From contig NZ_CXPG01000011.1 in the NCBI RefSeq assembly GCF_001403735.1, positions 1 to 64,000 on the forward strand: a stretch of 64,000 bases of DNA, in the 5' to 3' direction. Shown piece after piece: positions 1 through 64,000 of the stretch. The stretch is from Jannaschia rubra. Its GTDB lineage: Bacteria; Pseudomonadota; Alphaproteobacteria; Rhodobacterales; Rhodobacteraceae. The notes under the pieces are model-generated. The model had not been told where the DNA came from. It was given only the letters and a program-made list of their open reading frames with translations, and ran no database searches. Each line of letters starts with the position of its first letter. The first letter of the stretch is position 1. A program made the translations under genes and the position numbers.

Positions 1-401
1 CCCCCTTTCGGCAGCATGCCGCACACGCGCCTGCCGGGCAGGGCATGGCCTTCGCGAGGTCGTCGACGAAGCGCGTGGGGATGCCCTGATACAGGCTTCC
101 CGGATCACGGCAGTCCGCGCCTTCTCGGCCATCCGGCGCGGCTCGAGAAGGCCGGGGAAGGTGCCGCGGGCACGCCCTTCCAAAGCTTCGGAACGCACAG
201 TCCGACCGTTCCGGACCGAGCCTCCCGGTCCCGGTCGCGATAGCCGTTGCGCCGCGCCTGTCGGGCCGGGTCCTTCCGGTCATAAGCCGCGCCAGTGGCG
301 GCACCGACCTTTCTTTCCATCAGGCGCCCGGCTGCACAGCCGGCCATCTCGCGCAAAAGGTCAGCATCCGGGGCCTTCTCGACAAGGTCGCGCAAGTCCA
401 T
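1..401 (-). pseudogene. IS256-family transposase, broken N-terminal part
   Basis: The minus strand from an ATG at 401 encodes a recognisable start of an IS256 (Mutator-type) transposase: MDLRDLVEKAPDADLLREM, then NGYRDRD and VPKLWKG. Just after VPKLWKG, near 165, the homology moves to another frame (TFPGLLEPRRMAEKA-like). It moves again near 95 (YQGI..RFVDDLAKAM-like). At least two frameshifts therefore separate short conserved blocks and no intact DDE domain is present. The gene runs off the left edge, so the C-terminal half cannot be judged. It is a relic and presumably inactive. Confidence 0.8.
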
Positions 402-604
402 CGCGTCAACGGCCGTCGGTGGTCTTTCCGGTCCAGGCCGGCGCCAACAACCAGACCCTGCCGGAACATCGCCGGTGACCACCTCAACCAGAACCCACAC
501 GACGCGGCGGGACAGGATCCGACACGGCCGATCGAAGTGCCCCAAGATTTGCAGACGCTTCGCCCCCTGACTTTGAGGTCGGGAGGTCGACATTGGGACG
601 AGCC

Positions 605-960
605 GTGACAGCGATGAGTTCGAGCGGGATGCGGTCGCGCGGATCACCGAGCGAGGTTGCCCGGCCAGCGGGGTGTCGGGGCGGCTCGGGGTAGGTCCAT
701 ACTCGCCCTCCGCCTGGAAAGGAAGTTCGCGACGACGTCACCCGGCGATGGTGGGAAGGATACCGGGATCGGGCGTCTGAAGCGCGAGCTGGCGCGGGCG
801 ATCGAGGAGCGCGGTACCCGGAAAAAAGGGCGAGGCTTGTCCGCCATCGGTCCGAGGACGATGCCCAGCGCGTACTTCGCGCGAGAGTTCCGATGAAGTA
901 CGCCTTTGTTCAGGCGCATCGCGAGGAGTTCGGCGTGCGGGCCATGTGCCGGATGCCGCG
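605..960 (+). pseudogene. IS3-family transposase remnant (orfA end and orfB start)
   Basis: In successive frames the plus strand shows FERDAVARITERGCP and RLGVGPYS, the helix-turn-helix region of an IS3-type OrfA. It is followed by RLKRELARAIEERG, the leucine-zipper region, and AYFAREF. OrfB begins at the overlapping ATG at 893 (MKYAFVQAHREEFGVRAMCRM), the usual OrfA/OrfB arrangement of IS3 elements. OrfA carries a frameshift and about 45 extra bases before AYFAREF. OrfB is cut off after about 22 residues, where recombinase sequence begins. No DDE catalytic core remains. Confidence 0.75.
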
Positions 961-1350
961 GATTGGCTCTGCTGCACGGAACGCGTTGAAGGTTGATCTC
1001 CCGCTTTCCCTGATTGGCTTGATCGGCCGTCTGGTTGATATCGAGAACCGGACGGTCGCCGGGAAGCTTGAAGAGCGCATCGACACGCTGGAGCGCCAGA
1101 AGCTGATGCTGGCCGAAAAGGCTGCAAAGGACGTGCCGAGCAAGGGAAGGCTGGAGGATTGTATGGAACTAACGCTCAAATTCCTCTCAAGACTTTGTAA
1201 TATCGAAAATAATGGTACTCATGCAGTGAGCAGGCAGTGCTTCGGGTGGCCTTCGCAGAGCCTCCGAGATACTGCCGGAATCAGGGGTATGGAACTATAA
1301 AAACTGCCTTCCCCTATAAGGTGCCAGGAGATTTGACATGCCTAGATGGA
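961..1350 (+). pseudogene. Large serine recombinase, C-terminal fragment
   Basis: From about 980 the reading frame that continues from the IS3 OrfB start encodes a C-terminal serine-recombinase segment: PLSLIGLIGRLVDIENRTVAG, then LERQKLMLAEK and MELTLKFLS. This is the coiled-coil and tail region of large resolvases. Near 1225 the homology shifts frame (VLRVAFAEPPRYCRN, IKTAFPYKV) and continues to about 1350, next to the tRNA-Thr CCA end. The catalytic resolvase domain is absent, so this is a non-functional 3' relic fused by deletion or insertion to the IS3 piece. Base composition around 1165-1240 is visibly more AT-rich than its surroundings, which suggests foreign origin. Confidence 0.75.
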
Positions 1351-1354
1351 GAAA

Positions 1355-1429
1355 TGGTGCTGTGAGAGAGGATTGAACTCTCGACCTCACCCTTACCAAG
1401 GGTGTGCTCTACCACTGAGCTACCACAGC
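1355..1429 (-). tRNA. tRNA-Thr (anticodon GGU)
   Basis: Read on the minus strand this folds as a full cloverleaf. The acceptor is GCTGTGG paired with TCACAGC (one G-U), the D-arm is GCTC/GAGC, and the anticodon stem is CACCC/GGGTG with loop TTGGTAA (anticodon GGT). The T-arm is GAGAG/CTCTC with TTCAATC. The discriminator is A and CCA is encoded at 1357-1355. The body is 72 nt, or 75 nt with CCA. The 3' end abuts the recombinase relic. Confidence 0.95.
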
Positions 1430-1542
1430 ATTCGGGGGCGGATTAGACCGAACCTCGCGGCGCTGCAACCCCCCAATCGGGCGGGATTGCTGGACCCCGG
1501 ACGGCCGAGCCGCTATGGGGGCGCCAGAGAGCAGGAGCCCCG

Positions 1543-1701
1543 ATGCCCGGCAAGGCGACCCCCACCCGCGAGGACCGGCTGAAGGCCGCGCTCAAGGCCA
1601 ACATGGCCCGGCGCAAGGCGCAGAAGCGGGAACGCGCGGAGGAGGAGGACGCTGCCGCGGAGGGGCAGAGCGACAGGCAGGACCAGACCGAAAATGGATA
1701 G
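1543..1701 (+). CDS. Small basic/acidic protein overlapping murA (52 aa)
   Basis: This ATG at 1543 gives a 52-residue protein: a basic helix-prone stretch ([20 protein letters not shown]) followed by an acidic, glutamine-rich tail. A good ribosome-binding site (GCAGGAG) lies just upstream. Its stop overlaps the murA start by 8 nt, which implies translational coupling. Comparable short [10 protein letters not shown]-type proteins precede murA in other Rhodobacterales, as I recall, but no function is known. The sequence looks like an amphipathic, possibly nucleic-acid-binding peptide; that is only inference. Real coding status is supported by the RBS, the coupling and the remembered conservation. 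Confidence 0.65.
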
Positions 1702-2968
1702 CATCATCGTCACCGGCAATGGCCCGCTCTGCGGCACCATCCCGATCGCCGGGGCCAAGAACGCCTGCCTGACCCTCATGCCGGCGACCCTTCTGTCGGA
1801 GGAGCCGCTGACCCTGACGAATGCGCCGCGCCTGTCGGACATCCGCACGATGACGACGCTGCTGCAATCGCTGGGGGCCGAGGTGTCGGCGCTGTCGGAC
1901 GGGCTGGTCCTTGCCATGTCGAGCCATGACCTGAACGGCGACCGGGCCGATTACGACATCGTCCGCAAGATGCGCGCCTCGATCCTGGTCCTTGGGCCGC
2001 TGCTGGCCAGGCTGGGCCATGCGGTCGTGTCGCTGCCCGGGGGATGCGCCATCGGGGCGCGGCCGGTCGACCTGCACCTGCGCGCGCTGGAGGCTCTGGG
2101 CGCGGAGCTGGAACTGCGCGACGGATATGTCCATGCGACGGCGCCTTCGGGCGGGCTGCGCGGTGGCATCGTCGAGTTTCCCTTCGTATCCGTGGGCGCG
2201 ACCGAGAACGCGCTTATGGCGGCGACGCTGGCGCGCGGGACGACGGTGTTGAAGAACGCCGCGCAGGAGCCCGAGATCGTCGATCTGGCCCGGTGCCTGA
2301 GTGCCATGGGCGCGCAGATCGGGGGAGCGGGGACCGCCACGATCGAGGTTCAGGGCGTCGACCGCCTGCACGGCGCCACGCACCGCGTCGTCACCGACCG
2401 GATCGAGCTCGGCACCTATATGCTTGCGCCGTTGATCGCCGGCGGAGAGGTGACGTTGCAGGGCGGACGCCGCGACCTGCTGGAGGCGTTCTGCGCCAAG
2501 ATCGAGGAAGCGGGTGCGTCGGTGTCCGAGTCGGACGAGGGTCTGACCGTGCGGCGGGCGAACGGCCCCATTCGGGCCGTGGACGTCGAGACGGAGCCGT
2601 TCCCCGGCTTTCCCACCGACCTTCAGGCACAGATGATGGCGCTGCTCTGCACGGCGGAGGGAACCAGCGTTCTGGAGGAGAAGATCTTCGAGAACCGCTT
2701 CATGCACGCCCCCGAACTGATCCGCATGGGGGCGAAGGTCGATGTGCACGGCGGCCATGCAACCGTCACGGGCGTCGAGCGGTTGAAGGGGGCGCCGGTG
2801 ATGGCCACGGACCTGCGCGCCTCGGTCAGCCTGATCCTTGCGGGGCTGGCGGCCGAAGGCGAGACGCGGGTGGGCCGTGTCTATCATCTGGACCGCGGCT
2901 ATGAGCATGTCGTGGCCAAGCTGCGCGGCGTGGGCGCCGATATCGAACGGGTGAAGGACGATGGCTGA
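1694..2968 (+). CDS. murA: UDP-N-acetylglucosamine 1-carboxyvinyltransferase
   Basis: MurA transfers enolpyruvate from PEP to UDP-GlcNAc, the first committed cytoplasmic step of peptidoglycan synthesis. The protein has 424 residues, close to the usual 418-430. It shows the N-terminal substrate-site Lys-Asn (GAKNACL, residue 22 onward) and the PEP-binding catalytic cysteine loop ([10 protein letters not shown], Cys118). The C-terminal half shows the expected FPTDLQAQ and ENRFMH motifs. Cys at the active site predicts fosfomycin sensitivity as in E. coli. It overlaps the upstream 52-aa ORF by 8 nt and the downstream DUF2948 gene by 8 nt, so it lies inside a tightly coupled operon. Confidence 0.97.
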
Positions 2969-3446
2969 CACGACGAACCGGACTGGCGCGGAGGACGCGC
3001 GTTTCGCGGATGGCGAGGACCGGCCGCTGCGCCTCTGGGCCACGGATGCCGAGGATTTGCAGGTCATCGCGGCGCTGTGTCAGGACGCCGTCCTGCCCGC
3101 GTCGGAAATGACGTGGCGGAAGTCGTCCCGGCGCTTCGCGCTGTTGCTCAACAGGTTCCGGTGGGAGGGTGGCACGCGTACGGCCGAGCGGGTGCAGAGC
3201 GTGCTGGCCGCGGGCGACGTGTCGTCGGTGCGGGGTCAGGGCATCTTGCCGGGCGACGCGGATACGGTGCTGTCGCTGCTGACCGTCGAATGGGAGGCGG
3301 GAGCGGATGCCGAGGGCGTGCTGCGCCTGACCTTCGCGGGCGACGGGGTGGTCGAGGTGGCCTGCGATTGCCTCGACGTGACGCTGCGCGACGTGACGCG
3401 GGCTTACGGCGCCCCTTCGGGACGGACGCCGCGCCACCCGGAATGA
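2961..3446 (+). CDS. DUF2948 family protein
   Basis: This 161-residue protein begins inside the 3' end of murA. Its core ([21 protein letters not shown], then [13 protein letters not shown]) matches the alphaproteobacterial DUF2948 family, which is usually found between murA and hisD. No signal peptide, membrane segment or catalytic motif is visible, so it is probably a small cytoplasmic protein. The C-terminal half is acidic and ends [13 protein letters not shown]. Function is unknown. Its conserved neighbourhood suggests housekeeping but does not define the role. The stop codon overlaps the next ATG (ATGA). Confidence 0.85.
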
Positions 3447-3964
3447 ACGCGGCGCCGGTCCTTCGACGGTTGGGTGCGGAGGACGGGCGGGCGTGGCTTG
3501 CGCTGATGCTCGCAGGCGTGCGGGAACTGCCGGATGCGTTCCTGTCGACCGAGGACGAACTGCTCGCCCTGACGCCCGATGACATTCACGCCCGGATCGA
3601 ACGGAGCCTGCTGCACGGCCTGTTCGATGGCGACCGTCTGGTGGGGGTCGCGGGCCTGAACCCCGGTGGCCCGCGCGCCGTCCGGCACCGCGCCGAGGTC
3701 GGGCCGTTCCACATCCTGCCCGAATGGCGGGGCAGGGGCCTGGCCGACCGCCTGATGGAGGCGATGGTGTCCGAGGCGCGGACGCGGGGGATCGCGTGGC
3801 TCGACCTTTGGGTCGCGGCGGGGAACGGCCGGGCGCTGGCTTTCTATGCGCGCCACGGGTTCCAGAGGACAGGCTTTCGCGCCGATGCCGTCCGGGTCGA
3901 CGACGTGCCCTGCGACGACGTCCTGATGGCCCGGAGCCTTGAGGCCGTCGCATGGGGCGTCTAG
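3443..3964 (+). CDS. GNAT-family N-acetyltransferase
   Basis: This 173-residue protein starts at the ATG overlapping the DUF2948 stop; the longer open frame upstream is antiparallel noise. It has a clear GNAT fold signature. The acetyl-CoA pyrophosphate loop is in ILPEWRGRGLADRLMEAM (about residues 92-109, the R/Q-x-x-G-x-G/A motif). The late motif is LWVAAGNGRALAFYARHGFQRTGFR. The substrate cannot be inferred; it may be a small molecule or a protein N-terminus. Its place between DUF2948 and hisD is a group-typical insertion and does not link it to histidine synthesis. Confidence 0.88.
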   Translation: MNAAPVLRRLGAEDGRAWLALMLAGVRELPDAFLSTEDELLALTPDDIHARIERSLLHGLFDGDRLVGVAGLNPGGPRAVRHRAEVGPFHILPEWRGRGLADRLMEAMVSEARTRGIAWLDLWVAAGNGRALAFYARHGFQRTGFRADAVRVDDVPCDDVLMARSLEAVAWGV

Positions 3965-3995
3965 GCAGGCGGCACGCAATCCGCCCGGAGGCCCG

Positions 3996-5297
3996 ATGCC
4001 GCATTTCCTCAACAGCGCCGACGCGGACTTCGACGCGAGGTTCGCAGCCCTTCTGACCATGAAGCGCGAGGATGCGGCCGATGTGGACGATGCCGTGGCG
4101 GCGATCATCGCGGACGTGCGGGAGCGGGGCGATGCGGCGGTCTGCGAGTTGACGGCGCGGTTCGACCGCTTCGACCTGACGCCCGACACGATCCGCCTGA
4201 CCGGATCCGAGATCGCGGAGGCCGCCGCCGGAGTGCCCGACGCCGAACGCGCCGCGTTGGAACTGGCCGCCGCGCGCATCCGGGCCTATCACGAACGCCA
4301 GATGCCCCGCGACGAAAGCTGGACCGACGGCGCCGGCGCCACGCTGGGCTGGCGGTGGGGGCCGGTGGATGCGGCGGGCCTCTATGTGCCGGGCGGGCTG
4401 GCGAGTTATCCGTCGTCGGTGCTGATGAACGCCATTCCCGCACGGGTGGCGGGGGTCGGGCGGCTGGTCATGTGCGTGCCGACGCCGGACGGCGTGCTGA
4501 ACCCGCTGGTCCTGCTGGCGGCGCAGATATCCGGCGTGACCGAGATCTGCCGGATCGGCGGCGCACAGGCCATCGCGGCGATGGCCTGGGGCACCGAGAG
4601 CATCGCGCCGGTGGACAAGATCACGGGGCCGGGCAACGCCTATGTCGCCGCGGCCAAACGCCGTGTCTTCGGACGCGTCGGCATCGACATGATCGCGGGC
4701 CCGTCCGAGATCCTGGTGATCGCCGATGCCGACAACGACCCGGACTGGATCGCGGTCGACCTGCTGTCACAGGCGGAACACGACGAAAGCGCGCAATCGA
4801 TCCTGATCACCGACGACGCCGCCTTCGGGCGGGCCGTGGCGGAGGCGGTCGAGACGCGCCTTGTCACGCTGGAGCGCCGCGCCATCGCGGGCGCGTCCTG
4901 GCGGGATTTCGGGGCGGTCGTGGTCGTGCGCGATCTGGACGAGGCCGCGGCCCTGTCGAACCGCGTCGCGCCCGAGCATCTGGAACTGGCCGTGGCCGAC
5001 CCGGACGCGCTGGCCGCGAAGATCACCCATGCGGGGGCGATCTTCCTCGGCGCCTGGACGCCAGAGGCGGTGGGCGACTACGTCGGCGGGCCGAACCACG
5101 TCCTGCCCACCGCGCGGTCGGCGCGGTTCTCGTCGGGGCTGTCGGTGCTCGACTTCATGAAGCGCACGACGCTGGCCCGCATGAGCCCCGACGCCCTGCG
5201 TGCCATCGGCCCGGCGGCGGTGACGCTGGCCACCTCCGAGTCGCTCGAGGCGCATGGCCTGTCGGTGCAGGCGCGGCTGGATCGGTTGAACCGATGA
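3996..5297 (+). CDS. hisD: Histidinol dehydrogenase
   Basis: HisD catalyses the last two NAD-dependent oxidations of histidine synthesis (L-histidinol to L-histidine). The start at 3996 (MPHFLNSADADF) is preferred over an in-frame start at 3939 because a CGGAG ribosome-binding site sits 5 nt upstream and the family begins here. The protein has 433 residues, the usual length. Motifs visible are GLYVPGG, the NAD/substrate region TGPGNAYVAAAKR, DMIAGPSEILV, the zinc-site residues in LSQAEHDESAQ, and GGPNHVLPTARSARFSSGLSV. A lone hisD away from other his genes is common in alphaproteobacteria. Confidence 0.97.
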   Translation: MPHFLNSADADFDARFAALLTMKREDAADVDDAVAAIIADVRERGDAAVCELTARFDRFDLTPDTIRLTGSEIAEAAAGVPDAERAALELAAARIRAYHERQMPRDESWTDGAGATLGWRWGPVDAAGLYVPGGLASYPSSVLMNAIPARVAGVGRLVMCVPTPDGVLNPLVLLAAQISGVTEICRIGGAQAIAAMAWGTESIAPVDKITGPGNAYVAAAKRRVFGRVGIDMIAGPSEILVIADADNDPDWIAVDLLSQAEHDESAQSILITDDAAFGRAVAEAVETRLVTLERRAIAGASWRDFGAVVVVRDLDEAAALSNRVAPEHLELAVADPDALAAKITHAGAIFLGAWTPEAVGDYVGGPNHVLPTARSARFSSGLSVLDFMKRTTLARMSPDALRAIGPAAVTLATSESLEAHGLSVQARLDRLNR

Positions 5298-5355
5298 AGG
5301 GGATGGCAATGTTCCGTCGTGACAAAGGCACGGGCGCCGTCGTATCCCCGGCGAC

Positions 5356-5826
5356 ATGAACGCACGTATCGCCAGCATCCGCATCGACGACCGCAACCTG
5401 CCGACCCCCACGCCGGAGATCGAGCAGGAACGGGCGGTCGCCATCTTCGACCTTCTGGAGGACAACTCCTTCGCGCTCTGCGCGGCCAATGCGCCGGAGG
5501 GGCCGTATGACGTGCAGTTGGCGATCCGCGACCGGAGGCTGGTCTTCGATGTCGATACGGAGAACGGCAAGGCGGGGGAGTTTCACCTGTCGCTCGGGCC
5601 GTTCCGGCAGGTGGTCAAGGACTACTACCAGATCTGCGAGGCCTATTTCGACGCCGTCAAGAAGCTGCCCGCCAGCCAGATCGAGGCGATCGACATGGCG
5701 CGGCGCGGTATCCACAACGAAGGCGCGCGCATCCTGCAGGAACGTCTGGAAGGCAAGGCGCAGGTCGATGCCGACACTTCACGCCGTTTGTTCACACTTA
5801 TCTGCGTCCTGCACTTCGGAGCCTGA
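5356..5826 (+). CDS. UPF0262 family protein
   Basis: This 156-residue protein matches UPF0262. It begins with RIASIRIDDRNLP, has a central block LVFDVDTENGKAGEFHLSLGPFRQVVKDYYQICEAYFDAVK (residues about 55-95), and ends RLFTLICVLHFGA. The family is restricted mainly to alphaproteobacteria and has no known biochemical role. No membrane segment or signal peptide is visible. It lies between hisD and the LMW-phosphatase gene, only 3 nt upstream of the latter, so it is probably cotranscribed with it. Confidence 0.87.
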   Translation: MNARIASIRIDDRNLPTPTPEIEQERAVAIFDLLEDNSFALCAANAPEGPYDVQLAIRDRRLVFDVDTENGKAGEFHLSLGPFRQVVKDYYQICEAYFDAVKKLPASQIEAIDMARRGIHNEGARILQERLEGKAQVDADTSRRLFTLICVLHFGA

Positions 5827-5829
5827 CGG

Positions 5830-6270
5830 GTGGGCGCAAACCCGCAGTCCGTGCTGTTCTGCTGCGATCACAATGCCGTCCGGTCCCCCATGGCGGAAGG
5901 GTTGATGAAGCAGCGCCACGGTCACTCCATCTATGTGCAGTCCGCCGGGGTGCATAACGACCTGGAGATCGACGGCTTCGCTATCGCCGTCTGCGGCGAG
6001 CTGGGGGTGGAGCTGTCGCGTCATCGGACGCGGTCGTTCGAGGAGATGCGCGAATGGGGCGACGACCTGGAGCAGTTCGACCTGATCGTCGCGCTGTCGC
6101 CCGCCTCGCAGCGGGTCGCGATGGAACTGGGCCGGCACGCCCATATCGATGTGGAATACTGGCCGATCATGGACCCCACGGGTCTCGGCGCGCACCGGGA
6201 GGAAAAGCTGGCCAGCTATCGCCAGACGCGCGACCAGATCGCGGAGCGGCTGAAGGTGCGGTTCGGCTGA
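5830..6270 (+). CDS. Low-molecular-weight protein-tyrosine-phosphatase-like protein
   Basis: A GTG start at 5830, three bases after the UPF0262 stop, gives 146 residues. The N-terminus carries the LMW-PTPase/arsenate-reductase P-loop as CDHNAVRSPMAEG, a C-x5-R-S motif. The canonical inner residues are altered (CDHNAVRS instead of CxGNxCRS). The general-acid region appears as MDPTG (about residue 116), instead of the usual DPY/DPF. It is probably a cytoplasmic phosphatase or arsenate-reductase-like enzyme acting on an unknown substrate. The gene is coupled to UPF0262 in related genomes. Confidence 0.82.
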   Translation: MGANPQSVLFCCDHNAVRSPMAEGLMKQRHGHSIYVQSAGVHNDLEIDGFAIAVCGELGVELSRHRTRSFEEMREWGDDLEQFDLIVALSPASQRVAMELGRHAHIDVEYWPIMDPTGLGAHREEKLASYRQTRDQIAERLKVRFG

Positions 6271-6366
6271 CGCCGGACGGCCAGATCACCCCTTGAACTT
6301 CTGGCCGATCCGCCCCATCTAGCGCCATCCAGTCGCAGTGCGTGCGGCGTCCCCACAGGAGAGACC

Positions 6367-6585
6367 ATGGCCAAGGAAGAAATGCTCGAATTCCCCGGCG
6401 TCGTTAAGGAACTCCTGCCCAACGCGACATTCCGGGTCGAACTCGAGAACGGCCATGAGATCATCGCGCATACGGCGGGCAAGATGCGCAAGAACCGCAT
6501 CCGGGTTCTGGCGGGCGACAAGGTGCAGGTGGAAATGACCCCCTATGACCTGAGCAAGGGTCGCATCAACTATCGCTTCAAGTAA
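6367..6585 (+). CDS. infA: Translation initiation factor IF-1
   Basis: IF-1 is a 72-residue OB-fold protein that binds the ribosomal A site during initiation. The sequence begins [20 protein letters not shown] and contains the family-typical block [24 protein letters not shown]. It ends [13 protein letters not shown] strong ribosome-binding site (AGGAGAG) is present upstream. The about 96-nt gap from the phosphatase gene leaves room for its own promoter. Its stop codon TAA is directly followed by the GTG start of maf. Confidence 0.98.
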
Positions 6586-7152
6586 GTGCTGATCCTCGGA
6601 TCAGGATCGCCCCGTCGGCTGGAGCTGCTGGGGCAGATCGGCGTCGTGCCCGATGCCGTCCGTTCCCCCGACATCGACGAGACTCCCCTGCCGCGCGAGA
6701 CGCCCCGCATCTATTGCGAGCGGATCACCGCCGCCAAGATCGCCGCCATCGAGGCCGACGCTGACGACGTCGTTCTGTGTGCCGACACGACCGTGGGGCT
6801 GGGTCGGCGCATCCTGGGCAAGCCCCAGGATGCCGCGGACGCGGCGCGGTTCCTGCGCCTGCTGTCGGGCACGCGCCACAAGGTCGTCACCTGCGTCGCC
6901 GTGCGGCGGGGGGAGCGGACGTCGCAGCGCACCAGCGTCACCTCGGTCAAGTTCAAGCGTCTGTCGGAGGCGGAGATCGACGGCTACCTCGCCACCGGCG
7001 ATTGGCAGGGCAAGGCGGGAGGCTACGCCATCCAGGGTCCGGCGGGCACCTTGATCCCCTGGATCGAGGGCAGCTTCACCGGCGTCATGGGCCTTCCGCT
7101 GCACGAGACGGCGAACCTGTTGCAGGCCGCGGGCGTGGAGGTCTGGCGATGA
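6586..7152 (+). CDS. maf: Maf-family nucleoside triphosphate pyrophosphatase
   Basis: Maf proteins hydrolyse non-canonical or specific NTPs (dTTP/UTP types) to monophosphates. The 188-residue protein starts with GTG immediately after the infA stop (zero spacing). It shows the nucleotide-binding start LGSGSPRR, the conserved ADTTVGLG (about residue 64), and [15 protein letters not shown] near the C-terminus, including the catalytic acidic and lysine residues. The ADTTV form fits the YhdE-like dTTP/UTP group better than the YceF group, an inference from motif alone. The stop overlaps the next ATG (ATGA). Confidence 0.93.
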
Positions 7153-8153
7153 AGGGCGAGCAGATCGTTCTGGGTCACCACCACGGCCGCACCGCCGCCG
7201 CGAGGATGGTCGATGGCCGCCTGTCCGACCTGCTGATCGACGGGGCCGACGACAGGCCCGTGCCGGGCACCGTGTTCCGCGCCGTCTGCGACCGGCCCGT
7301 CAAGGGGCAGGGCGGCATGTTCCTGCGGCTGGGCGACGGTCTGACCGGCTGGCACCGGGGGGCCAAGGGCCTCGCTCCGGGGCAGGTGCTTCTTGTGCAG
7401 GTCACTGGCCATGCCGAGCCGGGGAAGGCGATCCCAGTGAGCGACCGCGTGCTGTTCAAGTCGCGCTATTGCATCGTCACCCCCGGCGCGCCCGGTCTGA
7501 ACGTCGCGCGCAGCCTGACTGACGAAGCGGAGCGCGACCGCTTGCTGGAGATCGCCAACGACGCGGTGCCCGACCGCCAGGGTCACGGAATCATCCTGCG
7601 GACTGCGGCCGAGGGCGCGGACGAAGGCACGCTGACCGACGACCTGACCGCGACCTGGGCCACCGCGATGCAGGTGCTGGGGGACGCCGACACCAAGGCC
7701 GAACGCCTTCTGGACGGGCCGGACGCCCATACGCTCGCCTGGCGTGACTGGCCCGCCGCCGAGGTCTCGGAGGATTGGGATGCCGTCGCCGACCAGATGG
7801 ATGCCCTGCGCTCGCCCGAGGTGCGGCTGGGGCAGGTAACGCTGTCCATCGAACCCACGCGCGCGCTGGTCGCCGTCGACGTGAACACGCCCGAAGGCGG
7901 GGCGGGGGGCCTGAAGGCCAATCTGGCTGCTGCGAAGGAACTGCCGCGGCAGTTGCGCCTGCGCGGTCTTGGCGGGCAGATCGTGCTCGACCTCGCGCCC
8001 ATGCCCAAGAAGGACCGCAAGGCCGTGGAGAGCGCGCTGCGCGCGGCCTTCAAGGCCGACCCGATCGAGACGAGCCTGATCGGATGGACCCCGCTGGGCC
8101 ATTTCGAGTTGACCCGACGCCGCGAGAGACGACCGTTGGAGGAGGTGCTGTGA
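7149..8153 (+). CDS. Ribonuclease E/G family protein (short RNase G-like)
   Basis: This 334-residue protein overlaps maf by 4 nt. It is a minimal RNase E/G catalytic unit. The S1-like part is near residues 30-90. The catalytic metal-binding aspartates are in AVDVNTPEG (about residue 240) and [14 protein letters not shown] (about 280). It is much shorter than RNase E and lacks the long C-terminal scaffold and the zinc-link CPxC motif. It is therefore RNase G-like at best and may have a specialised RNA-processing role. The maf-rnase-yacG order is typical for the group. Confidence 0.88.
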
Positions 8154-8341
8154 CCTGCCCGATTTGCGACAAGCCGACCGATCCGAAATACCGACCGTTC
8201 TGTTCGCGCCGCTGCGCCGACGTCGATCTGGGCAAGTGGCTGACCGGCGCCTATTCCGTCCCGTCCGCCGACCCGGACGACGTGGACGAAGCGCTGGATG
8301 CCGCGAATCCGGGACCGGAGCCCAAGTCCCGCCCGAACTGA
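8150..8341 (+). CDS. yacG: DNA gyrase inhibitor / zinc-ribbon protein YacG
   Basis: A GTG start overlapping the RNase stop (GTGA) gives a 63-residue protein. It has the YacG zinc ribbon, CPICDKP near the N-terminus and FCSRRCADVDLGKWL after it, so all four cysteines are present. E. coli YacG binds GyrB and inhibits gyrase. The tail after residue 40 is acidic and probably disordered (DPDDVDEALDAA). It completes the coupled maf-RNase-yacG unit. Confidence 0.9.
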   Translation: MTCPICDKPTDPKYRPFCSRRCADVDLGKWLTGAYSVPSADPDDVDEALDAANPGPEPKSRPN

Positions 8342-8392
8342 CGATTTTCGTCTGGACAGCGTTTTGAGCCTGTCCTAGACGGTGCGGACCCC

Positions 8393-8409
8393 GCGGAGAA
8401 ATCCTCCGC
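8393..8409 (+). terminator. Possible hairpin after yacG
   Basis: GCGGAG (8393-8398) and CTCCGC (8404-8409) form a 6-bp stem with a 5-nt loop between yacG and tRNA-Phe. There is no T-run after it, so intrinsic termination is not convincing. It may be an RNA-processing or stabilising hairpin. Confidence 0.3.
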
Positions 8410-8440
8410 TTCCGACGGAAAGCGCCGTGGGAAAACCAGT

Positions 8441-8515
8441 GCCTGGGTAGCTCAGGGGTAGAGCAGTGGATTGAAAATCCTCGTGTCGGTGGTTCGATTC
8501 CGCCCCCGGGCACCA
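8441..8515 (+). tRNA. tRNA-Phe (anticodon GAA)
   Basis: The cloverleaf reads as follows. Acceptor GCCTGGG pairs with CCCGGGC (one T-G). D-arm is GCTC/GAGC. Anticodon loop is TTGAAAA (anticodon GAA). T-arm is GGTGG/CCGCC (one G-T) with TTCGATT. Discriminator is A and CCA is encoded. The anticodon stem GTGGA/TCCTC contains a U-U mismatch at 28-42. The downstream 4.4 kb is decayed DNA. Confidence 0.95.
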
Positions 8516-8781
8516 CTTTTCCCTAAGCGCGGCGACCTCGGGGCTTCACCTTGTCTTTGCAGGTTTTGAGGTGCTGAAGCGATCTCTGAGATTTTTTGAC
8601 CATTTGCGCGGATTCCCGGGAGCGGTGTCGGTAGATGAGTCCGGGGGACGTGTGGCAGCGGGCCGTTCCCTGCATTGTCCGCGGCGGATCACGATCCGTC
8701 AGGGTCTTCCGCCCCGGCAGTTCCCCATAGGTCCAGTCGTCGAGGCGGGTCGGGCGAAGAACGTCTTTGTAGGTACCGGCC
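8516..8781. other. Unassigned stretch between tRNA-Phe and the decayed locus
   Basis: A minus-strand open frame spans it (8523-8792), but its translation shows no family motif I recognise and no convincing ribosome-binding site. It has a basic C-terminus. No inverted repeat, integrase trace or copy of the tRNA 3' end is visible. It is best regarded as non-coding or degraded sequence. Confidence 0.4.
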
Positions 8782-9526
8782 TTAACCCCCATTAACGGGG
8801 GCGGGGCGGGTCAGGCCTGGGTCGGTCGGTAACCTGAGGGTGCGGCCTCCCGCGGCGTCCATCGATCAGGCAGTAACCGGCGATGCAGCCCCACGCACTC
8901 ATCCTCGGTTCGGCGTATCCAAGCAGGCGGCCGACGGTGAACCAAGCCAGCATCAGGGCGCCCGACGCGTAGCGGACCCAGCTCGCTCCTGCGTCCATCG
9001 GATCGGCCATCATCCGCCCGACCTTCTCCGACGGGGCGCGATCCCTGGCGTCCACGTCAAGCAGGCCGGATCGGAGATCGAGCGCTTCCGCGTCGATCCG
9101 GATCCGCTTGCCGTTCAGGGTGGCGCAGTGGCCGCGTCTGGCGACGAACATCTCGTTCACGATGGGGGCACGGATGACACCGATGACCGGACCCTTCGCA
9201 TCCAGCAGGCCGATGGAGATGCACCAAGCCGGCTGGCCGGCCAGGAACGGCGCGGTTCCGTCGATGGGGTCGATCACCCAGATCAGGCCGGAGGTGCCCG
9301 GCCTGAGGCCGTGCTCCTCGCCCAGTTGCGCGTCGGCGTGAAAGACCCGGGCAAGCGCTTTGCGGATCAGCGTCTCGACTTCCCGGTTGGCTTCGGACAC
9401 CATGTCCTGCCGGCTGAGCTTGGCTTCGATGTTGAAGTCGCCGCAGCGCCCCAAACAGTGGAGCGCCAGCGTACCGGCGCGGCGGGCGATGTCCTCTGCC
9501 TCGCTCAGGCAGTCGACGAGGCTCAT
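8782..9526 (-). pseudogene. Inositol-monophosphatase-family phosphatase, damaged
   Basis: The frame from 9526 encodes most of an inositol-monophosphatase-family enzyme of about 245 residues. It has the metal-binding motifs GEEHG (about residue 74) and WVIDPIDGTAPF (about 85). Two lesions are visible. The usual W-D of the third motif (WDxxAG) reads AWGCIAG, so a metal-ligand aspartate is replaced by glycine. A frameshift near 8858-8866 moves the expected end (DAAGGRTLRLPTD) into another frame that stops at 8782. It is the last gene of a decayed ABC-transporter operon. Its natural substrate, perhaps a sugar phosphate or inositol phosphate, is not known. Confidence 0.75.
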
Positions 9527-10585
9527 CCGATGCCCTCCTGAATGACGGCCAGCCCGCGAGACCGGAATGCCAGGGCGACCACGGTTCCGACGTTGAGTGG
9601 CGCGTCGCTGTTGATCGCGTACAGCCGGTCGATGGGTTCAGCGACTCCGTATGCCACATGGTCGGCGAGATAGGCCGATGACTGGACGCGTCGCCGTAGT
9701 GGTTCTTCGCCGGGCGTGAGCGCGATGGCGTCTGCCCGCACCGCCAGCTTCGCCGGACAGGCCGTGACGCCTCGTGCGGGCACGGGATGGCGCAGGCCCC
9801 CGACCCGGATCGTCGCGGTGCCCACTTCGACGCGTTCCTTGTCGCAGGGGATCAGGTTCGCCTTGCTGATGAAGTCGACGATGAACTCCGGTGCGGGCGC
9901 GTCATAGAGGTTGCGCAGTGCACCCACCTGCCCGGACCCGGCTTTCTCGCATCACGACGATCCGGTCGGAGACCACCAGCGCCTTCTTCTGGTCGTGGGT
10001 GACGTAGACGGCCGTGAAGCCCAGCCGCTGCGGCAGGTTGCGGATCTCGGTCCGTATTCGGCCACGCAGGCGGGCATCAAGGTTCGACAGCGGCCTGTCG
10101 AGCACCACCATCTGGGGCTCCAGCGTCAGCGCGCGGGCCACCGCGACGCGTTGCTGCTGTCCGCCGGAAAGTTCGGGTGCAGGCAGTCACCAATGTCGTC
10201 GAGACCGACGGGGTTCAGCCCCTTTCCGGCAGTGGCCCGCGCCTCGCGCGGTTTCATGCGGCCTTGTTCGAGATCATCGGCCAGGTTCTTCGTGACGCTC
10301 ATATGCAGTAAAAAGCGCGTAGCTCTGAAAGACTATCGACACGTCGCGGCGCTCGGCCGGCAGACGGGTCACACCCTCTCTGCCGATCAGGATGCGGCCG
10401 GAGGTCGTGCTTTCTAGTCCCGCCAGCATCCGCAGCGTCGTCGTCTTGCCGCAGCTGGAAGGGTCCAGAAGCGTCACCAGTTTGCCCGGCTCGATCGACG
10501 ACGACAGGTCCGGTATCGTGGTGAAGGCGCCGAAATCCCTGCGGACATGCCAGAACGCGACCGCGCCGCGGCTTCTGTCGGCCAT
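9523..10585 (-). pseudogene. ABC transporter ATPase, AfuC/FbpC type, multiply frameshifted
   Basis: Three frames on the minus strand carry consecutive pieces of one ABC ATPase. The first is an N-terminal part from 10585 with a degenerate Walker A (DPSSCGKTTTLRMLAG). The second is a middle part (10141-9902) with MVVLDRPLSNLDARL, where the Walker B catalytic Glu is replaced by Arg, and YVTHDQKKAL. The third is a C-terminal TOBE-like part (9927-9523) starting near YDAPAPEFIVDF. The signature region between 10140 and 10280 is lost or out of frame. The protein would have energised an Fe(III)- or sugar-phosphate-type importer; it cannot work now. Confidence 0.82.
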
Positions 10586-10599
10586 GCCGGAGCCCCCTT

Positions 10600-12289
10600 G
10601 GCCCTGCGCGCCGCGGCCCAGCGCGCGCCGTCCTCCCTCGTCGCAGCAGCCGGCGGCCCACGGGGAGCTGGAACCCGGCGATCAGCGTGATCATCACTAG
10701 GATGAAGACCTGGGAATAGGCAGTCGTTTGGTTGTACTTGGCCGAGACCAGCAAGATCACCGCGGAAATCGAGTTGATCGCCCGGACGAGGGATTAGATC
10801 AGGGTGGCCAGGACGGCAGGGCGAAGCAGCGGCAGGATCATCCGGCGCAGCGCGCGCCACGAGGATGCCCCCAGCGAGAGCGACGCCTCATCGAGCGATC
10901 CGTCGAGTTGCGAAGTTGCCCCGACGCCGCCGCGCACACCGACCGGCGTGTTGCTGAAGATGAAGCAGAAGACCAGAATCGTGGCCGTGTCTGTCATCTG
11001 GATGGGCGGCAGGTTGACCGCAATGATGCAGCTTATACCGATGACCATGCCGGGGAGTGCGAAGCTCAGCATCCGGACGAACTCAAGGATGTCACGGCCC
11101 GGAAAGCGTTTCCGCACGATCAGCCAGGCGGTCAGCATGCCCACGGCCGCCGTCAAGGGTGCCGCGATCTCTATCCCGGTCCAGAACCTGTTCCAGGCGA
11201 TGCCGTCCGAGAAGGAGATCGCGAAGTCGCGGCCGTAGTGGTCGAGCGTCAGGCTGTGGTCGAAGCCCCAGACGCGCACGATGCTTCCGAACAGGATCAG
11301 CGTAGACAACAAGCGCGACCGCCGACCATAGGGCCATCGGCGCCACGCGCGGCGGACGCCGCCGGCGCCGTTGCCGGATACGGTCGCAAAGTTGCGCCGC
11401 CCGAGCCAGAGCCGCTGCGCGGGGAAGGCGGAAAGGGGTGAAGCCAAGCAGGACCGTCGCAAGAACGGCAGCGCGGACCGTGTCGCGCTGTGCACTGACG
11501 AAGGCGAAAAAATCTCGGTCGAGAACACGCCGTCCGAGCCGCCGAAAACAGGGGGTTGCCGAAATCGGCCATGGATTCAATGAAGCCGATCAGGAACGCA
11601 TTGGCGAGGCCCGAAGCCATCGGCGGCGTTGAGGCGCGGCGGAACGTCCGCTCCCGGATGAAGGTCGTGACGAACCCCGCCTATCCCGGCATCGGCGTGA
11701 GCGCGAGACCGATCCCGAAGGGCGGTGTGATGATGGGCAGCACCGTCAGGAGACGCAGCGCCTTCTTGAACAAAGCGTTCGTGCGCGTCGTCATTAGCGC
11801 GAACGCGAGGCCAATGAGCGTCGTTCCGGTGGCCGTGCAGACCGCAGGGAACAAGGTGCGCCAGGTGACGCCGCAACTGCCCGAAGCGGTCAGGCACCGG
11901 AGGCTTCAGATCTGCGGATCGCCGGTATTGCGGGCGATCCCGGTCGCTGTGAAGGAGCCGTCAAATTTCTGGAACGCGCCGGCGAACGTCGGCAGGATCG
12001 GGTAGAGGACGAAGGTTCCCTCGCGCAGGACCAGAAACCCGATGGAGCCGAGGACGTAAGCGTCGCCCTTCAGCGCGCCCCGGCTCCAGTCGCGCGGACC
12101 GATGGAGGGCCCTTGCGCGATCAATCAGAGAAGGCTCGCCGCCCCGATCCGGGCCAGCCTGCACCCCGCCAATTCGGCGAGCCGGGCCAGACCGAAGGAA
12201 CCGCTTCGGACGCGGTAAGACGGCAGGACCGCGAAGGAGGTCAGGGACGCAAGGAACAGGACGTCCAGACGTCGGTTGTCACGGATCAT
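10600..12289 (-). pseudogene. ABC transporter permease, AfuB/FbpB type, multiply broken
   Basis: Homology to a large two-domain ferric/AfuB-type permease is scattered over at least four frames from an ATG at 12289. It begins MIRDNRRLDVLFLASL. The next blocks are VLGSIGFLVLREGTFVLYPIL, a periplasmic FDGSFTATGIARN segment, WRTLF..VCTATGTT with ALRLLTVLPIITPPFG, and GFIESMADFGNPLF. The C-terminal EAA loop follows (SLDEASLSLGASSWRALRRM, 10860-10910). The last part is ISAVILLVSAKYN and GFQLPVGRRLLRR. Stops occur near 12115, 11905, 11690 and 10795. The number of lesions shows long-standing decay. Confidence 0.8.
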
Positions 12290-12310
12290 GTCCGGCCCTC
12301 GGCCGACCGA

Positions 12311-12920
12311 TCACTTGCCGACGCCGCCGACATCTCGTCCCCATCGGTCCATAAGTTCGCTGCGATGCTCGGTCGAGCCGTATTCCGCGAAATCGTAGTC
12401 GATCAGTTTGATGTCGTCGAAGTCGGGTCCATGTCCGGGATTTCTTTCTGAAGGGCCGCTTCGAGAAGATCGGCCCAGCATTTCGGCCCCCCGATCCCCT
12501 TTTCGGCGAAGATCTCGGTGTCGTAGCCCCATTCGAGCGCATCGGAATAGACGTCCACAGTCCGGTTGCCCGCGCTTCGGCCTGGCTCACCTCCCACGGC
12601 TGCAACTGATCCCGCACGGGCAACTGGTATTCGGCTGTCAGACCGTCGTCCTGCGCCGCATGCAGGTACGGGTCGCCCGTGCCGCCCCGGCAAGTGTCGG
12701 TTTGAGGGTTGCGCCCCTCTGCCCGGATCCTGGCGTAGGTCTCGCCAGACGACATCCGGACCATGTTCACGTCGCTGTCGTGATCGCCCTCGAAGGTGCG
12801 TGTCAGTGTCTAGCAGATCACCACGTCGGCCGAGCAGACCAGGTTCAGTTCGGCCTTCGTCGCGGCATTTCCCATCAGGGCCTCCATGCCGCCTGCCAGA
12901 ACGGGGATCATCCGTTTCAT
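12311..12920 (-). pseudogene. ABC transporter periplasmic binding protein, AfuA/FbpA type, truncated
   Basis: The start at 12920 (MKRMIPVLAGG, a remnant of the signal region) leads into ELNLVCSADVVIC. An in-frame TAG at 12812-12810 follows, and then TLTRTFEGDHDSDVNMVRMSSGETYARI. Later pieces in other frames (TAEYQLPVRDQLQPW, EIFAEKGIGGPKCWADLLE) are followed directly by a C-terminal end (FDDIKLIDYDFAEYGS, ending at 12311). About half the protein is therefore deleted. It is the first gene of the decayed afuABC-phosphatase locus. AfuA-type proteins have been reported to bind hexose phosphates as well as iron-related ligands. Confidence 0.82.
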
Positions 12921-13024
12921 TGTCGCCCCTCTCTTTGATCGCGTCCCACCCCGTGCGAGGGTCGGACCTCCGGCCGGGTAGCCTTGGCTCTCGATGGAAA
13001 GCCGTCAATGACCCAGCGACGGGA

Positions 13025-13834
13025 TCAGGTCGCGTCGCGATCCATGATCCATTCGACCTCCGGCGCGGCGATGAAGCGCCATTTGCGGAGCGGACCTGCC
13101 ATGACGTTCAGGTAATACAGTTCGAACCCATAGGGCGCGCCGCAGGGATGGTGGCCGCGCGGCACGCAGACGACATCGCCGTCCGAGACGGCCATGGTTT
13201 CGTCCAGGCTGCGGTCGTCGGTATAGACCCGCTGGACGGCAAAGCCGTTCGCCGGGTTCAGGCGGTGATAGTAGGTTTCCTCCAGCAGGGTGATCCGGGG
13301 GAAATCGTCTTCGTCGTGGCGGTGGCTCGGGAATGACGACCAATGGCCCGCTGGGGTGAACACTTCGGTCACCAGCAGGGAGTCCGCATAGTCCTCGGCT
13401 TCCATGGCGATGTTGTTGATGTGGCGCGTATTGGTGCCGCGACCCCGCTCGGTCAAGGTGATGCCCTCGGGCCCGATGCGCCGCGCGGCGTGCCCCGACC
13501 TGCCGGGCGCGGTGCAGACCGCGATGGTGCAGTCGGTTACGGCCACCGCGCGCCAATCGGTGCCGCCGGGCAGGTAGAGGCAGTGCGGCGGCGTCTTCTC
13601 GAACACGTCCATCCGGTCGCCCAGCACGCCCCAGTCGCGATCAGCCCCGGTAAGCCGGGCCTTCCCCTCGACCATCACGATGATCACCTCGCGGTCGCCC
13701 GTCGCCTCGATCGCCTCCTCTCCGGCGCGGAGGCGGTAGAGCGAGAAGCCGACGTAGGTCCAGCCGGCATCCTGGGGGGTGATGTCATGAACCTTGCCGT
13801 GGTCAGCGGTGGGGCGGTGCAGAAGTCGGGTCAT
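13025..13834 (-). CDS. iolB: 5-deoxy-glucuronate isomerase (IolB), copy 1
   Basis: IolB converts 5-deoxy-D-glucuronate to 2-deoxy-5-keto-D-gluconate in inositol catabolism. This 269-residue protein has the KduI/IolB double-cupin pattern with metal ligands in PSHRHDEDDFPR (about residues 170-181), LLEETYYHRLNP and VPRGHHPCGAPYG. It is the last gene of the minus-strand unit binding protein-permease-ATPase-iolB, 33 nt after the ATPase stop. A second, divergent IolB lies at 24855-25697. The frame is intact, unlike everything immediately to its left. Confidence 0.92.
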   Translation of the reverse strand: MTRLLHRPTADHGKVHDITPQDAGWTYVGFSLYRLRAGEEAIEATGDREVIIVMVEGKARLTGADRDWGVLGDRMDVFEKTPPHCLYLPGGTDWRAVAVTDCTIAVCTAPGRSGHAARRIGPEGITLTERGRGTNTRHINNIAMEAEDYADSLLVTEVFTPAGHWSSFPSHRHDEDDFPRITLLEETYYHRLNPANGFAVQRVYTDDRSLDETMAVSDGDVVCVPRGHHPCGAPYGFELYYLNVMAGPLRKWRFIAAPEVEWIMDRDAT

Positions 13835-13867
13835 GTGCGCGTCCTTCTCGGGCGACGGCCGCCGGGA

Positions 13868-14656
13868 TCAGACCGTTCCGCCGAGGCTTCCTTCCAGCGT
13901 GGCCATTTCCTGCCCGCCGGCCATCATGTCCTGCAATTCTTCCGGCGTGATCTCGCCGCGCTCGGCCGTGCCGAGCGTTTGTCCGCGGTTGAGGACGGTG
14001 AAGCGGTCGCCCACTGCCATCGCATGACGCACGTTGTGAGTGATGAAGACGACGGCGATCCCCTTCTTGCGGACCTTGTCGATGGTGGCGAGCACGTTCG
14101 ACGTCTGCCGAACCCCGAGCGCCGAGGTCGGCTCATCCAGGATGAGGACCTTGGCGCCGAAATACACGGCGCGCGCGATGGCGACGGTCTGGCGTTCGCC
14201 GCCCGACAGGGTGCCGACGGCCTGATCGGGGCCACGCAGGTTGATGCCCATACTCTGCATCTCTTCCATCGTGACGCGGTTGGCGAGGTCATGGTCGAAG
14301 AACGGCAACCCCGCGATCCGCCGGATCGGCTCGTTGCCCATGAAGAAGTTGCGGCTGACCGACATCAGCGGGATCATGGCGAGATCCTGATAGACCGTCG
14401 CGATGCCCGCCGCGATCGCGTCGCGCGGATCGGCGAAGGACATCGGCCGCCCCTCGAAGAAGATTTCACCGCTCGTCGGGCGGTGAACGCCCGACATCGT
14501 CTTGATGAAGGTCGATTTTCCCGCCCCGTTGTCGCCGAGAAGGCAGTGGCACTCGCCGGGCAGGATATCGACCGACACGCCATTGAGCGCGATTACGGAC
14601 CCGAAATGCTTTTCGATGTCCTTCATGCTGACGATGGGTTTCACTGTGGGCTCCAT
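13868..14656 (-). CDS. Sugar (probably inositol) ABC transporter ATPase, FrcA type
   Basis: This 262-residue single-domain ATPase starts at 14656 (MEPTVKPIVSMKDIEKHFG), overlapping the permease stop (ATGA). It shows Walker A GDNGAGKST (about residue 42), the Q-loop in TVYQDLAMIP, the signature LSGGERQ (about 150), Walker B VLILDEPTSALG and the switch His in VVFITHNV. It is one nucleotide-binding domain, as in fructose-type FrcA, not the duplicated RbsA form of about 500 residues. A homodimer is therefore expected under the permease. Context with iol genes suggests inositol as substrate. Confidence 0.93.
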   Translation of the reverse strand: MEPTVKPIVSMKDIEKHFGSVIALNGVSVDILPGECHCLLGDNGAGKSTFIKTMSGVHRPTSGEIFFEGRPMSFADPRDAIAAGIATVYQDLAMIPLMSVSRNFFMGNEPIRRIAGLPFFDHDLANRVTMEEMQSMGINLRGPDQAVGTLSGGERQTVAIARAVYFGAKVLILDEPTSALGVRQTSNVLATIDKVRKKGIAVVFITHNVRHAMAVGDRFTVLNRGQTLGTAERGEITPEELQDMMAGGQEMATLEGSLGGTV

Positions 14657-15774
14657 CAGCGCTCTCCCGTGATGATGCGGCGGATGTAGGTGTTGAGGAT
14701 CACCGCAAGGAGCAGGATCACGCCGAGGAACACGCGGAACAGCGACGATTCGACGTTCGCGAAGAACAGGCCCTGCTGGACGACCCCGAAGATCAGCGCG
14801 CCCAGGGCCGCGCCTATGACCGAGCCGTAGCCACCCGTCAGAAGCGCACCGCCGATCACGACCGCGATGATTGCCTCGAACTCCTTGAGAAGGCCCCGGT
14901 CGGCGCCGGCCGAGCCGAACTCCATGACCTGGCAGGTTGCGAAGACGGTGGCGCAGAACGCGGTGAAGACGAACATCAGGATCTTGACCCGGTCCACCGG
15001 AACGCCCGCATAGCGGGCCGCCTGCGCGTCGCCGCCGGCGGCGAAGATCCAGTTGCCGAAGCGGGTGCGGGTGAGAAGGATGTGGCCGAACACGATCAAC
15101 ACGAACGCCCAGATGATGAGCATCGGCACGCCGTTGACGACCGGTTCCCCGGCGCGGTTGCCGCGGTCGAAGACGCCGATGACGCCCGCGTCGCCGAGCC
15201 ACTGGAAGAACGGGCGCCCGATGGTGCCGCCGAACAGCGCGGCGAGCCAGTCACCCTCCGCCGCCTCGCGGATGCCGCCGATGATGGTCTTCCGCTCCAG
15301 CGTCTGGGGAATGAAGATGGTGAAGCCGCGCAGGATGAACAGCGTGGCCAGCGTCACGATGAAACTGGGCAGGCCGGTGCGCACGACGATGACGCCGTTG
15401 AGCGCGCCGAACGCCATGCAGATCGCGAAGGTGACGAGGATCGCGATCCACATGGGCCAGCCGAGCGTCACGCCGAAGATGGCGATCATCATGCCCGCGA
15501 AGCCGATCATCGAGCCGACCGAGAGGTCGAATTCTCCCGCGATCATCAGAAGGCAGGCGCCCACGGCGATGATCATGAACTGCGCGGACACGGTCGACCA
15601 GTTCAGGATGCCTTGCGCGTTGAACATGCCGCTGTCGTGGGCAAGCAGGGCGAAGAACGTGAAGACGGCGACCGTGCCGATGATGCCCCCCAATTCGGGA
15701 CGGATCAGAGCCTTTCGCCAGGGCGAAACGTCCTTCACGCGCTCGTCGATCACTGCCTGCGGCGTATCGGCCAT
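14656..15774 (-). CDS. Sugar (probably inositol) ABC transporter permease
   Basis: This 372-residue membrane protein belongs to the RbsC/FrcC permease family. It has about eight to ten hydrophobic segments, including the family-typical ACLLMIAGEFDLSVGSMIGFAGM (about residue 93) and the coupling region VFGHILLTRTRFGNWIFAAGGDAQAARYAGV. An insertion of roughly 50 residues around 165-215 (KTIIGGIREAAEGDW and on) is a periplasmic or cytoplasmic loop found in the larger subfamily. A GGAGGAG ribosome-binding site lies upstream, after an intercistronic hairpin. Confidence 0.93.
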   Translation of the reverse strand: MADTPQAVIDERVKDVSPWRKALIRPELGGIIGTVAVFTFFALLAHDSGMFNAQGILNWSTVSAQFMIIAVGACLLMIAGEFDLSVGSMIGFAGMMIAIFGVTLGWPMWIAILVTFAICMAFGALNGVIVVRTGLPSFIVTLATLFILRGFTIFIPQTLERKTIIGGIREAAEGDWLAALFGGTIGRPFFQWLGDAGVIGVFDRGNRAGEPVVNGVPMLIIWAFVLIVFGHILLTRTRFGNWIFAAGGDAQAARYAGVPVDRVKILMFVFTAFCATVFATCQVMEFGSAGADRGLLKEFEAIIAVVIGGALLTGGYGSVIGAALGALIFGVVQQGLFFANVESSLFRVFLGVILLLAVILNTYIRRIITGER

Positions 15775-15795
15775 CCTGCTTCTCCTCCCCGAATG

Positions 15796-15827
15796 AAAGG
15801 CCGGGTCGGCGTCACCGCCCCCCGGCC
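15796..15827 (-). terminator. Intercistronic hairpin between binding protein and permease
   Basis: On the minus strand GGCCGGG (15827-15821) and CCCGGCC (15805-15799) form a 7-bp GC stem. The inner arms GGCG/CGCC can extend it, and TTTC follows. It lies directly after the binding-protein stop. Such partial terminators let the periplasmic binding protein be made in excess over the membrane components. Confidence 0.6.
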
Positions 15828-15835
15828 AATTGAGA

Positions 15836-16783
15836 TCAGCGGAATTCGCCCGCGAGTTCCTCGACCTTGTCGATGTTGTCCGCCGTCACGAAACCGGGGC
15901 CCGAGTTGACGTTGTTGCCGGGAAGCACCCCGTAGCGATCGTAGTTCGCCAGCACGACGACGGGCAGATAAGCCTGCAGGAAGGGCTGCTGGTCGATGCC
16001 CCACTGGATCGTGCCGTCCTTGATGGCCTGAACGATCTCGGCGCCCAGGTCGAAAGTGCCGAAGTAGATATCTCCCGCGAGACCCATTTCCTCGACCGCC
16101 TGGATTGTCGGATTGGCCGAGGTCGGGCCGAGCGTCAGAATCGCGTCGGTATCGGGGTTGGTATTCAGATAGGCCATGACGCGGTTCTTGATCTCGGCCG
16201 GGTCTTCTCCCGAGTCGATCATGCTGCTGCCAAGCTCGATGCCGAGACCGTCGGCGAAGCCCCGGCAACGGTCGGCGATGACGGGGTTGGAGATCTTGTG
16301 GTTGACGCAGACGAAGCTTTCGACACCGTCGCCCTTGGCCCGCTGACCCGCGGCCAGCCCTGCATCGTACTCGGGCTGGCCCACGAACATAAGCGCCCCA
16401 AGCTCACGAACCTGCTCCGGCGTGCCGGAGTTCATGATGATGACGTCGATGCCCTGATCGACGGCGGAGCGGATCGGGCCGGCCAGAACATCGTAGTCGG
16501 CCACTGTCGTTATGATCCCGTCGGGACCCGACGCGGCCGCCTGTTCGATGATGCGGGCCATGTCGGCCAGATCGCCGGTGGGCGGATTGCGGTATTCCAC
16601 ATTGACGCCCATCTGCTCCCCGGCAAGGTTCAGCGCGTTCTTGATGGTATTCCACCAGGCATCCGAATCGGGCGCGTGGCTCACCATGATGTAGGACAGA
16701 TCGTCGTCGATCGCTTGCGCGTGCGACGCGAACGGAACCGTCAGTGCCGTGGCTGCCAGCGCCAAAGTCTTGAAAAATTTCAT
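15836..16783 (-). CDS. Sugar (probably inositol) ABC transporter periplasmic binding protein
   Basis: The start is the ATG at 16783 (MKFFKTLALAATALTVPF), 7 nt after a GGAGG site; an in-frame start at 16798 is less well placed. The 315-residue product has a signal peptide cleaved near SHA-QA. It has a type I periplasmic-binding fold: PDSDAWWNTIKNALNLAGEQMGV, GIITTVADYD, DVIIMNSGTP, and hinge-region GPTSANPTIQAVEEMG. It resembles ribose/inositol-binding proteins. The ligand is inferred from the iol context and is not proven. Expression is probably repressed by the LacI protein through the palindrome at 16870-16889. Confidence 0.92.
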   Translation of the reverse strand: MKFFKTLALAATALTVPFASHAQAIDDDLSYIMVSHAPDSDAWWNTIKNALNLAGEQMGVNVEYRNPPTGDLADMARIIEQAAASGPDGIITTVADYDVLAGPIRSAVDQGIDVIIMNSGTPEQVRELGALMFVGQPEYDAGLAAGQRAKGDGVESFVCVNHKISNPVIADRCRGFADGLGIELGSSMIDSGEDPAEIKNRVMAYLNTNPDTDAILTLGPTSANPTIQAVEEMGLAGDIYFGTFDLGAEIVQAIKDGTIQWGIDQQPFLQAYLPVVVLANYDRYGVLPGNNVNSGPGFVTADNIDKVEELAGEFR

Positions 16784-16869
16784 AGTATTCCTCCCCATTT
16801 GCTACCAAGACCGGTCCGCTTTCGCGTCCTCCCCCGCTCTCGAGACAAAGCTAAGCACGGTTCGAGATT

Positions 16870-16889
16870 CTTTGCAACCGGTTGCAAAG
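16870..16889. promoter_or_regulatory. LacI-type operator 1
   Basis: CTTTGCAACCGGTTGCAAAG is a perfect 20-bp palindrome with the central CG of LacI-family operators. It lies between the divergent transporter operon (start 16783) and lacI (start 16935), so it can control both, including autoregulation. The core is repeated exactly at 21111-21126. Confidence 0.85.
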
Positions 16890-16934
16890 TCCACATCTTG
16901 ACTTCAACCTGCGACTGGTAGGCATAGGGATCCG

Positions 16935-17927
16935 ATGGCAGTCACCCTCAAGGACGTAGCGCTTCGCGCCGGAGTCAGCCGCTCGGCGGTATCGCGCACG
17001 TTCACCGATGGCGCATCGGTCAGCGCCAAGACCCGAGACAAGGTCGAGCAGGCGGCGAGGGAGTTGGGATACGCCCCCTCCGCGCTCGCCTCGGCATTGT
17101 CGACGGGGCGGACCAAGCTGATCGGTCTGGTCTCCTCCAACTTTCACAACCCGCTTTTTCTGGAGATCTTCGACCTGTTCACACGGGGGTTGCAGGACCG
17201 CGGGTTGCGTCCCCTCCTCGTCAACCTGTCGGGGGAGACGGATCCGCAGGCGTCGCTCAGGATGCTGCGGCAGTATTCCGTCGACGGGGTGATTATCGCA
17301 TCGTCGACCCTGCCGCCCAGCTTCGCGCGGGCCTTCAAGGATGCCGGTTTGCCGGTGGTGCATTCCTTCGGCCGTCGGCTCAGCGTGCCCGAGACCCATG
17401 TCGTCGGCATCGACAACGCGGAATGCGGGCGCATGGCGGCACGCACGCTTCGGGCGCGGGGGTACCGGTCCATCGCCTTTCTCGGCGGGCCGGAGGCGGC
17501 AACCTCCACGCAGGACCGGCTGGCCGGGTTCCGGGAAGGGGCAGGGGCCCTCGCCGTTCCCGCCACCTTTGCCGCGTCCTATACCTTCGAGGCGGGGCGC
17601 ACGGCGATGCAGGCCGTGCTAGGCGGGGGGGCGCCGGCCGACGCCTACTTCTGCGGCGATGACGTCCTGTCGATCGGCGCGATGTCCGCCTTGCGGGACG
17701 CCGGGTTCGGCGTGCCGCGGGACGTGGGTATCATCGGCCTGAACGACATGGAGATCGCGGGCTGGGCCAACATCGACCTGACCACCATCCATCAGCCCGT
17801 CGCGGACATCATCGCGTCATCCATCGACCTGATCGTCGCGACCGTGGCGACCCCCGATTTGGCGCCCGAGGCGCGGCTGTTCCCCTGCCGGATCGTGGAG
17901 CGCGGGACGCTCAGGCCTCTGCCCTGA
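16935..17927 (+). CDS. LacI-family transcriptional regulator of the inositol cluster
   Basis: This 330-residue repressor has an N-terminal LacI helix-turn-helix (TLKDVALRAGVSRSAVSRTF, residues 4-23) and hinge helix (APSALASALSTGR). The periplasmic-binding-like sensor domain follows (LIGLVSSNFHNPLFLEIFDLF, then DDVLSIGAMSALRDAGFGVP and LTTIHQP). The effector is probably an inositol or a pathway intermediate. Two perfect palindromes matching the LacI consensus lie in the two divergent promoter regions of the island, one beside its own start. Its 3' end overlaps the convergent Gfo/Idh gene by 17 nt. Alphaproteobacterial inositol clusters are often controlled by RpiR-type IolR, so a LacI protein here is a variant. 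Confidence 0.93.
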   Translation: MAVTLKDVALRAGVSRSAVSRTFTDGASVSAKTRDKVEQAARELGYAPSALASALSTGRTKLIGLVSSNFHNPLFLEIFDLFTRGLQDRGLRPLLVNLSGETDPQASLRMLRQYSVDGVIIASSTLPPSFARAFKDAGLPVVHSFGRRLSVPETHVVGIDNAECGRMAARTLRARGYRSIAFLGGPEAATSTQDRLAGFREGAGALAVPATFAASYTFEAGRTAMQAVLGGGAPADAYFCGDDVLSIGAMSALRDAGFGVPRDVGIIGLNDMEIAGWANIDLTTIHQPVADIIASSIDLIVATVATPDLAPEARLFPCRIVERGTLRPLP

Positions 17928-19077
17928 ACATGGGTGGGCGGGCGTCGACCCATGCGCCGTCGGCCTTGCCCGATTGCGCCACGGCGAAGACCGCCGCCAT
18001 CGAGCGCAGCCCGTCCTCGGCACGCGGATAGAGGTTCGCCGCCGGGTCCATCGCGCGACCGTCCTTCTGCGCGCGGATCGTCTCCGCCATATCGGCGTAG
18101 ATGTTGGCGAAGGCCAGCGGCATCCCTTCGGCATGCCCGACGGTCACGCGGCTGGCGCGGTCCGCCTCGGGCGAGAGGTTCCCCTCGCCGCGCTCGATCA
18201 CCTGCAGGCGCCCGCCGAGCGGCATATGGTAGAGCTGGTTCGGCTGTTCCTGCGCCCAGCGGAGGCCGCCGGTTTCCCCGAACACCTGAAGCGTCAGCCC
18301 GTGTTGCCGCCCGAGCGCGATGGAGGATGTCCAGAGCCGCCCGACCGTCCCGCCGTCCATCCGGAAGTTGACCATCGCGTCATCCTCGAGCACCCGGCTG
18401 TCGATGGTCGAGACGATGTCGGCGCTCAGGCGTTCGACGTTCTGGCCGGTGACGAAGCTGGCCATGTGCATCGCGTGGATGCCGCAGTCCGCGAACTGCG
18501 CCGACACGCCGGCCTGTGCGGGATCGTATCGCCAGCGGACGCGCGGATTGTCGGCATCGGCCGCGTCGGCATGATGGCCGTGGGCGAACTCGGCGACGAC
18601 CACGCGGATGCGGCCAAGATCGCCCCGCGCCACCATCGCCCGCATGTGCCGCACCAGCGCATAGCCGGTGTAGCCATAGTTGACGGCGCAGATGCGTCCG
18701 CTGCGCTCGGCAAGGCGCACGATCTCCTCGCCCTCATCAACGGTCATCGTCATCGGCTTTTCGCAGAGGACGTTGAACCCGGCTTCGAGGAAGGCCTTGG
18801 TAATCTCGAAATGCGTCGCGTTCGGCGTGGCGACCGTCACGAGATCCAGACGGTCCGCGCGCGCCCGCTCGGCCCCCAGCATCTCGCGCCAGTCGCCGTA
18901 GGCGCGATCCGGGACGAGGCCGAGGCGTTGGCCATAGTCGCGCCCCGCATCGGCCCGGTGGTCGAGCGCGCCCGCCGCGAAGGTGAAGGCACCGTCCAGT
19001 CCGGCGGCCAGCCGGTGCGCCGGTCCGATCTGGCTGCCTTCGCCGCCGCCGATCATTCCCCAGTTGAGCTTTGCCAT
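17911..19077 (-). CDS. Gfo/Idh/MocA-family oxidoreductase (inositol cluster, paralogue 1)
   Basis: The start at 19077 (MAKLNWGMIGGGEGSQIGPAH) gives 388 residues. The N-terminal Rossmann fold has GGGEGSQIG, and the cofactor/catalytic motif is CEKPMTM (about residue 101). The sequence AQFADCGIHAMHMASFV carries a His-containing active-site segment. The family oxidises ring or sugar hydroxyls with NAD(P). It is probably a dehydrogenase for an inositol stereoisomer or an inosose intermediate. It is the last gene of the minus-strand run Gfo/Idh (21086)-IolE-like-this gene, 1 nt downstream of the IolE-like stop. Confidence 0.88.
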   Translation of the reverse strand: MAKLNWGMIGGGEGSQIGPAHRLAAGLDGAFTFAAGALDHRADAGRDYGQRLGLVPDRAYGDWREMLGAERARADRLDLVTVATPNATHFEITKAFLEAGFNVLCEKPMTMTVDEGEEIVRLAERSGRICAVNYGYTGYALVRHMRAMVARGDLGRIRVVVAEFAHGHHADAADADNPRVRWRYDPAQAGVSAQFADCGIHAMHMASFVTGQNVERLSADIVSTIDSRVLEDDAMVNFRMDGGTVGRLWTSSIALGRQHGLTLQVFGETGGLRWAQEQPNQLYHMPLGGRLQVIERGEGNLSPEADRASRVTVGHAEGMPLAFANIYADMAETIRAQKDGRAMDPAANLYPRAEDGLRSMAAVFAVAQSGKADGAWVDARPPMFRAEA

Positions 19078-19078
19078 G

Positions 19079-19969
19079 TCAGAATCCGATCGATTGGAGG
19101 TATTCGCGATTCGCGCGCGCATCGCCCAGCGTGTCGGTGCCCATCGACGGATCGCAGTCCTGCTCGACCGTGCACCAGCCTTCGTAATTCGCATCCAGAA
19201 GCACCTGCCGCACCGCCGGGAAATCGACGTCACCCTGGCCCAGGTTGCAGAAGATCCCCTGGCCGCAGGCGTCGTAGAACCCGGTCCGGTTCTCGATCGC
19301 GCGGGCCTTTACCACCGGGTCGATGTCCTTGAAATGCATGTAGCTGATGCGCTCCATGTGCCGTTTCATGAAGGCTACGGGGTCGTATCCGGCATAGGAA
19401 TGGTGGCCCGTGTCGAAACAGATCTTGAGGATGTCTTCCGGCACTTCGTCCAGCAGGCGGTCGAGTTCCGGCTCGAAATCCATGAACCCCGCGGCGTGGG
19501 CATGGATGCCGACGGTCAGACCGTATTCCTCCGCTCCCATGCGGGCGATGGTGGCGATCCGATCGCGGAAGGGCGCCCATTCGATGTCCTGCATCTGCTC
19601 GGATTCGCCGGCCCGCCCGGCGGTCGGCGCGCGGCGGGGCGAGATGGAGTCGATCAGCACGAGATGCTTTGCCCCATGCGCGACCAGCGCCTTGCAGGTT
19701 CGCACCGCGCCATCCTTCACGTCGTCCCAGGCGTCGGGGTCGTGGAAGGCGCGGAAGACCACGCCGCCGATGAGGGTAAGGTCGTGTTCCGCCAGCGCGT
19801 CGGCCAGAATGGCGGGATCTTCCGGCATGAAGCCCACGGGGCCGAGTTCGATGCCCTTGTAACCTGCCTCTGCGCATTGCTTGAGGACCGACTTCCAGTC
19901 GGGGTTGCGCGGGTCGTTGGCGAATTCCACACCCCAGGAGCAGGGCGCGTTTCCGATGCGTATCGTCAT
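19079..19969 (-). CDS. Inosose dehydratase/isomerase-like TIM barrel (IolE/IolI superfamily)
   Basis: The ATG at 19969 (MTIRIGNAPCSWGVEF) gives a 296-residue protein of the sugar phosphate isomerase/epimerase family. The metal-site residues are spread over IELGPVGFMP, HLVLIDSISPRR, VGIHAHAAGFMD, KICFDTGHHSYAGYDP and EGWCTVEQDCDP. IolE dehydrates 2-keto-myo-inositol to the IolD substrate; IolI isomerises inososes. No other IolE candidate is present, so IolE function is inferred by elimination. However, the N-terminal motif GNAPCSWGVEF differs from classical IolE sequences I know. A longer TTG-start version (19984) is less likely. Confidence 0.78.
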   Translation of the reverse strand: MTIRIGNAPCSWGVEFANDPRNPDWKSVLKQCAEAGYKGIELGPVGFMPEDPAILADALAEHDLTLIGGVVFRAFHDPDAWDDVKDGAVRTCKALVAHGAKHLVLIDSISPRRAPTAGRAGESEQMQDIEWAPFRDRIATIARMGAEEYGLTVGIHAHAAGFMDFEPELDRLLDEVPEDILKICFDTGHHSYAGYDPVAFMKRHMERISYMHFKDIDPVVKARAIENRTGFYDACGQGIFCNLGQGDVDFPAVRQVLLDANYEGWCTVEQDCDPSMGTDTLGDARANREYLQSIGF

Positions 19970-19973
19970 TCTT

Positions 19974-21086
19974 CTAACCTTCAATCGAAACCCAGCTTCG
20001 GGAAGCGGAGGATGCCCAGGCGGTGTCGACCACCCGGTTCACCTCCATCCCGTCGCGGAAGGTGGGAAACATGTTCTTTCCTGTCTCGATCGCGCGGAGA
20101 AAGTCCCGCGCCTCGATGATGATCTGGTCAAGATAGCCAGTCCCATGACCGGCTCCCTGACAGAAAGCGGCATAGTCGGGATGTGCGGGGCCCGTCAGGA
20201 TACGGGTGAATCCGCGCCCCGCCTCGGGCCCTTCGCGAAGATAGACGTGAAGGGAGTTCTGGTCCTCCTGATCGAAACGGATGGACCCTTTGGTGCCATG
20301 CACCTCGTAGGCATAGCCCATCTTCCGCCCGGTGGCGGTCCGGCTGAAGTAGAGATGCCCCATGGCGCCGCCGGCGAACCTTACCATCATCTGCGCGTGA
20401 TCGTCGTTTGCGACCTGCTCCGGGCCGTCAGGCCCGGGACGGGTGTCGTGCACGGTCTCGATGACGGCGGACAACGCGGCGATGGGGCCCATCAGCGCGA
20501 GCGCGCAGTTGATCATGTGCGGCGCAAGGTCGCCCATGGCGCCCGAGGCCCGATCCCGCGTGCGCCAGTTCGCGGGGGCGTCGGGGTCGGCCAGAAAATC
20601 CTCGGTATGCTCGCCCCGGAACCAGGTCACGTCCCCGATGGCGCCTTCGGCGATCAGACGTCGGGCTTCCTGCGTCGCCGGCGTGCGGACGTAGTTGAAG
20701 CCGGTCATGTTGACCGCGCCTGCGGCTTCGGCGGCGGCGACCATCGCCTTGCTGTCGGCCAGCGACGCACCCAGCGGCTTTTCGCAGAACACCGGCAACC
20801 CGCGCGCGAAGGCGGCTTCGGCGATGGCGCGATGGGTAGACTGGGGGGAGGCGATGATCACCGCCTCCACCGCCGGGTCCGCGACCAGGTCGCGCCAGTC
20901 GTCCGTAGCGCCTTCGAACCCGAACGCAGCGCGATACCGTTCCGCGGACTCGGGGGAAGTGGCGCAGACCTTGACCAGGCGCGGGCGCAGATTCGTCTCG
21001 AACACCGCGCCTACGGCGGACATGGCGACGGCATGAGCCTTTCCCATGTAGCCTCCGCCCACGATCCCGATTCCGATTGGTCGCAT
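19974..21086 (-). CDS. Gfo/Idh/MocA-family oxidoreductase (inositol cluster, paralogue 2)
   Basis: This 370-residue dehydrogenase starts at 21086 with the Rossmann motif IGIVGGGYMGKAH and has the family catalytic motif CEKPLGAS (about residue 96). MGDLAPHMINCALALMG includes the likely active-site His. It is the first gene of the minus-strand operon facing operator 2, and the IolE-like gene starts 4 nt after its stop. It may oxidise scyllo-inositol, D-chiro-inositol or a modified inositol. Sequence alone cannot decide between these. Confidence 0.88.
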   Translation of the reverse strand: MRPIGIGIVGGGYMGKAHAVAMSAVGAVFETNLRPRLVKVCATSPESAERYRAAFGFEGATDDWRDLVADPAVEAVIIASPQSTHRAIAEAAFARGLPVFCEKPLGASLADSKAMVAAAEAAGAVNMTGFNYVRTPATQEARRLIAEGAIGDVTWFRGEHTEDFLADPDAPANWRTRDRASGAMGDLAPHMINCALALMGPIAALSAVIETVHDTRPGPDGPEQVANDDHAQMMVRFAGGAMGHLYFSRTATGRKMGYAYEVHGTKGSIRFDQEDQNSLHVYLREGPEAGRGFTRILTGPAHPDYAAFCQGAGHGTGYLDQIIIEARDFLRAIETGKNMFPTFRDGMEVNRVVDTAWASSASRSWVSIEG

Positions 21087-21109
21087 GTCCCGATCCTTTC
21101 CGGTTTAGG

Positions 21110-21127
21110 ATTGCAACCGGTTGCAAT
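21110..21127. promoter_or_regulatory. LacI-type operator 2
   Basis: ATTGCAACCGGTTGCAAT is a perfect 18-bp palindrome whose 16-bp core is identical to operator 1. It lies between the divergent starts of the Gfo/Idh gene (21086) and iolD (21180). A single repressor could therefore switch both catabolic operons and the transporter together. Confidence 0.85.
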
Positions 21128-21179
21128 ATTCGTATGCTCGGATTTCGAGACGTGCAAGCGGATTTCAGGAGGCGCGATC

Positions 21180-23051
21180 ATGACCTCAACCGGACGAACC
21201 GTCAGGCTGACCGTGGCGCAGGCCATCGTCCGCTGGCTGATGAATCAGTACATCGAGATCGACGGCGTCGAGACGCGCATCTGCGGCGGGGGTTTCGGCA
21301 TCTTCGGCCATGGCAACGTCCCCTGCCTGGGCGAGGCGCTCTATGCCGTTCATTCGGACCTGCCGCTCTACCGCGGTCAGAATGAACAGGGGATGGGATT
21401 CGCGGCCGCGGCCTATGCCAAATATCACCTGCGCCGCCGCTTCATGTTCTGCACCGCCAGTGCGGGGCCGGGGACGGCGAACCTGCTGACCGCCGCGGCG
21501 TTGGCGCATGCGAACCGCCTTCCGATGCTGATGCTTTGCGGCGACACCTTCATCACGCGGCTGCCGGACCCGGTGCTGCAGCAGCTGGAGCATTTCGGCG
21601 ATCCGACGCGGGGCCTGAACGATGCGTTCCGCGCCGTTAGCCGCTTCTGGGACCGGATCACCCACCCCGCGCAGGTTCTGCAATCCCTTCCTGCCGCGCT
21701 CGCCACCATGCTCGACCCCGCCGATTGCGGCCCGGCCTTCCTCGGGCTGCCGCAGGACGTGCAGGGCTGGGCGTGGGACTATCCCGAACGATTCTTCGAC
21801 CGGCGGGTGCACCGCATCCGCCGGCAGGCCCCGGATACCGCCGAGGTGGCCGAGGTCGCGGATCTTCTGCGCGCGGCTCGACGCCCCGTTCTGATCGCGG
21901 GCGGAGGCATCCAGTATTCCCGCGCCGTCGAGACGCTGACGACGTTCGTCGAGGCGCACGACATTCCAGTTATCGAGACCATCGCCGGGCGCGCGAACCT
22001 GGTCGACGACCATCCGCTCAACATCGGGCCCGTCGGTGTCACGGGCTCCGACTCGGCCAACGCCATCGCCGCCCAGGCCGACCTGATCCTGGCCGTGGGC
22101 ACCCGGCTGCAGGACTTCACCACGGGGTCCTGGACCGCCTTCGCCCCCGACGCACGGTTGGTGACGTTGAACGTCGGTCGCCACGATGCCGCGAAGCACT
22201 TGGCGACGACGATGGTGGGCGACGCCCGGCTGGGCCTGGAGGTGCTGGGCGCGGCATTGGGTGATCACAGAGCGCCTTCCGAATGGGTGGATCTGGCGAA
22301 AGCCGAGCGCCGCGCGTGGATGCGGACGGTCTCCGAAACCGTCCGGCCCGGAAACCGTCCGAACAGCTATGCCCAGGCCATCGGCGTGGTGAACGACCTC
22401 TGCGACCCATCCGACCGGATCGTCGCGGCCGCCGGCGGCCTGCCGGCCGAAGTCACGGCCAACTGGCGCACGCTGAAGCCCGGGACCGTGGACGTGGAAT
22501 TCGGCTTTTCCTGCATGGGATATGAGATCGCGGGTGGCTGGGGCGCACGCATCGCGCAGGCGGAGGCGGAGCCGGACCGCGACACCATCGTCTTCTGCGG
22601 CGACGGATCGTACCTGTTGATGAACTCGGACATCTATTCCAGCGTCCTGACCCGAAAGAAGCTGATTGTCCTCGTTCTCGACAACGGCGGCTTCGCGGTC
22701 ATCAACAAATTGCAAAACAATACCGGACAGGAGAGTTTCAACAACCTGATCGCGGATTGCCCCACCGTGCCCGAGCCCTTCACAGTGGATTTCGCGGCCC
22801 ATGCCGCCGCGATGGGTGCCAATGTGGAAACGGTCGAGAATCCGGCCGGTCTGGCCGAGGCGTTTCGCCGCGCGCAGGCCGCCGACAAGACGAGCGTCAT
22901 CGTGATGAAGGTCGATCCCTACGAGGGCTGGACCACCGGCGGCCATGCCTGGTGGGAGATCGGAACGCCCGAGGTGAGCGAGACGGAAAGCGTCCGCGAG
23001 GCCCATGAGGAGACCGAAGCGATGCGTGACCGCCAGCGGCAGGGGGTCTGA
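21180..23051 (+). CDS. iolD: 3D-(3,5/4)-trihydroxycyclohexane-1,2-dione hydrolase
   Basis: IolD is a thiamine-diphosphate enzyme that opens the inositol-derived ring to 5-deoxyglucuronate. The ATG at 21180, behind an AGGAGG site, gives 623 residues, near the family length. It has the N-terminal ThDP glutamate in GQNEQGMGFAAAAYAK (about residue 68) and the FAD/middle domain around GGGIQYSRAVE. The Mg-ThDP motif is CGDGSYLLMN with downstream DNGGF (about 470-500). C-terminal GGHAWWEIGTPEVS is typical of IolD. It heads the plus-strand operon iolD-phyH-iolC-iolB2-iolJ-iolG. Confidence 0.96.
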   Translation: MTSTGRTVRLTVAQAIVRWLMNQYIEIDGVETRICGGGFGIFGHGNVPCLGEALYAVHSDLPLYRGQNEQGMGFAAAAYAKYHLRRRFMFCTASAGPGTANLLTAAALAHANRLPMLMLCGDTFITRLPDPVLQQLEHFGDPTRGLNDAFRAVSRFWDRITHPAQVLQSLPAALATMLDPADCGPAFLGLPQDVQGWAWDYPERFFDRRVHRIRRQAPDTAEVAEVADLLRAARRPVLIAGGGIQYSRAVETLTTFVEAHDIPVIETIAGRANLVDDHPLNIGPVGVTGSDSANAIAAQADLILAVGTRLQDFTTGSWTAFAPDARLVTLNVGRHDAAKHLATTMVGDARLGLEVLGAALGDHRAPSEWVDLAKAERRAWMRTVSETVRPGNRPNSYAQAIGVVNDLCDPSDRIVAAAGGLPAEVTANWRTLKPGTVDVEFGFSCMGYEIAGGWGARIAQAEAEPDRDTIVFCGDGSYLLMNSDIYSSVLTRKKLIVLVLDNGGFAVINKLQNNTGQESFNNLIADCPTVPEPFTVDFAAHAAAMGANVETVENPAGLAEAFRRAQAADKTSVIVMKVDPYEGWTTGGHAWWEIGTPEVSETESVREAHEETEAMRDRQRQGV

Positions 23052-23891
23052 ATGAAGACCTTTGCGCATGACCGGATCGACCCCGACGCGATCGTCGATG
23101 AGTTGTTGAACGGCGATGGAGCCGTGCGTCTGACGGGGTTGTTCGCGCCGGAGGACATCGCCGAGGCGCGGCGCACCGTCATGGAGCATTCGGACCGTGA
23201 TGCCGGAAAGGTGACGCATTTTCAGGGTGTGGCCGAGGCGGAGGGCGCGCTCGCTCTGCAACGCCGGGTCTGGAACCTGCTTGCCAAGGGCGAGGTCTTC
23301 GCCCGCATGGCAGCCCATCCCGCCCTGATGGACATCCTTCGCAGGTTTCTGGGCACCGAGTTCATCATGGGTTCCATCGCCGCGAACCGCATCCTGCCGG
23401 GCGGGCCGGGGCAGGAGCCGCATGTGGACTATCCCTATTGGGACTTCCATGCACCCGAGACGCACCCCGTGGGGCTGAACGCCAGTTTTCCGATGAACGC
23501 GCAGGTCTCCGTCATCCTCGACCCGTTCACCGTGGAAAGCGGCGCCACAGCCTATGTGCCCGGAAGCCAGCGCCACCTGCGCTATCCGACCGAGGCGGAC
23601 GATTTCCATGCCGGAGCCGAGCGCATGACGGGCGAGCCGGGCGACGTCGCCCTGTTCTTCGGCGCAGCTTGGCACTGCGCCATGCCGAACCGGTCGGACC
23701 ATGACCGGAGCGCGATCCTGATCCAGTACCTGCCGAAATGGGTGAAACCGATGGAAGACATGCCGGCCGCCCTGCCGCCCGACGTGATCGAGGGTGCCTC
23801 GCCCGACCTGCGCCAGCTTCTGGGCCTGAACTACCCCTATCCCGAAGTGCTGGACACGGCGGCAGGCGGCAACGTGGAGGGCCGGGCATGA
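23052..23891 (+). CDS. Phytanoyl-CoA dioxygenase (PhyH)-family Fe(II)/2-oxoglutarate oxygenase
   Basis: This 279-residue protein starts at the base after the iolD stop and overlaps iolC by 4 nt. It has the double-stranded beta-helix iron site: HVD in QEPHVDYPYWD (about residue 125), the distal His in AAWHCAMPN (about 200), and a following Arg for 2-oxoglutarate (DHDRSAIL). The PhyH family hydroxylates very varied substrates. It is not part of the known inositol pathway, yet it is locked into the iol operon. Hydroxylation or oxidative O-demethylation of a modified inositol is a plausible role, by inference only. Confidence 0.88.
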   Translation: MKTFAHDRIDPDAIVDELLNGDGAVRLTGLFAPEDIAEARRTVMEHSDRDAGKVTHFQGVAEAEGALALQRRVWNLLAKGEVFARMAAHPALMDILRRFLGTEFIMGSIAANRILPGGPGQEPHVDYPYWDFHAPETHPVGLNASFPMNAQVSVILDPFTVESGATAYVPGSQRHLRYPTEADDFHAGAERMTGEPGDVALFFGAAWHCAMPNRSDHDRSAILIQYLPKWVKPMEDMPAALPPDVIEGASPDLRQLLGLNYPYPEVLDTAAGGNVEGRA

Positions 23892-24874
23892 AGCTGGGTG
23901 GCAAGGATTTCCTGATCGTCGGACGCGCGGGAATGGATTTCTATCCCGATCCCCCCGGCACCCGGACCGAGGATGCCGCGCACTTCGTGTCCTGCCTGGG
24001 CGGCAGCAGCGCGAACATCGGCGTGGCGCTGGTGAAGCAGGGGTGCACCGCCGCGCTCGTCACCCGCGTCAGCGACGATGCCATCGGGCGGTTCGCGGTG
24101 AACCAGCTTGACCACTATGGCGTCGATCGCACCCACGTGACACCGGTGGGCGGCGAGGCGCGCAATTCTCTGGCCGTGGTCGAGACGCGGGTGGAGGACC
24201 ATCAGTCCGTCATCTACCGCAACGGTGCCGCGGATTTCGAGATGACCGAGGCGGATATCGAGGCGGTCGATTACGCGCCTTACGACGCCCTCATCACCAC
24301 CGGCACCGTCTTCGCCGCCGAGCCGAGCCGCACCGCCGCCTTCCGGGCCTTCGATCTGGCGCGAGGGGCCGGGCTGCCGCTGATCTTCGACATCGACTAC
24401 CGCCCCTATTCCTGGCCCTCGGCCGAGGTCGCCGCCGAGGTGCTGGGCCGCGCCGGGGCGGCCTGCGACTGCATCGTGGGCAACGACGTCGAGTTCGGGT
24501 TCATGGCCGGCCGCTACGACCGCGGCCTGGACAAGGCGCGCGCGCTTGCGTCCGAAGGCAAGCTGATCGTCTACAAGATGGGCGAGAAGGGCGCGATCAC
24601 CTTCCACGAAGGCGAGGAAATCCGGACCGGCATCTATCCGACCAAGGCCCTGAAGCCTACCGGCGCGGGCGACAGCTTCATGGGCGGGTTCATCGCCGCG
24701 CTGGCCAACGGCCACGATCTGAAGACGGCGATCCTGCGCGGCTCCGCCTCGGCGGCGATGGTCGTCGCCCGCGTGGGCTGTGCTCCGGCCATGCCGACCA
24801 CCGACGAGCTCGAGGCCTTTCTGGCCGATCACCCCGGACCGACGGAGCAATCCCATGCACATCCCGCCCCATGA
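23888..24874 (+). CDS. iolC: 5-dehydro-2-deoxygluconokinase
   Basis: IolC phosphorylates 2-deoxy-5-keto-D-gluconate. The 328-residue PfkB-family kinase begins MKLGGKDFLIVGRAGMDFYPD. It has the substrate-lid GGSSANIGVAL (about residue 38), IDYRPYSWP, and the catalytic anion hole/Asp in PTGAGDSFMGGF (about 258-269). Some alphaproteobacterial IolC proteins carry a fused DUF2090 aldolase-like domain; this one is the stand-alone kinase, with a separate aldolase gene downstream. It overlaps phyH by 4 nt and the next gene by 20 nt. Confidence 0.95.
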   Translation: MKLGGKDFLIVGRAGMDFYPDPPGTRTEDAAHFVSCLGGSSANIGVALVKQGCTAALVTRVSDDAIGRFAVNQLDHYGVDRTHVTPVGGEARNSLAVVETRVEDHQSVIYRNGAADFEMTEADIEAVDYAPYDALITTGTVFAAEPSRTAAFRAFDLARGAGLPLIFDIDYRPYSWPSAEVAAEVLGRAGAACDCIVGNDVEFGFMAGRYDRGLDKARALASEGKLIVYKMGEKGAITFHEGEEIRTGIYPTKALKPTGAGDSFMGGFIAALANGHDLKTAILRGSASAAMVVARVGCAPAMPTTDELEAFLADHPGPTEQSHAHPAP

Positions 24875-25697
24875 CAACCGCAACAAGCCCATCGTCGACG
24901 TGGACGATGCGACCGTGCCGCTCAACTATTTCAACATCGTCAAGCTGACCGAGGGGCAGAGCTTCGACTACCGTGTTTCCGGCTACGAGACCTGCATCGT
25001 GCCCGCGACCGGCACCGTCACGGTCGAGGTCGCAGGCGAGACCTACCGCGACATCGGCCTGCGCACCGAGGACGTATTCGAGGGCGACCCGGAGGGCGTC
25101 TATGTACCCACCGACACCGCCGCCCGCATTACCTGCCGCTCGTCCGCCGCCGAAGTCTTCGTCGCGGGAGCGAAGTTCGACAAGACGCTGAAGCCGTTCG
25201 AGGTGCGCGCAAAGGATCTCGACAAGGTTCAGTACGGCTCGGACGACACCAAGACCCACCGCCGCATCGCCCACGTTCTGGGCGCGCAATACCACGACCG
25301 GGTGGGCCGCCTGTTGGTGAGCGAGCTGTTCACCGTTGGCGAGGGCGGATGGTCCGGGTTTCCCAGCCACAAGCACGACACCGACCGCCTGCCGGAGGAG
25401 ACGCGCCACGACGAGACCTACAACTTCCGCTTCAAGCCGAACTACGGCTCGGGCGTTCAACTCCTCCAGCGCGTCGACAATGAGCCGGGCGACGCCTACC
25501 ACGTCATGGATGGCTCGACGATCTGCATCGACAAGGGCTATCATCCCTCCTGCGTCCTGCCCGGATATCAGATGTACTACTTTACCATCCTGGGCGGTCT
25601 GAGCCAGCGGTCCTTGAAGCAGTACTTCCAGCCCACGCACGAAGCGCAGCTGCGGACCATACCCGGCATCATGGACATGGTGGCCAAGTTCAAATGA
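24855..25697 (+). CDS. iolB: 5-deoxy-glucuronate isomerase (IolB), copy 2
   Basis: The ATG at 24855 (MHIPPHDNRNKPIVDVDD) gives a 280-residue KduI/IolB-family protein. The metal ligands sit in GFPSHKHDTDRLPEETRHDETYNFRF (about residues 170-195, written here by its key His/Glu positions) and in DKGYHPSCVLPGYQMYYF (about 225-242). It is clearly divergent from copy 1 at 13025-13834: the N-terminal half shares little obvious sequence. It ends in LSQRSLKQYFQPTHE, which copy 1 lacks. It may be the main isomerase, or serve a different deoxyuronate. Confidence 0.88.
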   Translation: MHIPPHDNRNKPIVDVDDATVPLNYFNIVKLTEGQSFDYRVSGYETCIVPATGTVTVEVAGETYRDIGLRTEDVFEGDPEGVYVPTDTAARITCRSSAAEVFVAGAKFDKTLKPFEVRAKDLDKVQYGSDDTKTHRRIAHVLGAQYHDRVGRLLVSELFTVGEGGWSGFPSHKHDTDRLPEETRHDETYNFRFKPNYGSGVQLLQRVDNEPGDAYHVMDGSTICIDKGYHPSCVLPGYQMYYFTILGGLSQRSLKQYFQPTHEAQLRTIPGIMDMVAKFK

Positions 25698-26509
25698 CCC
25701 TTGCCACGCTGACCGATGTCTTCCGTCCCGACCGCGCCGTCGGCGGATTGGTCTGCCTGGGATGGGAGGACGCACGCGCCTATGCCCAAGCCGCCCAGTC
25801 CCTGAACGTGCCCGTCATCCTTCAGGCAGGTCCAAGTTGCCGCGATCACACGCCGCTGCCCGTCCTCGGCGCAATGTTCCGGTGGCTGGCGGCGGACGTG
25901 GACGTACCGGTCGTCGCGCATCTCGACCATGGCTACGACGCGGAAACCTGCCGCGCCGCGATCGAGGCGGGCTTCACCTCGGTGATGTTCGACGGCTCGA
26001 AACTGCCGCTCGACGAGAACATCGCCCGCACCCGCGAGATCGTCGAGATGGCCCATGCGGCGGGCGTGAGTTGCGAGGGGGAGATCGGGTTCGTCGGCTA
26101 TGCCGAAGGCGTCGAGAGCCGGGGCACAGACCCTGGCGAAGCCGCGCGGTTCGCTTCCGAGACCGGGGTCGACGCGATGGCCGTGTCGGTCGGCAACACG
26201 CATCTGCAGACGCAGGCAGGGGCAGGGCTGGACGAAGACCTGATCGCGGCCATAGAGGCGGTCACCGATGTGCCCCTCGTCATTCACGGCGGATCCGGCG
26301 TTCCCCATGCGCAACGGGCGCGGCTGGCCCGGACCTCCGCCATCGCCAAGTTCAACATCGGCACCGAATTGCGACAGGCGTTCGGTGCGGCCCTGCGGGA
26401 AGCCGTCAACCGCGACCCGGACCGCTTCGACCGTGTCCAGATCCTGCGCGACACACAGGAGCCCGTGATGCGGGCGGCTGTCGCCGTCCTTCGATCCCTG
26501 AAAGGCTGA
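25694..26509 (+). CDS. iolJ: Class II aldolase, 6-phospho-5-dehydro-2-deoxy-D-gluconate aldolase type
   Basis: This 271-residue class II (zinc) aldolase of the FbaA/IolJ family cleaves the phosphorylated intermediate to dihydroxyacetone phosphate and malonate semialdehyde. The start overlaps the iolB2 stop by 4 nt. It has VVAHLDHGYDAE with the zinc His (about residue 77), CEGEIGFVGYAEG (about 120), the second His region in SVGNTHLQ, and the phosphate-binding VIHGGSGVP and KFNIGTELR. The iol context fixes the likely substrate. The gene symbol follows the IolJ role and has not been tested by phylogeny. Confidence 0.88.
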   Translation: MTLATLTDVFRPDRAVGGLVCLGWEDARAYAQAAQSLNVPVILQAGPSCRDHTPLPVLGAMFRWLAADVDVPVVAHLDHGYDAETCRAAIEAGFTSVMFDGSKLPLDENIARTREIVEMAHAAGVSCEGEIGFVGYAEGVESRGTDPGEAARFASETGVDAMAVSVGNTHLQTQAGAGLDEDLIAAIEAVTDVPLVIHGGSGVPHAQRARLARTSAIAKFNIGTELRQAFGAALREAVNRDPDRFDRVQILRDTQEPVMRAAVAVLRSLKG

Positions 26510-26512
26510 TCC

Positions 26513-27499
26513 ATGCTCAACATCGGCATCCTCGGCTGCGGCCGCATCGGACAGGTTCACGCGGCTTCGCTCGACCGGATATCCGGGGCGCGTCTCGTCG
26601 CCGTCGCGGACGCCGTTCCCGATGCCGCATCGCGTCTGGCGGACCGCAGCGGCGCCCGTGCGATGGAAGCGAACGAACTGATCGCGTCGGCCGACATCGA
26701 CGCGGTGGTGATCTGTACGCCGACTGACACGCACTTCGATCTGATCCATGCCGCGGCGACAGCCGGCAAGGCGATCTTCTGCGAAAAGCCCGTGGATCTC
26801 GACGCCGCCCGCATCCGCATTTGCGCCGAGGCGGTGGCGCGCGCCGGTGTGCCCTTCATGACAGGGTTCAACCGTCGCTTCGACCCGAGCTTCGCCGCGC
26901 TCCGCCGGCGCCTGCTGGAGGGTCGGATCGGTTCGCCGGAACTTGTTACGATCCTCAGCCGCGATCCCGCTCCCCCGCCGATCTCCTACATCGCGACATC
27001 CGGCGGGCTGTTCCGCGACATGATGATCCACGATCTCGACATGACGCGCTTCCTGCTGGGCGAGGAGCCTGTCAGCGTCCATGCCACCGGGTCCGCGCTT
27101 GTCGATCCGGCAATCGGGGACGTAGGCGACGTCGATACGGCCGCGGTCCTCCTGACCACCGCGACGGGCCGGATCGCCCAGATCAGCTGCTCCCGGCGCG
27201 CGACCTACGGCTACGACCAGCGGATCGAGGTGCACGGCGCCAAGGGGATGCTGCGCGCCGGGAACCGACTGGAGACGACGGTGGAGGTGGCCGACGACGG
27301 AGGGTTCTGCCGCGACCCGGCCATGAGCTTCTTCCTGGAACGCTATGCGGAGGCCTATCTGGCCGAAATGCGCGTCTTCGTCGAAGCCGTCACGCAAGGC
27401 ACGGCGCCCGATCCGGGGATGGAGGACGGCCTGCGTGCCCAGATCCTCGCCGATGCCTGCGACCGGGCCTGGCGCGAAAGGCGGGTGGTCGAGATCTGA
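26513..27499 (+). CDS. iolG: Inositol 2-dehydrogenase
   Basis: This 328-residue Gfo/Idh/MocA enzyme has the Rossmann motif ILGCGRIGQVHA, the catalytic CEKPVDLD (Lys about 94) and GFNRRFDPSFAAL. The active-site segment is GGLFRDMMIHDLDMTRFLLG with Asp and His at the positions used by IolG for proton transfer. It oxidises myo-inositol to scyllo-inosose with NAD. It is the last gene of the plus-strand operon, 3 nt after iolJ. Of the three Gfo/Idh paralogues in the island, this is the one that matches classical IolG best. Confidence 0.92.
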   Translation: MLNIGILGCGRIGQVHAASLDRISGARLVAVADAVPDAASRLADRSGARAMEANELIASADIDAVVICTPTDTHFDLIHAAATAGKAIFCEKPVDLDAARIRICAEAVARAGVPFMTGFNRRFDPSFAALRRRLLEGRIGSPELVTILSRDPAPPPISYIATSGGLFRDMMIHDLDMTRFLLGEEPVSVHATGSALVDPAIGDVGDVDTAAVLLTTATGRIAQISCSRRATYGYDQRIEVHGAKGMLRAGNRLETTVEVADDGGFCRDPAMSFFLERYAEAYLAEMRVFVEAVTQGTAPDPGMEDGLRAQILADACDRAWRERRVVEI

Positions 27500-27548
27500 C
27501 CGAAGGTCTGCGCCGCGTTTCCGGAAGGGTGCGAGCGGTCACACGGTC

Positions 27549-29047
27549 CTATCTGCGCTTGCAGTCTTCGGAATAGCGTTCGTAGATCGCCGGATTGAGA
27601 TCGAATTCGCTTCCAACGGTTTGGCGGGCATCAGGTCGGCCGAAAATACGCGCGCGGCGGCGAAGGCTTCGGACGTGAGGGTGCGCAGCCCATCGGGCAG
27701 GGCGCCCAGCCCGCCGCCGGGGGTGCGGGAGGCCATGTGGACCCCCCCAGATGCCGAAGGACGGGACCGAGGTCTGATAGCTGACGACCTCCGGGAACAT
27801 CTCCTCCAGCGTCCGGGCGACCGTCCAACAGGTGTTGGTGGTCGAGAAGGGCGAGGAACTCTGCGTCACCAGCGTCGCGTTCTGGGTCATGACGGCAACG
27901 ACCAGTGAATAGACCTGCAGCGAATAGAGCTTGGACAGCGCCTCGTTGTGCGGATCGGGGAAGTCTATGATGACCCGATCATAACGCCGGTCGATTTCGC
28001 GGACGTAGAGGAACGCATCCTCGTTGTGGGCATGGACCTTGGGCGGCGCGACGCTGTCGCCGTTCAGCCGCGTGACCGGCGCGAATTCGATGCCCAGCCG
28101 CGTCATCTCGGGGTCCAGGTCCACGAGGTCGATCCGGGGGACGGAAGGATGGCGCAGCACCTCGCGCACGGCCATCCCGTCGCCTCCGCCCAGGATCAGC
28201 ACCGTCTCCGGCGGGGCGGGCGTCCAGGACATGACGGGATGCACCAGTGCCTCGTGATAGCAGTATTCGTCGACCTGGGCGGATTGCAGGTGGCCATCGA
28301 TGAACAGGCGGACGTCGTTGTGCGTCCAGGTGTTGGTTACGATGAGCGACTGATGGGGCGACTGCGTCTTCCAGACGACCCGGTCGAAATACAAATGGTC
28401 CTGCGCATAGGCCATGACATTCGACGCGCCCAGCGTCAGGACGAACAGCGCCGCGATGGTCAGGCAGATCTAGACCAGCATCCGTCGATAATCGTCGAGG
28501 TGATCGCGCAGTCGGAAGACGTTGGGCAGGGCCACCAGCGCGTTCGTCAGCCCGATCGCGAAGGAGGCGGTGATGAGCCTCAGCGACGGCAGCAGCAGGA
28601 TGGGAAAGGCCACCGACCCGATCAGGGCGCCGACGTAGTCGCGCGACAGCACGTCAGCGAGCGATTCCCTCATGGTGGAGGTTGCGACAGGACGCGGGTG
28701 AGGAGCGGTATCTCGAGGCCGACGAGGAACCCGATCGTCGAGATGAAGGCGAACATCCCCGTCGTGTAAAGCCATGGCGCAAAGGGAAACAGCATGAACA
28801 GGGATACGCCGCAAAGCCCGCGGACGATGGCCAGCACGAGTTCGACCCGGATGAAGGCCTGGATCAGGTTGCCGTGGATGAACCGAGAGACGTAGGAGCC
28901 GATGTCCATGGCGAACATGAAGAAGCCGATGGTCAGAGAGAACTGATAGACCGAGTCGCCGATCAGATAGCTCGACACCGTGCCGATGATGAGCCCGTAG
29001 ACGATGCCGCAGAGCGCGACGACGAGGATGGACCCCCGAAGGATGAT
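27549..29047 (-). pseudogene. Membrane-bound spermidine-synthase-like protein, multiply broken
   Basis: Pieces of one protein can be followed on the minus strand. Membrane segments begin near 29045 (LVVALCGIVYGLIIGTVSSYLIGDSV) with no start codon at the expected place. A frameshift occurs near 28680. An in-frame TAG lies at 28472-28470. The synthase domain follows: RVVWKTQSPHQSL, then LILGGGDGMAVREVLRH (SAM site), LVDLDPEM and IIDFPDPH. Two compensating shifts near 27735 and 27620 disturb the C-terminus, which ends YERYSEDCKRR. The intact form would be an integral-membrane polyamine aminopropyltransferase. It cannot be functional as read here. Confidence 0.85.
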
Positions 29048-29050
29048 CGC

Positions 29051-29299
29051 CTACCGCTGTGGCAGGGCGGAATAATTGTCCGTCTCGGGGCCCGAAATCT
29101 CGGTCACGCCATTGTCGCCCAGATAGCCCTGATAGGTGTCGAGGACGTATTGCGTCCGGTCGAGCACTTGGCCGAGACCGGCCATCTGCGCCTTATCGGC
29201 GGCGAAGAAGATCGAATAACCGACGAAGCCCGCGATGGCCACGACGGCAATGAGTTTGATGTTTCCAAAGATGTCCTGTCCCAGATCAGGCTGGTTCAC
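29051..29299 (-). CDS. Small membrane-anchored protein (82 aa), possibly relic
   Basis: A GTG start at 29299 overlaps the stop of the upstream GNAT-like frame (GTGA), the usual sign of translational coupling. The product has one hydrophobic segment (LIAVVAIAGFVGYSIFFAA, about residues 17-35), then a charged periplasmic-type tail ending in ETDNYSALPQR. No family is recognised. It sits between the broken GNAT-like gene and broken speE. It may have been part of a polyamine-cassette membrane complex, and may no longer be expressed usefully. Confidence 0.5.
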   Translation of the reverse strand: MNQPDLGQDIFGNIKLIAVVAIAGFVGYSIFFAADKAQMAGLGQVLDRTQYVLDTYQGYLGDNGVTEISGPETDNYSALPQR

Positions 29300-30109
29300 C
29301 CGACGTCCGAACGACTGAGCATGACCATCACACCTGCGGCGATCCTGGTGCGTAGTAATCGGTTGATTGTCTGCAATGCACGAAACCCTGCGCCTTCGAT
29401 GCCACGCCCTGGCATCCGATATGTCGCTCGGCAGGGACGGCACGGCCATCCGTGCGCCATCGCGGTGTGCCCGGTCCAGACGGTCGGCCAGCCCCGCGAT
29501 CCCTTCGGGGCGGCCTTCCCAGACCAGACCGGCGGTGCCGTCGGTCTCGGGTTCGTGCTTGGCGCCTGTGATGGCAAGGCCGGTGTCGGAGTGGGGCTCC
29601 GGCGCCTGGCCCGCGTAGAATTCGGGGTTGTCCAAGCCATAGACGATCTTTGCCTCGCCCGGCGCGTGATAGTCGGGGACGGTCAGCTCGACCTCGGCGC
29701 CGAAGTCGGCATACATCCGGTAGGCGGCATGGATAACCTCTCCGTCCTTGGCATGGTCGCTCGTGACGATGAAAATCTTGCGGATGCCCCAGTCCTTCAG
29801 GCGACCCGGCAGGTCGTTCAGCATGAAGCCGCCCGGCCCGCCGCCCGTGTCGGACCCGGTCAGATAGGTCCAGGACGGCCAGACCACGTCGGGCACCTTC
29901 TCGTCGAGCGCATAGCCGGTGACGCCCATGACCTGACGGTCCTTCATCAGGACGAACATCCCGTCCAGGGCGCCCTTCAGGAACCCCTGCTCGGCCTCCA
30001 GCGCGTCGTCCTCGTCGGTCTCCTCGATGACGGCGACGACGCGGGCGGCGTGGGTCATCTGCATGGGCTTCAGGGCGGGTTCACGGCTGGCGAACAGCGA
30101 TCCGAACAT
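29296..30109 (-). pseudogene. GNAT-like protein of the polyamine cassette, frameshifted
   Basis: A start at 30109 (MFGSLFASREPA) follows a strong GGAGGAG site. The frame encodes VLMKDRQVMGVTGYAL, LPGRLKDWGIRKIFIVTSDH and YADFGAEVELTVPDYHAPGEAKI, which look like the beta-strand/CoA-loop pattern of a GNAT acetyltransferase. Around 29400-29450 the coding trend moves to a second frame (GRGIEGAGFRALQTINRLLRTRIAAGVMVML) that stops at 29296. Total length is not a multiple of three, consistent with a single-base indel. Family assignment is tentative. Confidence 0.5.
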
Positions 30110-30481
30110 GGCAAGATCTCCTCCGGTGATTGCCGAAACGACGTGAGTAGCGAGTGAGAGACGGTCGCCGAAAATCGCCACTTCGACGCCCAGGACGACG
30201 GCGATGGCAAGCGCGGCGGTCAAGACCCGGCCGCGCGGTGACGACGCCATCGCCGGTATCCGCCAGAGGCCGACACGACGCTCGGTCCGCGTGCCGAAGA
30301 CGGCGATCGGCGCCGGGTTCATGGCCGGATGGGTCGCGTGGCCATGTCGCAGGGACACCCAGCATGGTATCGTCCAGCCCGTCCAGTCCCGTGGCGTTCC
30401 GCACTGGCCCGCTCCACAGGTGGACGCCGGCGATGGCGCAGGAGAGGACCGGCGTGGCCCAGGGCGTCGCCGCGCGTGTCG
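30110..30481. other. Gap with no assignable gene between speD and GNAT-like relics
   Basis: The minus strand carries an open frame upstream of and in phase with the GNAT-like start. It contains a hydrophobic stretch (VLTAALAIAVVLGVEVAIFG), but I see no start signal or recognisable domain. In a decaying cassette it may be the trace of another small membrane protein. No RNA gene or repeat is seen. Confidence 0.4.
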
Positions 30482-30826
30482 TCAGCTTGCCAATGCCGCG
30501 GTCTCCGGCACCCCTCGGACGAGGTGCGTGACGTCCTCGCGCGCGAGGCGGAAGTAGCGGCGCAGACCGTCCAGCGCGACCAACGGATCGCAATCGCCGC
30601 ACATGAAGATGTCGATGGCGGCATATTCCGCTTCGGGTCAGGTGTGGATCGAGATATGGGACTCGGCCAGAAGGGCCACCCCGGTGAAGCCGGCTCGCTG
30701 GGCGAAATCGTGCAGCTTGACGTCCAGCACGGTGGCCCCTGTCGCCCGCGCCGCCTCGTGGAACATGGCCTCTGCCGGCGCCCCGTCCAGCAGGTTCCTA
30801 GCACCGTGAAAATCGGGCCAGGACAT
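30482..30826 (-). pseudogene. speD: S-adenosylmethionine decarboxylase (SpeD) with internal TGA
   Basis: The frame contains FHGARNLLDGAP, ATVLDVKLHDF and the self-cleavage motif LLAESHISIHT, in which pyruvoyl formation occurs at the Ser after Glu. A TGA codon at 30640-30638 then stands exactly where the family has Trp in HTWPE. Beyond it the same frame continues with PEAEYAAIDIFMCGDCDP and stops at 30482. The downstream half is therefore still readable and only one codon is lost. The normal start is also unclear, because the expected N-terminus (FQLGVG) extends upstream without an ATG. This gene opens the decayed polyamine cassette. Confidence 0.8.
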
Positions 30827-31032
30827 GCCGACCCCAAGCTGGAACGACCGGGAGGCGGGAGGTCTGGATGATCGGAACGTCGTGTTTGATTTATGCGGAA
30901 GCCTAGAAGCCCCCCCCGCTGCCGTTCAATCGCGTTCGGCCAGGTTGGAGAATCCACTGTGGCACCGGCGCCGTCTTTCCCTGACGAGTGCGGTTGGCTA
31001 TGGCTTTCGGGCACACCAGCCGGAGCCTTGTC

Positions 31033-31941
31033 ATGACCGACCGCCGCCCCCAGAGGATCGCCTGCCTTGGCGAAGCCATGATCGAACTTGCGCTCGACGG
31101 CGACATGGCGGTGGTGGGGTTCGCGGGCGATGTGCTCAACGCCGCGATCTATCTGCGCCGGGCGCTGCCCGGCCCCCATTCGGTCAGCTTCGTCTCGCTC
31201 GTGGGCCGCGACCCCCTGTCGAACCGTATGGTCGAGCGGATCGAGGCGGAAGGCGTGGACACCGATCACATCGCCCGCCACGAGAACCGCATCCCCGGTG
31301 CCTATGCGATCATCACCGACGATCACGGCGAACGCAGCTTCGTCTACTGGCGCGACACATCGGCCGCGCGAACGCTGTTCATGCCGGGCTGCCCCATCCA
31401 GCCCGAGACGCTGGCCGGCTTCGACGTCCTGCACCTGAGCGCGATCACGCTGGCGATCCTGACGGCCGACGCACGGCGGGCGCTGATCGACTGGCTGCCC
31501 GCCTTTCGGGCGGGCGGCGGACGGGTCGCCTTCGACAGCAACTATCGCCCGCGCCTCTGGCCCGACGTCGCAACCGCGCAAGCCGCGGTGACCGACCTCT
31601 GGCGATTGACCGACATCGGGTTTCCCAGCGTGGACGATGAAATGGCGCTGTTCGGCGATGCGGATGCAGCCGCCGTCCTCGCGCGGATCGAAGGGGCAGG
31701 GGTGGCGACGGGTGCGCTCAAATGCGGCGAGGCGGGGCCGCTGCCGATCGGGGCGCGGCTGCCGGGAGCGGGCTATACCCCCGCGCCGCGCGTCGTCGAT
31801 ACCACAGCCGCGGGCGACAGCTTCACCGGCGGATACCTTGCCGCGCATCTGACCGGCGCATCGCAGGCCGATGCGCTGCAGGCGGGTCACGCGACGGCCA
31901 GCCACGTGATCGGCCACAGGGGCGCCATCGTCCCGCGCTGA
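31033..31941 (+). CDS. kdgK: 2-dehydro-3-deoxygluconokinase (KdgK-like PfkB kinase)
   Basis: KdgK phosphorylates 2-keto-3-deoxygluconate in uronate and Entner-Doudoroff-type catabolism. The ATG at 31033 (MTDRRPQRIACLGEAMIEL), 7 nt after GGAG, is chosen over an in-frame GTG-like start at 30988. The 302 residues include FAGDVLNAAIYLRR (about residue 35), FDSNYRPRLWP, and the kinase motif VDTTAAGDSFTGGYLAAHL (about 260). VDTTAAGDSF is typical of KdgK. It is a single gene, divergent from speD. Its substrate specificity is inferred from the motif. Confidence 0.85.
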   Translation: MTDRRPQRIACLGEAMIELALDGDMAVVGFAGDVLNAAIYLRRALPGPHSVSFVSLVGRDPLSNRMVERIEAEGVDTDHIARHENRIPGAYAIITDDHGERSFVYWRDTSAARTLFMPGCPIQPETLAGFDVLHLSAITLAILTADARRALIDWLPAFRAGGGRVAFDSNYRPRLWPDVATAQAAVTDLWRLTDIGFPSVDDEMALFGDADAAAVLARIEGAGVATGALKCGEAGPLPIGARLPGAGYTPAPRVVDTTAAGDSFTGGYLAAHLTGASQADALQAGHATASHVIGHRGAIVPR

Positions 31942-31955
31942 CGGCTGTGCGCGTT

Positions 31956-33635
31956 TCAGGAATGTTCCTCGGCCGCGCGCGCCGCCAGTGCCCGGTTGAA
32001 CACGCGCAGCGCATCGACATGAAGCAGGACACCCAGGATCTCGGGCGTCGTGTCCTTGTCGCTCAGGCGCACGACGGCCAGGAAATCGGAGCTCGACTTC
32101 TCGAACAGGGGCATGGCGACCTCCAGCGTGTCGGCGGGTGAGACGAACAGCCCTTCGTTCAGGGCGCGGCGCACACGGTCGGCCTGCGGCGCCCGGGGAT
32201 GGTCGGGTGCCTTCATCACGCTCGACACCTTGAACGTCGCCAACAGATACCGCTGCGGCCCGTCGGCGAGGTGGATGCCCCGCCGCTCCAGCTGGGTCAA
32301 AAAGAACGACCGGTCCACCAACCGTCCGGCCAGGGCCGATGCGATGGAGACCGCGACCATGACGGCGAGGCCCGTCTGCCAGTCGCCCGTCAGTTCGAAC
32401 ACGATGAGCGTGGTCGAGATGGGCGCCCCCAGCACCGCGCCCGCGACCGCCCCCATGCCCGCGAGCGCATAAAGCGTCTCGGACCCGGAGATATTGGGAA
32501 ACACAGCTGTGGCCATCGCCCCGAAGGCAAGGCCCGTGAGCGCCCCGACCATGAGCGAGGGCGAAAAGATGCCACCGCCCATCCGCCCGCCCATGGTGAT
32601 GCTGACCGCCGCGACCTTTAGGATGGCGAAGACCACCGCTTCCCGCAGGATGAGATCGCCCGACAGCGCGGCCGAGGTCGTCTCGTATCCGACGCCGATG
32701 ATGTGGGGAAAGAAGATCGCCATGCCGCCCAGCATCAGGCCCGATACGGCGGGCCGCAGGATCGGCGGCAGCGACAGCCCGGACTGGATCCGGTTCGCCA
32801 CGTCTTCGGCGAAGAATACCGATCGCATCAACACGAAGGCGATCACCCCGCAGGTCAGCCCGAGCAGCAGGAACGCCGGAAGTTCGGCATAGAAACGCAA
32901 TACCCCGTCGAGCGGCAGGACGAATTCGGTCACGTCGCCGAAATGGGTCCGGCTGATGACCGACCCCGAAACGGCGGCGATGGTGATGGGCGCGAAGGCG
33001 TGGACGGCGAAGTGGCGCAGCACCACCTCCATCGCGAAGAGCGCGCCCGCCAGCGGGGCGTTGAAGCTGGCAGCCACGCCGGCCGCCACCGCGCAGCCCA
33101 GAAGGTCGCGGCCCGTTACCCCGTCGGCGTTGAGCTTGTTGCTGACCCAGCCCGCGATCATCCCGACCATGTGGACGACCGGCCCTTCGCGCCCCGTTGA
33201 TCCGCCCGACGAGAGCGTGATGAGCGATGCGGCGATGGACGCAAGGCCCGCGCGCCGTTCGACCCGGCCCTCCTTGACCGCCGAGGCTTCGATCACCTCG
33301 GCCACGGCGCGGACGCGCGCGTCGGGGGTGAAGCGCGTCAGGATGTAACCCACGGCCAGCCCGCCCACGCAGGGCACCAGCAGCACCCAGAACCAGGGCA
33401 GCGTGCGCGCGAAGCTGTGCAGCGTGCGGGGGTCGTCCGTGCGGTAGAGGGCCGATTGCAGCAGTTCGATCGCCGTCATGAAGGCCACGGCGGCATAGCC
33501 CGAGACGATCCCGATAACGAGCGCGATGAACCAGAACTGCACCTTGGACGGGCCACGCCTGCGGATGACGTCCCAGCTTTCGCGCAGGAAGGTCGCCGCG
33601 CGGGTCGATGGGGTCGCGGGCGGCGTCTCCGTCAC
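31956..33635 (-). CDS. ClC-family chloride/proton antiporter with C-terminal CBS-like region
   Basis: This 559-residue ClC protein has about ten helices. The signature GREGP is in SSGGSTGREGPVVHMVG (about residue 145); its gating glutamate indicates H+/Cl- exchange and not a passive channel. The usual GSGIP selectivity motif is not obvious, as in some divergent ClC proteins. A later motif reads GGRMGGGIFSPSLMVGA (about 365). After about residue 450 comes a soluble CBS-domain-like tail (FVSPADTLEVAMPLFEKSSSDFLAVV). The transported anion may differ from chloride. Confidence 0.9.
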   Translation of the reverse strand: MTETPPATPSTRAATFLRESWDVIRRRGPSKVQFWFIALVIGIVSGYAAVAFMTAIELLQSALYRTDDPRTLHSFARTLPWFWVLLVPCVGGLAVGYILTRFTPDARVRAVAEVIEASAVKEGRVERRAGLASIAASLITLSSGGSTGREGPVVHMVGMIAGWVSNKLNADGVTGRDLLGCAVAAGVAASFNAPLAGALFAMEVVLRHFAVHAFAPITIAAVSGSVISRTHFGDVTEFVLPLDGVLRFYAELPAFLLLGLTCGVIAFVLMRSVFFAEDVANRIQSGLSLPPILRPAVSGLMLGGMAIFFPHIIGVGYETTSAALSGDLILREAVVFAILKVAAVSITMGGRMGGGIFSPSLMVGALTGLAFGAMATAVFPNISGSETLYALAGMGAVAGAVLGAPISTTLIVFELTGDWQTGLAVMVAVSIASALAGRLVDRSFFLTQLERRGIHLADGPQRYLLATFKVSSVMKAPDHPRAPQADRVRRALNEGLFVSPADTLEVAMPLFEKSSSDFLAVVRLSDKDTTPEILGVLLHVDALRVFNRALAARAAEEHS

Positions 33636-33777
33636 GTCTGGTTCCTCGCACCCCCCGCCGCGCCAGTCGCGGTGCGGGAAGGGGCGATGATCCCGCAGGA
33701 TGCTTTATGCGAACCGCGACGATGCCAGGTCAACGGTCTGCCGCGGGGAAGGGTGATCTGATCCGGTCCGAAAGCGC

Positions 33778-34119
33778 TCAGATCTGCTCGACGGCGACCT
33801 TGTCGCTGTAGAAGGCAAGATGCCCCTCGATGGCCTTGATGTCGGGGTTGGTCACGTCCTCATAGGTCCAGGCCACGTCGTCCATCGTCGCCGATGGCCC
33901 GACGTAGGAATAGTAGCTGGCCGTCCCCTTGTGCGGGCAGGTCGTCGTTGTGTCCGACCGCTCCATCAGGGCCATGGCCACGTCCTCGCGCGGGAAATAG
34001 ATCACCGGGGCCATCGCCCCTTCGGTCAACGCCTTGGCGTTGCGGCTTTCGACCACCAACCCGTCGGCGGTGCGGACGGACCAGACACCCTCGGCGGGCG
34101 AGACATTGACTTGAACCAT
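33778..34119 (-). CDS. DUF427 domain-containing protein
   Basis: The ATG at 34119 (MVQVNVSPAEGVWSV), 5 nt after GGAGG, gives 113 residues of the DUF427 family. The family core is present: VIYFPREDVAMALM, TCPHKGTASYYSYVG (the conserved CPxKG motif), AWTYEDV, and IEGHLAFYSDKVAVE. The fold is a small beta-barrel with unknown function. The gene is monocistronic or forms a pair with the upstream aminopeptidase, whose stop is 57 nt away. Confidence 0.88.
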   Translation of the reverse strand: MVQVNVSPAEGVWSVRTADGLVVESRNAKALTEGAMAPVIYFPREDVAMALMERSDTTTTCPHKGTASYYSYVGPSATMDDVAWTYEDVTNPDIKAIEGHLAFYSDKVAVEQI

Positions 34120-34176
34120 TTGGATCCTCCCTGCGGTCGCGCGCAACCTAACGGCCCCGGTCCCGGGGCGAAAGGG

Positions 34177-35952
34177 TCAGAGCGGCGCGCACATGACGGC
34201 AAGCCAGCGACGGTCCGCATCCTCCAGCCGGGGGCCGATACGCGCGAGGACCTCGGCGTGGTAGCCGTCGACCCAGGCCCGTTCGTCCCGCGACAGAAGG
34301 CCCGTCACGATCAGGCGGCGATCGATGGGCACCCAGGTCAGCGTCTCGAACCGCAGCATGGCGCGGTCGTCTCCGCCCTCGGGGCGCTCGGCCGGGCGGA
34401 CGACCATCAGGTTCTCCAGCCGGATGCCGTATTCACCCTCGCGGTAGTATCCCGGCTCGTTCGACAGGATCATGCCCGATTCGAGGGGGACCAGGCTGGC
34501 CCGGCTGATCCGGGCGGGGCCTTCGTGGACGCCCAGGTGGACACCGACGCCGTGGCCCGTGCCGTGGTCGTAGTCGCGGTGATCCATCCAGAGCGGCGCA
34601 CGCGCCAGCGCATCCAGATGCGCGCCCGCGACGCCGGTCGGGAAGACGACGCGGCTGATGGCGATGAGACCTTGCAGGACGCGGGTGAAGGCATGGGCGA
34701 TGTGCCGGGACGGGTTGCCCAGCGGCATGGTGCGGGTGACGTCGGTGGTGCCATCCAGATACTGACCGCCGGAATCCACCAGAAGCACGCTGTCGGTGTC
34801 GAGCAGGCGGTTCGTCGCCTCGTTCACGCGGTAGTGGACGATGGCGCCATGGGGGCCCGACCCCGCGATCGTCTCGAAGCTGATGTCGGTCAGCTTGCCC
34901 GTCTCGCGCCGGAACCCCTCCAGCGCCTTGACCACGTCGATCTCGGTCGTGCTTGCCGGCACATGGTCGAGCCAGCGAAGGAAGCGTGCCATCGCCACGC
35001 CGTCGCGCAGGTGCGCCTCGGTCGTGGCGGCGATTTCGGCATCGGTCTTGCGCGCCTTGGGAAGGGCGAGGGGGTCGGGCATGGGCTTGCCCTTGTCGAG
35101 CGCGCGGGCGAGCGCCACGGGGCAGGTGCCCGGATCGTAGCCGACGGGTCCGGTCTGGCGCCCGAGCAGGGGGATCAGATCCTCCTCCGGCACGATCCGG
35201 ACCTGCGGCCCGAGATGCCCGATCACCGCTGCGGCCTTGGTGGGCGCGCAGATCAGGTCGACCGTCGCATCCGCATGGATCAGGGCGAAGGCCTGCGCGA
35301 TGGGCGTGCGCGGAATGTCGGCACCCCGAATGTTCAGAAGCCAGGCCACCGCATCGGGCTGGTTCGTCACGAAACTGTCGACACCCGCCTTCTTCAGCGC
35401 CTTGGCAATGTCGGCGCGCCTGTCGGCCGAACTGCGACCGGCCAGCGCATCGGGCCAAGCCGTCATCGCGCCCAGCGGTGCGGGGGGCCTGTCGGCCCAG
35501 ATCGCGTCGACGCCGTTCTCGGTGGCCACGGGCTCGATCCCCGGCACGGCTTCCAGCGCCTCGATCTCGGCTACGGTGTGCAGCATGGGGTCGAAACCCA
35601 CGCGGCCGCCATCGGGCAGCGCGCCTGCAAGCCATTCGGCGAGCTTGGTCGCGGGCCAGGCGACCGTCTCGAACGTGGCGGGGTCGGTCTGCGCGCGGAC
35701 CTGCACGGTATAGCGCCCGTCGGTGAAGACCGCCGCCCGGTCCCGCAGGATCGCCGCGAACCCGGCCGAGCCGGTGAAGCCGCTGATATGGGCCAGCCGT
35801 TCGTCGCGGGCGGCGACGGTCTCGCCCTGCCAGGCGTCGGCGCGCGGCACGATGAAGGCGTCGAGGTCACGGGTCGCCATCCACTCGCGCAGGCGGGCGA
35901 CGCGGGGCGGGGCGGCGTCGGGGCGGGTCGTGACCTCGAAGGATTGGAACAT
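34177..35952 (-). CDS. Xaa-Pro aminopeptidase (M24B family)
   Basis: This 591-residue aminopeptidase P has two N-terminal creatinase-like domains and the C-terminal pita-bread metalloprotease. The metal ligands are visible: Asp in LVDSGGQYLDGTTDVTR (about residues 405-420), His in DHGTGHGVGVHLGVHEGP (about 470), Glu in ILSNEPGYYR (about 503) and Glu in GIRLENLMVV (about 517). It removes N-terminal residues in front of proline in the cytoplasm. The length matches the long AmpP type that is common in alphaproteobacteria and similar to eukaryotic APP1. Confidence 0.95.
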   Translation of the reverse strand: MFQSFEVTTRPDAAPPRVARLREWMATRDLDAFIVPRADAWQGETVAARDERLAHISGFTGSAGFAAILRDRAAVFTDGRYTVQVRAQTDPATFETVAWPATKLAEWLAGALPDGGRVGFDPMLHTVAEIEALEAVPGIEPVATENGVDAIWADRPPAPLGAMTAWPDALAGRSSADRRADIAKALKKAGVDSFVTNQPDAVAWLLNIRGADIPRTPIAQAFALIHADATVDLICAPTKAAAVIGHLGPQVRIVPEEDLIPLLGRQTGPVGYDPGTCPVALARALDKGKPMPDPLALPKARKTDAEIAATTEAHLRDGVAMARFLRWLDHVPASTTEIDVVKALEGFRRETGKLTDISFETIAGSGPHGAIVHYRVNEATNRLLDTDSVLLVDSGGQYLDGTTDVTRTMPLGNPSRHIAHAFTRVLQGLIAISRVVFPTGVAGAHLDALARAPLWMDHRDYDHGTGHGVGVHLGVHEGPARISRASLVPLESGMILSNEPGYYREGEYGIRLENLMVVRPAERPEGGDDRAMLRFETLTWVPIDRRLIVTGLLSRDERAWVDGYHAEVLARIGPRLEDADRRWLAVMCAPL

Positions 35953-36029
35953 GGCGAACCTCCTGTTGGCGCAGGGTTAGTCCGGGGGGCCGCTAGGGGC
36001 AACAACAAGCGCGCCCTGCAGCCTGTGGA

Positions 36030-37895
36030 TCAGGATGCCCGACGGATGCCCATGACCCGCGCCCGTGCGCGCGGATCGCTGTCGAACAGCGCGGCGAGCT
36101 GTTCCGTCATGGCGCCCGCCAGCTGCTCCACATCGGTGATCGTCACGGCGCGGTCGTAGTAGCGCGTCACGTCGTGGCCGATGCCGATGGCCAGAAGCTC
36201 CACCGCGCGGCGCTTCTCGACCATGGCGATCACGTCGCGCAGATGCTTTTCGAGGTAGTTCGCGGGGTTCACCGAGAGCGTCGAGTCGTCGACCGGTGCG
36301 CCGTCCGAAATCACCATCAGGATCTTGCGCGCCTCCGGTCGGGCGGTGGCGCGGCGATGGGCCCATTCCAGCGCCTCGCCGTCGATGTTTTCCTTCAGCA
36401 GTCCTTCCTTCATCATCAAGCCCAGGTTGGGCCGCACCCGGCGCCAGGGCGCATCGGCGGACTTGTAGATGATGTGGCGCAGGTCGTTCAGACGGCCCGG
36501 CGTGGCGGGCCGACCGGCCTTGAGCCATTCCTCGCGCGACATCCCGCCTTTCCACGCGCGGGTGGTGAAGCCCAGGATCTCGACCTTGACGCCGCACCGC
36601 TCCAGCGTCCGGGCCAGCACGTCGGCGCAGATCGCAGCGATGCTGATGGGACGCCCGCGCATGGAGCCGGAGTTGTCCAGCAGAAGCGTCACGCAGGTGT
36701 CGCGGAACTCGGCCTCCTGTTCCATCTTGAACGACAGGGGCGTGGTGGGGTTGGCGACCACCCGGGCAAGGCGCCCGGCGTCGAGGATGCCCTCCTCGAG
36801 GTCGAACTCCCACGAGCGGTTCTGCTGCGCCTGCAGGCGGCGCTGCAACTTGTTGGCAAGCCGGCTGACGGCCCCTTTCAAGGGCTCGAGCTGCTGGTCG
36901 AGATAGGCGCGCAGGCGTTCCAGCTCGGCCTGTTCGGCCAGATCGGCGGCGCCCACGATTTCGTCATGGGCGGTGGTGAAGACGGTATAGGTCGGATCGG
37001 CGTCGGACACGGGCTGCGGGGGCGGCGGGTCGGTGGCCTCGTCCGCGTCGGGGACTTCGGCTTCCTCGCCCGCCTCCTCCTCGGCCATGTCGTCCATGCT
37101 GACCTGCGCCTGGCTCGGGTCGTCCTGCTGCTCCTGCGACTGCTCGGGCGAGGCGTCTGCATCCTCCTCCTGATCGTCATCGCCGGTGGAATCGGGCTCC
37201 TCCTCCTCGGCCTGGCCTTCGTCCTCCTGCTCCTCGTCCTCCATGTCGGGGTCGTCGCCGAGTTGGTCGCCGTAGCCCAGGTCGGCGATCAGGTCGCGGG
37301 CCAGCCGCGCGAAGGCCTGCTGGTCGCCCAGCACGGCCTGAAGGTTGTCCAGACGGTCGCCGGTCGATTCCTCGATGAACCCGCGCCAGAGATCCAGCAC
37401 GTTTTCGGCCCCCTTCGGAAGCGGCCGCCCCGTGGCCATCTGGCGGATCCAGTAGCCGGCGGCGACGGCCAGCGGGGCCTGCGCCTTGTCGCGGATGTCG
37501 CCATAGCCCTTGCGCTGCGCCTCGACCCCGATGCGGGCGTCGATGTTGCGCGCGGTGCCAGGCATGGTGCGGGCGCCGACGGCTTCGCAGCGCGCCACCT
37601 CCATCGCGTCGTAAAGGTCGCGCGCCATGTTGCCCTGCGGCTGGTATTTCGCGTTGACGCCCGCGTCGTGGTGGCGGTGCCGCAGTGCATAGGAATCGGC
37701 CGTGCCGCGCGCCAGCGCCACCTCGTCGCGGGTCATGCGGCGGCTGATTTGCGGCAGGCGGATCGAATCCGGTGTCATCCCCGGCGGATCGACCGAGAAG
37801 GTGACGGTCAGGTCCGGATCGTCGGCCATCGTCTTGGTGGCTTCGATCAGCGCCTTCTTGAACGGATCGGCCGGATTGTCGCTGGGCTTGGTCAT
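36030..37895 (-). CDS. cobT: Aerobic cobaltochelatase subunit CobT
   Basis: CobT with CobS drives ATP-dependent insertion of cobalt by CobN in aerobic cobalamin synthesis. The 621-residue protein has an N-terminal chelatase domain ([21 protein letters not shown]). A long acidic linker (about residues 215-300, rich in D/E) follows. The C-terminal von Willebrand A domain has MIDAS motif [11 protein letters not shown] (about 403). The AAA+ partner cobS lies about 1.6 kb upstream (39477-40463), separated by two other genes; elsewhere in the group they are often adjacent or one to two genes apart. Confidence 0.96.
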
Positions 37896-38024
37896 GGATC
37901 TCTAGATGATGCACTCGGCGCCTCGGGGCAAGCCGTCCGCGCGGTTGAACCGCCGGGCGTCTGGTGTGTTGACCCCGGTGATGCGCCATCTCCGCGCGGG
38001 GTGGCCCAACCTAAGGAGAGACCG

Positions 38025-38738
38025 ATGAAAACCTGCAGGACTTCACTGATCGCCGCTTTCGCTGCGTCCACGATGCTCGTCGTGCCGGCGCTGGCGCAGC
38101 AGGAGGGCGGCACGATGCGGCCGCTGGGACCCGACGAGAGGATGTCGGAATCGATCGACCCGAATTCGGGCGCGACCATCCGCATCATCACCCGCCAGAT
38201 GGCGCCGGCCGCCCAGCAGGGGACCGAGGCCGAGGATCCCGACGTGTCGGGCCCCGAGCCGGACGAAGGGTCGGGCGACACGGCGACGGACGATGCCGGG
38301 ACGGACGACAGCGACATGGCGGCCGACGACATGGACGGCGCCGACATGCCCGGGGGCATGGACATGGACACCTTCGCCCGCGACCTGTTCGAGCATGGCT
38401 ATCGTCAGGGCTATGTCGCCGCGCTGACCGAGATGCGGATGCGCGCCATGCGCGAGATGCGCCGGGACGGGATGCGGGGAGAAGACATGCGCGGCGACCG
38501 CAGGCGTGGCGACCGTCCCGTGATGCGGAGCGACCGCCGGATGCAAAGCGATCCGGACGAGCGGGGCGAGCGCGGGATGCGCGGCGAGCGGGACCGGGAC
38601 GATGACCGGCGCGGCGACCGCAGGCGTGGCGACCGCGTCCAGATCGTCGAGGATGCCGAGGGCAACACCATCGTGATGCTGCCGCCCGGCATGACGCCGC
38701 AGATGTTCCTTCGCCAGTTGGAACAGCGGGGCGATTGA
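38025..38738 (+). CDS. Secreted low-complexity protein, Asp/Met/Arg-rich
   Basis: The ATG at 38025, behind AAGGAG, gives 237 residues with a signal peptide (CRTSLIAAFAASTMLVVPALAQ). An acidic segment follows (TDDSDMAADDMDGADMPGGMDMD, about residues 87-109). Then comes a strongly charged Arg/Asp/Met repeat region (MRGDRRRGDRP, ERGMRGERD, RRGDRRRGDRV). A short ordered C-terminus follows (EGNTIVMLPPGMTPQMFLRQLEQ). No family is recognised. The Met/Asp clusters might bind metal ions in the periplasm; that is speculation. It is antiparallel to cobT and the cobS operon. Confidence 0.75.
   Translation: MKTCRTSLIAAFAASTMLVVPALAQQEGGTMRPLGPDERMSESIDPNSGATIRIITRQMAPAAQQGTEAEDPDVSGPEPDEGSGDTATDDAGTDDSDMAADDMDGADMPGGMDMDTFARDLFEHGYRQGYVAALTEMRMRAMREMRRDGMRGEDMRGDRRRGDRPVMRSDRRMQSDPDERGERGMRGERDRDDDRRGDRRRGDRVQIVEDAEGNTIVMLPPGMTPQMFLRQLEQRGD
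38489..38635 (+). repeat. Exact 27-bp direct repeat, 120 bp apart, within the Arg-rich ORF
   Basis: Positions 38489-38515 and 38609-38635 are identical over 27 bases and encode the same residues (RGDRRRGDR). A spacing of 120 bp keeps frame. It marks internal duplication of the charged repeat region. Confidence 0.85.
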
Positions 38739-38750
38739 CCGTGCACTGAC

Positions 38751-38777
38751 AAAAGGCGCGCCCCGCCGAGGCGCGCC
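38751..38777 (-). terminator. Rho-independent terminator of the cobS operon
   Basis: Two copies of GGCGCGCC (38755-38762 and 38770-38777) form an 8-bp GC stem with a 7-nt loop. On the minus strand the stem is followed by TTTT (38754-38751). It sits 17 nt after the stop of the gene at 38794-39480 and would end the cobS transcript. Confidence 0.75.
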
Positions 38778-38793
38778 CGATGCCCCGGGTGCT

Positions 38794-39480
38794 TCAGTCC
38801 GGCACCTGCACCTCGCTCAATTCCCGGATCCGTTTGAAGGCATCGTCGCAAACAGCGGGACGGTCGGTGGTTCCGCTGGAGCCCTCCGCCACCCATCTGG
38901 ATACCTCACGGATATCGGGCGTGCCCAAACCCGAAGCCGCCTCGTCGTATCCGTCCAGCGCGCCGATCCCGATGCCGGTTTCCCAAGCCCCGGTCAGCAG
39001 GTTCACGTCGCAAAGGCTCCAAGCGGTGTTCAGCCGGTCGCGCGACGAGAACGCGTACCCCGCCAGAACGAACCGTCCCTCGCGAAAGGCGATGGTCAGC
39101 GTCTGGTTCCAGGCTGTGCCTCCGACGCCCTCGTTCCCCGAGACGACCCGCAGACTCTGCATCCGGTCGGCAGCGGCGTCGGACGCCTCCAGCCCCGGAC
39201 CCTGTCCCCACATCGGTCCATCCCAAACGATCCCGGGCGCCACCGCCAGAACTTCGACAGGGGCGTCGTGGCGGTCGGAGAGGATGACGAGGTCGACCAG
39301 ATGGGGATCGTCATCGGACACGAGAAGCATCGCGGTCTCGTAGCCGTTGCGGTCCTCGTCGAGGTTCAGGTCGAGCCTGCCGATGACCCGCGGCAGGACG
39401 TCCGTTTCCGCCGGCGACAGGCCTTGGGCGGCGGCGGTTCCGGCCGTCAGGGCCACGAGCGCCGCGGCCCGCAGGATCAT
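38794..39480 (-). CDS. Exported protein of unknown function, coupled to cobS
   Basis: The ATG at 39480 overlaps the cobS stop (ATGA). The 228-residue product has a signal peptide ([18 protein letters not shown], cleaved near AAA-QG). It continues with an all-beta-looking domain containing [28 protein letters not shown] and [31 protein letters not shown]. It ends with ICR-type cysteines (LCDVNLLTG and VCDDAFKRI) that could form a disulfide. It resembles periplasmic proteins annotated only as hypothetical in Rhodobacterales. A role in cobalt chelation is not indicated; the coupling may be only historical. Confidence 0.78.
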
Positions 39481-40463
39481 CCGAGCGACAGGGAGGCCGC
39501 GCTTTCGGGCAGTTCCTCGTCGAAGCAGCGCTGATAGAACTCCGCCACCGTCTGACGCTCCAGTTCGTCGCACTTGTTCAGGAACGTCAGGCGGAAGGCG
39601 TAGCCGATATCGCGGAAGATCTGCGCGTTCTGCGCCCAGGCCAGCACCGTGCGCGGCGACATGACCGTCGACAGATCGCCGTTCATGAAGGCCGTCCGCG
39701 TCAGGTCGGCGACCGTCACCATGCGGCTGATGGTCTGGCGACCCTTTTCATTGTTGTAGTGCGGGTTCTTGGCCAGCACGATCATCGTCTCGGCATCGTG
39801 CGACAGATAGTTCAGCGTCGCCACCATCGACCAGCGGTCCATCTGCGCCTGATTGATCTGCTGCGTGCCGTGATACAGGCCCGTCGTGTCGCCCAGACCC
39901 ACGGTGTTGGCCGTGGCGAACAAGCGGAAGGACGGATGCGGCGTGATGATCTCGTTCTGGTCCATCAGCGTCAGCTTGCCGTCATGCTCCAGGACGCGCT
40001 GGATCACGAACATCACGTCGGCGCGGCCGGCGTCGTATTCGTCGAAGACGATGGCCACGGGGTTCCGCAGGGCCCAGGGCAGGATGCCTTCCTGGAACTC
40101 CGTCACCTGAACGCCGTCGCGCAGGCGGATCGCGTCCTTGCCGATCAGGTCGATCCGGCTGATGTGGCTGTCGAGGTTGACGCGTACGCAGGGCCAGTTG
40201 AGCCGCGCCGCGACCTGCTCGATATGCGTGGACTTGCCGGTGCCGTGATAGCCCTGGATCATCACGCGGCGGTTCCAGCCGAAGCCCGCGAGGATCGCCA
40301 GCGTCGTGTCCGGGTCGAACTTGTAGGTCGGGTCGATGGGCGGCACCCGGTCGGCGGCCTGATCGAAGCCCTTGACGGTCATGTCGCTGTCGATGCCGAA
40401 GACCTCGCGCACCGAAATGTCCCTGGTGGGCATCGCGTCCCTCTCCATGCTCCCGTCAGCCAT
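39477..40463 (-). CDS. cobS: Aerobic cobaltochelatase subunit CobS
   Basis: The start at 40463 ([25 protein letters not shown]) follows GGAG; the longer in-frame opening at 40541 is not needed. The 328-residue AAA+ ATPase has Walker [10 protein letters not shown] (about residue 75), Walker [16 protein letters not shown] (about 140), and an arginine-rich sensor region ([12 protein letters not shown]). It forms hexameric rings with CobT and activates CobN for cobalt insertion into hydrogenobyrinic acid a,c-diamide. The next gene overlaps its stop. Confidence 0.96.
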
Positions 40464-40570
40464 TCGTCGGTCTCCTTGCAGCGCCTCGCCCGGATGCAAC
40501 ATATGGGAACAGGCCGCAAGGGGAAGGCCGGGTGCCGCCAAAGGGTGCGGCGATGTGCTAGGGTGGGCTC

Positions 40571-41737
40571 ATGAAACGTATCGTCATCCTGTGCGACGGA
40601 ACCTGGGGCGCGGCCGAGGCGCCGCATCCAACCAATGTGGTCCGGCTGGCGCAGGCGCTCACACCCACGGCAGACGACGGGCTGACGCAGGTTCCCGTTT
40701 ATGTCGAGGGCGTGGGCACCGGACGGCGGGGCGTCACCCGCATGACCCGCGCGGTGGACCGCTGGCTGGGCGGGGCGATGGGGCTGGGCCTTCTGGACAA
40801 TGTGGTCGAGGCGTATCGCCACCTCGTCTTTCTCTATGAGCCGGGGGACGAGGTCTTCGTCTTCGGCTTTTCGCGCGGGGCCTTCACCGCGCGGTCGCTC
40901 GTCGGGTTCATCCGCTTCACCGGCCTTCTGTCGCGCGCCGACCTCAACCTGCTGCCCGAGGCGGTCGCCCGATACGCCGAACGCCGGGACGAGACGTCGG
41001 AGGCCCGGCAGGCCCGCAATGCCGACTGGCGCGCGCGCCATTCGCCGTGGGTCATGACCGACCCGGCCGACGCGCCGGCCTATGCGCGGCTGGGGTCCGA
41101 CCGCTCGATCCCCTTCGACATCGCCTATCTGGGCGTCTGGGACACGGTGGGTGCGCTGGGGGTGCCGGGGCATTTCACCATGGCGCCGATCATCAACCGC
41201 AAATACGCCTTCCACGATACGGCGCTGACGCCGATGGTCCGCGCCGCCCGGCACGCGGTGTCCATCGACGAACGGCGCCGTGCCTTCCGTCCGACGCTCT
41301 GGTCGAACCTCGATGCGCTGAACGCGGGGAAGGCGGAGGCGCCCTACCGTCAGCAGCACTTCGCGGGCGATCATGGGGCCGTGGGCGGAGGCGGCGACAT
41401 CCGCGACCTCAGCTCCATCGCGCTGGCCTGGGTGATGGAAGGGGCGGAGCAGACGGGCCTGTCGTGGGACAGCGTCGTCGCGGCCGCCATCGCGGCAGAG
41501 GCCGACCCGCTGGGGCCGTTGTTCAACGCCGAGAAACCCGCGGGCGGCCTGTTCGCCGACCTGATGCGCCGGATGGGTGGCCCGCGCGACGCGGTGGGGC
41601 GGCTGGACGACGTCCATACCGCCGCGCGCGAACGCTGGGCTTTTCACGGCCACGGGCCGGGGTACCGCCCCTATCGCCCGGAGCCGCTGACGCGGCTGGC
41701 GGCGAAGCTGGAGGAATGGCGCGACAGCCGTGCCTGA
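40571..41737 (+). CDS. DUF2235 alpha/beta-hydrolase-fold protein
   Basis: This 388-residue protein belongs to DUF2235, a family containing the Tle1-type phospholipase effectors and related cytoplasmic hydrolases. It has the N-terminal IVILCDGTWG and NVVRLAQAL. The nucleophile elbow is VFGFSRGAFTARSLVGF (Ser about residue 104), followed by IAYLGVWDTVGALG (Asp) and HFAGDHGAVGGGGD (His, about 260). The catalytic triad therefore appears intact. No type VI secretion genes are nearby and no transmembrane segment is seen, so an effector role is not supported. The substrate is unknown. Confidence 0.88.
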   Translation: MKRIVILCDGTWGAAEAPHPTNVVRLAQALTPTADDGLTQVPVYVEGVGTGRRGVTRMTRAVDRWLGGAMGLGLLDNVVEAYRHLVFLYEPGDEVFVFGFSRGAFTARSLVGFIRFTGLLSRADLNLLPEAVARYAERRDETSEARQARNADWRARHSPWVMTDPADAPAYARLGSDRSIPFDIAYLGVWDTVGALGVPGHFTMAPIINRKYAFHDTALTPMVRAARHAVSIDERRRAFRPTLWSNLDALNAGKAEAPYRQQHFAGDHGAVGGGGDIRDLSSIALAWVMEGAEQTGLSWDSVVAAAIAAEADPLGPLFNAEKPAGGLFADLMRRMGGPRDAVGRLDDVHTAARERWAFHGHGPGYRPYRPEPLTRLAAKLEEWRDSRA

Positions 41738-41740
41738 CCG

Positions 41741-42355
41741 TCACTTGAAGTTGCGGCTGTCCTTCAGCTGGTCCCAGGCCCAGACGACCTCGCTCAGCTG
41801 TTCCTCCTGGCTGCGGTCGCCGCCGTTCATATCGGGATGCAGCACCTTGATAAGACCCTTGTAGGCCTTCCGGATGGCAGCCTTGTCCCAGTCGTCGCGC
41901 GCCTCCAGGATGTCGAGCGCCTTGCGCTCCGTCGGCGGCAGCTTGCGCCCCACGACGCCGCGACCCGGGTTGCGGGTGGCGTTGACGCCCAGCACCTGAT
42001 GCGCGTCCTCGATGCCGAGACGGGCCCAGGCACGCTCCTCCACCGACTTGCGGAAGGGGGTCGTCTTGCGCTCGTCGGCCTGGGCCTGCCGGGCTAGTTC
42101 GGCCTCGGTCGCGCCGTCGAAGAAGCTCCACTTGGCGTTGTATTCGCGCACATGGTCCTTGCAGAACCAGAAGTAGTCGTCGGTCGTGTCGCGGGACTTG
42201 GGCGCGCGGAACTTGCCTTGCTCCTGACAGCCGTCATGGTCGCAGACGCGGGTCGAGGTCTCGACCGCGCCGGACATGCCCCGGCGGCCACGCGGGTTGC
42301 GCTTCTTGGCCGTCGACACACGCATGTCGAAGTTGAACGGGTCGTTCTTTGTCAT
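41741..42355 (-). CDS. J-domain-containing molecular chaperone protein
   Basis: The ATG at 42355 (MTKNDPFNFDMRVSTAKKR) behind a purine-rich site gives 204 residues. The C-terminal DnaJ domain (about residues 140-200) includes KAYKGLIKVLHPDMNGGD with the invariant HPD motif needed to stimulate DnaK. The N-terminal half has a Cys-containing segment (STRVCDHDGCQEQGKF, then FWFCKDHV) that looks like a small zinc-binding module. This architecture recurs in alphaproteobacteria as a stand-alone J-protein. Its specific client is unknown. It is convergent with the DUF2235 gene and divergent from bolA. Confidence 0.9.
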   Translation of the reverse strand: MTKNDPFNFDMRVSTAKKRNPRGRRGMSGAVETSTRVCDHDGCQEQGKFRAPKSRDTTDDYFWFCKDHVREYNAKWSFFDGATEAELARQAQADERKTTPFRKSVEERAWARLGIEDAHQVLGVNATRNPGRGVVGRKLPPTERKALDILEARDDWDKAAIRKAYKGLIKVLHPDMNGGDRSQEEQLSEVVWAWDQLKDSRNFK

Positions 42356-42443
42356 CGTCGTCCCCCCTTCCGGCCAGAGGCATTGGACTTTAGTCATTGC
42401 ACCGGCAGAGGGAAGGCCTTGACAGGAAAAAGGGGTGAAAATC

Positions 42444-42704
42444 ATGTCCATGGAAGCAACGATCCGCGCAAGGCTGGAGGCGGCGCTGACCCCCGCGCGG
42501 CTCGAGGTCGTGAACGAGAGCGGCAAGCACGCGGGACACGCCGGCGACGACGGCAGCGGGGAAAGTCACTGGCACGTCGCCATCACCTCCGACGCCTTCG
42601 CCGGGCAGGGCCGCGTCGCGCGGCAGCGGATGGTCTATGCCGCCCTGGGCGACGTGATGGACCGCATCCACGCGCTGTCGATGGAGTTGTCGGAGGGAGA
42701 GTGA
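42444..42704 (+). CDS. BolA-family protein
   Basis: The ATG at 42444 (MSMEATIRARLEAALTPARLEVVNESGKHAGH) gives 86 residues of the BolA/IbaG family. Near the N-terminus is the helix, followed by HAGHAGDDGSGESHWHVAITS and FAGQGRVARQRMVYAALGDVM, the class II KH-like core with the conserved His in SHWHV. BolA proteins bind monothiol glutaredoxins and Fe-S clusters and influence envelope and iron regulation. An earlier GTG at 42435 is possible but has poorer spacing. Confidence 0.92.
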   Translation: MSMEATIRARLEAALTPARLEVVNESGKHAGHAGDDGSGESHWHVAITSDAFAGQGRVARQRMVYAALGDVMDRIHALSMELSEGE

Positions 42705-42783
42705 GGCCGACGCTACGATACGGGTGCCGACCATGACATGAGAAGCCGCGCCGCCCCCAGTGGACGGCGCAGCCCGCGTCGCC

Positions 42784-44076
42784 TCAGTTCGGCGTCAGCT
42801 TGTGGATCATCCCTTCGTCCACGGCCGCATAGAGGCTGCCGTCCGGCCCCTGAACGAGCGAGCGGAAGCGGCCCGATTCCATCGGCAGGGTCATCTCGGT
42901 CACGTCCACGACCGAGGTGCCATCGTCGGACAGCTCGATCACGTCGATGCGCTGGCCGATGGGAGTGCCGCCGAAGCCGATGCCCATGATGCCCACGACC
43001 ATGGCCCCGTCCCAATCGCCCCATTGCTCGCCGGTCAGGAACTCGGCCGAGGAGGTCCCCTGCGACCAGCCGTTGTTGTCCCAGATTGGCGGCATGGCGT
43101 CGGGATAGGTGTCGAAGTCGGTCATGGGCATGAAGGCCGCGCGCTCATAGCGGTTCATCCCCTCCATCTGGTTGGGGGAATAGCCGCAGTAGTCGTCCGG
43201 GCATTCCTCGCGCCCCGCCATGTTCGGGCGGGGATCCCATCCGCCGTTGCCGCCGTTCTGAAGCACCGTGATCTCGTCGGAGTGCCAGGGGCCGTGTTCC
43301 GCGACGATGGGTGTGTTCGTCTCGGGGTGGAAGGCGATGCCCTGCACGTTGCGGTGGCCGTACGTATAGGTCCGCGGATCGAAGCCCTCGGGCGGCGCAT
43401 TGTCCGGGGCGGCATTCCCGTCGCGGTCGATGCGAAGGACCTTGCTGCCCATCATGGTCGGGCTCTGGGGGATCTCGCTGTTGTGGTTGTCGCCCGACGT
43501 CACATAAAGATAGCCGTCGCCCGGATTGAACTTCAGCCGCCCTCCGTTGTGGGCGCCGGGTCCGCCGAATGGGTGATCAGTCGCTGCGACCTTGTAGGGG
43601 ATGTCATCGACGATGTCGGTACGGTCGGCGACGCCGCTGAAATCCTCGGCTACGGTCATTCGCATCACGCGGTTCGTCTGCGGCGACGACAGGTTCGACA
43701 CGGAATAGACGTAGATCGTGCGGTTCTCGGCGAAGTCGGGGTCCACCGCGACGCCGTTCATTCCGGCCTGACCTTCGCAAAAAAGGTCCTCGGCATTGGC
43801 CGGATAGCCTTCCGCCTCGCCCATCCCGAGAAGCGGCATGACTTCGCCAGACGGCATGAGAACGGAAAGCCCGTCGCATTTCTCGGTGAAGAACATCGTG
43901 CCATCGGGCAGGAACGCCATGTCCCACGGGCTGTCTAGGTCCGACAGGACGACTTCATGCGTCATGTTGCTGGTGTTCATGCCCGTCTGCGCGGCGACGG
44001 GGGCGCCGAAAGCGGCGAGCGCGGCCACGACCGTCGTGAGCGGCAGCGTGATTTCAACGCTTGATCTGGTAATCAT
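42784..44076 (-). CDS. PQQ-dependent sugar dehydrogenase (soluble GDH/YliI type)
   Basis: The ATG at 44076, 6 nt after GGAGG, gives 430 residues with a signal peptide (TLPLTTVVAALAAFGAPVAAQ). The six-bladed beta-propeller GDH/YliI family signs are present: LDSPWDMAFLPDGTMFFTEK, GMNGVAVDPDF, GPGAHNGGRLKFNPGDGYLYV, and NVQGIAFHPETN with HGPWHSDEI. It is periplasmic and probably oxidises an aldose or other polyol with PQQ. A cytochrome c gene follows upstream at 44218-44532 and could accept the electrons. PQQ synthesis genes are not in the window. Confidence 0.9.
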   Translation of the reverse strand: MITRSSVEITLPLTTVVAALAAFGAPVAAQTGMNTSNMTHEVVLSDLDSPWDMAFLPDGTMFFTEKCDGLSVLMPSGEVMPLLGMGEAEGYPANAEDLFCEGQAGMNGVAVDPDFAENRTIYVYSVSNLSSPQTNRVMRMTVAEDFSGVADRTDIVDDIPYKVAATDHPFGGPGAHNGGRLKFNPGDGYLYVTSGDNHNSEIPQSPTMMGSKVLRIDRDGNAAPDNAPPEGFDPRTYTYGHRNVQGIAFHPETNTPIVAEHGPWHSDEITVLQNGGNGGWDPRPNMAGREECPDDYCGYSPNQMEGMNRYERAAFMPMTDFDTYPDAMPPIWDNNGWSQGTSSAEFLTGEQWGDWDGAMVVGIMGIGFGGTPIGQRIDVIELSDDGTSVVDVTEMTLPMESGRFRSLVQGPDGSLYAAVDEGMIHKLTPN

Positions 44077-44217
44077 CGTCATCCTCCCTGGATACGGTCG
44101 GATCGTCGGCCGGCGCGGCAGACGTCCGTCCTGCGGGTCAGGCCCGCAGGGCCGAGCGTAGGTGCGCAGACACCAAGGCATCAAGACATTTCATGAACCG
44201 GGGTCCGGACGCCGCCG

Positions 44218-44532
44218 TCAATCGAAGGAGGTGGAGATGTACCGGGCAAGGTCCGCAATCTCCTCGTCCGACAGGTCGATTGCGTTTGGCTGCATCAACG
44301 CGGAGTTCGGCCCGACCTTCTCGCCCGCGCGGTACTGCGTCAGCCGCATCGCCAGGAAATCCTCCTCAAGACCGGCGAGCTTGGGGAAGCTGGCCATTCC
44401 CTTGGCCTTGGGGCCGTGGCAGTTCCGGCAGGTATCGCGATAGAGGTCTTCCGCCCCCGTCATATCCTGCGCCGCCACGGGTCCGGAGCCGAGCGACATG
44501 CAACAGCCGACGACCGCAAAAATCAGACGCAT
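44218..44532 (-). CDS. Small class I cytochrome c
   Basis: The ATG at 44532 gives 104 residues with a signal peptide (LIFAVVGCCMSLGSGPVAAQ) and a single haem-binding CRNCH (about residue 35). The distal axial Met is in ALMQPNAIDLSDEEIADLARYI (about 80). It is a periplasmic one-haem electron carrier of the c-553/c6-like type. It is transcribed in the same direction as, and just before, the PQQ-type dehydrogenase, 141 nt away. It may serve as that enzyme's electron acceptor. Confidence 0.9.
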   Translation of the reverse strand: MRLIFAVVGCCMSLGSGPVAAQDMTGAEDLYRDTCRNCHGPKAKGMASFPKLAGLEEDFLAMRLTQYRAGEKVGPNSALMQPNAIDLSDEEIADLARYISTSFD

Positions 44533-44616
44533 CACGCAAACCCCTCCCGGTCCCGACCGGCCGAGATTGGTCGATGTTCCTGCGCCAATCAAGGAAAATG
44601 GCGGCGAACGCCCCCC

Positions 44617-46131
44617 TCAAAGCCCCAGCTTCGCCGCCACCAGATCGTTCACCGCCTTGGGATTGGCCTTGCCGCCGGTGGCCTTCATCACCTGGCCCAC
44701 GAACCAGCCGGCCAACTTCGGATTGGCCCGGGCCTTCTCGACCTGCGCGGGGTTGGCGACGATGATCTCGTCCACCGCCGCCTCGATCGCGCCGGTGTCG
44801 GTCACCTGCTTCATGCCGCGCGCTTCCACAATCTCGGCCGGGTCGCCGCCTTCGACATAGACGATCTCGAACAGGTCCTTGGCGATCTTGCCCGAGATGT
44901 CGCCCGCCTCGATCAGGCGCAGGATGCCGCCCAGCTGCTCCGGCGACACCGGGCTGTCGGCGATGGCGCGATCGTCCTTCTTCAGCCGCCCGAACAGGTC
45001 GTTGATGACCCAGTTGGCCGATGCCTTGCCGTTGCCCGCGACGGCAACCACCGCCTCGAAGAAGGTGGCGTCGGTGGTGTCGGCCGTCAGGACTGATGCG
45101 TCATAATCCGACAGGCCGAAGTCGGCGACGAAGCGGGCCTTGCGCGCATCGGGCAGCTCCGGCAGCGAGCCTGCGATGTCGTCGACCCAGGCCTGCTCGA
45201 TCTCGAGCGGCAGAAGGTCGGGGTCGGGGAAATAGCGGTAGTCATGCGCTTCCTCCTTGGAGCGCATGGACCGCGTCTCGCCCTTATCGACGTCGTAGAG
45301 GCGGGTTTCCTGTGTGACGGTTCCGCCCGCCTCCAGGATGGCGATCTGGCGCCGGGCCTCGACCTCGATCGCGGCCTGGATGAATCGCAGGGAGTTCATG
45401 TTCTTGATCTCGCAACGCGTGCCCAGATGCGAGAAGTCCTGCGTGTCCTGGTATTTCTCGTACTGGCCGGGCCGGCAGACCGACACGTTCACGTCCGCGC
45501 GCAGGTTGCCGTTCTGCATGTTGCCGTCGCAGGTCCCCAGATAGCGCATGATCTGGCGCAGCTTGGTCACATAGGCCGCGGCTTCCTCGGGCGAGCGGAT
45601 GTCGGGCCGGCTGACGATCTCCATCAGGGCGACGCCGGTGCGGTTCAGATCGACGAAGCTGAGCGCGGGGTCCATGTCGTGGATCGACTTGCCCGCGTCC
45701 TGTTCCAGATGGATGCGTTCGATGCGGACGATCCGCGCGGTCCCGTCGCCCAGTTCGACCAGCACTTCGCCCTCACCCACGATGGGATGATAGAGCTGGC
45801 TGATCTGATAGCCCTGCGGCAGGTCCGGATAGAAATAGTTCTTGCGATCGAAGGCGCTGCGCAGGTGGATCTCGGCATTCAGGCCCAGCCCGGTCCGCAC
45901 CGCCTGCGCCACGCAGAACTCATTGATGACGGGCAACATGCCGGGCATTCCGGCATCGACAAAGGCCACGTTGCTGTTGGGTTCGGCCCCGAAGGCGGTC
46001 GAGGCGCCCGAGAACAGCTTGGCGTTCGACGCCACCTGCGCGTGCACCTCCATCCCGATGACCAGTTCCCAGTCGTGCTTCTCGCCCGCGATGACGCGGG
46101 GCTTCGGGGTCGGTGCGGCGTGGTCAAGCAT
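44617..46131 (-). CDS. gatB: Aspartyl/glutamyl-tRNA amidotransferase subunit B
   Basis: GatB, with GatA and GatC, converts Glu-tRNA-Gln (and Asp-tRNA-Asn) to the amide forms. It is required in bacteria lacking GlnRS or AsnRS. The 504-residue protein starts at 46131 behind GGAGG. It has GMEVHAQ (about residue 26), the kinase-like cradle [31 protein letters not shown], and the C-terminal YqeY-like helical domain ending [13 protein letters not shown]. No gatA/C lies next to it, as is common in alphaproteobacteria. Confidence 0.97.
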
Positions 46132-46390
46132 CTGGGCCTCCGGGAGGACGGGAACGGGGCGGGTTTACGGCGCGGGGCCCAAGGGGGCAAGCGGGCGGAA
46201 TGACGCCGGCGAAACGCCCCGACCGGCTGATGATCGCCACCCGGCGGACCCTGCGGTTTTCGCAAAAGCGATGAAATGCTATCCCCCCGGCGACGACGGA
46301 ACGGGCTGCCACCCTGACCGTAAGTCCCGACCTACCGGAATTCTCTGCGAATGGCAGGGTTTGTACCCGGTCAGCACGTCGGTCCGAGAC

Positions 46391-47281
46391 ATGGAAAACG
46401 TCACCCGGGGGTGCCCTTTGATAACGATTCGATCCGTTCGCGGGCTTCGCGCGACCCTGTTCGCCGGCCTTGCATTGGCCATGACCACTGCCGCGTCGGC
46501 AGAGAACCGCCCATCGCCTGCCACGCTGTCCACCACGCTCAGCACGATGTCGGTGCAGCGATCCGACGCTCCGGTCTTCGCGCCGCGAGCGTCCGACCGC
46601 CCCGCCGCCCGTCCGCAGGAGGAGGAGATGCCCGACCTGCGGTGGGACCACGTTCGCGGGTCCGACCGCTGGACGCAGGCTGCGATGCGCGCGCTCGACA
46701 CCCACGGGCAGAAGCTGGTCGACACCGTGCCCGCCGACATCGGCGAATGGTGTCCCGCCTACGTCCAGGCCGACGACTGGGGCCGCAAGGCGTTCTGGGC
46801 CGGCCTCCTGTCGACCCTGTCCAAGCACGAGAGCACCTGGCGGCCCACGGCCGTCGGCGGCGGCGGTGCGTGGTACGGGCTCGTGCAGATCCTGCCCGCG
46901 ACGGCGCGCGGTTACGGCTGCCAGGCGCAGTCGGGCGAGGCGCTGAAGGATGGCGCGCTCAACATGTCATGCGCGGTCCGCATCATGAATCTCACCGTGC
47001 CGCGCGATGGCGTCGTGTCACGCGGCATGAAGGGCGTGGCCGCCGACTGGGGTCCGTTCCATTCGTCGCGCAAGCGCGAGGACATGCGCGGCTGGCTTGC
47101 ATCGCAGCCCTTCTGCAACGGCATCCAGACGTCGATGCGTCCGCTTCAGCGGCCAAGCTGGCTGGGCACCCCGGCAGACGAGGCCGATGAGGTTCCGCTG
47201 TTCGTGTCGTGGGAACTGGACAGGAACGTCCTTACCGGAATGGGAACGGCGCGCTGGATCGACGGGACGATCGACAGCTAG
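46391..47281 (+). CDS. Secreted lytic-transglycosylase-like protein
   Basis: The ATG at 46391 (MENVTRGCPLITIRSVRG) gives 296 residues with a signal peptide (ATLFAGLALAMTTAASA, about residues 22-38); a TTG at 46418 is an alternative start. The middle contains the SLT (soluble lytic transglycosylase) pattern. The catalytic Glu is in LSKHESTWRPTAVGGGGAWYGLVQILPATA (about residue 146), shown here in outline, and GYGCQAQSGEALKDG and MSCAVRIM follow. It probably cleaves peptidoglycan glycans in the periplasm. The N-terminal region (residues 40-100) is Pro/Ser-rich and unstructured. Confidence 0.78.
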   Translation: MENVTRGCPLITIRSVRGLRATLFAGLALAMTTAASAENRPSPATLSTTLSTMSVQRSDAPVFAPRASDRPAARPQEEEMPDLRWDHVRGSDRWTQAAMRALDTHGQKLVDTVPADIGEWCPAYVQADDWGRKAFWAGLLSTLSKHESTWRPTAVGGGGAWYGLVQILPATARGYGCQAQSGEALKDGALNMSCAVRIMNLTVPRDGVVSRGMKGVAADWGPFHSSRKREDMRGWLASQPFCNGIQTSMRPLQRPSWLGTPADEADEVPLFVSWELDRNVLTGMGTARWIDGTIDS

Positions 47282-47290
47282 GGCCGCGCG

Positions 47291-48217
47291 TCAGAGGATC
47301 AGCAGCCAGAACGAGACCGTCAGGACCGAGGCCGCCGTTCCGATCAGCACCGAGGAGGCGCCGATGCGGACGGCACGGCCATAGATCGCCGCGAAGAGGT
47401 AGCTGTTCACCCCCGGCGCCATCGCCGCCAGCAGGACGGCGGCGCGGAACGGGGCATCCTCCAGCCCCAGAAGGCGACCCATGCCCCAGGCCCAGGCCGG
47501 GTGCAGCACCAGCGCGATGCCGCAGACGAGCGCGATGCCCCGGCTGTCGCCTTCGGGACGGTATTGCACCAGCACCCCGCCCAGGCCGAACAGGGCCGCC
47601 GGCAGTGCCGCGCGCGCGATCAGGGTGACGGCTTCGTCCAGGGGGCCGGGCAGGGGCAGGCCGGTCAGGTTGACGGCCAGGCCCAGGACGACGCCGATCA
47701 CCAGCGAATTGCCCGCGAGGCGCCGCCCCACCGAAGCCAGCCCGCCCAAGAGGCCGCCCCCGCCGGCGCGCACCACCTCCATCGCGGTGACGCCGATCAG
47801 GTAGCAAAAGCCCGCGTGGAACGCGATGATGGTGAAGAACGGCGCCAACGCGCCCGTGCCATAGGCCCGTTCGGCGATGGGCAGGCCCAGCAGAACGGTA
47901 TTTGCGAACATTCCAGCGAAACCCACGGCCACCGCATCTTCGGCCCCGCGGCCCAGCCAGAGGAGGGTGCCCGCGATGCCTGCCGCGAAGCAGACGAGCG
48001 AGCCGGAGTAGTAGGTCGCCAGCAGCCTCCAGTCGAAGCCCTCGCTCAGGTCCAGCCGGGCCATGGCGAGAAACAGCAGGCAGGGAATGGCGAACCGCTG
48101 GGTGAAGACCATCAGGCCGTCCACCTGACCCGCACTGAACAATCCGCGCCAGACGGCCAGGTACCCCGCCCCGATGATCAGGAAGACCGGCAGGGTGACG
48201 GCCAGGACGCCCTGCAA
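47291..48217 (-). CDS. AEC-family transporter
   Basis: This 308-residue protein has about ten hydrophobic helices. It opens with VTLPVFLIIGAGYLAVWRGLFSA and contains the AEC (auxin efflux carrier-like) block MFANTVLLGLPIAERAYG (about residue 100). The start is a TTG at 48217, supported by a GGAGGGG ribosome-binding site lying inside the end of the upstream MBL gene, only 7 nt away. Family members export malonate, other carboxylates or amino-acid derivatives. The substrate cannot be inferred here. Confidence 0.88.
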   Translation of the reverse strand: MQGVLAVTLPVFLIIGAGYLAVWRGLFSAGQVDGLMVFTQRFAIPCLLFLAMARLDLSEGFDWRLLATYYSGSLVCFAAGIAGTLLWLGRGAEDAVAVGFAGMFANTVLLGLPIAERAYGTGALAPFFTIIAFHAGFCYLIGVTAMEVVRAGGGGLLGGLASVGRRLAGNSLVIGVVLGLAVNLTGLPLPGPLDEAVTLIARAALPAALFGLGGVLVQYRPEGDSRGIALVCGIALVLHPAWAWGMGRLLGLEDAPFRAAVLLAAMAPGVNSYLFAAIYGRAVRIGASSVLIGTAASVLTVSFWLLIL

Positions 48218-48221
48218 CGCG

Positions 48222-49016
48222 CTACCCCTCCAGCTCGATCACCATGCCGTCGTGGGCGGGGGTGACGTGGGGCGGCGTCTCGGCGTCTATGGTCGCGCGG
48301 TCGAGGTCGATGTGCATGTTCGTCAGCACCGCGCGGGCAGGCGCCATCCGGTCGATCCAGTCGAGCGTCTCGGGCAGTGACAGGTGCGAAGGATGCGGGC
48401 TGCGGCGCAGCGCGTCCAGGATCCAGACATCCATCCCCCGCAGCAGCGGCAGCGATGCGTCGGGAATTGTGTTGACGTCGGGCATGTAGACCATCCCCCC
48501 CACCCGCAGGCCGAGCGCGTCGATATCGCCGTGTCCCACCGGAATCGGCGTGACCGTCACCTTGCCGCCCGCCCCGTCGATGGTGATGGGCCCAGCCATC
48601 GGGTGTCGGGTCAGGATGGGCGGGTAGTGCGACCCTTCGGGCGTCTCGAACACATAGCGAAAGCGTTCGTTCAGCGCGGCATAGGTGTCGTCGTCGGCCC
48701 AGACGTCCAGCCGTTGCCGTTGGTTGAAGACAATCATCCGCAGGTCGTCGATGCCGTGGACATGATCCGCGTGGGAATGCGTCCAGACCACGCCGTCGAG
48801 CGCGCCCACGCCCGCATCCAGAAGCTGCGCCCGCATGTCGGGCGATGTGTCGAACAGGACGCGGGTGATGCCGTTTCCTCCGATGCGCTCGACCAGAAGC
48901 GAACAGCGGCGGCGGCGGTTCAGCGGGTCGTCCGGATCGCAGTCGCCCCAGTGGCCGCCCAACCGGGGCACGCCGCCGGAGGACCCGCAGCCGAGGATGG
49001 TGAAGCGCAGCGTCAT
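48222..49016 (-). CDS. MBL-fold metal-dependent hydrolase (PhnP-like phosphodiesterase)
   Basis: This 264-residue metallo-beta-lactamase-fold protein begins LRFTILGCGSSGGVPRLGG. It has the di-metal motif THSHADHVHGIDD (about residues 81-93), DVWADDDTYAALN, and C-terminal MPDVNTIPD and NMHIDLD. It resembles PhnP and the MBL gene that often follows tatD in Rhodobacterales. The likely activity is cyclic phosphodiester hydrolysis, unproven. The stop lies 4 nt before the AEC gene start, so translation is coupled. Confidence 0.88.
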   Translation of the reverse strand: MTLRFTILGCGSSGGVPRLGGHWGDCDPDDPLNRRRRCSLLVERIGGNGITRVLFDTSPDMRAQLLDAGVGALDGVVWTHSHADHVHGIDDLRMIVFNQRQRLDVWADDDTYAALNERFRYVFETPEGSHYPPILTRHPMAGPITIDGAGGKVTVTPIPVGHGDIDALGLRVGGMVYMPDVNTIPDASLPLLRGMDVWILDALRRSPHPSHLSLPETLDWIDRMAPARAVLTNMHIDLDRATIDAETPPHVTPAHDGMVIELEG

Positions 49017-49059
49017 GCCCGCTACATGCGACGGCGGAAGGCGAGGGGCAAGCCGTCCG

Positions 49060-50844
49060 TCACAGCGGCCAGAAGAACAGCGTCGCCGGCAGCGACACCG
49101 CCAGGATCACCAGCGTCAGCGGCAGCCCCATCTGCCAGTAGTCGCCGAAGCGGTATCCGCCCGGCCCCAGGATCAGCGTGTTGTTCTTGTGTCCGATGGG
49201 CGTGAGGAACGCGCAGGACGCGGCGACCGCCACGGCGATCAGGAAGGCGTCCGGATTCACGTTGAGGGCGCGGGCCATCTGGATGCCCACCGGCGCCGCC
49301 ACGATGGCCGTCGCCGTGTTGTTGAGCACCGCTGACAGAACCATCGTCACCACCATCAGAAGCAGCATCGCCACCCAGGCCGGCTGTCCCGCCGTCAGTG
49401 CGCCCAGCCACCCGGCGATAAGCTCGGTGCCGCCCGATGTCTCCAGCGCGGAACCCAGAGGGATCATCGAGCCGAGCAACACCACCACCGGCCATTCCAC
49501 GCTGTCGTAGAGCTGATGCAGCGGCACGATCCGGGCGACGACATAGACGGTCACGACCACGCCGAGCGCCACGGTCAGATCGACCATTCCGAAGCTGGCC
49601 GCGGCCACCGCGGCGGCGAAGGCCCCCACCGCGGGCCAGACCTTCTTGTTGTCGGTGACGGCAAGGCCGCGGTCGGCAAGGGGCAGGGCGCCCAGCCAGT
49701 CCACCACTTCTTCCGCCTGTTCGGCGGGCGCGAGCAGCAGCAGGATATCGCCGGCCTGGATCCTCTCGCGGCGCAGGCGCTCGGTGATGCGGCGGCCGCG
49801 GCGGGAAATGCCCATGAGGACGGTGCGCTGCCGCCAGGCCAGACCGATGGCCTGCGCAGACTTGCCGTTGATGCGGCTGTCGTCGCGCACGACGACCTCG
49901 ATCAGCGACAAGCCCTGCTCGGCCTCGTCGAGCAGGGTCATCCGTCGGTCGTCCGAAAACTCCAGCGACTCGCTTGCACGGAACTCGTCCAGCGCATCCG
50001 GGTCCGCCTCCAGCACCAGCGCGTCGCCCGCCTGGATCGTGACGTCGCGCGACGATCCGAACATGCGGCGGCCTTCGCGCAGCAGGCCGATGATGTGGAC
50101 GTTGGTCTCGTCTGCCGTCTCGTAGAGGGCGTTGACCTTCTGCCCCACACGGCGGTTCCCCTCGGGGACCGTGAGCTCGGCGACGAAGCGCGCCTTCTGA
50201 TCGGCCACCGCGCCACCCTGCGCCTGTGCGCCCTCGGGGTCGGGGATCAGCCGCCAGCCCAGCACCGCCACGAAGATCAGCCCCGCCAGCGTCGTCACCA
50301 GACCGACGGGCGCGAAGTCGAACATGGCGAAGCTCTCACCCAGCTGGTCGCGCCGGATGCCCGCGATGACGATGTTGGGCGGCGTCCCGATCAGGGTGAC
50401 GGTCCCGCCCAGGATCGTGGCGTAGGACAGCGGCATCAGCGTCTTTCCCGGCAGCCGCCCCGCCTTGCGCGCCGTGGCTATGTCGACCGGCATCAGCAGG
50501 GCAAGCGCGGCGACGTTGTTCATGAAGGCCGACAGAACCGCGCCGATGCCGCCCATGATTGCGATATGCCGCCCCACGCCGCGCCCCGCGTCCACGAGCG
50601 TGCGCGTGATGAGCAACACCGCCCCCGAGCGCACCAGCCCCGCCGAGACGATCAGGACGAGCGCGACCACGAGGGTCGCCGGATGGCCGAAACCCAGAAA
50701 CGCATCCTCCTTCGGCACAACGCCCAGGATCACGCCCAGCAGCAGGGCCGAGAAGGCCACGATGTCATATCGAAACCGCCCCCAGAGCAGCATGGCGAAG
50801 ACGCCGCCGAACAGGGCGAAAAGGATGATCTGGTCGGTGGTCAT
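49060..50844 (-). CDS. SLC13/DASS-family transporter with two RCK_C domains
   Basis: The start at 50844 (MTTDQIILFALFGGVFAML) is favoured over the longer opening at 51024. The 594-residue protein has about eleven to twelve membrane segments in two halves. Between them is a soluble region with two TrkA-C/RCK_C-like domains (about residues 210-290 and 300-385, including LVLEADPDALDEF and ILLLLAPAEQAEEVVD). Each half carries the SLC13-type NxT/P motif (GGTVTLIGTPPNIVIAG and CAFLTPIGHKNNTLILGPGG). It probably co-transports an inorganic anion such as sulfate or a dicarboxylate with Na+. Confidence 0.92.
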   Translation of the reverse strand: MTTDQIILFALFGGVFAMLLWGRFRYDIVAFSALLLGVILGVVPKEDAFLGFGHPATLVVALVLIVSAGLVRSGAVLLITRTLVDAGRGVGRHIAIMGGIGAVLSAFMNNVAALALLMPVDIATARKAGRLPGKTLMPLSYATILGGTVTLIGTPPNIVIAGIRRDQLGESFAMFDFAPVGLVTTLAGLIFVAVLGWRLIPDPEGAQAQGGAVADQKARFVAELTVPEGNRRVGQKVNALYETADETNVHIIGLLREGRRMFGSSRDVTIQAGDALVLEADPDALDEFRASESLEFSDDRRMTLLDEAEQGLSLIEVVVRDDSRINGKSAQAIGLAWRQRTVLMGISRRGRRITERLRRERIQAGDILLLLAPAEQAEEVVDWLGALPLADRGLAVTDNKKVWPAVGAFAAAVAAASFGMVDLTVALGVVVTVYVVARIVPLHQLYDSVEWPVVVLLGSMIPLGSALETSGGTELIAGWLGALTAGQPAWVAMLLLMVVTMVLSAVLNNTATAIVAAPVGIQMARALNVNPDAFLIAVAVAASCAFLTPIGHKNNTLILGPGGYRFGDYWQMGLPLTLVILAVSLPATLFFWPL

Positions 50845-50931
50845 GCGGGCGCGATCCCATTGGGTCGACCACGGTCTAGCCTGCGTCGGGCCGGCGGGCA
50901 AACACGGGATCGGCGATGGCGCGCATTGACT

Positions 50932-50947
50932 TTGCAATCGTATGCAA
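50932..50947. promoter_or_regulatory. Inverted repeat in the TAXI promoter region
   Basis: TTGCA (50932-50936) and TGCAA (50943-50947) are inverted arms spaced by 6 nt. They lie just downstream of a TTGACT -35-like hexamer (50926-50931) and 38 nt upstream of the TAXI ATG. It could bind a dimeric repressor. It is reminiscent of, but distinct from, the LacI palindromes at 16.9 and 21.1 kb. Confidence 0.4.
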
Positions 50948-50984
50948 GGATCGTGGCAGCGGGAAATCAAGGGGAGGACATCTG

Positions 50985-51956
50985 ATGACCGGACTGAAAC
51001 ACGCCATTGCCGCGGCGCTGGCACTATCGGTAGCTCCGCTGGCGGCAGCCGCGCAGGACCGTCTGGCGTTCGGGGCGTCGAACGCGCAGTCGGCGCATTA
51101 CGCCTATTTCGCCGCGCTCGCCAAGATCGTGAACAACGCCTACCCGGACACCTATCAGGCCAGTGTGGTCGAGACGGGTGCGACGGTCGACAACCTCAAG
51201 CGGATGGAGCGGGGGCAACTCGACATCGGCCTCATCACCACCTCGGCGCTCTATCACGCCAACAAGGGCGTCAAGACGTTCGAGGATGGCGCCATCGACT
51301 CGCTCCTCCTGTGGGCCTATTCGCTCGCGCCTCAGAACGTGACCGTCCGTCAGGATAGCGGCGTGACGGAACTGGCCGGACTAGAAGGTCGCCGGATGGG
51401 GCCGGGGCAGCGCGGCTCCTCGACCGAGGCGACGTCCGAGGATGTCATGGCCGCCTTCGGGATCGCGCCGGAATGGGTGCGCGGATCGAACGGCGAACTG
51501 GCCGCGGCCATCAAGGACGACCGTGCCATCGGCTTCATCAAGTCCGCCGTCGGTACCGGGTTCGATGCGCTGACCACCGACATCGCCGCGTTCACGCCGC
51601 TTCAGGTGCTGGGCCTGTCCGAGGATCAGGTCGCCACCATCCAGGCCGAACTGCCGGAACTCAGCATCGTGGACATGCCCGGCGGCGAGATGGAGAACTC
51701 CGGCCCCTACCGGACCTGGGGCTTCATGATCGGGGTTTCGGCGCGGCCCGGACTGGACGAGCAGACCGCCTATGACCTGGTCAAGGTCGTGATGGAGGAC
51801 GAGGTCGAGCAGGCCACTGCCTTTCCGGCCGTCAAGGGGCTGAACCTCGCGGAGCAGACGCTGCAATACGCGACCTCGCCTCTGCATCCCGGCGCGATCC
51901 GCTGGTTCGAGGAGAACGGCTACGAGGTGCCCGACCGCCTGCGGCCCGCCGGCTGA
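50985..51956 (+). CDS. TAXI-family TRAP transporter solute-binding protein
   Basis: This 323-residue periplasmic binding protein starts at 50985 behind GGGGAGGAC. It has a signal peptide (HAIAAALALSVAPLAAAAQ). The TAXI (TRAP-associated extracytoplasmic immunogenic) signature is spread over FGASNAQSAHYAYFAALAKIVN, VETGATVDNLKRMERGQLDIGL, and GPGQRGSSTEATSEDVMAAFG. TAXI systems import dicarboxylates, glutamate or other organic anions using a Na+ or H+ gradient. The ligand is unknown. The matching permease follows after an intercistronic hairpin. Confidence 0.93.
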   Translation: MTGLKHAIAAALALSVAPLAAAAQDRLAFGASNAQSAHYAYFAALAKIVNNAYPDTYQASVVETGATVDNLKRMERGQLDIGLITTSALYHANKGVKTFEDGAIDSLLLWAYSLAPQNVTVRQDSGVTELAGLEGRRMGPGQRGSSTEATSEDVMAAFGIAPEWVRGSNGELAAAIKDDRAIGFIKSAVGTGFDALTTDIAAFTPLQVLGLSEDQVATIQAELPELSIVDMPGGEMENSGPYRTWGFMIGVSARPGLDEQTAYDLVKVVMEDEVEQATAFPAVKGLNLAEQTLQYATSPLHPGAIRWFEENGYEVPDRLRPAG

Positions 51957-51971
51957 GGCCGCGTCACCATC

Positions 51972-51997
51972 GCCCGCGCCGCACGACCGGCGCGGGC
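51972..51997 (+). terminator. Intercistronic GC-rich hairpin in the TAXI operon
   Basis: GCCCGCGCCG (51972-51981) and CGGCGCGGGC (51988-51997) form a perfect 10-bp stem with a 6-nt loop. A weak CGTTTG follows. It lies between the binding protein (stop 51956) and the permease (start 52018). It is a likely partial terminator or RNA-stabiliser that lowers permease expression relative to the binding protein. Confidence 0.6.
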
Positions 51998-52017
51998 CGT
52001 TTGCTCAAGAGGCGCAG

Positions 52018-53940
52018 ATGACGAGCCAGGATATCAACACGGCCGAGGCGACCGCGGCCGAAAAGCTGCCGCAGACGCTGCGCGAACGGGGGATCGCGGC
52101 GCTGTCGCTGTTCGTGGGGCTGTTCGTCTTCTACACCTCCTTCTTCGGCGCGTTCGAGACGCTGGTGCAGCGCGCCATCTTCGTGGCCCTCATCGCCTGC
52201 ATGGGCGTGATGCTGTTCCCGCTGGGACGCAGCCGCCGGTGGCGAGGCTTGGGCATCCTGATCGACCTCGGCATGGCGGCCTGGGTCTGCGTATCGGCCG
52301 GATACGTGATCGCCAACTTCACCGAAATCATGACGGGCCTGCCCTTCGCCGAACCGCTCGACGCCTGGCTGGGGTTCGGCACGCTTCTGGTTATCCTGGA
52401 GCTTGCACGGCGGTCGGCGTCGCTCGTCTTCCCGGTGATCGTGGGCGCGATGGTGGCCTATGCCTATTTCGGTGCGGCCATCCCCGGATCGTTCGGCCAC
52501 CGGGGTTTCGACGTCTATTACATCACCGAGGTCATGTTCCTGTCCGACCGGGGGCTGTGGGGAATGCTGGTCTCCATCGCCTCGACCACGCTGGCCGCAT
52601 TCATCCTGTTCGGCGCGCTGCTCCTGCACACGGGGGCGGGGCAGACGTTCTTCGACCTCTCGGCCCGCGCGGGCGGCGCGTCGCCGGGCGGTGCGGCCAA
52701 GATCGCCACGATCGCCAGCGGCCTGTTCGGCTCGATCTCCGGCTCCTCCGTCGCCAACATCGCCACGACGGGCAATTTCACCATCCCGCTGATGAAGCGC
52801 CTGAAATACCCCGCACCCTTCGCCGCCGCGGTCGAGGCGGTGGCGTCCACCGGGGGCCAGCTCGCCCCGCCGATCATGGGCACGGCGGCCTTCGTGATGG
52901 CCGAACTCGTTGGCGTGAACTACTGGACCATCGCAGCGGTGGCCTTCATCCCCGCCTTTCTTTTCTACCTCGGCGTCTTCACCACCGTCCATCTGATCGC
53001 CAAACGGCAGGGGCTGGGGCGGGTGGCGCAGGACGACCTGCCCGACTGGCGCGCCGCGCTGAACTGGCGACGGATGGCGCCCATCCTGGCCGGGGTCGGC
53101 GGGTTGGCCTGGGGCATCTGGAACGGCAATTCCATCGAACTGACGGCCTGCTTCGGGATGATCGGCATCATCGTCGCCTACGCCATCGCCACGCTCACCG
53201 GCGGCGGAACGCCGCGCGAGGTGGCCGCAACCCTGATCCGCGCTTTGCAGGACGGCGGCAAGGGCGTGGTGATCGTGGGCATCCTGCTGGTCGCGGCGCA
53301 GGTCTTCGTCGCGATGGTCAACCTGACCGGCGTGGGCGTGGCGGTGACGTCGCAGATCCTGAACCTCGCGGGCGACAACATCTGGATCATCGCGGTCATC
53401 ATGGCGGGCGTCTGCCTGATCGCCGGGATGGGTCTGCCCACCTCGGCCGCTTACGTGCTGGTTGCCGCCGTCTTCGCGCCGGTTCTGATCCAGCAGGGGC
53501 TGGACCCGCTGATGGTGCATATCTTCGTGCTCTACTATGCCGCGCTCTCGGTCATCACGCCGCCCGTCTGCGTCGCTGTCTTCGTCGCAGCGACCATCGC
53601 CGACGCGCCCTGGCTCCGCGTGGCGCGCGACACCCTGCGGCTGGGCGGCACGGCCTATGCGCTGCCCATGCTGTTCCTGGCCTACCCGGGCCTTCTGCTG
53701 AACGGCGGGCCGGAGGCAATCGCCCATGCCATCCTGTCGGGCGCCGTCTTCGTGCTCGCCTTCGCGGCGCTGTTCGCGGGCCAGCCGGTCTGGCGGCTGG
53801 GCATCGCATCCTCGGGGGTCTGGATCGGGATCGCCGTCCTCGCGCTCCTGCCGGGGTGGCTGCCGTCGCTGGCGGCGCTGGCGCTGCTTGTCGCGGCCTT
53901 CATGCCCGGGATTGCGAAAGCGCGGCCACGGGCGGTATAG
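52018..53940 (+). CDS. TRAP transporter permease, fused small and large subunits (TAXI type)
   Basis: This 640-residue protein combines the small TRAP subunit (about four N-terminal helices, residues 27-150) with the large DctM-like subunit (about 150-600), the normal fused layout for TAXI systems. Landmarks are LFGSISGSSVANIATTGNFTIPLMKR (about 240-265) and VASTGGQLAPPIMGTAAFVMAEL. The IAGMGLPTSAAYVLVAAV block (about residue 470) marks a second conserved repeat. The start is 7 nt after a GAGG site. It works with the TAXI binding protein upstream. Confidence 0.94.
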   Translation: MTSQDINTAEATAAEKLPQTLRERGIAALSLFVGLFVFYTSFFGAFETLVQRAIFVALIACMGVMLFPLGRSRRWRGLGILIDLGMAAWVCVSAGYVIANFTEIMTGLPFAEPLDAWLGFGTLLVILELARRSASLVFPVIVGAMVAYAYFGAAIPGSFGHRGFDVYYITEVMFLSDRGLWGMLVSIASTTLAAFILFGALLLHTGAGQTFFDLSARAGGASPGGAAKIATIASGLFGSISGSSVANIATTGNFTIPLMKRLKYPAPFAAAVEAVASTGGQLAPPIMGTAAFVMAELVGVNYWTIAAVAFIPAFLFYLGVFTTVHLIAKRQGLGRVAQDDLPDWRAALNWRRMAPILAGVGGLAWGIWNGNSIELTACFGMIGIIVAYAIATLTGGGTPREVAATLIRALQDGGKGVVIVGILLVAAQVFVAMVNLTGVGVAVTSQILNLAGDNIWIIAVIMAGVCLIAGMGLPTSAAYVLVAAVFAPVLIQQGLDPLMVHIFVLYYAALSVITPPVCVAVFVAATIADAPWLRVARDTLRLGGTAYALPMLFLAYPGLLLNGGPEAIAHAILSGAVFVLAFAALFAGQPVWRLGIASSGVWIGIAVLALLPGWLPSLAALALLVAAFMPGIAKARPRAV

Positions 53941-53976
53941 ACGCCCCCGAACTCATCTGAATTTCGGAGCAGATCC

Positions 53977-54720
53977 ATGGCAGGCCATTCCAAGTGGGCC
54001 AACATCCAGCACCGCAAGGGGCGCCAGGACAAGATCAGGGCAAAGCTGTTTTCCAAGCTGTCCAAGGAAATCACGGTTGCCGCCAAGATGGGCGACCCCG
54101 ATCCCGACAAGAACCCCCGCCTGCGCCTTGCCGTGAAGGAGGCCAAGGGCCAGTCCGTCCCGAAGGACGTGATCCAGCGCGCCATCGCCAAGGCGTCGGG
54201 CGGCGATGCCGAGACCTATGACGAGATCCGCTACGAAGGTTACGGCCCAGGCGGCGTCGCCGTCATCGTCGAGGCGATGACCGACAACCGCAACCGCACC
54301 GCCTCGTCCGTCCGCTCGATCTTTTCCAAGAGCGGCGGCAATCTGGGTGAGACCGGGTCGGTCGGCTTCATGTTCGACCGCAAGGGGCAGGTGATCTATC
54401 CCGCCTCCGTGGGCGACGCGGAAACCGTGTTGATGGCTGCGATCGAGGCGGGCGCCGAAGACGTGGAATCCGACGATGAAAGCCACGTCGTCTGGTGCGC
54501 CGACACCGACCTCGCCGTCGTCTCGACTGCGCTCGAGGATCAGTTGGGCGAAAGCGAGAGCACCAAGCTCGTCTGGCGGCCGACGACCACGACGGAACTG
54601 GATCTCGACGGGATGCAGTCGCTGATGAAGCTGCTCGACGCGCTTGAGGATGACGACGACGTCCAGTCCGTAACCGCCAACTTCGAAGCCAGCGACGAGG
54701 TCATGGCCCAGATCGAGTGA
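53977..54720 (+). CDS. YebC/PmpR-family DNA-binding regulatory protein
   Basis: This 247-residue protein is a standard YebC/PmpR-type protein. It begins [18 protein letters not shown], which is the family signature. It continues with [51 protein letters not shown], and [17 protein letters not shown]. YebC proteins act as transcriptional regulators in some species and as translation factors for polyproline-type stalls in others. The gene stands alone; ruvC, its frequent neighbour elsewhere, is not seen here. Confidence 0.95.
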
Positions 54721-54756
54721 CCCGGAACCACGGCCCGGCACATCGGGTTGGGGTCC

Positions 54757-55407
54757 ATGCCAGTCGATCCGCACCCCTTCGCCGGGCCTTTGCCCGAACA
54801 CCCCCACCTGCTGCGCACCCTCGGGTGGATTGCGTTGCTGGGGCCGGCCGTCTTCATCGCCATGCTGATCGTCGCGGATGTGGTCGTCCCCGACCACGAC
54901 TGGATCGCCGACACGGTCAGCGACCTTGGCGCGGGCAGATACGAATGGATCGCGGATGTGGGCATCTATGCCTATTCCGCCGCGCTTCTGGCCTGTGCGG
55001 TGGGTGCCGCCCACGCGCATCTGGGCGGCCGGGGATGGACGTTCGGTATCTACGGGTTGATCCTGCTGGGCCTGATCGTCTTCCTGATCGGCGCGCGCAA
55101 CGAATACGGCGACGGCGACAGCGAGGGATGGGAAATCCACTCCTATCTCGTGTGGGTGCTGGGCGCGCTGTTCGCGGCGGTGCCCTGGGCGATGTCCGAA
55201 GGGGCGGGCCGGATCGCGCCCGCGCTGAAATGGTCCTGCCGCGCGGTCACTGTCCTGTGGGTGCCGCTGGCGCCCCCCTTCTTCATCTTTCCGACCGGCT
55301 GGGACGGTCTTTATGAACGGATGCTGGGGGCGATCACCTTCGTGTTCGTCGTCTCGATCGGCTTCGCGCTCATCGGTCGGGCCCGCGCCATCGAGACCCG
55401 CATCTGA
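54757..55407 (+). CDS. DUF998 family membrane protein
   Basis: The ATG at 54757 gives 216 residues with six predicted membrane segments. It begins LRTLGWIALLGPAVFIAMLIVADVVVPDHDWIADTVSDLGAG. The motif D-W-I-A-D-T-V-S-D-L-G-A-G in the first loop is typical for DUF998. Function is unknown. The frame could start at a TTG at 54748, but the ATG is better. It shares direction with yebC, but is separate enough to have its own promoter. Confidence 0.82.
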   Translation: MPVDPHPFAGPLPEHPHLLRTLGWIALLGPAVFIAMLIVADVVVPDHDWIADTVSDLGAGRYEWIADVGIYAYSAALLACAVGAAHAHLGGRGWTFGIYGLILLGLIVFLIGARNEYGDGDSEGWEIHSYLVWVLGALFAAVPWAMSEGAGRIAPALKWSCRAVTVLWVPLAPPFFIFPTGWDGLYERMLGAITFVFVVSIGFALIGRARAIETRI

Positions 55408-55455
55408 CGGCACCGCAGCCTTGCACCGTCGCGCCGGAGCCGCCATTCCGGCGCG

Positions 55456-56049
55456 ATGACCTCGCTCACCTCCGGCTTCCTGCTCGGCGTCTCGCTGATC
55501 CTCGCCATCGGCGCGCAGAACGCCTTCGTCCTGCGGCAGGGCTTGCGGGGCGAGCACGTGATGGCCGTGGTGCTGACATGTGCCCTGTCGGATGCCGTAC
55601 TGATCGCGGCGGGCGTCGCGGGGTTCGGCATCCTGGTGCAGACGGTGCCGTGGATCGTGCCGGTCTTTCGCTGGGGTGGTGCCGCGTTCCTTTTGGCTTA
55701 CGGCGCGCGGGCGGCCTGGGCGGCGTGGCGGGGCGGCGGCGCGCTCCGGCCCGAGGGGCAGGCGGGCGGGCTGGGCCGGGCGGTGGCAACCTGCCTCGCC
55801 CTGACCTGGCTGAACCCGCATGTCTACCTCGACACGCTGGTTCTGCTTGGCTCCATCTCGACGCAGGCCGCGTCGCCCGTCCTGTTCGGGGCGGGGGCGG
55901 TGACGGCCTCCTTCGTGTTCTTCTTCGCGCTCGGCTACGGCGCGGCCTTGCTGCGCCCCGTGTTCGCCCGCCCGGCGGCGTGGCGGGTGCTCGATGCCGT
56001 GATCGCCGCGGTCATGTGGGCCATCGCCGCAAAGCTGGTTTCTGGCTAA
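55456..56049 (+). CDS. LysE/ArgO-family amino-acid exporter
   Basis: This 197-residue LysE-superfamily protein has six hydrophobic segments and the diagnostic N-terminus GFLLGVSLILAIGAQNAFVLRQGLRGEHV, where the GAQNAFVLRQG motif is typical of LysE/ArgO basic amino-acid exporters. Further motifs are CLALTWLNPHVYLDTLVLLGS. It probably exports arginine or lysine. An argP/lysG regulator, its usual partner, is not in the window. Confidence 0.93.
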   Translation: MTSLTSGFLLGVSLILAIGAQNAFVLRQGLRGEHVMAVVLTCALSDAVLIAAGVAGFGILVQTVPWIVPVFRWGGAAFLLAYGARAAWAAWRGGGALRPEGQAGGLGRAVATCLALTWLNPHVYLDTLVLLGSISTQAASPVLFGAGAVTASFVFFFALGYGAALLRPVFARPAAWRVLDAVIAAVMWAIAAKLVSG

Positions 56050-56088
56050 GGACCTTGCGGATGCCCCCGCCCCGGCCCATGGAAAGGC

Positions 56089-56985
56089 ATGACACCGCCC
56101 TCCCGCCCGTTGCAGGGCATCATGTGGATGATCCTGACCGGTCTGTGCTTCATCGCCGTCACGGCAGGGGTCAAATATTCCGCCCAAGGCCTGCCGGCCG
56201 CCGAAGCCGCCTTCCTGCGCTATCTGCTGGGGCTCGTGTTCCTGCTGCCGGTCGCCCGGACGCTGTTCGCCACGCGCCTGCCGGTCCGCGACGTGGGGAT
56301 GTTCGCGGCACGTGGCCTGCTGCACGCCTTGGGCGTCATGCTCTGGTTCTTTGCCATGACCCAGATCCCCATCGCCGAGGTCACGGCGATGAACTACCTC
56401 AACCCCGTCTACGTCACCATCGGCGCCGCCATTTTCCTGGGCGAGCCTCTGGCCCTGCGCCGCATCGGCGCGGTGATCGTGGCACTTCTGGGCACGGTCG
56501 TCATCCTGCGGCCCGGCTTCCGCGAGGTCGAACCGGGGCACATCGCCATGATCGTGACCGCGATCCTGTTCGGGGGGTCCTATCTTCTGGCCAAGCCGCT
56601 GTCGGATCGCAATTCGGCGACGATGGTCGTGGGGATGCTCTCGCTGACTGTGACGCTGGGCCTCGCGCCCTTCGCCTTTGTGGTCTGGGTCACGCCGACG
56701 ACGACGCAGGTGGCGTGGATGTTCCTCGTCGCGGCCTTCGCCACGGCGGGCCACTATTCGATGACGCGCGCCTTCGCGGCGGCACCCGTGTCGATCACGC
56801 AGCCGGTGACGTTCCTCCAGATGGTCTGGGCCGTGCTGCTCGGCTGGGCGGTCTTCGACGAGTCGCCGGACCTCTGGGTCATGGTCGGCGCCCTCATCAT
56901 CATCGCGTCGGTCAGCTTCATCGCCTGGCGCGAGGCGCGGCTGAAACGGCGCATCACCCCGCCGTCGCCGGCCACGAAAGGATAG
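56089..56985 (+). CDS. EamA/DMT-family transporter
   Basis: This 298-residue drug/metabolite transporter has ten hydrophobic segments in two repeats, each an EamA domain (about residues 8-140 and 150-280). Conserved parts include AEAAFLRYLLGLVFLLPVART and the repeat end AMNYLNPVYVTIGAAIFLGE. It probably exports a metabolite; the substrate is not inferable. The start at 56089 (MTPPSRPLQGIMWMIL) lies 39 nt after the LysE stop, so the two may be cotranscribed. Confidence 0.9.
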   Translation: MTPPSRPLQGIMWMILTGLCFIAVTAGVKYSAQGLPAAEAAFLRYLLGLVFLLPVARTLFATRLPVRDVGMFAARGLLHALGVMLWFFAMTQIPIAEVTAMNYLNPVYVTIGAAIFLGEPLALRRIGAVIVALLGTVVILRPGFREVEPGHIAMIVTAILFGGSYLLAKPLSDRNSATMVVGMLSLTVTLGLAPFAFVVWVTPTTTQVAWMFLVAAFATAGHYSMTRAFAAAPVSITQPVTFLQMVWAVLLGWAVFDESPDLWVMVGALIIIASVSFIAWREARLKRRITPPSPATKG

Positions 56986-57044
56986 GGCTGCATTAACGAT
57001 ATTTTAACTTCTGACTTGTCCGGGGCCGATTCCTGCGGCATTCC

Positions 57045-57713
57045 ATGGGCATGTTCAGACTTTGTTCACTTCTGCTGGCGATGCTCGCCGCTCCCGTTGC
57101 GGCGCAGACGCTGGCGGGGACGGTCCGCGTCATCGACGCCGATACCATCGACATCGGCGCCCCCGCGACCATCCGCCTGTTGGGCATCGACGCCGCCGAA
57201 GCCGACCAGACCTGCAGTGATGGCAATGCCGTCCTGCCCTGCGGCGCCATGGCGACGGAGGCGGCGCGGCGTCTGTATCACGGTCGACAGGCGAGCTGCC
57301 AAGTGCACCAGACCGACGTCTATGGCCGCGCCCTGGCCATCTGCTCGGTCGAGGGTCGCGACATCAACGCCGAACTCGTGCACCTTGGCATCGCGCGCGT
57401 CTACCGCGACGACCCGAGGTATTTCGAACAGCAGAAGGAGGCCGTCCTGCTGTCGCGCGGCCTCTGGGCCTACGACATGGTGGACCCAGCCGTCTGGCGG
57501 GCCGAGGGACGTGCCCGCAACGCAGCCAAGACGGCACCCGCGCCCCACGGCGACTGTGCCATCAAGGGAAACATCAGCGACAACGGCCGCATTTATCACT
57601 TGCCGGGCAGTCGGTCCTATGACCGGACGCGCATCGACGAAGGCCGGGGCGAGCGCTGGTTCTGTTCCGAGACGGAGGCCCGCGCCGCCGGCTGGCGCGC
57701 GGCCCGCGGGTAG
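57045..57713 (+). CDS. Secreted thermonuclease (SNase-like) with extra C-terminal domain
   Basis: This 222-residue protein has a signal peptide (FRLCSLLLAMLAAPVAAQ); an ATG at 57051 is an alternative start. It then has a staphylococcal-nuclease fold: VIDADTIDIG (calcium-site Asps), IRLLGIDAAEADQTC (equivalents of Arg35, Asp40 and Glu43) and TDVYGRALAIC (Arg87 equivalent). The catalytic set seems complete. A further C-terminal module from about residue 165 (GDCAIKGNISDNGRIYHLPG, RGERWFCSETEARAAGWRAA) is found in many secreted nucleases. It should degrade extracellular or periplasmic DNA/RNA. Confidence 0.92.
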   Translation: MGMFRLCSLLLAMLAAPVAAQTLAGTVRVIDADTIDIGAPATIRLLGIDAAEADQTCSDGNAVLPCGAMATEAARRLYHGRQASCQVHQTDVYGRALAICSVEGRDINAELVHLGIARVYRDDPRYFEQQKEAVLLSRGLWAYDMVDPAVWRAEGRARNAAKTAPAPHGDCAIKGNISDNGRIYHLPGSRSYDRTRIDEGRGERWFCSETEARAAGWRAARG

Positions 57714-57740
57714 GAAAGCCAACAGGTTACGGCGCGACGT

Positions 57741-58202
57741 TCACGCGGTTTCGTCGCCGCCCCCGCCTTCCACCTGCGTCTTGAAGTTCTCGAAGAACGT
57801 ATCCGCCATCTTCGCCGAAAAGCTGTCGATCAGGCGGGAGCCCAACTGCGCGATCTTGCCGCCCACCTTGGCATCGACGGCATAGCTGAGCTCCGTCCCC
57901 TCCTCGACCTCGGCCAGGGTGACGTTGGCGCCGCCCTTGGCGAAACCCGCCACGCCGCCCTTGCCTTCGCCCGAGATGCGATAGCTTTCGGGCGGCCGCG
58001 CATCCGTTACCACGACGGCCCCTTTGAAGGTGGCCTTCACCGGCCCGACCTTCTGCGTCACCACCGCCTCGAACCCGTCGTCCGGGTTGCCGGTCAACTC
58101 CGAGCATCCGGGGATGCAGGCGCGCAGGGTGTCGGCGTCGTTCAGCCGCGCCCAGACCACGTCGCGCGGCGCGGCGATGATGCGCGTTCCCGTCAGTTCC
58201 AT
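57741..58202 (-). CDS. CoxG-like SRPBCC-family protein
   Basis: This 153-residue protein belongs to the CoxG (carbon monoxide dehydrogenase subunit G) branch of the SRPBCC/START-like fold. It begins MELTGTRIIAAPRDVVWARLNDADTLRACIPGCSEL and has VGPVKATFKGAVVV and KGGANVTLAEVEEGTELSYAVDAKVGGKIAQLGSRLID. In CODH systems CoxG helps attach the enzyme to the membrane, but no coxSLM genes are near. A general lipid/quinone-type ligand role is possible. Three other reading frames in this stretch are noise. Confidence 0.9.
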   Translation of the reverse strand: MELTGTRIIAAPRDVVWARLNDADTLRACIPGCSELTGNPDDGFEAVVTQKVGPVKATFKGAVVVTDARPPESYRISGEGKGGVAGFAKGGANVTLAEVEEGTELSYAVDAKVGGKIAQLGSRLIDSFSAKMADTFFENFKTQVEGGGGDETA

Positions 58203-58256
58203 CCCGGCTCTCCCCCTCGTCCTGTCGCGACAGTCATGGCAGATGGAGTGGCGTGT

Positions 58257-59486
58257 TCACAAGCCGGAACCCGATGCGACCTGCCGGTTGCGCCGGATGG
58301 TCAGGACGATCGCGGCCAGACCGCACATCCCCGACGCCACCATCAGCAGCAGAAGCGGCAGCGTCCCGGATGCGGCCTGCGTCAACCAGGCCGCAATCAC
58401 CGACATCGCCGCGCCGACGCCCAGCATCATCGCCCCGCCCAGCCCCGATGCCGTCCCCGCCAGATGGGGTCGGACCGAAAGCATCCCGGCCGTCGCATTG
58501 GGCACGACCAACCCGTTGCCGAGCCCGAGGAACGTCATGAAGCCGAAGAACACCCAATGCGACGTGAACCCGCTCGCCGTCAGCAAGGCCAGCGCCACCA
58601 GCCCCCCGGCCTGACCCAGGCATCCCGTCACGATCATCCGGTCGATCCCGTAGATCGCCGAATACCGACCCGAGATGCCGTTGCCGATCATGTAGCCGAC
58701 CGCCGGCGCGCCGAAGAACAGGCCCAGTGTCTCGGGCGACATGCCGAAGACCTGTCGCCCGACGAAGGGCGCTCCGCCCAGGTAGGCGAAGAACGATCCC
58801 GACGCGAAGGCCGAGGCCGCGCAGTAACCCCAGAACCGGCGCGAGGTCAGGAGCGCCGGATACTGCCGGACCTGCGCGAACAGGCTCGCGGTGGATCGCG
58901 GCGCCGTCTCGCCCAGGTCGCGCCACGTGAGCAGCCACAGTCCGGCGCCCGCCGCCAGCAGGAGCCAGAAGTTGGCCTTCCACCCGAAGGACGTCTCCAG
59001 CACCCCGCCCACGTAGGGCGCGAGCATCGGCACCACGGACATGCCCATGGTGACATAGCCCAGCATCGACGCCGCCTTGTCCTGCGGATAGAGGTCGCGC
59101 ACCACCGCCCGCGACAGCACCATCGCCGCCACGACGAAGGCCTGCGCCATGCGGAAGGCGAGGAAGATGCCGATGGTCGGCGCCCAGAGACACCCCAGCG
59201 TCGCCAGCATGAACAGCACCAGCCCCGTCAGGATCACCGGGCGTCGGCCATAGCGGTCCGACACCGGCCCCACGAACAGTTGCAGCACGGCGTTGACCGC
59301 CAGATACAGCCCGACCGACAGGCCCATGATCGCATCGGTGGTCGAGAAATGGGCCGCCATCGCCGGCAGCGACGGCAGGAACAGGTTCATCGACAGGGTC
59401 GACACCCCCACCAGCGCCACCAGCGTCAGGATATGCGGCGGGCTGCGGACGGGGCGCAGCGACGGGGGGTCGGTCAGGGTGGCCAT
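58257..59486 (-). CDS. Bcr/CflA-family MFS multidrug exporter
   Basis: This 409-residue MFS protein has twelve hydrophobic segments. It shows the Bcr/CflA pattern: FLPSLPAMAAHFSTTDAIMGLSVGLYLAVNAVLQL (N-terminal), GPVSDRYGRRPVILTGLVLF (the MFS A-motif), and AAMVLSRAVVRDLY with the conserved LSRAxVRD motif (about residue 145). Members export chloramphenicol, bicyclomycin and similar molecules, or sulfonamides. The actual substrate is unknown. It is divergent from the BaiN-type gene. Confidence 0.92.
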   Translation of the reverse strand: MATLTDPPSLRPVRSPPHILTLVALVGVSTLSMNLFLPSLPAMAAHFSTTDAIMGLSVGLYLAVNAVLQLFVGPVSDRYGRRPVILTGLVLFMLATLGCLWAPTIGIFLAFRMAQAFVVAAMVLSRAVVRDLYPQDKAASMLGYVTMGMSVVPMLAPYVGGVLETSFGWKANFWLLLAAGAGLWLLTWRDLGETAPRSTASLFAQVRQYPALLTSRRFWGYCAASAFASGSFFAYLGGAPFVGRQVFGMSPETLGLFFGAPAVGYMIGNGISGRYSAIYGIDRMIVTGCLGQAGGLVALALLTASGFTSHWVFFGFMTFLGLGNGLVVPNATAGMLSVRPHLAGTASGLGGAMMLGVGAAMSVIAAWLTQAASGTLPLLLLMVASGMCGLAAIVLTIRRNRQVASGSGL

Positions 59487-59624
59487 CCGGCCTTGCTACG
59501 CCGATCCAGACGCGCTGTCTGCCTACGGGAATGCACAGACGGTTGTGCGGCATTGGCGGGCGATTGCGACCGGCGCCGGGGCGACCTAGAACCCTTGGCG
59601 GAACCAGGCACCCGAAAGGCCCGC

Positions 59625-60800
59625 ATGAACTACGACGCGATCATCCTCGGCGCGGGCGGCGCGGGCCTGATGGCGGCCGCCACCGCAGGGCAGGCGGGGG
59701 CGCGGGTTCTGGTGATCGACCACGCGGACCGGCCGGGCAAGAAGATCCTGATCTCGGGCGGCGGGCGCTGCAACTTCACCAACACCGGGACGGAGGCCGA
59801 CAGGTTCCTGTCCGACAACCCGCATTTCGCAAAATCCGCGCTCAGCCGCTATACCCAGTGGGATTTCCTGGTCCTGATCGAACGCCACCGCATTGCCTGG
59901 CACGAAAAGACGCTGGGGCAGCTTTTCTGCGACGGCTCGGCCCGGCAAGTGGTGGCAATGCTCATGGCGGAATGCGCGGCGGGCGGGGTCGAGGTCCGGC
60001 TGTCCACCACGCCCGGCCCCATCGAACAGGGCGACGGTCTGTTCCGCGTGGCAGGTGCGGCCGCGCCGAACCTCGTGATCGCGACCGGCGGGCCGTCCAT
60101 CCCCAAGATGGGCGCCACGGGCCTCGCCTATGACATCGCCGCGCAGTTCGGCCTGCCGCTGGTGACCCCCCGCCCCGCCCTCGTGCCGATGACGCTGGGC
60201 GAGGGCGACGCGGCCTTCCGCGACATCGCGGGCGTGTCCTGCCCGGCGGTGGCCCGCGCCGGCGGCGTCGCATTCGAGGAGGCAGCGCTTTTTACCCATC
60301 GCGGCCTGTCCGGCCCGTCGATCCTGCAGGTCTCGTCCTATTGGTCGCCGGGTCAGCCCGTGTCGCTGAACCTTCTGCCCGGTGCAGCGGGCCTTCTGCG
60401 CGACGCCCGCCGCCGGATGCCGCGCGCACAGCTCAAGTCGGCGCTGGCCGAGCATCTGCCCCGGCGACTGGCCGATGCGCTGGCCGCGCGGATCGCGCTG
60501 GCGACCGAGATGGGCAACGCCTCCGACGCGGACCTCGACCGCGTGGCCGGGGTTCTGACCGACCTGACATTCCACCCCACGGGCACGGAAGGCTATGCCA
60601 AGGCCGAGGTCACGGCAGGCGGCATCGACACCGCCGCCCTGTCGTCACGAACGATGGAGGCGCGAAGCGTCCCCGGCCTCTATGCCATCGGCGAGGCGGT
60701 AGACGTGACCGGTTGGCTCGGCGGCTACAACTTCCAATGGGCGTGGTCGTCGGGCGTGGCGGCGGGTCAGGCCATCGCCGCCCGCCGCGCGGGCGCGTGA
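59625..60800 (+). CDS. BaiN/YhiN-type NAD(P)/FAD-dependent oxidoreductase
   Basis: The ATG at 59625 (MNYDAIILGAGGAGLMAAAT) gives 391 residues. The FAD Rossmann motif GAGGAGLMAA is at residue 9. The family-specific GKKILISGGGRCNFTN is at about 40-55. The second-domain motifs are LVIATGGPSIPKMGATGLAYDIA and FTHRGLSGPSILQVS, and the C-terminus is AGGIDTAALSSRTMEAR with GYNFQWAWSSGVAAGQAIA. The family is called YhiN/HI0933; BaiN from gut clostridia reduces bile-acid intermediates. Physiological function in alphaproteobacteria is unknown. Confidence 0.93.
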   Translation: MNYDAIILGAGGAGLMAAATAGQAGARVLVIDHADRPGKKILISGGGRCNFTNTGTEADRFLSDNPHFAKSALSRYTQWDFLVLIERHRIAWHEKTLGQLFCDGSARQVVAMLMAECAAGGVEVRLSTTPGPIEQGDGLFRVAGAAAPNLVIATGGPSIPKMGATGLAYDIAAQFGLPLVTPRPALVPMTLGEGDAAFRDIAGVSCPAVARAGGVAFEEAALFTHRGLSGPSILQVSSYWSPGQPVSLNLLPGAAGLLRDARRRMPRAQLKSALAEHLPRRLADALAARIALATEMGNASDADLDRVAGVLTDLTFHPTGTEGYAKAEVTAGGIDTAALSSRTMEARSVPGLYAIGEAVDVTGWLGGYNFQWAWSSGVAAGQAIAARRAGA

Positions 60801-60866
60801 CCGCGGGGGTTTGACGTCGCCGGCCGGATTGCGGATGCAGGGCGCGTCCGATGAAAGGGACCGAAG

Positions 60867-63038
60867 ATGCAGGCCGACATCCCCCTGACCCGCGACCTCG
60901 TCCTCATCGGGGGCGGACATGCCCATGCGCTCGTCCTGCGGAAATGGGGGATGGACCCGCTGCCCGGCGCGCGGATCAGCGTCATCAACCCCGGTCCGAC
61001 GGCGCCCTACACCGGCATGCTCCCGGGGCATGTGGCGGGCCATTACACGCGGGAGGAGCTCGACATCGACCTCCTGCGGCTGGCGCGGTTTGCAGGCGCG
61101 CGGCTGATCGACGGCGCGGCGAGCGGCATCGACCTGCATGCGCGGCTGGTCACGGTACCGGGACGGCCGCCCGTTGCCTATGACGTAGCGTCCATTGACG
61201 TGGGCATCACGGCGCAGATGCCCGAGGTTCCGGGCTTCGCCGAAAACGCCGTGGGGGCCAAGCCGCTGGATGTCTACGCCCGGTCCTGGCGTGCCTTCCG
61301 TGAGGCGGTCCGCCAGGGTGCTCGCCCGCCGCGGGTCGCCGTGATCGGCGGCGGCATCGCGGGGCAGGAACTGGCGATGGCCATGGCGCATGCGCTTCGC
61401 TCCGACGGCGCCGATCCGCAGGTGACGGTGCTTGAGGCGGCGCCGGTGCCCACCGGCACCGGCGACCGCGCGCAGGCCCTGCTGGACCGCGCGATGGCGG
61501 GCCTGGGCGTGACCCTGCGGACCGGCGTCTCGGTCGCGCGGGTCGGTCCCGAGGACGTGACGCTCGACGGCGGCGAACGCATCCCTGCCGCTTTAATCGT
61601 CGGCGCGGCAGGCGCGTGGCCCCACGGCTGGCTCACGGGCACCGGCCTGCCGCTGGAGGACGGGTTCATCCGCGTCGGGCCGACGCTGGCGGTCGAGGGG
61701 CGGGACGACCTGTTCGCGGCGGGCGACTGCGCCCACCTGACCCACGCTCCGCGCCCCAAGGCGGGCGTCTTTGCCGTGCGCGAGGCTCCGATCCTGCACC
61801 ACAACCTGCGCGCGGCCCTGACCGGCGGCGCGATGCGCGCGTTCCGGCCGCAGAAGCACTACCTCAAGCTCGTGTCGCTGGGCGGCAAGGCGGCACTGGC
61901 GCAGCGGGGCGGGCTGGCCCTGTCGGGGGAATGGCTCTGGCGGTGGAAGGACCGCATCGACCGCAAGTTCATGGGCAAGCTTACCGACCTGCCCACCATG
62001 GCCGCGCCGGCCCTGCCGCGCCTGCGGGTGTCGGGCGGGGATGCGGGGACGAAGCCGCTATGCTCGGGCTGCGGGTCCAAGATCGGGGGCGACGCGCTGG
62101 CCGCCGCGCTGACGGCGTTGCCGTCCAATGTGCGCGACGACGTGCTGTCGCGGCCGGGCGACGACGCGGCTGTGCTGGCGCAGCCGGGCGGTGGGCGGCA
62201 GGTCATCACCACCGACCACCTGCGCGCCTTCACCCCGGATACGGCGCTGATGGTGCGGATCGCGGCCGTCCACGCGCTGGGCGACGTCTGGGCCATGGGC
62301 GCGCGGCCGCAGGCGGCGCTGGCCAGCATCATCCTGCCCCGCATGTCCGAAGACCTGCAGGCCCGCACCCTGACCGAGGCGATGGCCGTCGCGGCCGAAG
62401 TCATGTCCGCCGCCGGGGCGGAAATCGTCGGCGGCCATTCGACCATGGGGGCCGAGACGACCATCGGCTTCACCGTCACCGGCCTGCACGACGGCACCCC
62501 CATCGGCCACGGCGGCGCGCAGCCGGGCGACGCCATCGTCCTGACCCGGCCCATCGGCACTGGCGTCATCCTTGCCGCCGAAATGGCTGGGAAGGCTCGG
62601 GGGGCGGACGTCGTGGCGATGCTGAATCGCATGTCCACCCCGCAGGGCGATGCGGCGGCGATCCTGTCGGATGCGCGGGCCATGACCGACGTGACGGGCT
62701 TCGGGCTGGCCGGACACCTCAGCGCGATCTGCCGGGCGAGCGGAGTAGGCGCCGACCTGATCCTCGCCGCTGTGCCCGTCTATGCGGGGGCGGAGGATCT
62801 GGCTGCCTCGGGCCACGCTTCGACGCTGTTTCCCGCCAATCGCCGCGCAGCGCGGGTGACCGGGGGCGCAGGCGCACGGCTCGACCTGCTGCACGATCCG
62901 CAGACGGCGGGGGGCCTGCTCGCCGCCGTGCCCGCAGACCGGGCCGATGCGCTGGTGGCGGAGCTTCGGGCGGCGGGCCACGATGCCGCCCGCATCGGCA
63001 CCTTCACCGACGGCCCGCCCGGCATCGCCTGCGTCTAG
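60867..63038 (+). CDS. selD: Selenide, water dikinase fused to an NADH-dehydrogenase-like flavoprotein
   Basis: This 723-residue protein is a two-domain fusion in one uninterrupted frame. Residues about 1-370 are a pyridine-nucleotide-disulfide oxidoreductase of the NDH type (LVLIGGGHAHALVLRKWG, then AVIGGGIAGQELAMAMAHAL and FAAGDCAHLTHAPRPKAGV). Residues about 385-723 are SelD, with catalytic Cys and Lys in PLCSGCGSKIGGDAL (about 398-412), GDDAAVL, ALGDVWAMGARP and DVTGFGLAGHL. SelD makes selenophosphate from selenide and ATP. The flavoprotein may supply or handle the reduced selenium. It shares its stop region with convergent mnmH. Confidence 0.95.
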   Translation: MQADIPLTRDLVLIGGGHAHALVLRKWGMDPLPGARISVINPGPTAPYTGMLPGHVAGHYTREELDIDLLRLARFAGARLIDGAASGIDLHARLVTVPGRPPVAYDVASIDVGITAQMPEVPGFAENAVGAKPLDVYARSWRAFREAVRQGARPPRVAVIGGGIAGQELAMAMAHALRSDGADPQVTVLEAAPVPTGTGDRAQALLDRAMAGLGVTLRTGVSVARVGPEDVTLDGGERIPAALIVGAAGAWPHGWLTGTGLPLEDGFIRVGPTLAVEGRDDLFAAGDCAHLTHAPRPKAGVFAVREAPILHHNLRAALTGGAMRAFRPQKHYLKLVSLGGKAALAQRGGLALSGEWLWRWKDRIDRKFMGKLTDLPTMAAPALPRLRVSGGDAGTKPLCSGCGSKIGGDALAAALTALPSNVRDDVLSRPGDDAAVLAQPGGGRQVITTDHLRAFTPDTALMVRIAAVHALGDVWAMGARPQAALASIILPRMSEDLQARTLTEAMAVAAEVMSAAGAEIVGGHSTMGAETTIGFTVTGLHDGTPIGHGGAQPGDAIVLTRPIGTGVILAAEMAGKARGADVVAMLNRMSTPQGDAAAILSDARAMTDVTGFGLAGHLSAICRASGVGADLILAAVPVYAGAEDLAASGHASTLFPANRRAARVTGGAGARLDLLHDPQTAGGLLAAVPADRADALVAELRAAGHDAARIGTFTDGPPGIACV

Positions 63039-64000
63039 CCCAGCATCGCCATCACCCGTTCCGCCGCGCGGGCCAGGTCGGCGTCGGTCAGGCCGGAAAG
63101 GGCGACCGTGCCCGTGACCTGCCGTGCGGTCCGGGCGGGGCTGGCGTAGCGCGGATCGTAGTGGTCCGCGATCAGCGATGCGGCGAGATCCACGAACCGC
63201 CCCGCACGCGCCATCTCGTGCCAACCTTCGATGCGGTCGCGGGGATGATAGGGGCGCAACCGCTCGATCCGCGCGCGCAGGCGGTCGGCATCGTCGGTCA
63301 GGTCGGGATAGGCCGTCGTCAGGAAGCGGGCACGGGCCGCGACGGGCACCTCCATGCGGATCACGCGCGCCGTGCCCATGGCCGACCAGATCGCGGGCGG
63401 CAGCAGCACCTTTCCGATGGCGTTGCTCTCGGCCTCCAGGAACAGCGGGCGGGCGGGGTCGAGCGTGCCGATGGCCTGCGCAAGCCGCGACTCGAACATC
63501 TTCTGCGAGGGTTGCCCTCCGGCCCAGCCACCGAAGTTCGACCCCCGATGCTCGGCCAGCCCCTCCAGGTCGATGACCTGCGCCCCCAGCCGCGCCAGAT
63601 GCGGCAGAAGCTGCGTCTTGCCCGATCCGGTGCCGCCGTCGATCAGCACCACCCGCGCGCCCAGCGGCCGATGATACAGTCGGTCCACCACCAGCCTGCG
63701 ATAGCTGCGATACCCGCCATCCAGCACTTCGACGCGCCAGCCAATCTGCTCGAGGATCGTGGCGAAAGACCCCGACCGTTGCCCCCCGCGCCAGCAATAG
63801 ACCAGCGGTCGCCAGCCGCCGTCACGATCGGCCAGCGCGCCCTCCAGATGCCCGGCGACGTTTCGCGCGACCATCGCGGCGCCCATCTTGCGGGCGAGGA
63901 ACCTGTCCTGCCGCACATAGACGGTGCCGACTTCGGCGCGTTCCGCATCGCTCAGCGCTGGCAGGTTGATCGCGCCGGGGATGTGGTCCTCGGCGTATTC
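63035..64000 (-). CDS. mnmH: tRNA 2-selenouridine synthase, truncated by the window edge
   Basis: The minus-strand gene continues beyond 64000; 321 residues are visible. It has the rhodanese-like part (HIPGAINLPALSDAERAEVG, then the active-site Cys in VYCWRGGQRSG) and the P-loop part (IDGGTGSGKTQLLPHL, then FLEAESNAIGKVLLP). MnmH/SelU uses selenophosphate from SelD to replace sulfur in 2-thiouridine of certain tRNA wobble bases. It converges on selD; the stop codons share the CTAG at 63035-63038. With selD it would form a selenium-to-tRNA branch. No selA, selB or selC is visible here. Confidence 0.95.
   Translation of the reverse strand, partial: EYAEDHIPGAINLPALSDAERAEVGTVYVRQDRFLARKMGAAMVARNVAGHLEGALADRDGGWRPLVYCWRGGQRSGSFATILEQIGWRVEVLDGGYRSYRRLVVDRLYHRPLGARVVLIDGGTGSGKTQLLPHLARLGAQVIDLEGLAEHRGSNFGGWAGGQPSQKMFESRLAQAIGTLDPARPLFLEAESNAIGKVLLPPAIWSAMGTARVIRMEVPVAARARFLTTAYPDLTDDADRLRARIERLRPYHPRDRIEGWHEMARAGRFVDLAASLIADHYDPRYASPARTARQVTGTVALSGLTDADLARAAERVMAMLG

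Follow-up and report, generated by a model that had tools for sequence, protein, structure and literature searches.

To our knowledge, bacterial inositol catabolism makes no use of an oxygenase, and we know of only poor descriptions of how bacteria degrade methylated or deoxygenated inositols, compounds that are abundant in plants and present in some algae. In the catabolism of rhizopine, the methyl group of the compound is removed by MocDEF. Rhizopine catabolism requires mocC and mocDEF besides mocBA (PMC10107442), and MocA is described as a Gfo/Idh enzyme in PMC7676230. An iron/2-oxoglutarate oxygenase paired with an NAD(P)H-dependent reductase is known from KanJ and KanK of kanamycin biosynthesis, which act on an aminoglycoside (PMC4700567). 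In the levoglucosan dehydrogenase route, the scheme given for LgdA-LgdC in PMC7676230 consists of oxidation, elimination, hydration and reduction, without an oxygenase step. LacI-family regulators of inositol genes have been assigned to seven orthologous groups in PMC4052901; the main text of this paper contains neither "phytanoyl" nor "dioxygenase", and the same two words are absent from the main texts of a survey of inositol gene clusters (PMC9430895) and of a paper on the Caulobacter inositol module (PMC2597717). The main text of PMC5507952 was also checked for them. In the single literature collection searched, we found no account of a PhyH-type enzyme in an iol operon.

The locus described here lies in a stretch of 64,000 nucleotides from Jannaschia rubra (contig NZ_CXPG01000011.1, positions 1 to 64,000; hereafter the window), which contains an inositol island on both strands. 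The island begins on the minus strand with a canonical iolB gene (13025..13834; TIGR04378, 337 bits for a cut-off of 205) and the genes of an ABC transporter, i.e., an ATPase (13868..14644; Pfam ABC_tran, with an approximate start taken from the profile match), a permease (14656..15774; Pfam BPD_transp_2) and a substrate-binding protein resembling rhizopine-binding proteins (15836..16798; NF052284, 284 bits for a cut-off of 420). A LacI-family regulator follows on the plus strand (16935..17927; Pfam LacI and Peripla_BP_3), then three further minus-strand genes encoding the Gfo/Idh dehydrogenase Gfo1 (17911..19077; Pfam match, translated start), an IolE-like TIM barrel (19079..19984; TIGR04379, 170 bits for a cut-off of 290) and a second Gfo/Idh dehydrogenase, Gfo2 (19974..21086). 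The best model for Gfo2 is that of levoglucosan dehydrogenase (NF052479), with a score of 294 bits that is far under the cut-off of 650. Divergently from these genes, the plus strand carries an operon composed of iolD (21180..23051; TIGR04377, 801 bits for a cut-off of 715; start placed at the ATG after GGAGG), phyH (23052..23891), a stand-alone iolC kinase gene (23888..24874; TIGR04382, 310 bits for a cut-off of 300), a variant iolB encoding a protein that we call IolB′ (24852..25697; TIGR04378, 150 bits for a cut-off of 205), a class II aldolase gene in the IolJ position (25694..26509; TIGR01859, 211 bits for a cut-off of 343) and the inositol 2-dehydrogenase gene iolG (26513..27499; TIGR04380, 424 bits for a cut-off of 355). 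Just past iolG, the minus strand encodes a spermine/spermidine synthase domain (27549-28415); the C-terminal tail that comes after it has an odd composition and might mark a frameshift.

The island thus resembles the known bacterial iol pathway in that IolD, IolC and IolG pass their NCBIfam cut-offs and a canonical IolB is encoded nearby, and differs from it by the sub-threshold scores of IolB′ and of the IolE-like protein and by the insertion of an oxygenase gene. The genome of J. rubra contains a single IolD above the cut-off and no match to the IolE model other than the TIM barrel of the island. Its binding protein is related to that of rhizopine catabolism; the regulator is of the LacI family here and is MocR there. 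These profile matches bear out the flanking genes, the three Gfo/Idh genes and the two iolB genes that the original prediction had recognized. IolB′ is present in 108 of the 295 genomes that constitute our sample of the window's family, and surveys based on TIGR04378 may miss it, the window's copy scoring below the IolB cut-off.

The ATG of phyH (23052-23054) directly follows the TGA stop codon of iolD (23049-23051), and its stop codon shares four nucleotides (ATGA, 23888-23891) with the start of iolC, exactly the arrangement first proposed. The gene encodes a protein of 279 amino acids, whose sole domain is Pfam PhyH (PF05721; 82.8 bits for a cut-off of 22, 5.6e-23), and this protein is the only PhyH match found in a search of the genome. 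As in the PhyH (phytanoyl-CoA dioxygenase) superfamily, it presents a HxD…H triad and a downstream arginine: H124, D126, H208 and R219 are invariant in all 67 aligned orthologues, so that the iron site had rightly been described as intact. Alignment with solved dioxygenases, together with general knowledge of the family, designates H124, D126 and H208 as the predicted iron ligands and R219 as the predicted 2-oxoglutarate ligand. phyH is therefore an intact gene for a PhyH-family oxygenase of predicted activity. The closest sequence match among proteins of solved structure reaches 41.7 bits, none of them being a near relative. An AlphaFold2 model (pLDDT 76.6, pTM 0.80) compared by Foldseek is consistent with the double-stranded beta-helix fold; its best match is TlxIJ (TM 0.68), and its top matches, i.e., TlxIJ, SptF, DhiD (8zyb) and FtmOx1, with TM values of about 0.7, are all dioxygenases. 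These fold matches give no hint of the substrate, and the pocket of the model was left unread because residues 122-133, which include two of the iron ligands, are modelled poorly (below 50).

To examine the genomic context of phyH, relatives were collected by a scan of genome contigs, which confirmed 119; the best 80 of these were kept and the window's proteins were mapped onto their loci. The order iolD-phyH-iolC that the original prediction proposed to look for was recovered in 69 of these best 80 of 119 relatives (67 counted directly, plus L014 and L041, in which the hit ends touch), in a scan whose patterns were built from the window's own PhyH protein and which therefore favours close relatives. 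Among the remaining 11, one (L007) is cut by a contig end and 10 are located elsewhere: four in Inquilinus-type genomes, five in Luteibacter and one in Tateyamaria (L076). One of the Inquilinus-type genomes carries the label Mycobacterium sp. KBS0706, and its PhyH groups with those of Inquilinus in our tree. Chance does not account for this placement: PhyH proteins 67-79% identical to that of the window are encoded in Luteibacter and in members of several alphaproteobacterial families, and in most cases their genes fill the iolD-iolC slot. In a PhyH tree that was built quickly and has many weak branches, the six context groups require five changes, the minimum possible. More widely, close relatives are rare: relatives with at least 50% identity were detected in four of 385 genomes of the class, and relatives at 1e-40 in three of 398 genomes of the phylum, the window's genome being included in both counts. 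IolD is present in all 16 chosen genomes that have a PhyH relative of at least 48% identity. With 69 of 80 relatives in the slot and IolD accompanying PhyH in each of those 16 genomes, phyH is tied to inositol catabolism and is best interpreted as broadening this pathway. That part of the original prediction stands; two of the arguments attached to it do not, as described below.

The first was that phyH is locked inside the iol operon. Among the 295 genomes of the family sample, IolD is present in 154. A PhyH match at 1e-20 was obtained in nine genomes; one of these proteins, only 35% identical, was excluded, leaving eight carriers of an orthologue (the window and seven others), in all of which phyH occupies the iolD-iolC slot. 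These eight are found among the 108 IolB′ genomes and none among the 187 others (Fisher 2.7e-4), and the remaining 100 IolB′ genomes yielded no PhyH match. We fetched 80 regions from genomes without a PhyH orthologue, 40 picked by IolD and 40 by IolB′. The 40 IolD-picked regions comprise 23 variant operons with the gene order of the window and 17 other kinds of IolD locus; in these 23 operons lacking phyH, the iolD and iolC hits are separated by 4 to 52 bases, compared with 862 to 878 bases in seven phyH operons. In the 40 IolB′-picked regions, iolD adjoins iolC in 15 and the variant iolD is absent from the region in 25, where Gfo2 mostly faces iolC directly. The latter 25 (numbered within L204-L242) read Gfo1, with or without the TIM barrel, Gfo2, then iolC, variant iolB and aldolase. 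Altogether, 63 of the 100 IolB′ genomes without PhyH were examined: 38 show an iolD-iolC junction, and 25 have no iolD within the region retrieved. Across the family sample, phyH was seen only in operons that contain iolD. The Tateyamaria genome with the out-of-slot copy L076 has its iolD and iolC matches about 40 bases apart, its slot being empty.

For comparisons between operons, we retained 96 of 169 loci with the six core genes near full length and merged identical IolD rows. This left 93 operons with distinct IolD, 59 with PhyH and 34 without, two sets that were drawn unalike, since 56 of the 59 come from the contig scan and all of the 34 from the family sample; some contig-scan loci are the same as those of family genomes and appear as identical rows in the operon tree. 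In a tree of joined IolD, IolC and IolB′ (95 rows), the presence of PhyH changes 14 times, at least 11 of these changes being forced by starred branches, for a mean of 20.8 with shuffled labels. The gene has therefore been gained or lost many times at one slot. Together with the 100 IolB′ genomes lacking a match and the 38 junctions lacking the gene, this shows that phyH is not locked in place: as a single gene, it is optionally inserted at one fixed position of the variant iol operon.

The second argument was that three Gfo/Idh dehydrogenases and two IolB proteins reflect a substrate range widened along with PhyH. We considered these genes as a PhyH-linked set and rejected it: operons without PhyH also carry Gfo1, the TIM barrel, Gfo2 and IolG, two regions among the first 40 retrieved (L159 and L161) additionally encode a protein closely related to the canonical IolB, and the rhizopine-like transporter is likewise present in PhyH-less operons. 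PhyH is thus not tied to Gfo1, to IolG, to the second IolB or to the transporter; its special tie is limited to Gfo2 and LacI. A search for companion genes by neighbour enrichment in 115 loci (77 with PhyH and 38 without, in regions of differing length) produced no convincing candidate and gave no pointer to the chemistry of the reaction. Apart from PhyH itself, low p values were obtained for an ATPase cluster found more often in loci that lack PhyH (26 of 38 loci, versus 24 of 77), for a cluster of reverse-strand open reading frames (16 and 0) whose representative overlies the PhyH-iolC junction of L197, and for clusters with Tateyamaria representatives.

The tie to Gfo2 and LacI emerged from a comparison of protein distances over the 59 PhyH operons, using a correlation statistic that ignores the kinship of species. 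With this statistic, PhyH correlates best with Gfo2 (0.75), followed by IolD (0.45), IolC (0.40), TIM (0.30), IolB′ (0.25) and Gfo1 (0.21); with the other genes held fixed, Gfo2 retains a partial correlation of 0.67, and none of the other genes exceeds 0.15. Gfo2 ranked first of the six genes in 500 of 500 random half-sets. It remained ahead after thinning to 21 operons distant in IolD (0.61, the others reaching at most 0.28) and to seven operons (0.61 versus 0.54 for IolD), and the two values became nearly equal when the Tateyamaria clade and some long rows were removed (0.69 versus 0.65). PhyH also correlates with LacI (0.76 in 41 rows, 0.63 in 50 rows). In the 41 operons with three further genes, IolG correlates with PhyH at 0.62 and LacI with Gfo2 at 0.85. 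The correlation between LacI and Gfo2 is 0.70 in 50 PhyH operons and 0.18 in 30 PhyH-less operons, in sets drawn unalike. Physical linkage alone does not explain the covariation of Gfo2 and PhyH, because IolD stands between them; a transfer history shared by PhyH, Gfo2 and LacI may be an alternative source of it. We also predicted that Gfo2 would fall into PhyH-linked and PhyH-free types, and this failed: labels of PhyH presence change 25 times on the Gfo2 tree, against 27.6 for shuffled labels, and 75 of 500 shuffles reached the observed value. On the trees of Gfo1, TIM, IolD, IolC, IolB′, IolJ and LacI, the changes number 18 to 23 each. Gfo2 and LacI also persist without PhyH, even in operons without iolD. 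Gfo2 and LacI are the likely partners of PhyH.

Nine of the out-of-slot relatives, the four Inquilinus-type and the five Luteibacter loci, correspond to a bare module without iol neighbours, in which the genes encoding Gfo2 and PhyH are divergent. A LacI gene is present in eight of the nine, the ninth (L072) being a contig of 4.4 kb, and IolD was found on another contig in all three bare-module genomes searched. The LacI-type palindrome TTGCAACCGGTTGCAA is present in two exact copies in the window, one in the Gfo2/iolD gap (21111..21126) and one in the gap between the transporter operon and lacI (16872..16887), and emerged from an open palindrome scan of these gaps; shuffled sequences gave a mean of 0.13 copies with up to three mismatches. 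A palindrome of this type is found in the Gfo2/iolD gap of 90 of the 93 operons, i.e., 58 of the 59 with PhyH and 32 of the 34 without, and 51 further copies are located upstream of lacI. All nine bare modules have TTGCAAGCGCTTGCAA in their Gfo2/PhyH gap. Middle positions were left partly free in these counts, and 138 of the 145 hits contain the exact core TGCAACCGGTTGCA. No such palindrome was found in loci L076, L119, L121, L122, L244 and L245. The TTGCAACCGGTTGCAA-type palindromes are predicted operators to which LacI would bind.

More distant relatives are found in other settings. In a genome with a PhyH of 48% identity (G505), the gene lies in a large iol operon encoding a canonical IolC with DUF2090, IolD and IolB in addition to variant IolC, IolB′ and aldolase, and headed by a Gfo2 homologue of 43% identity. 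In between, the same superoperon encodes a second PhyH protein (L122:10588-11478; 133 bits), only 23% identical to that of the window, an indication that inositol operons acquired oxygenases on more than one occasion. In another genome (G636, 57% identity), phyH adjoins genes for an SDR and an HpcH/HpaI aldolase; this genome has IolD and yielded no Gfo2 match at 1e-40. In a third (G897, 62% identity, L244:6690-10057), no iol gene is present in 19 kb and an aldo-keto reductase gene lies nearby. These contexts weaken a strict rule. In a plasmid collection, relatives were detected in 49 records, none with at least 60% identity, the closest being fragmentary and carried by two Caballeronia plasmids. 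In one of these, from Caballeronia sp. SBC1, the relative was matched as fragments in two pieces (L119:12001-12341).

We propose that PhyH is an accessory Fe(II)/2-oxoglutarate oxygenase acting at the entrance of inositol catabolism together with Gfo2, a reading to which we assign a probability of about two in three; this figure does not extend to the chemistry of the reaction. Since the operon often runs without phyH, the step would be outside the core pathway, and, given its association with a single dehydrogenase and a single sensor, PhyH should act on, or next to, the molecule that is sensed. PhyH would thus probably enable its carriers to use a chemically modified inositol. We give somewhat better than even odds to the more specific proposal of a transferable cassette of three genes, for LacI, Gfo2 and PhyH, which would provide inositol catabolism with an oxygen-dependent entry step and make a modified cyclitol (an O-methyl-inositol, for example) accessible to the iol pathway. 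A substituted cyclitol would enter through the ABC transporter and relieve repression by LacI; PhyH, using O2 and 2-oxoglutarate, would remove or replace the substituent to give an inositol or inosose, which Gfo2 would oxidize or reduce; the IolE-like protein, IolD, IolB′, IolC and the aldolase would then break the ring.

Several chemistries can be envisaged for this entry step. O-methyl-inositols are the commonest modified cyclitols and one extra enzyme would be enough to admit them, so our first guess, a tentative one, is that PhyH O-demethylates a methyl-inositol (similar to pinitol, ononitol or bornesitol), releasing formaldehyde and an inositol that Gfo2 would oxidize to inosose. Glutathione-dependent detoxification of formaldehyde is widespread; the absence of any formaldehyde-handling gene accompanying PhyH in the enrichment analysis of 115 loci nevertheless counts against this guess. 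The accessory, single-gene distribution of phyH, of the kind expected at a pathway entrance, and its tie to one dehydrogenase argue for it. So does the resemblance of the transporter's binding protein to the rhizopine-binding family, one natural rhizopine being an O-methyl-inosamine (PMC10107442), but the same transporter also serves operons without PhyH.

A less likely alternative is that PhyH hydroxylates a deoxy-inositol or cyclohexanetetrol to give an inositol, subsequently oxidized by Gfo2. Enzymes of the PhyH family most commonly catalyse plain C-H hydroxylation, some algae contain deoxy-cyclitols, and many carriers of PhyH, judging from their names, are presumably marine. However, no feature of the sequence favours this reaction, and the Luteibacter and Inquilinus-type carriers are ones that we take to be non-marine.

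Still less likely, in our estimation, is a deamination of inosamine to inosose by analogy with KanJ, with a Gfo/Idh enzyme as the reductase in the place of KanK. PMC4700567 describes how KanJ and KanK turn an amino group into a hydroxyl group with 2-oxoglutarate, Fe2+, O2 and NADH, and the rhizopine-like character of the binding protein also speaks for this reaction. Kanamycin B dioxygenase (KanJ) is indeed among the weak phmmer matches of PhyH (2e-4, residues 82-246), but fungal dioxygenases score better and the binding protein is below the rhizopine cut-off. KanJ and KanK operate in biosynthesis, the enzymes considered here in a catabolic setting.

We regard as improbable that PhyH acts on a later intermediate of the pathway or on a by-product of IolD instead of the incoming substrate. 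The position of phyH between iolD and iolC, and its restriction in the family sample to operons with iolD, would fit such a role; against it, the bare modules associate PhyH with Gfo2 and LacI with no iol gene nearby, and 38 regions hold iolD and iolC without PhyH. Least probable of all is that phyH is a passenger with an unrelated substrate, retained in its slot through recombination between the flanking iol genes, as its many gains or losses at a single slot and the solo copies L076 and G897 might suggest, given the strong conservation of its sequence, the palindrome-linked bare module in two distant groups and the covariation with the non-adjacent Gfo2 and LacI.

Growth experiments and enzyme assays can address the proposal of an oxygenase at the entrance of the pathway directly: the gene is defined, its candidate partner dehydrogenase and a predicted operator have been identified, and operons with and without phyH occur naturally.
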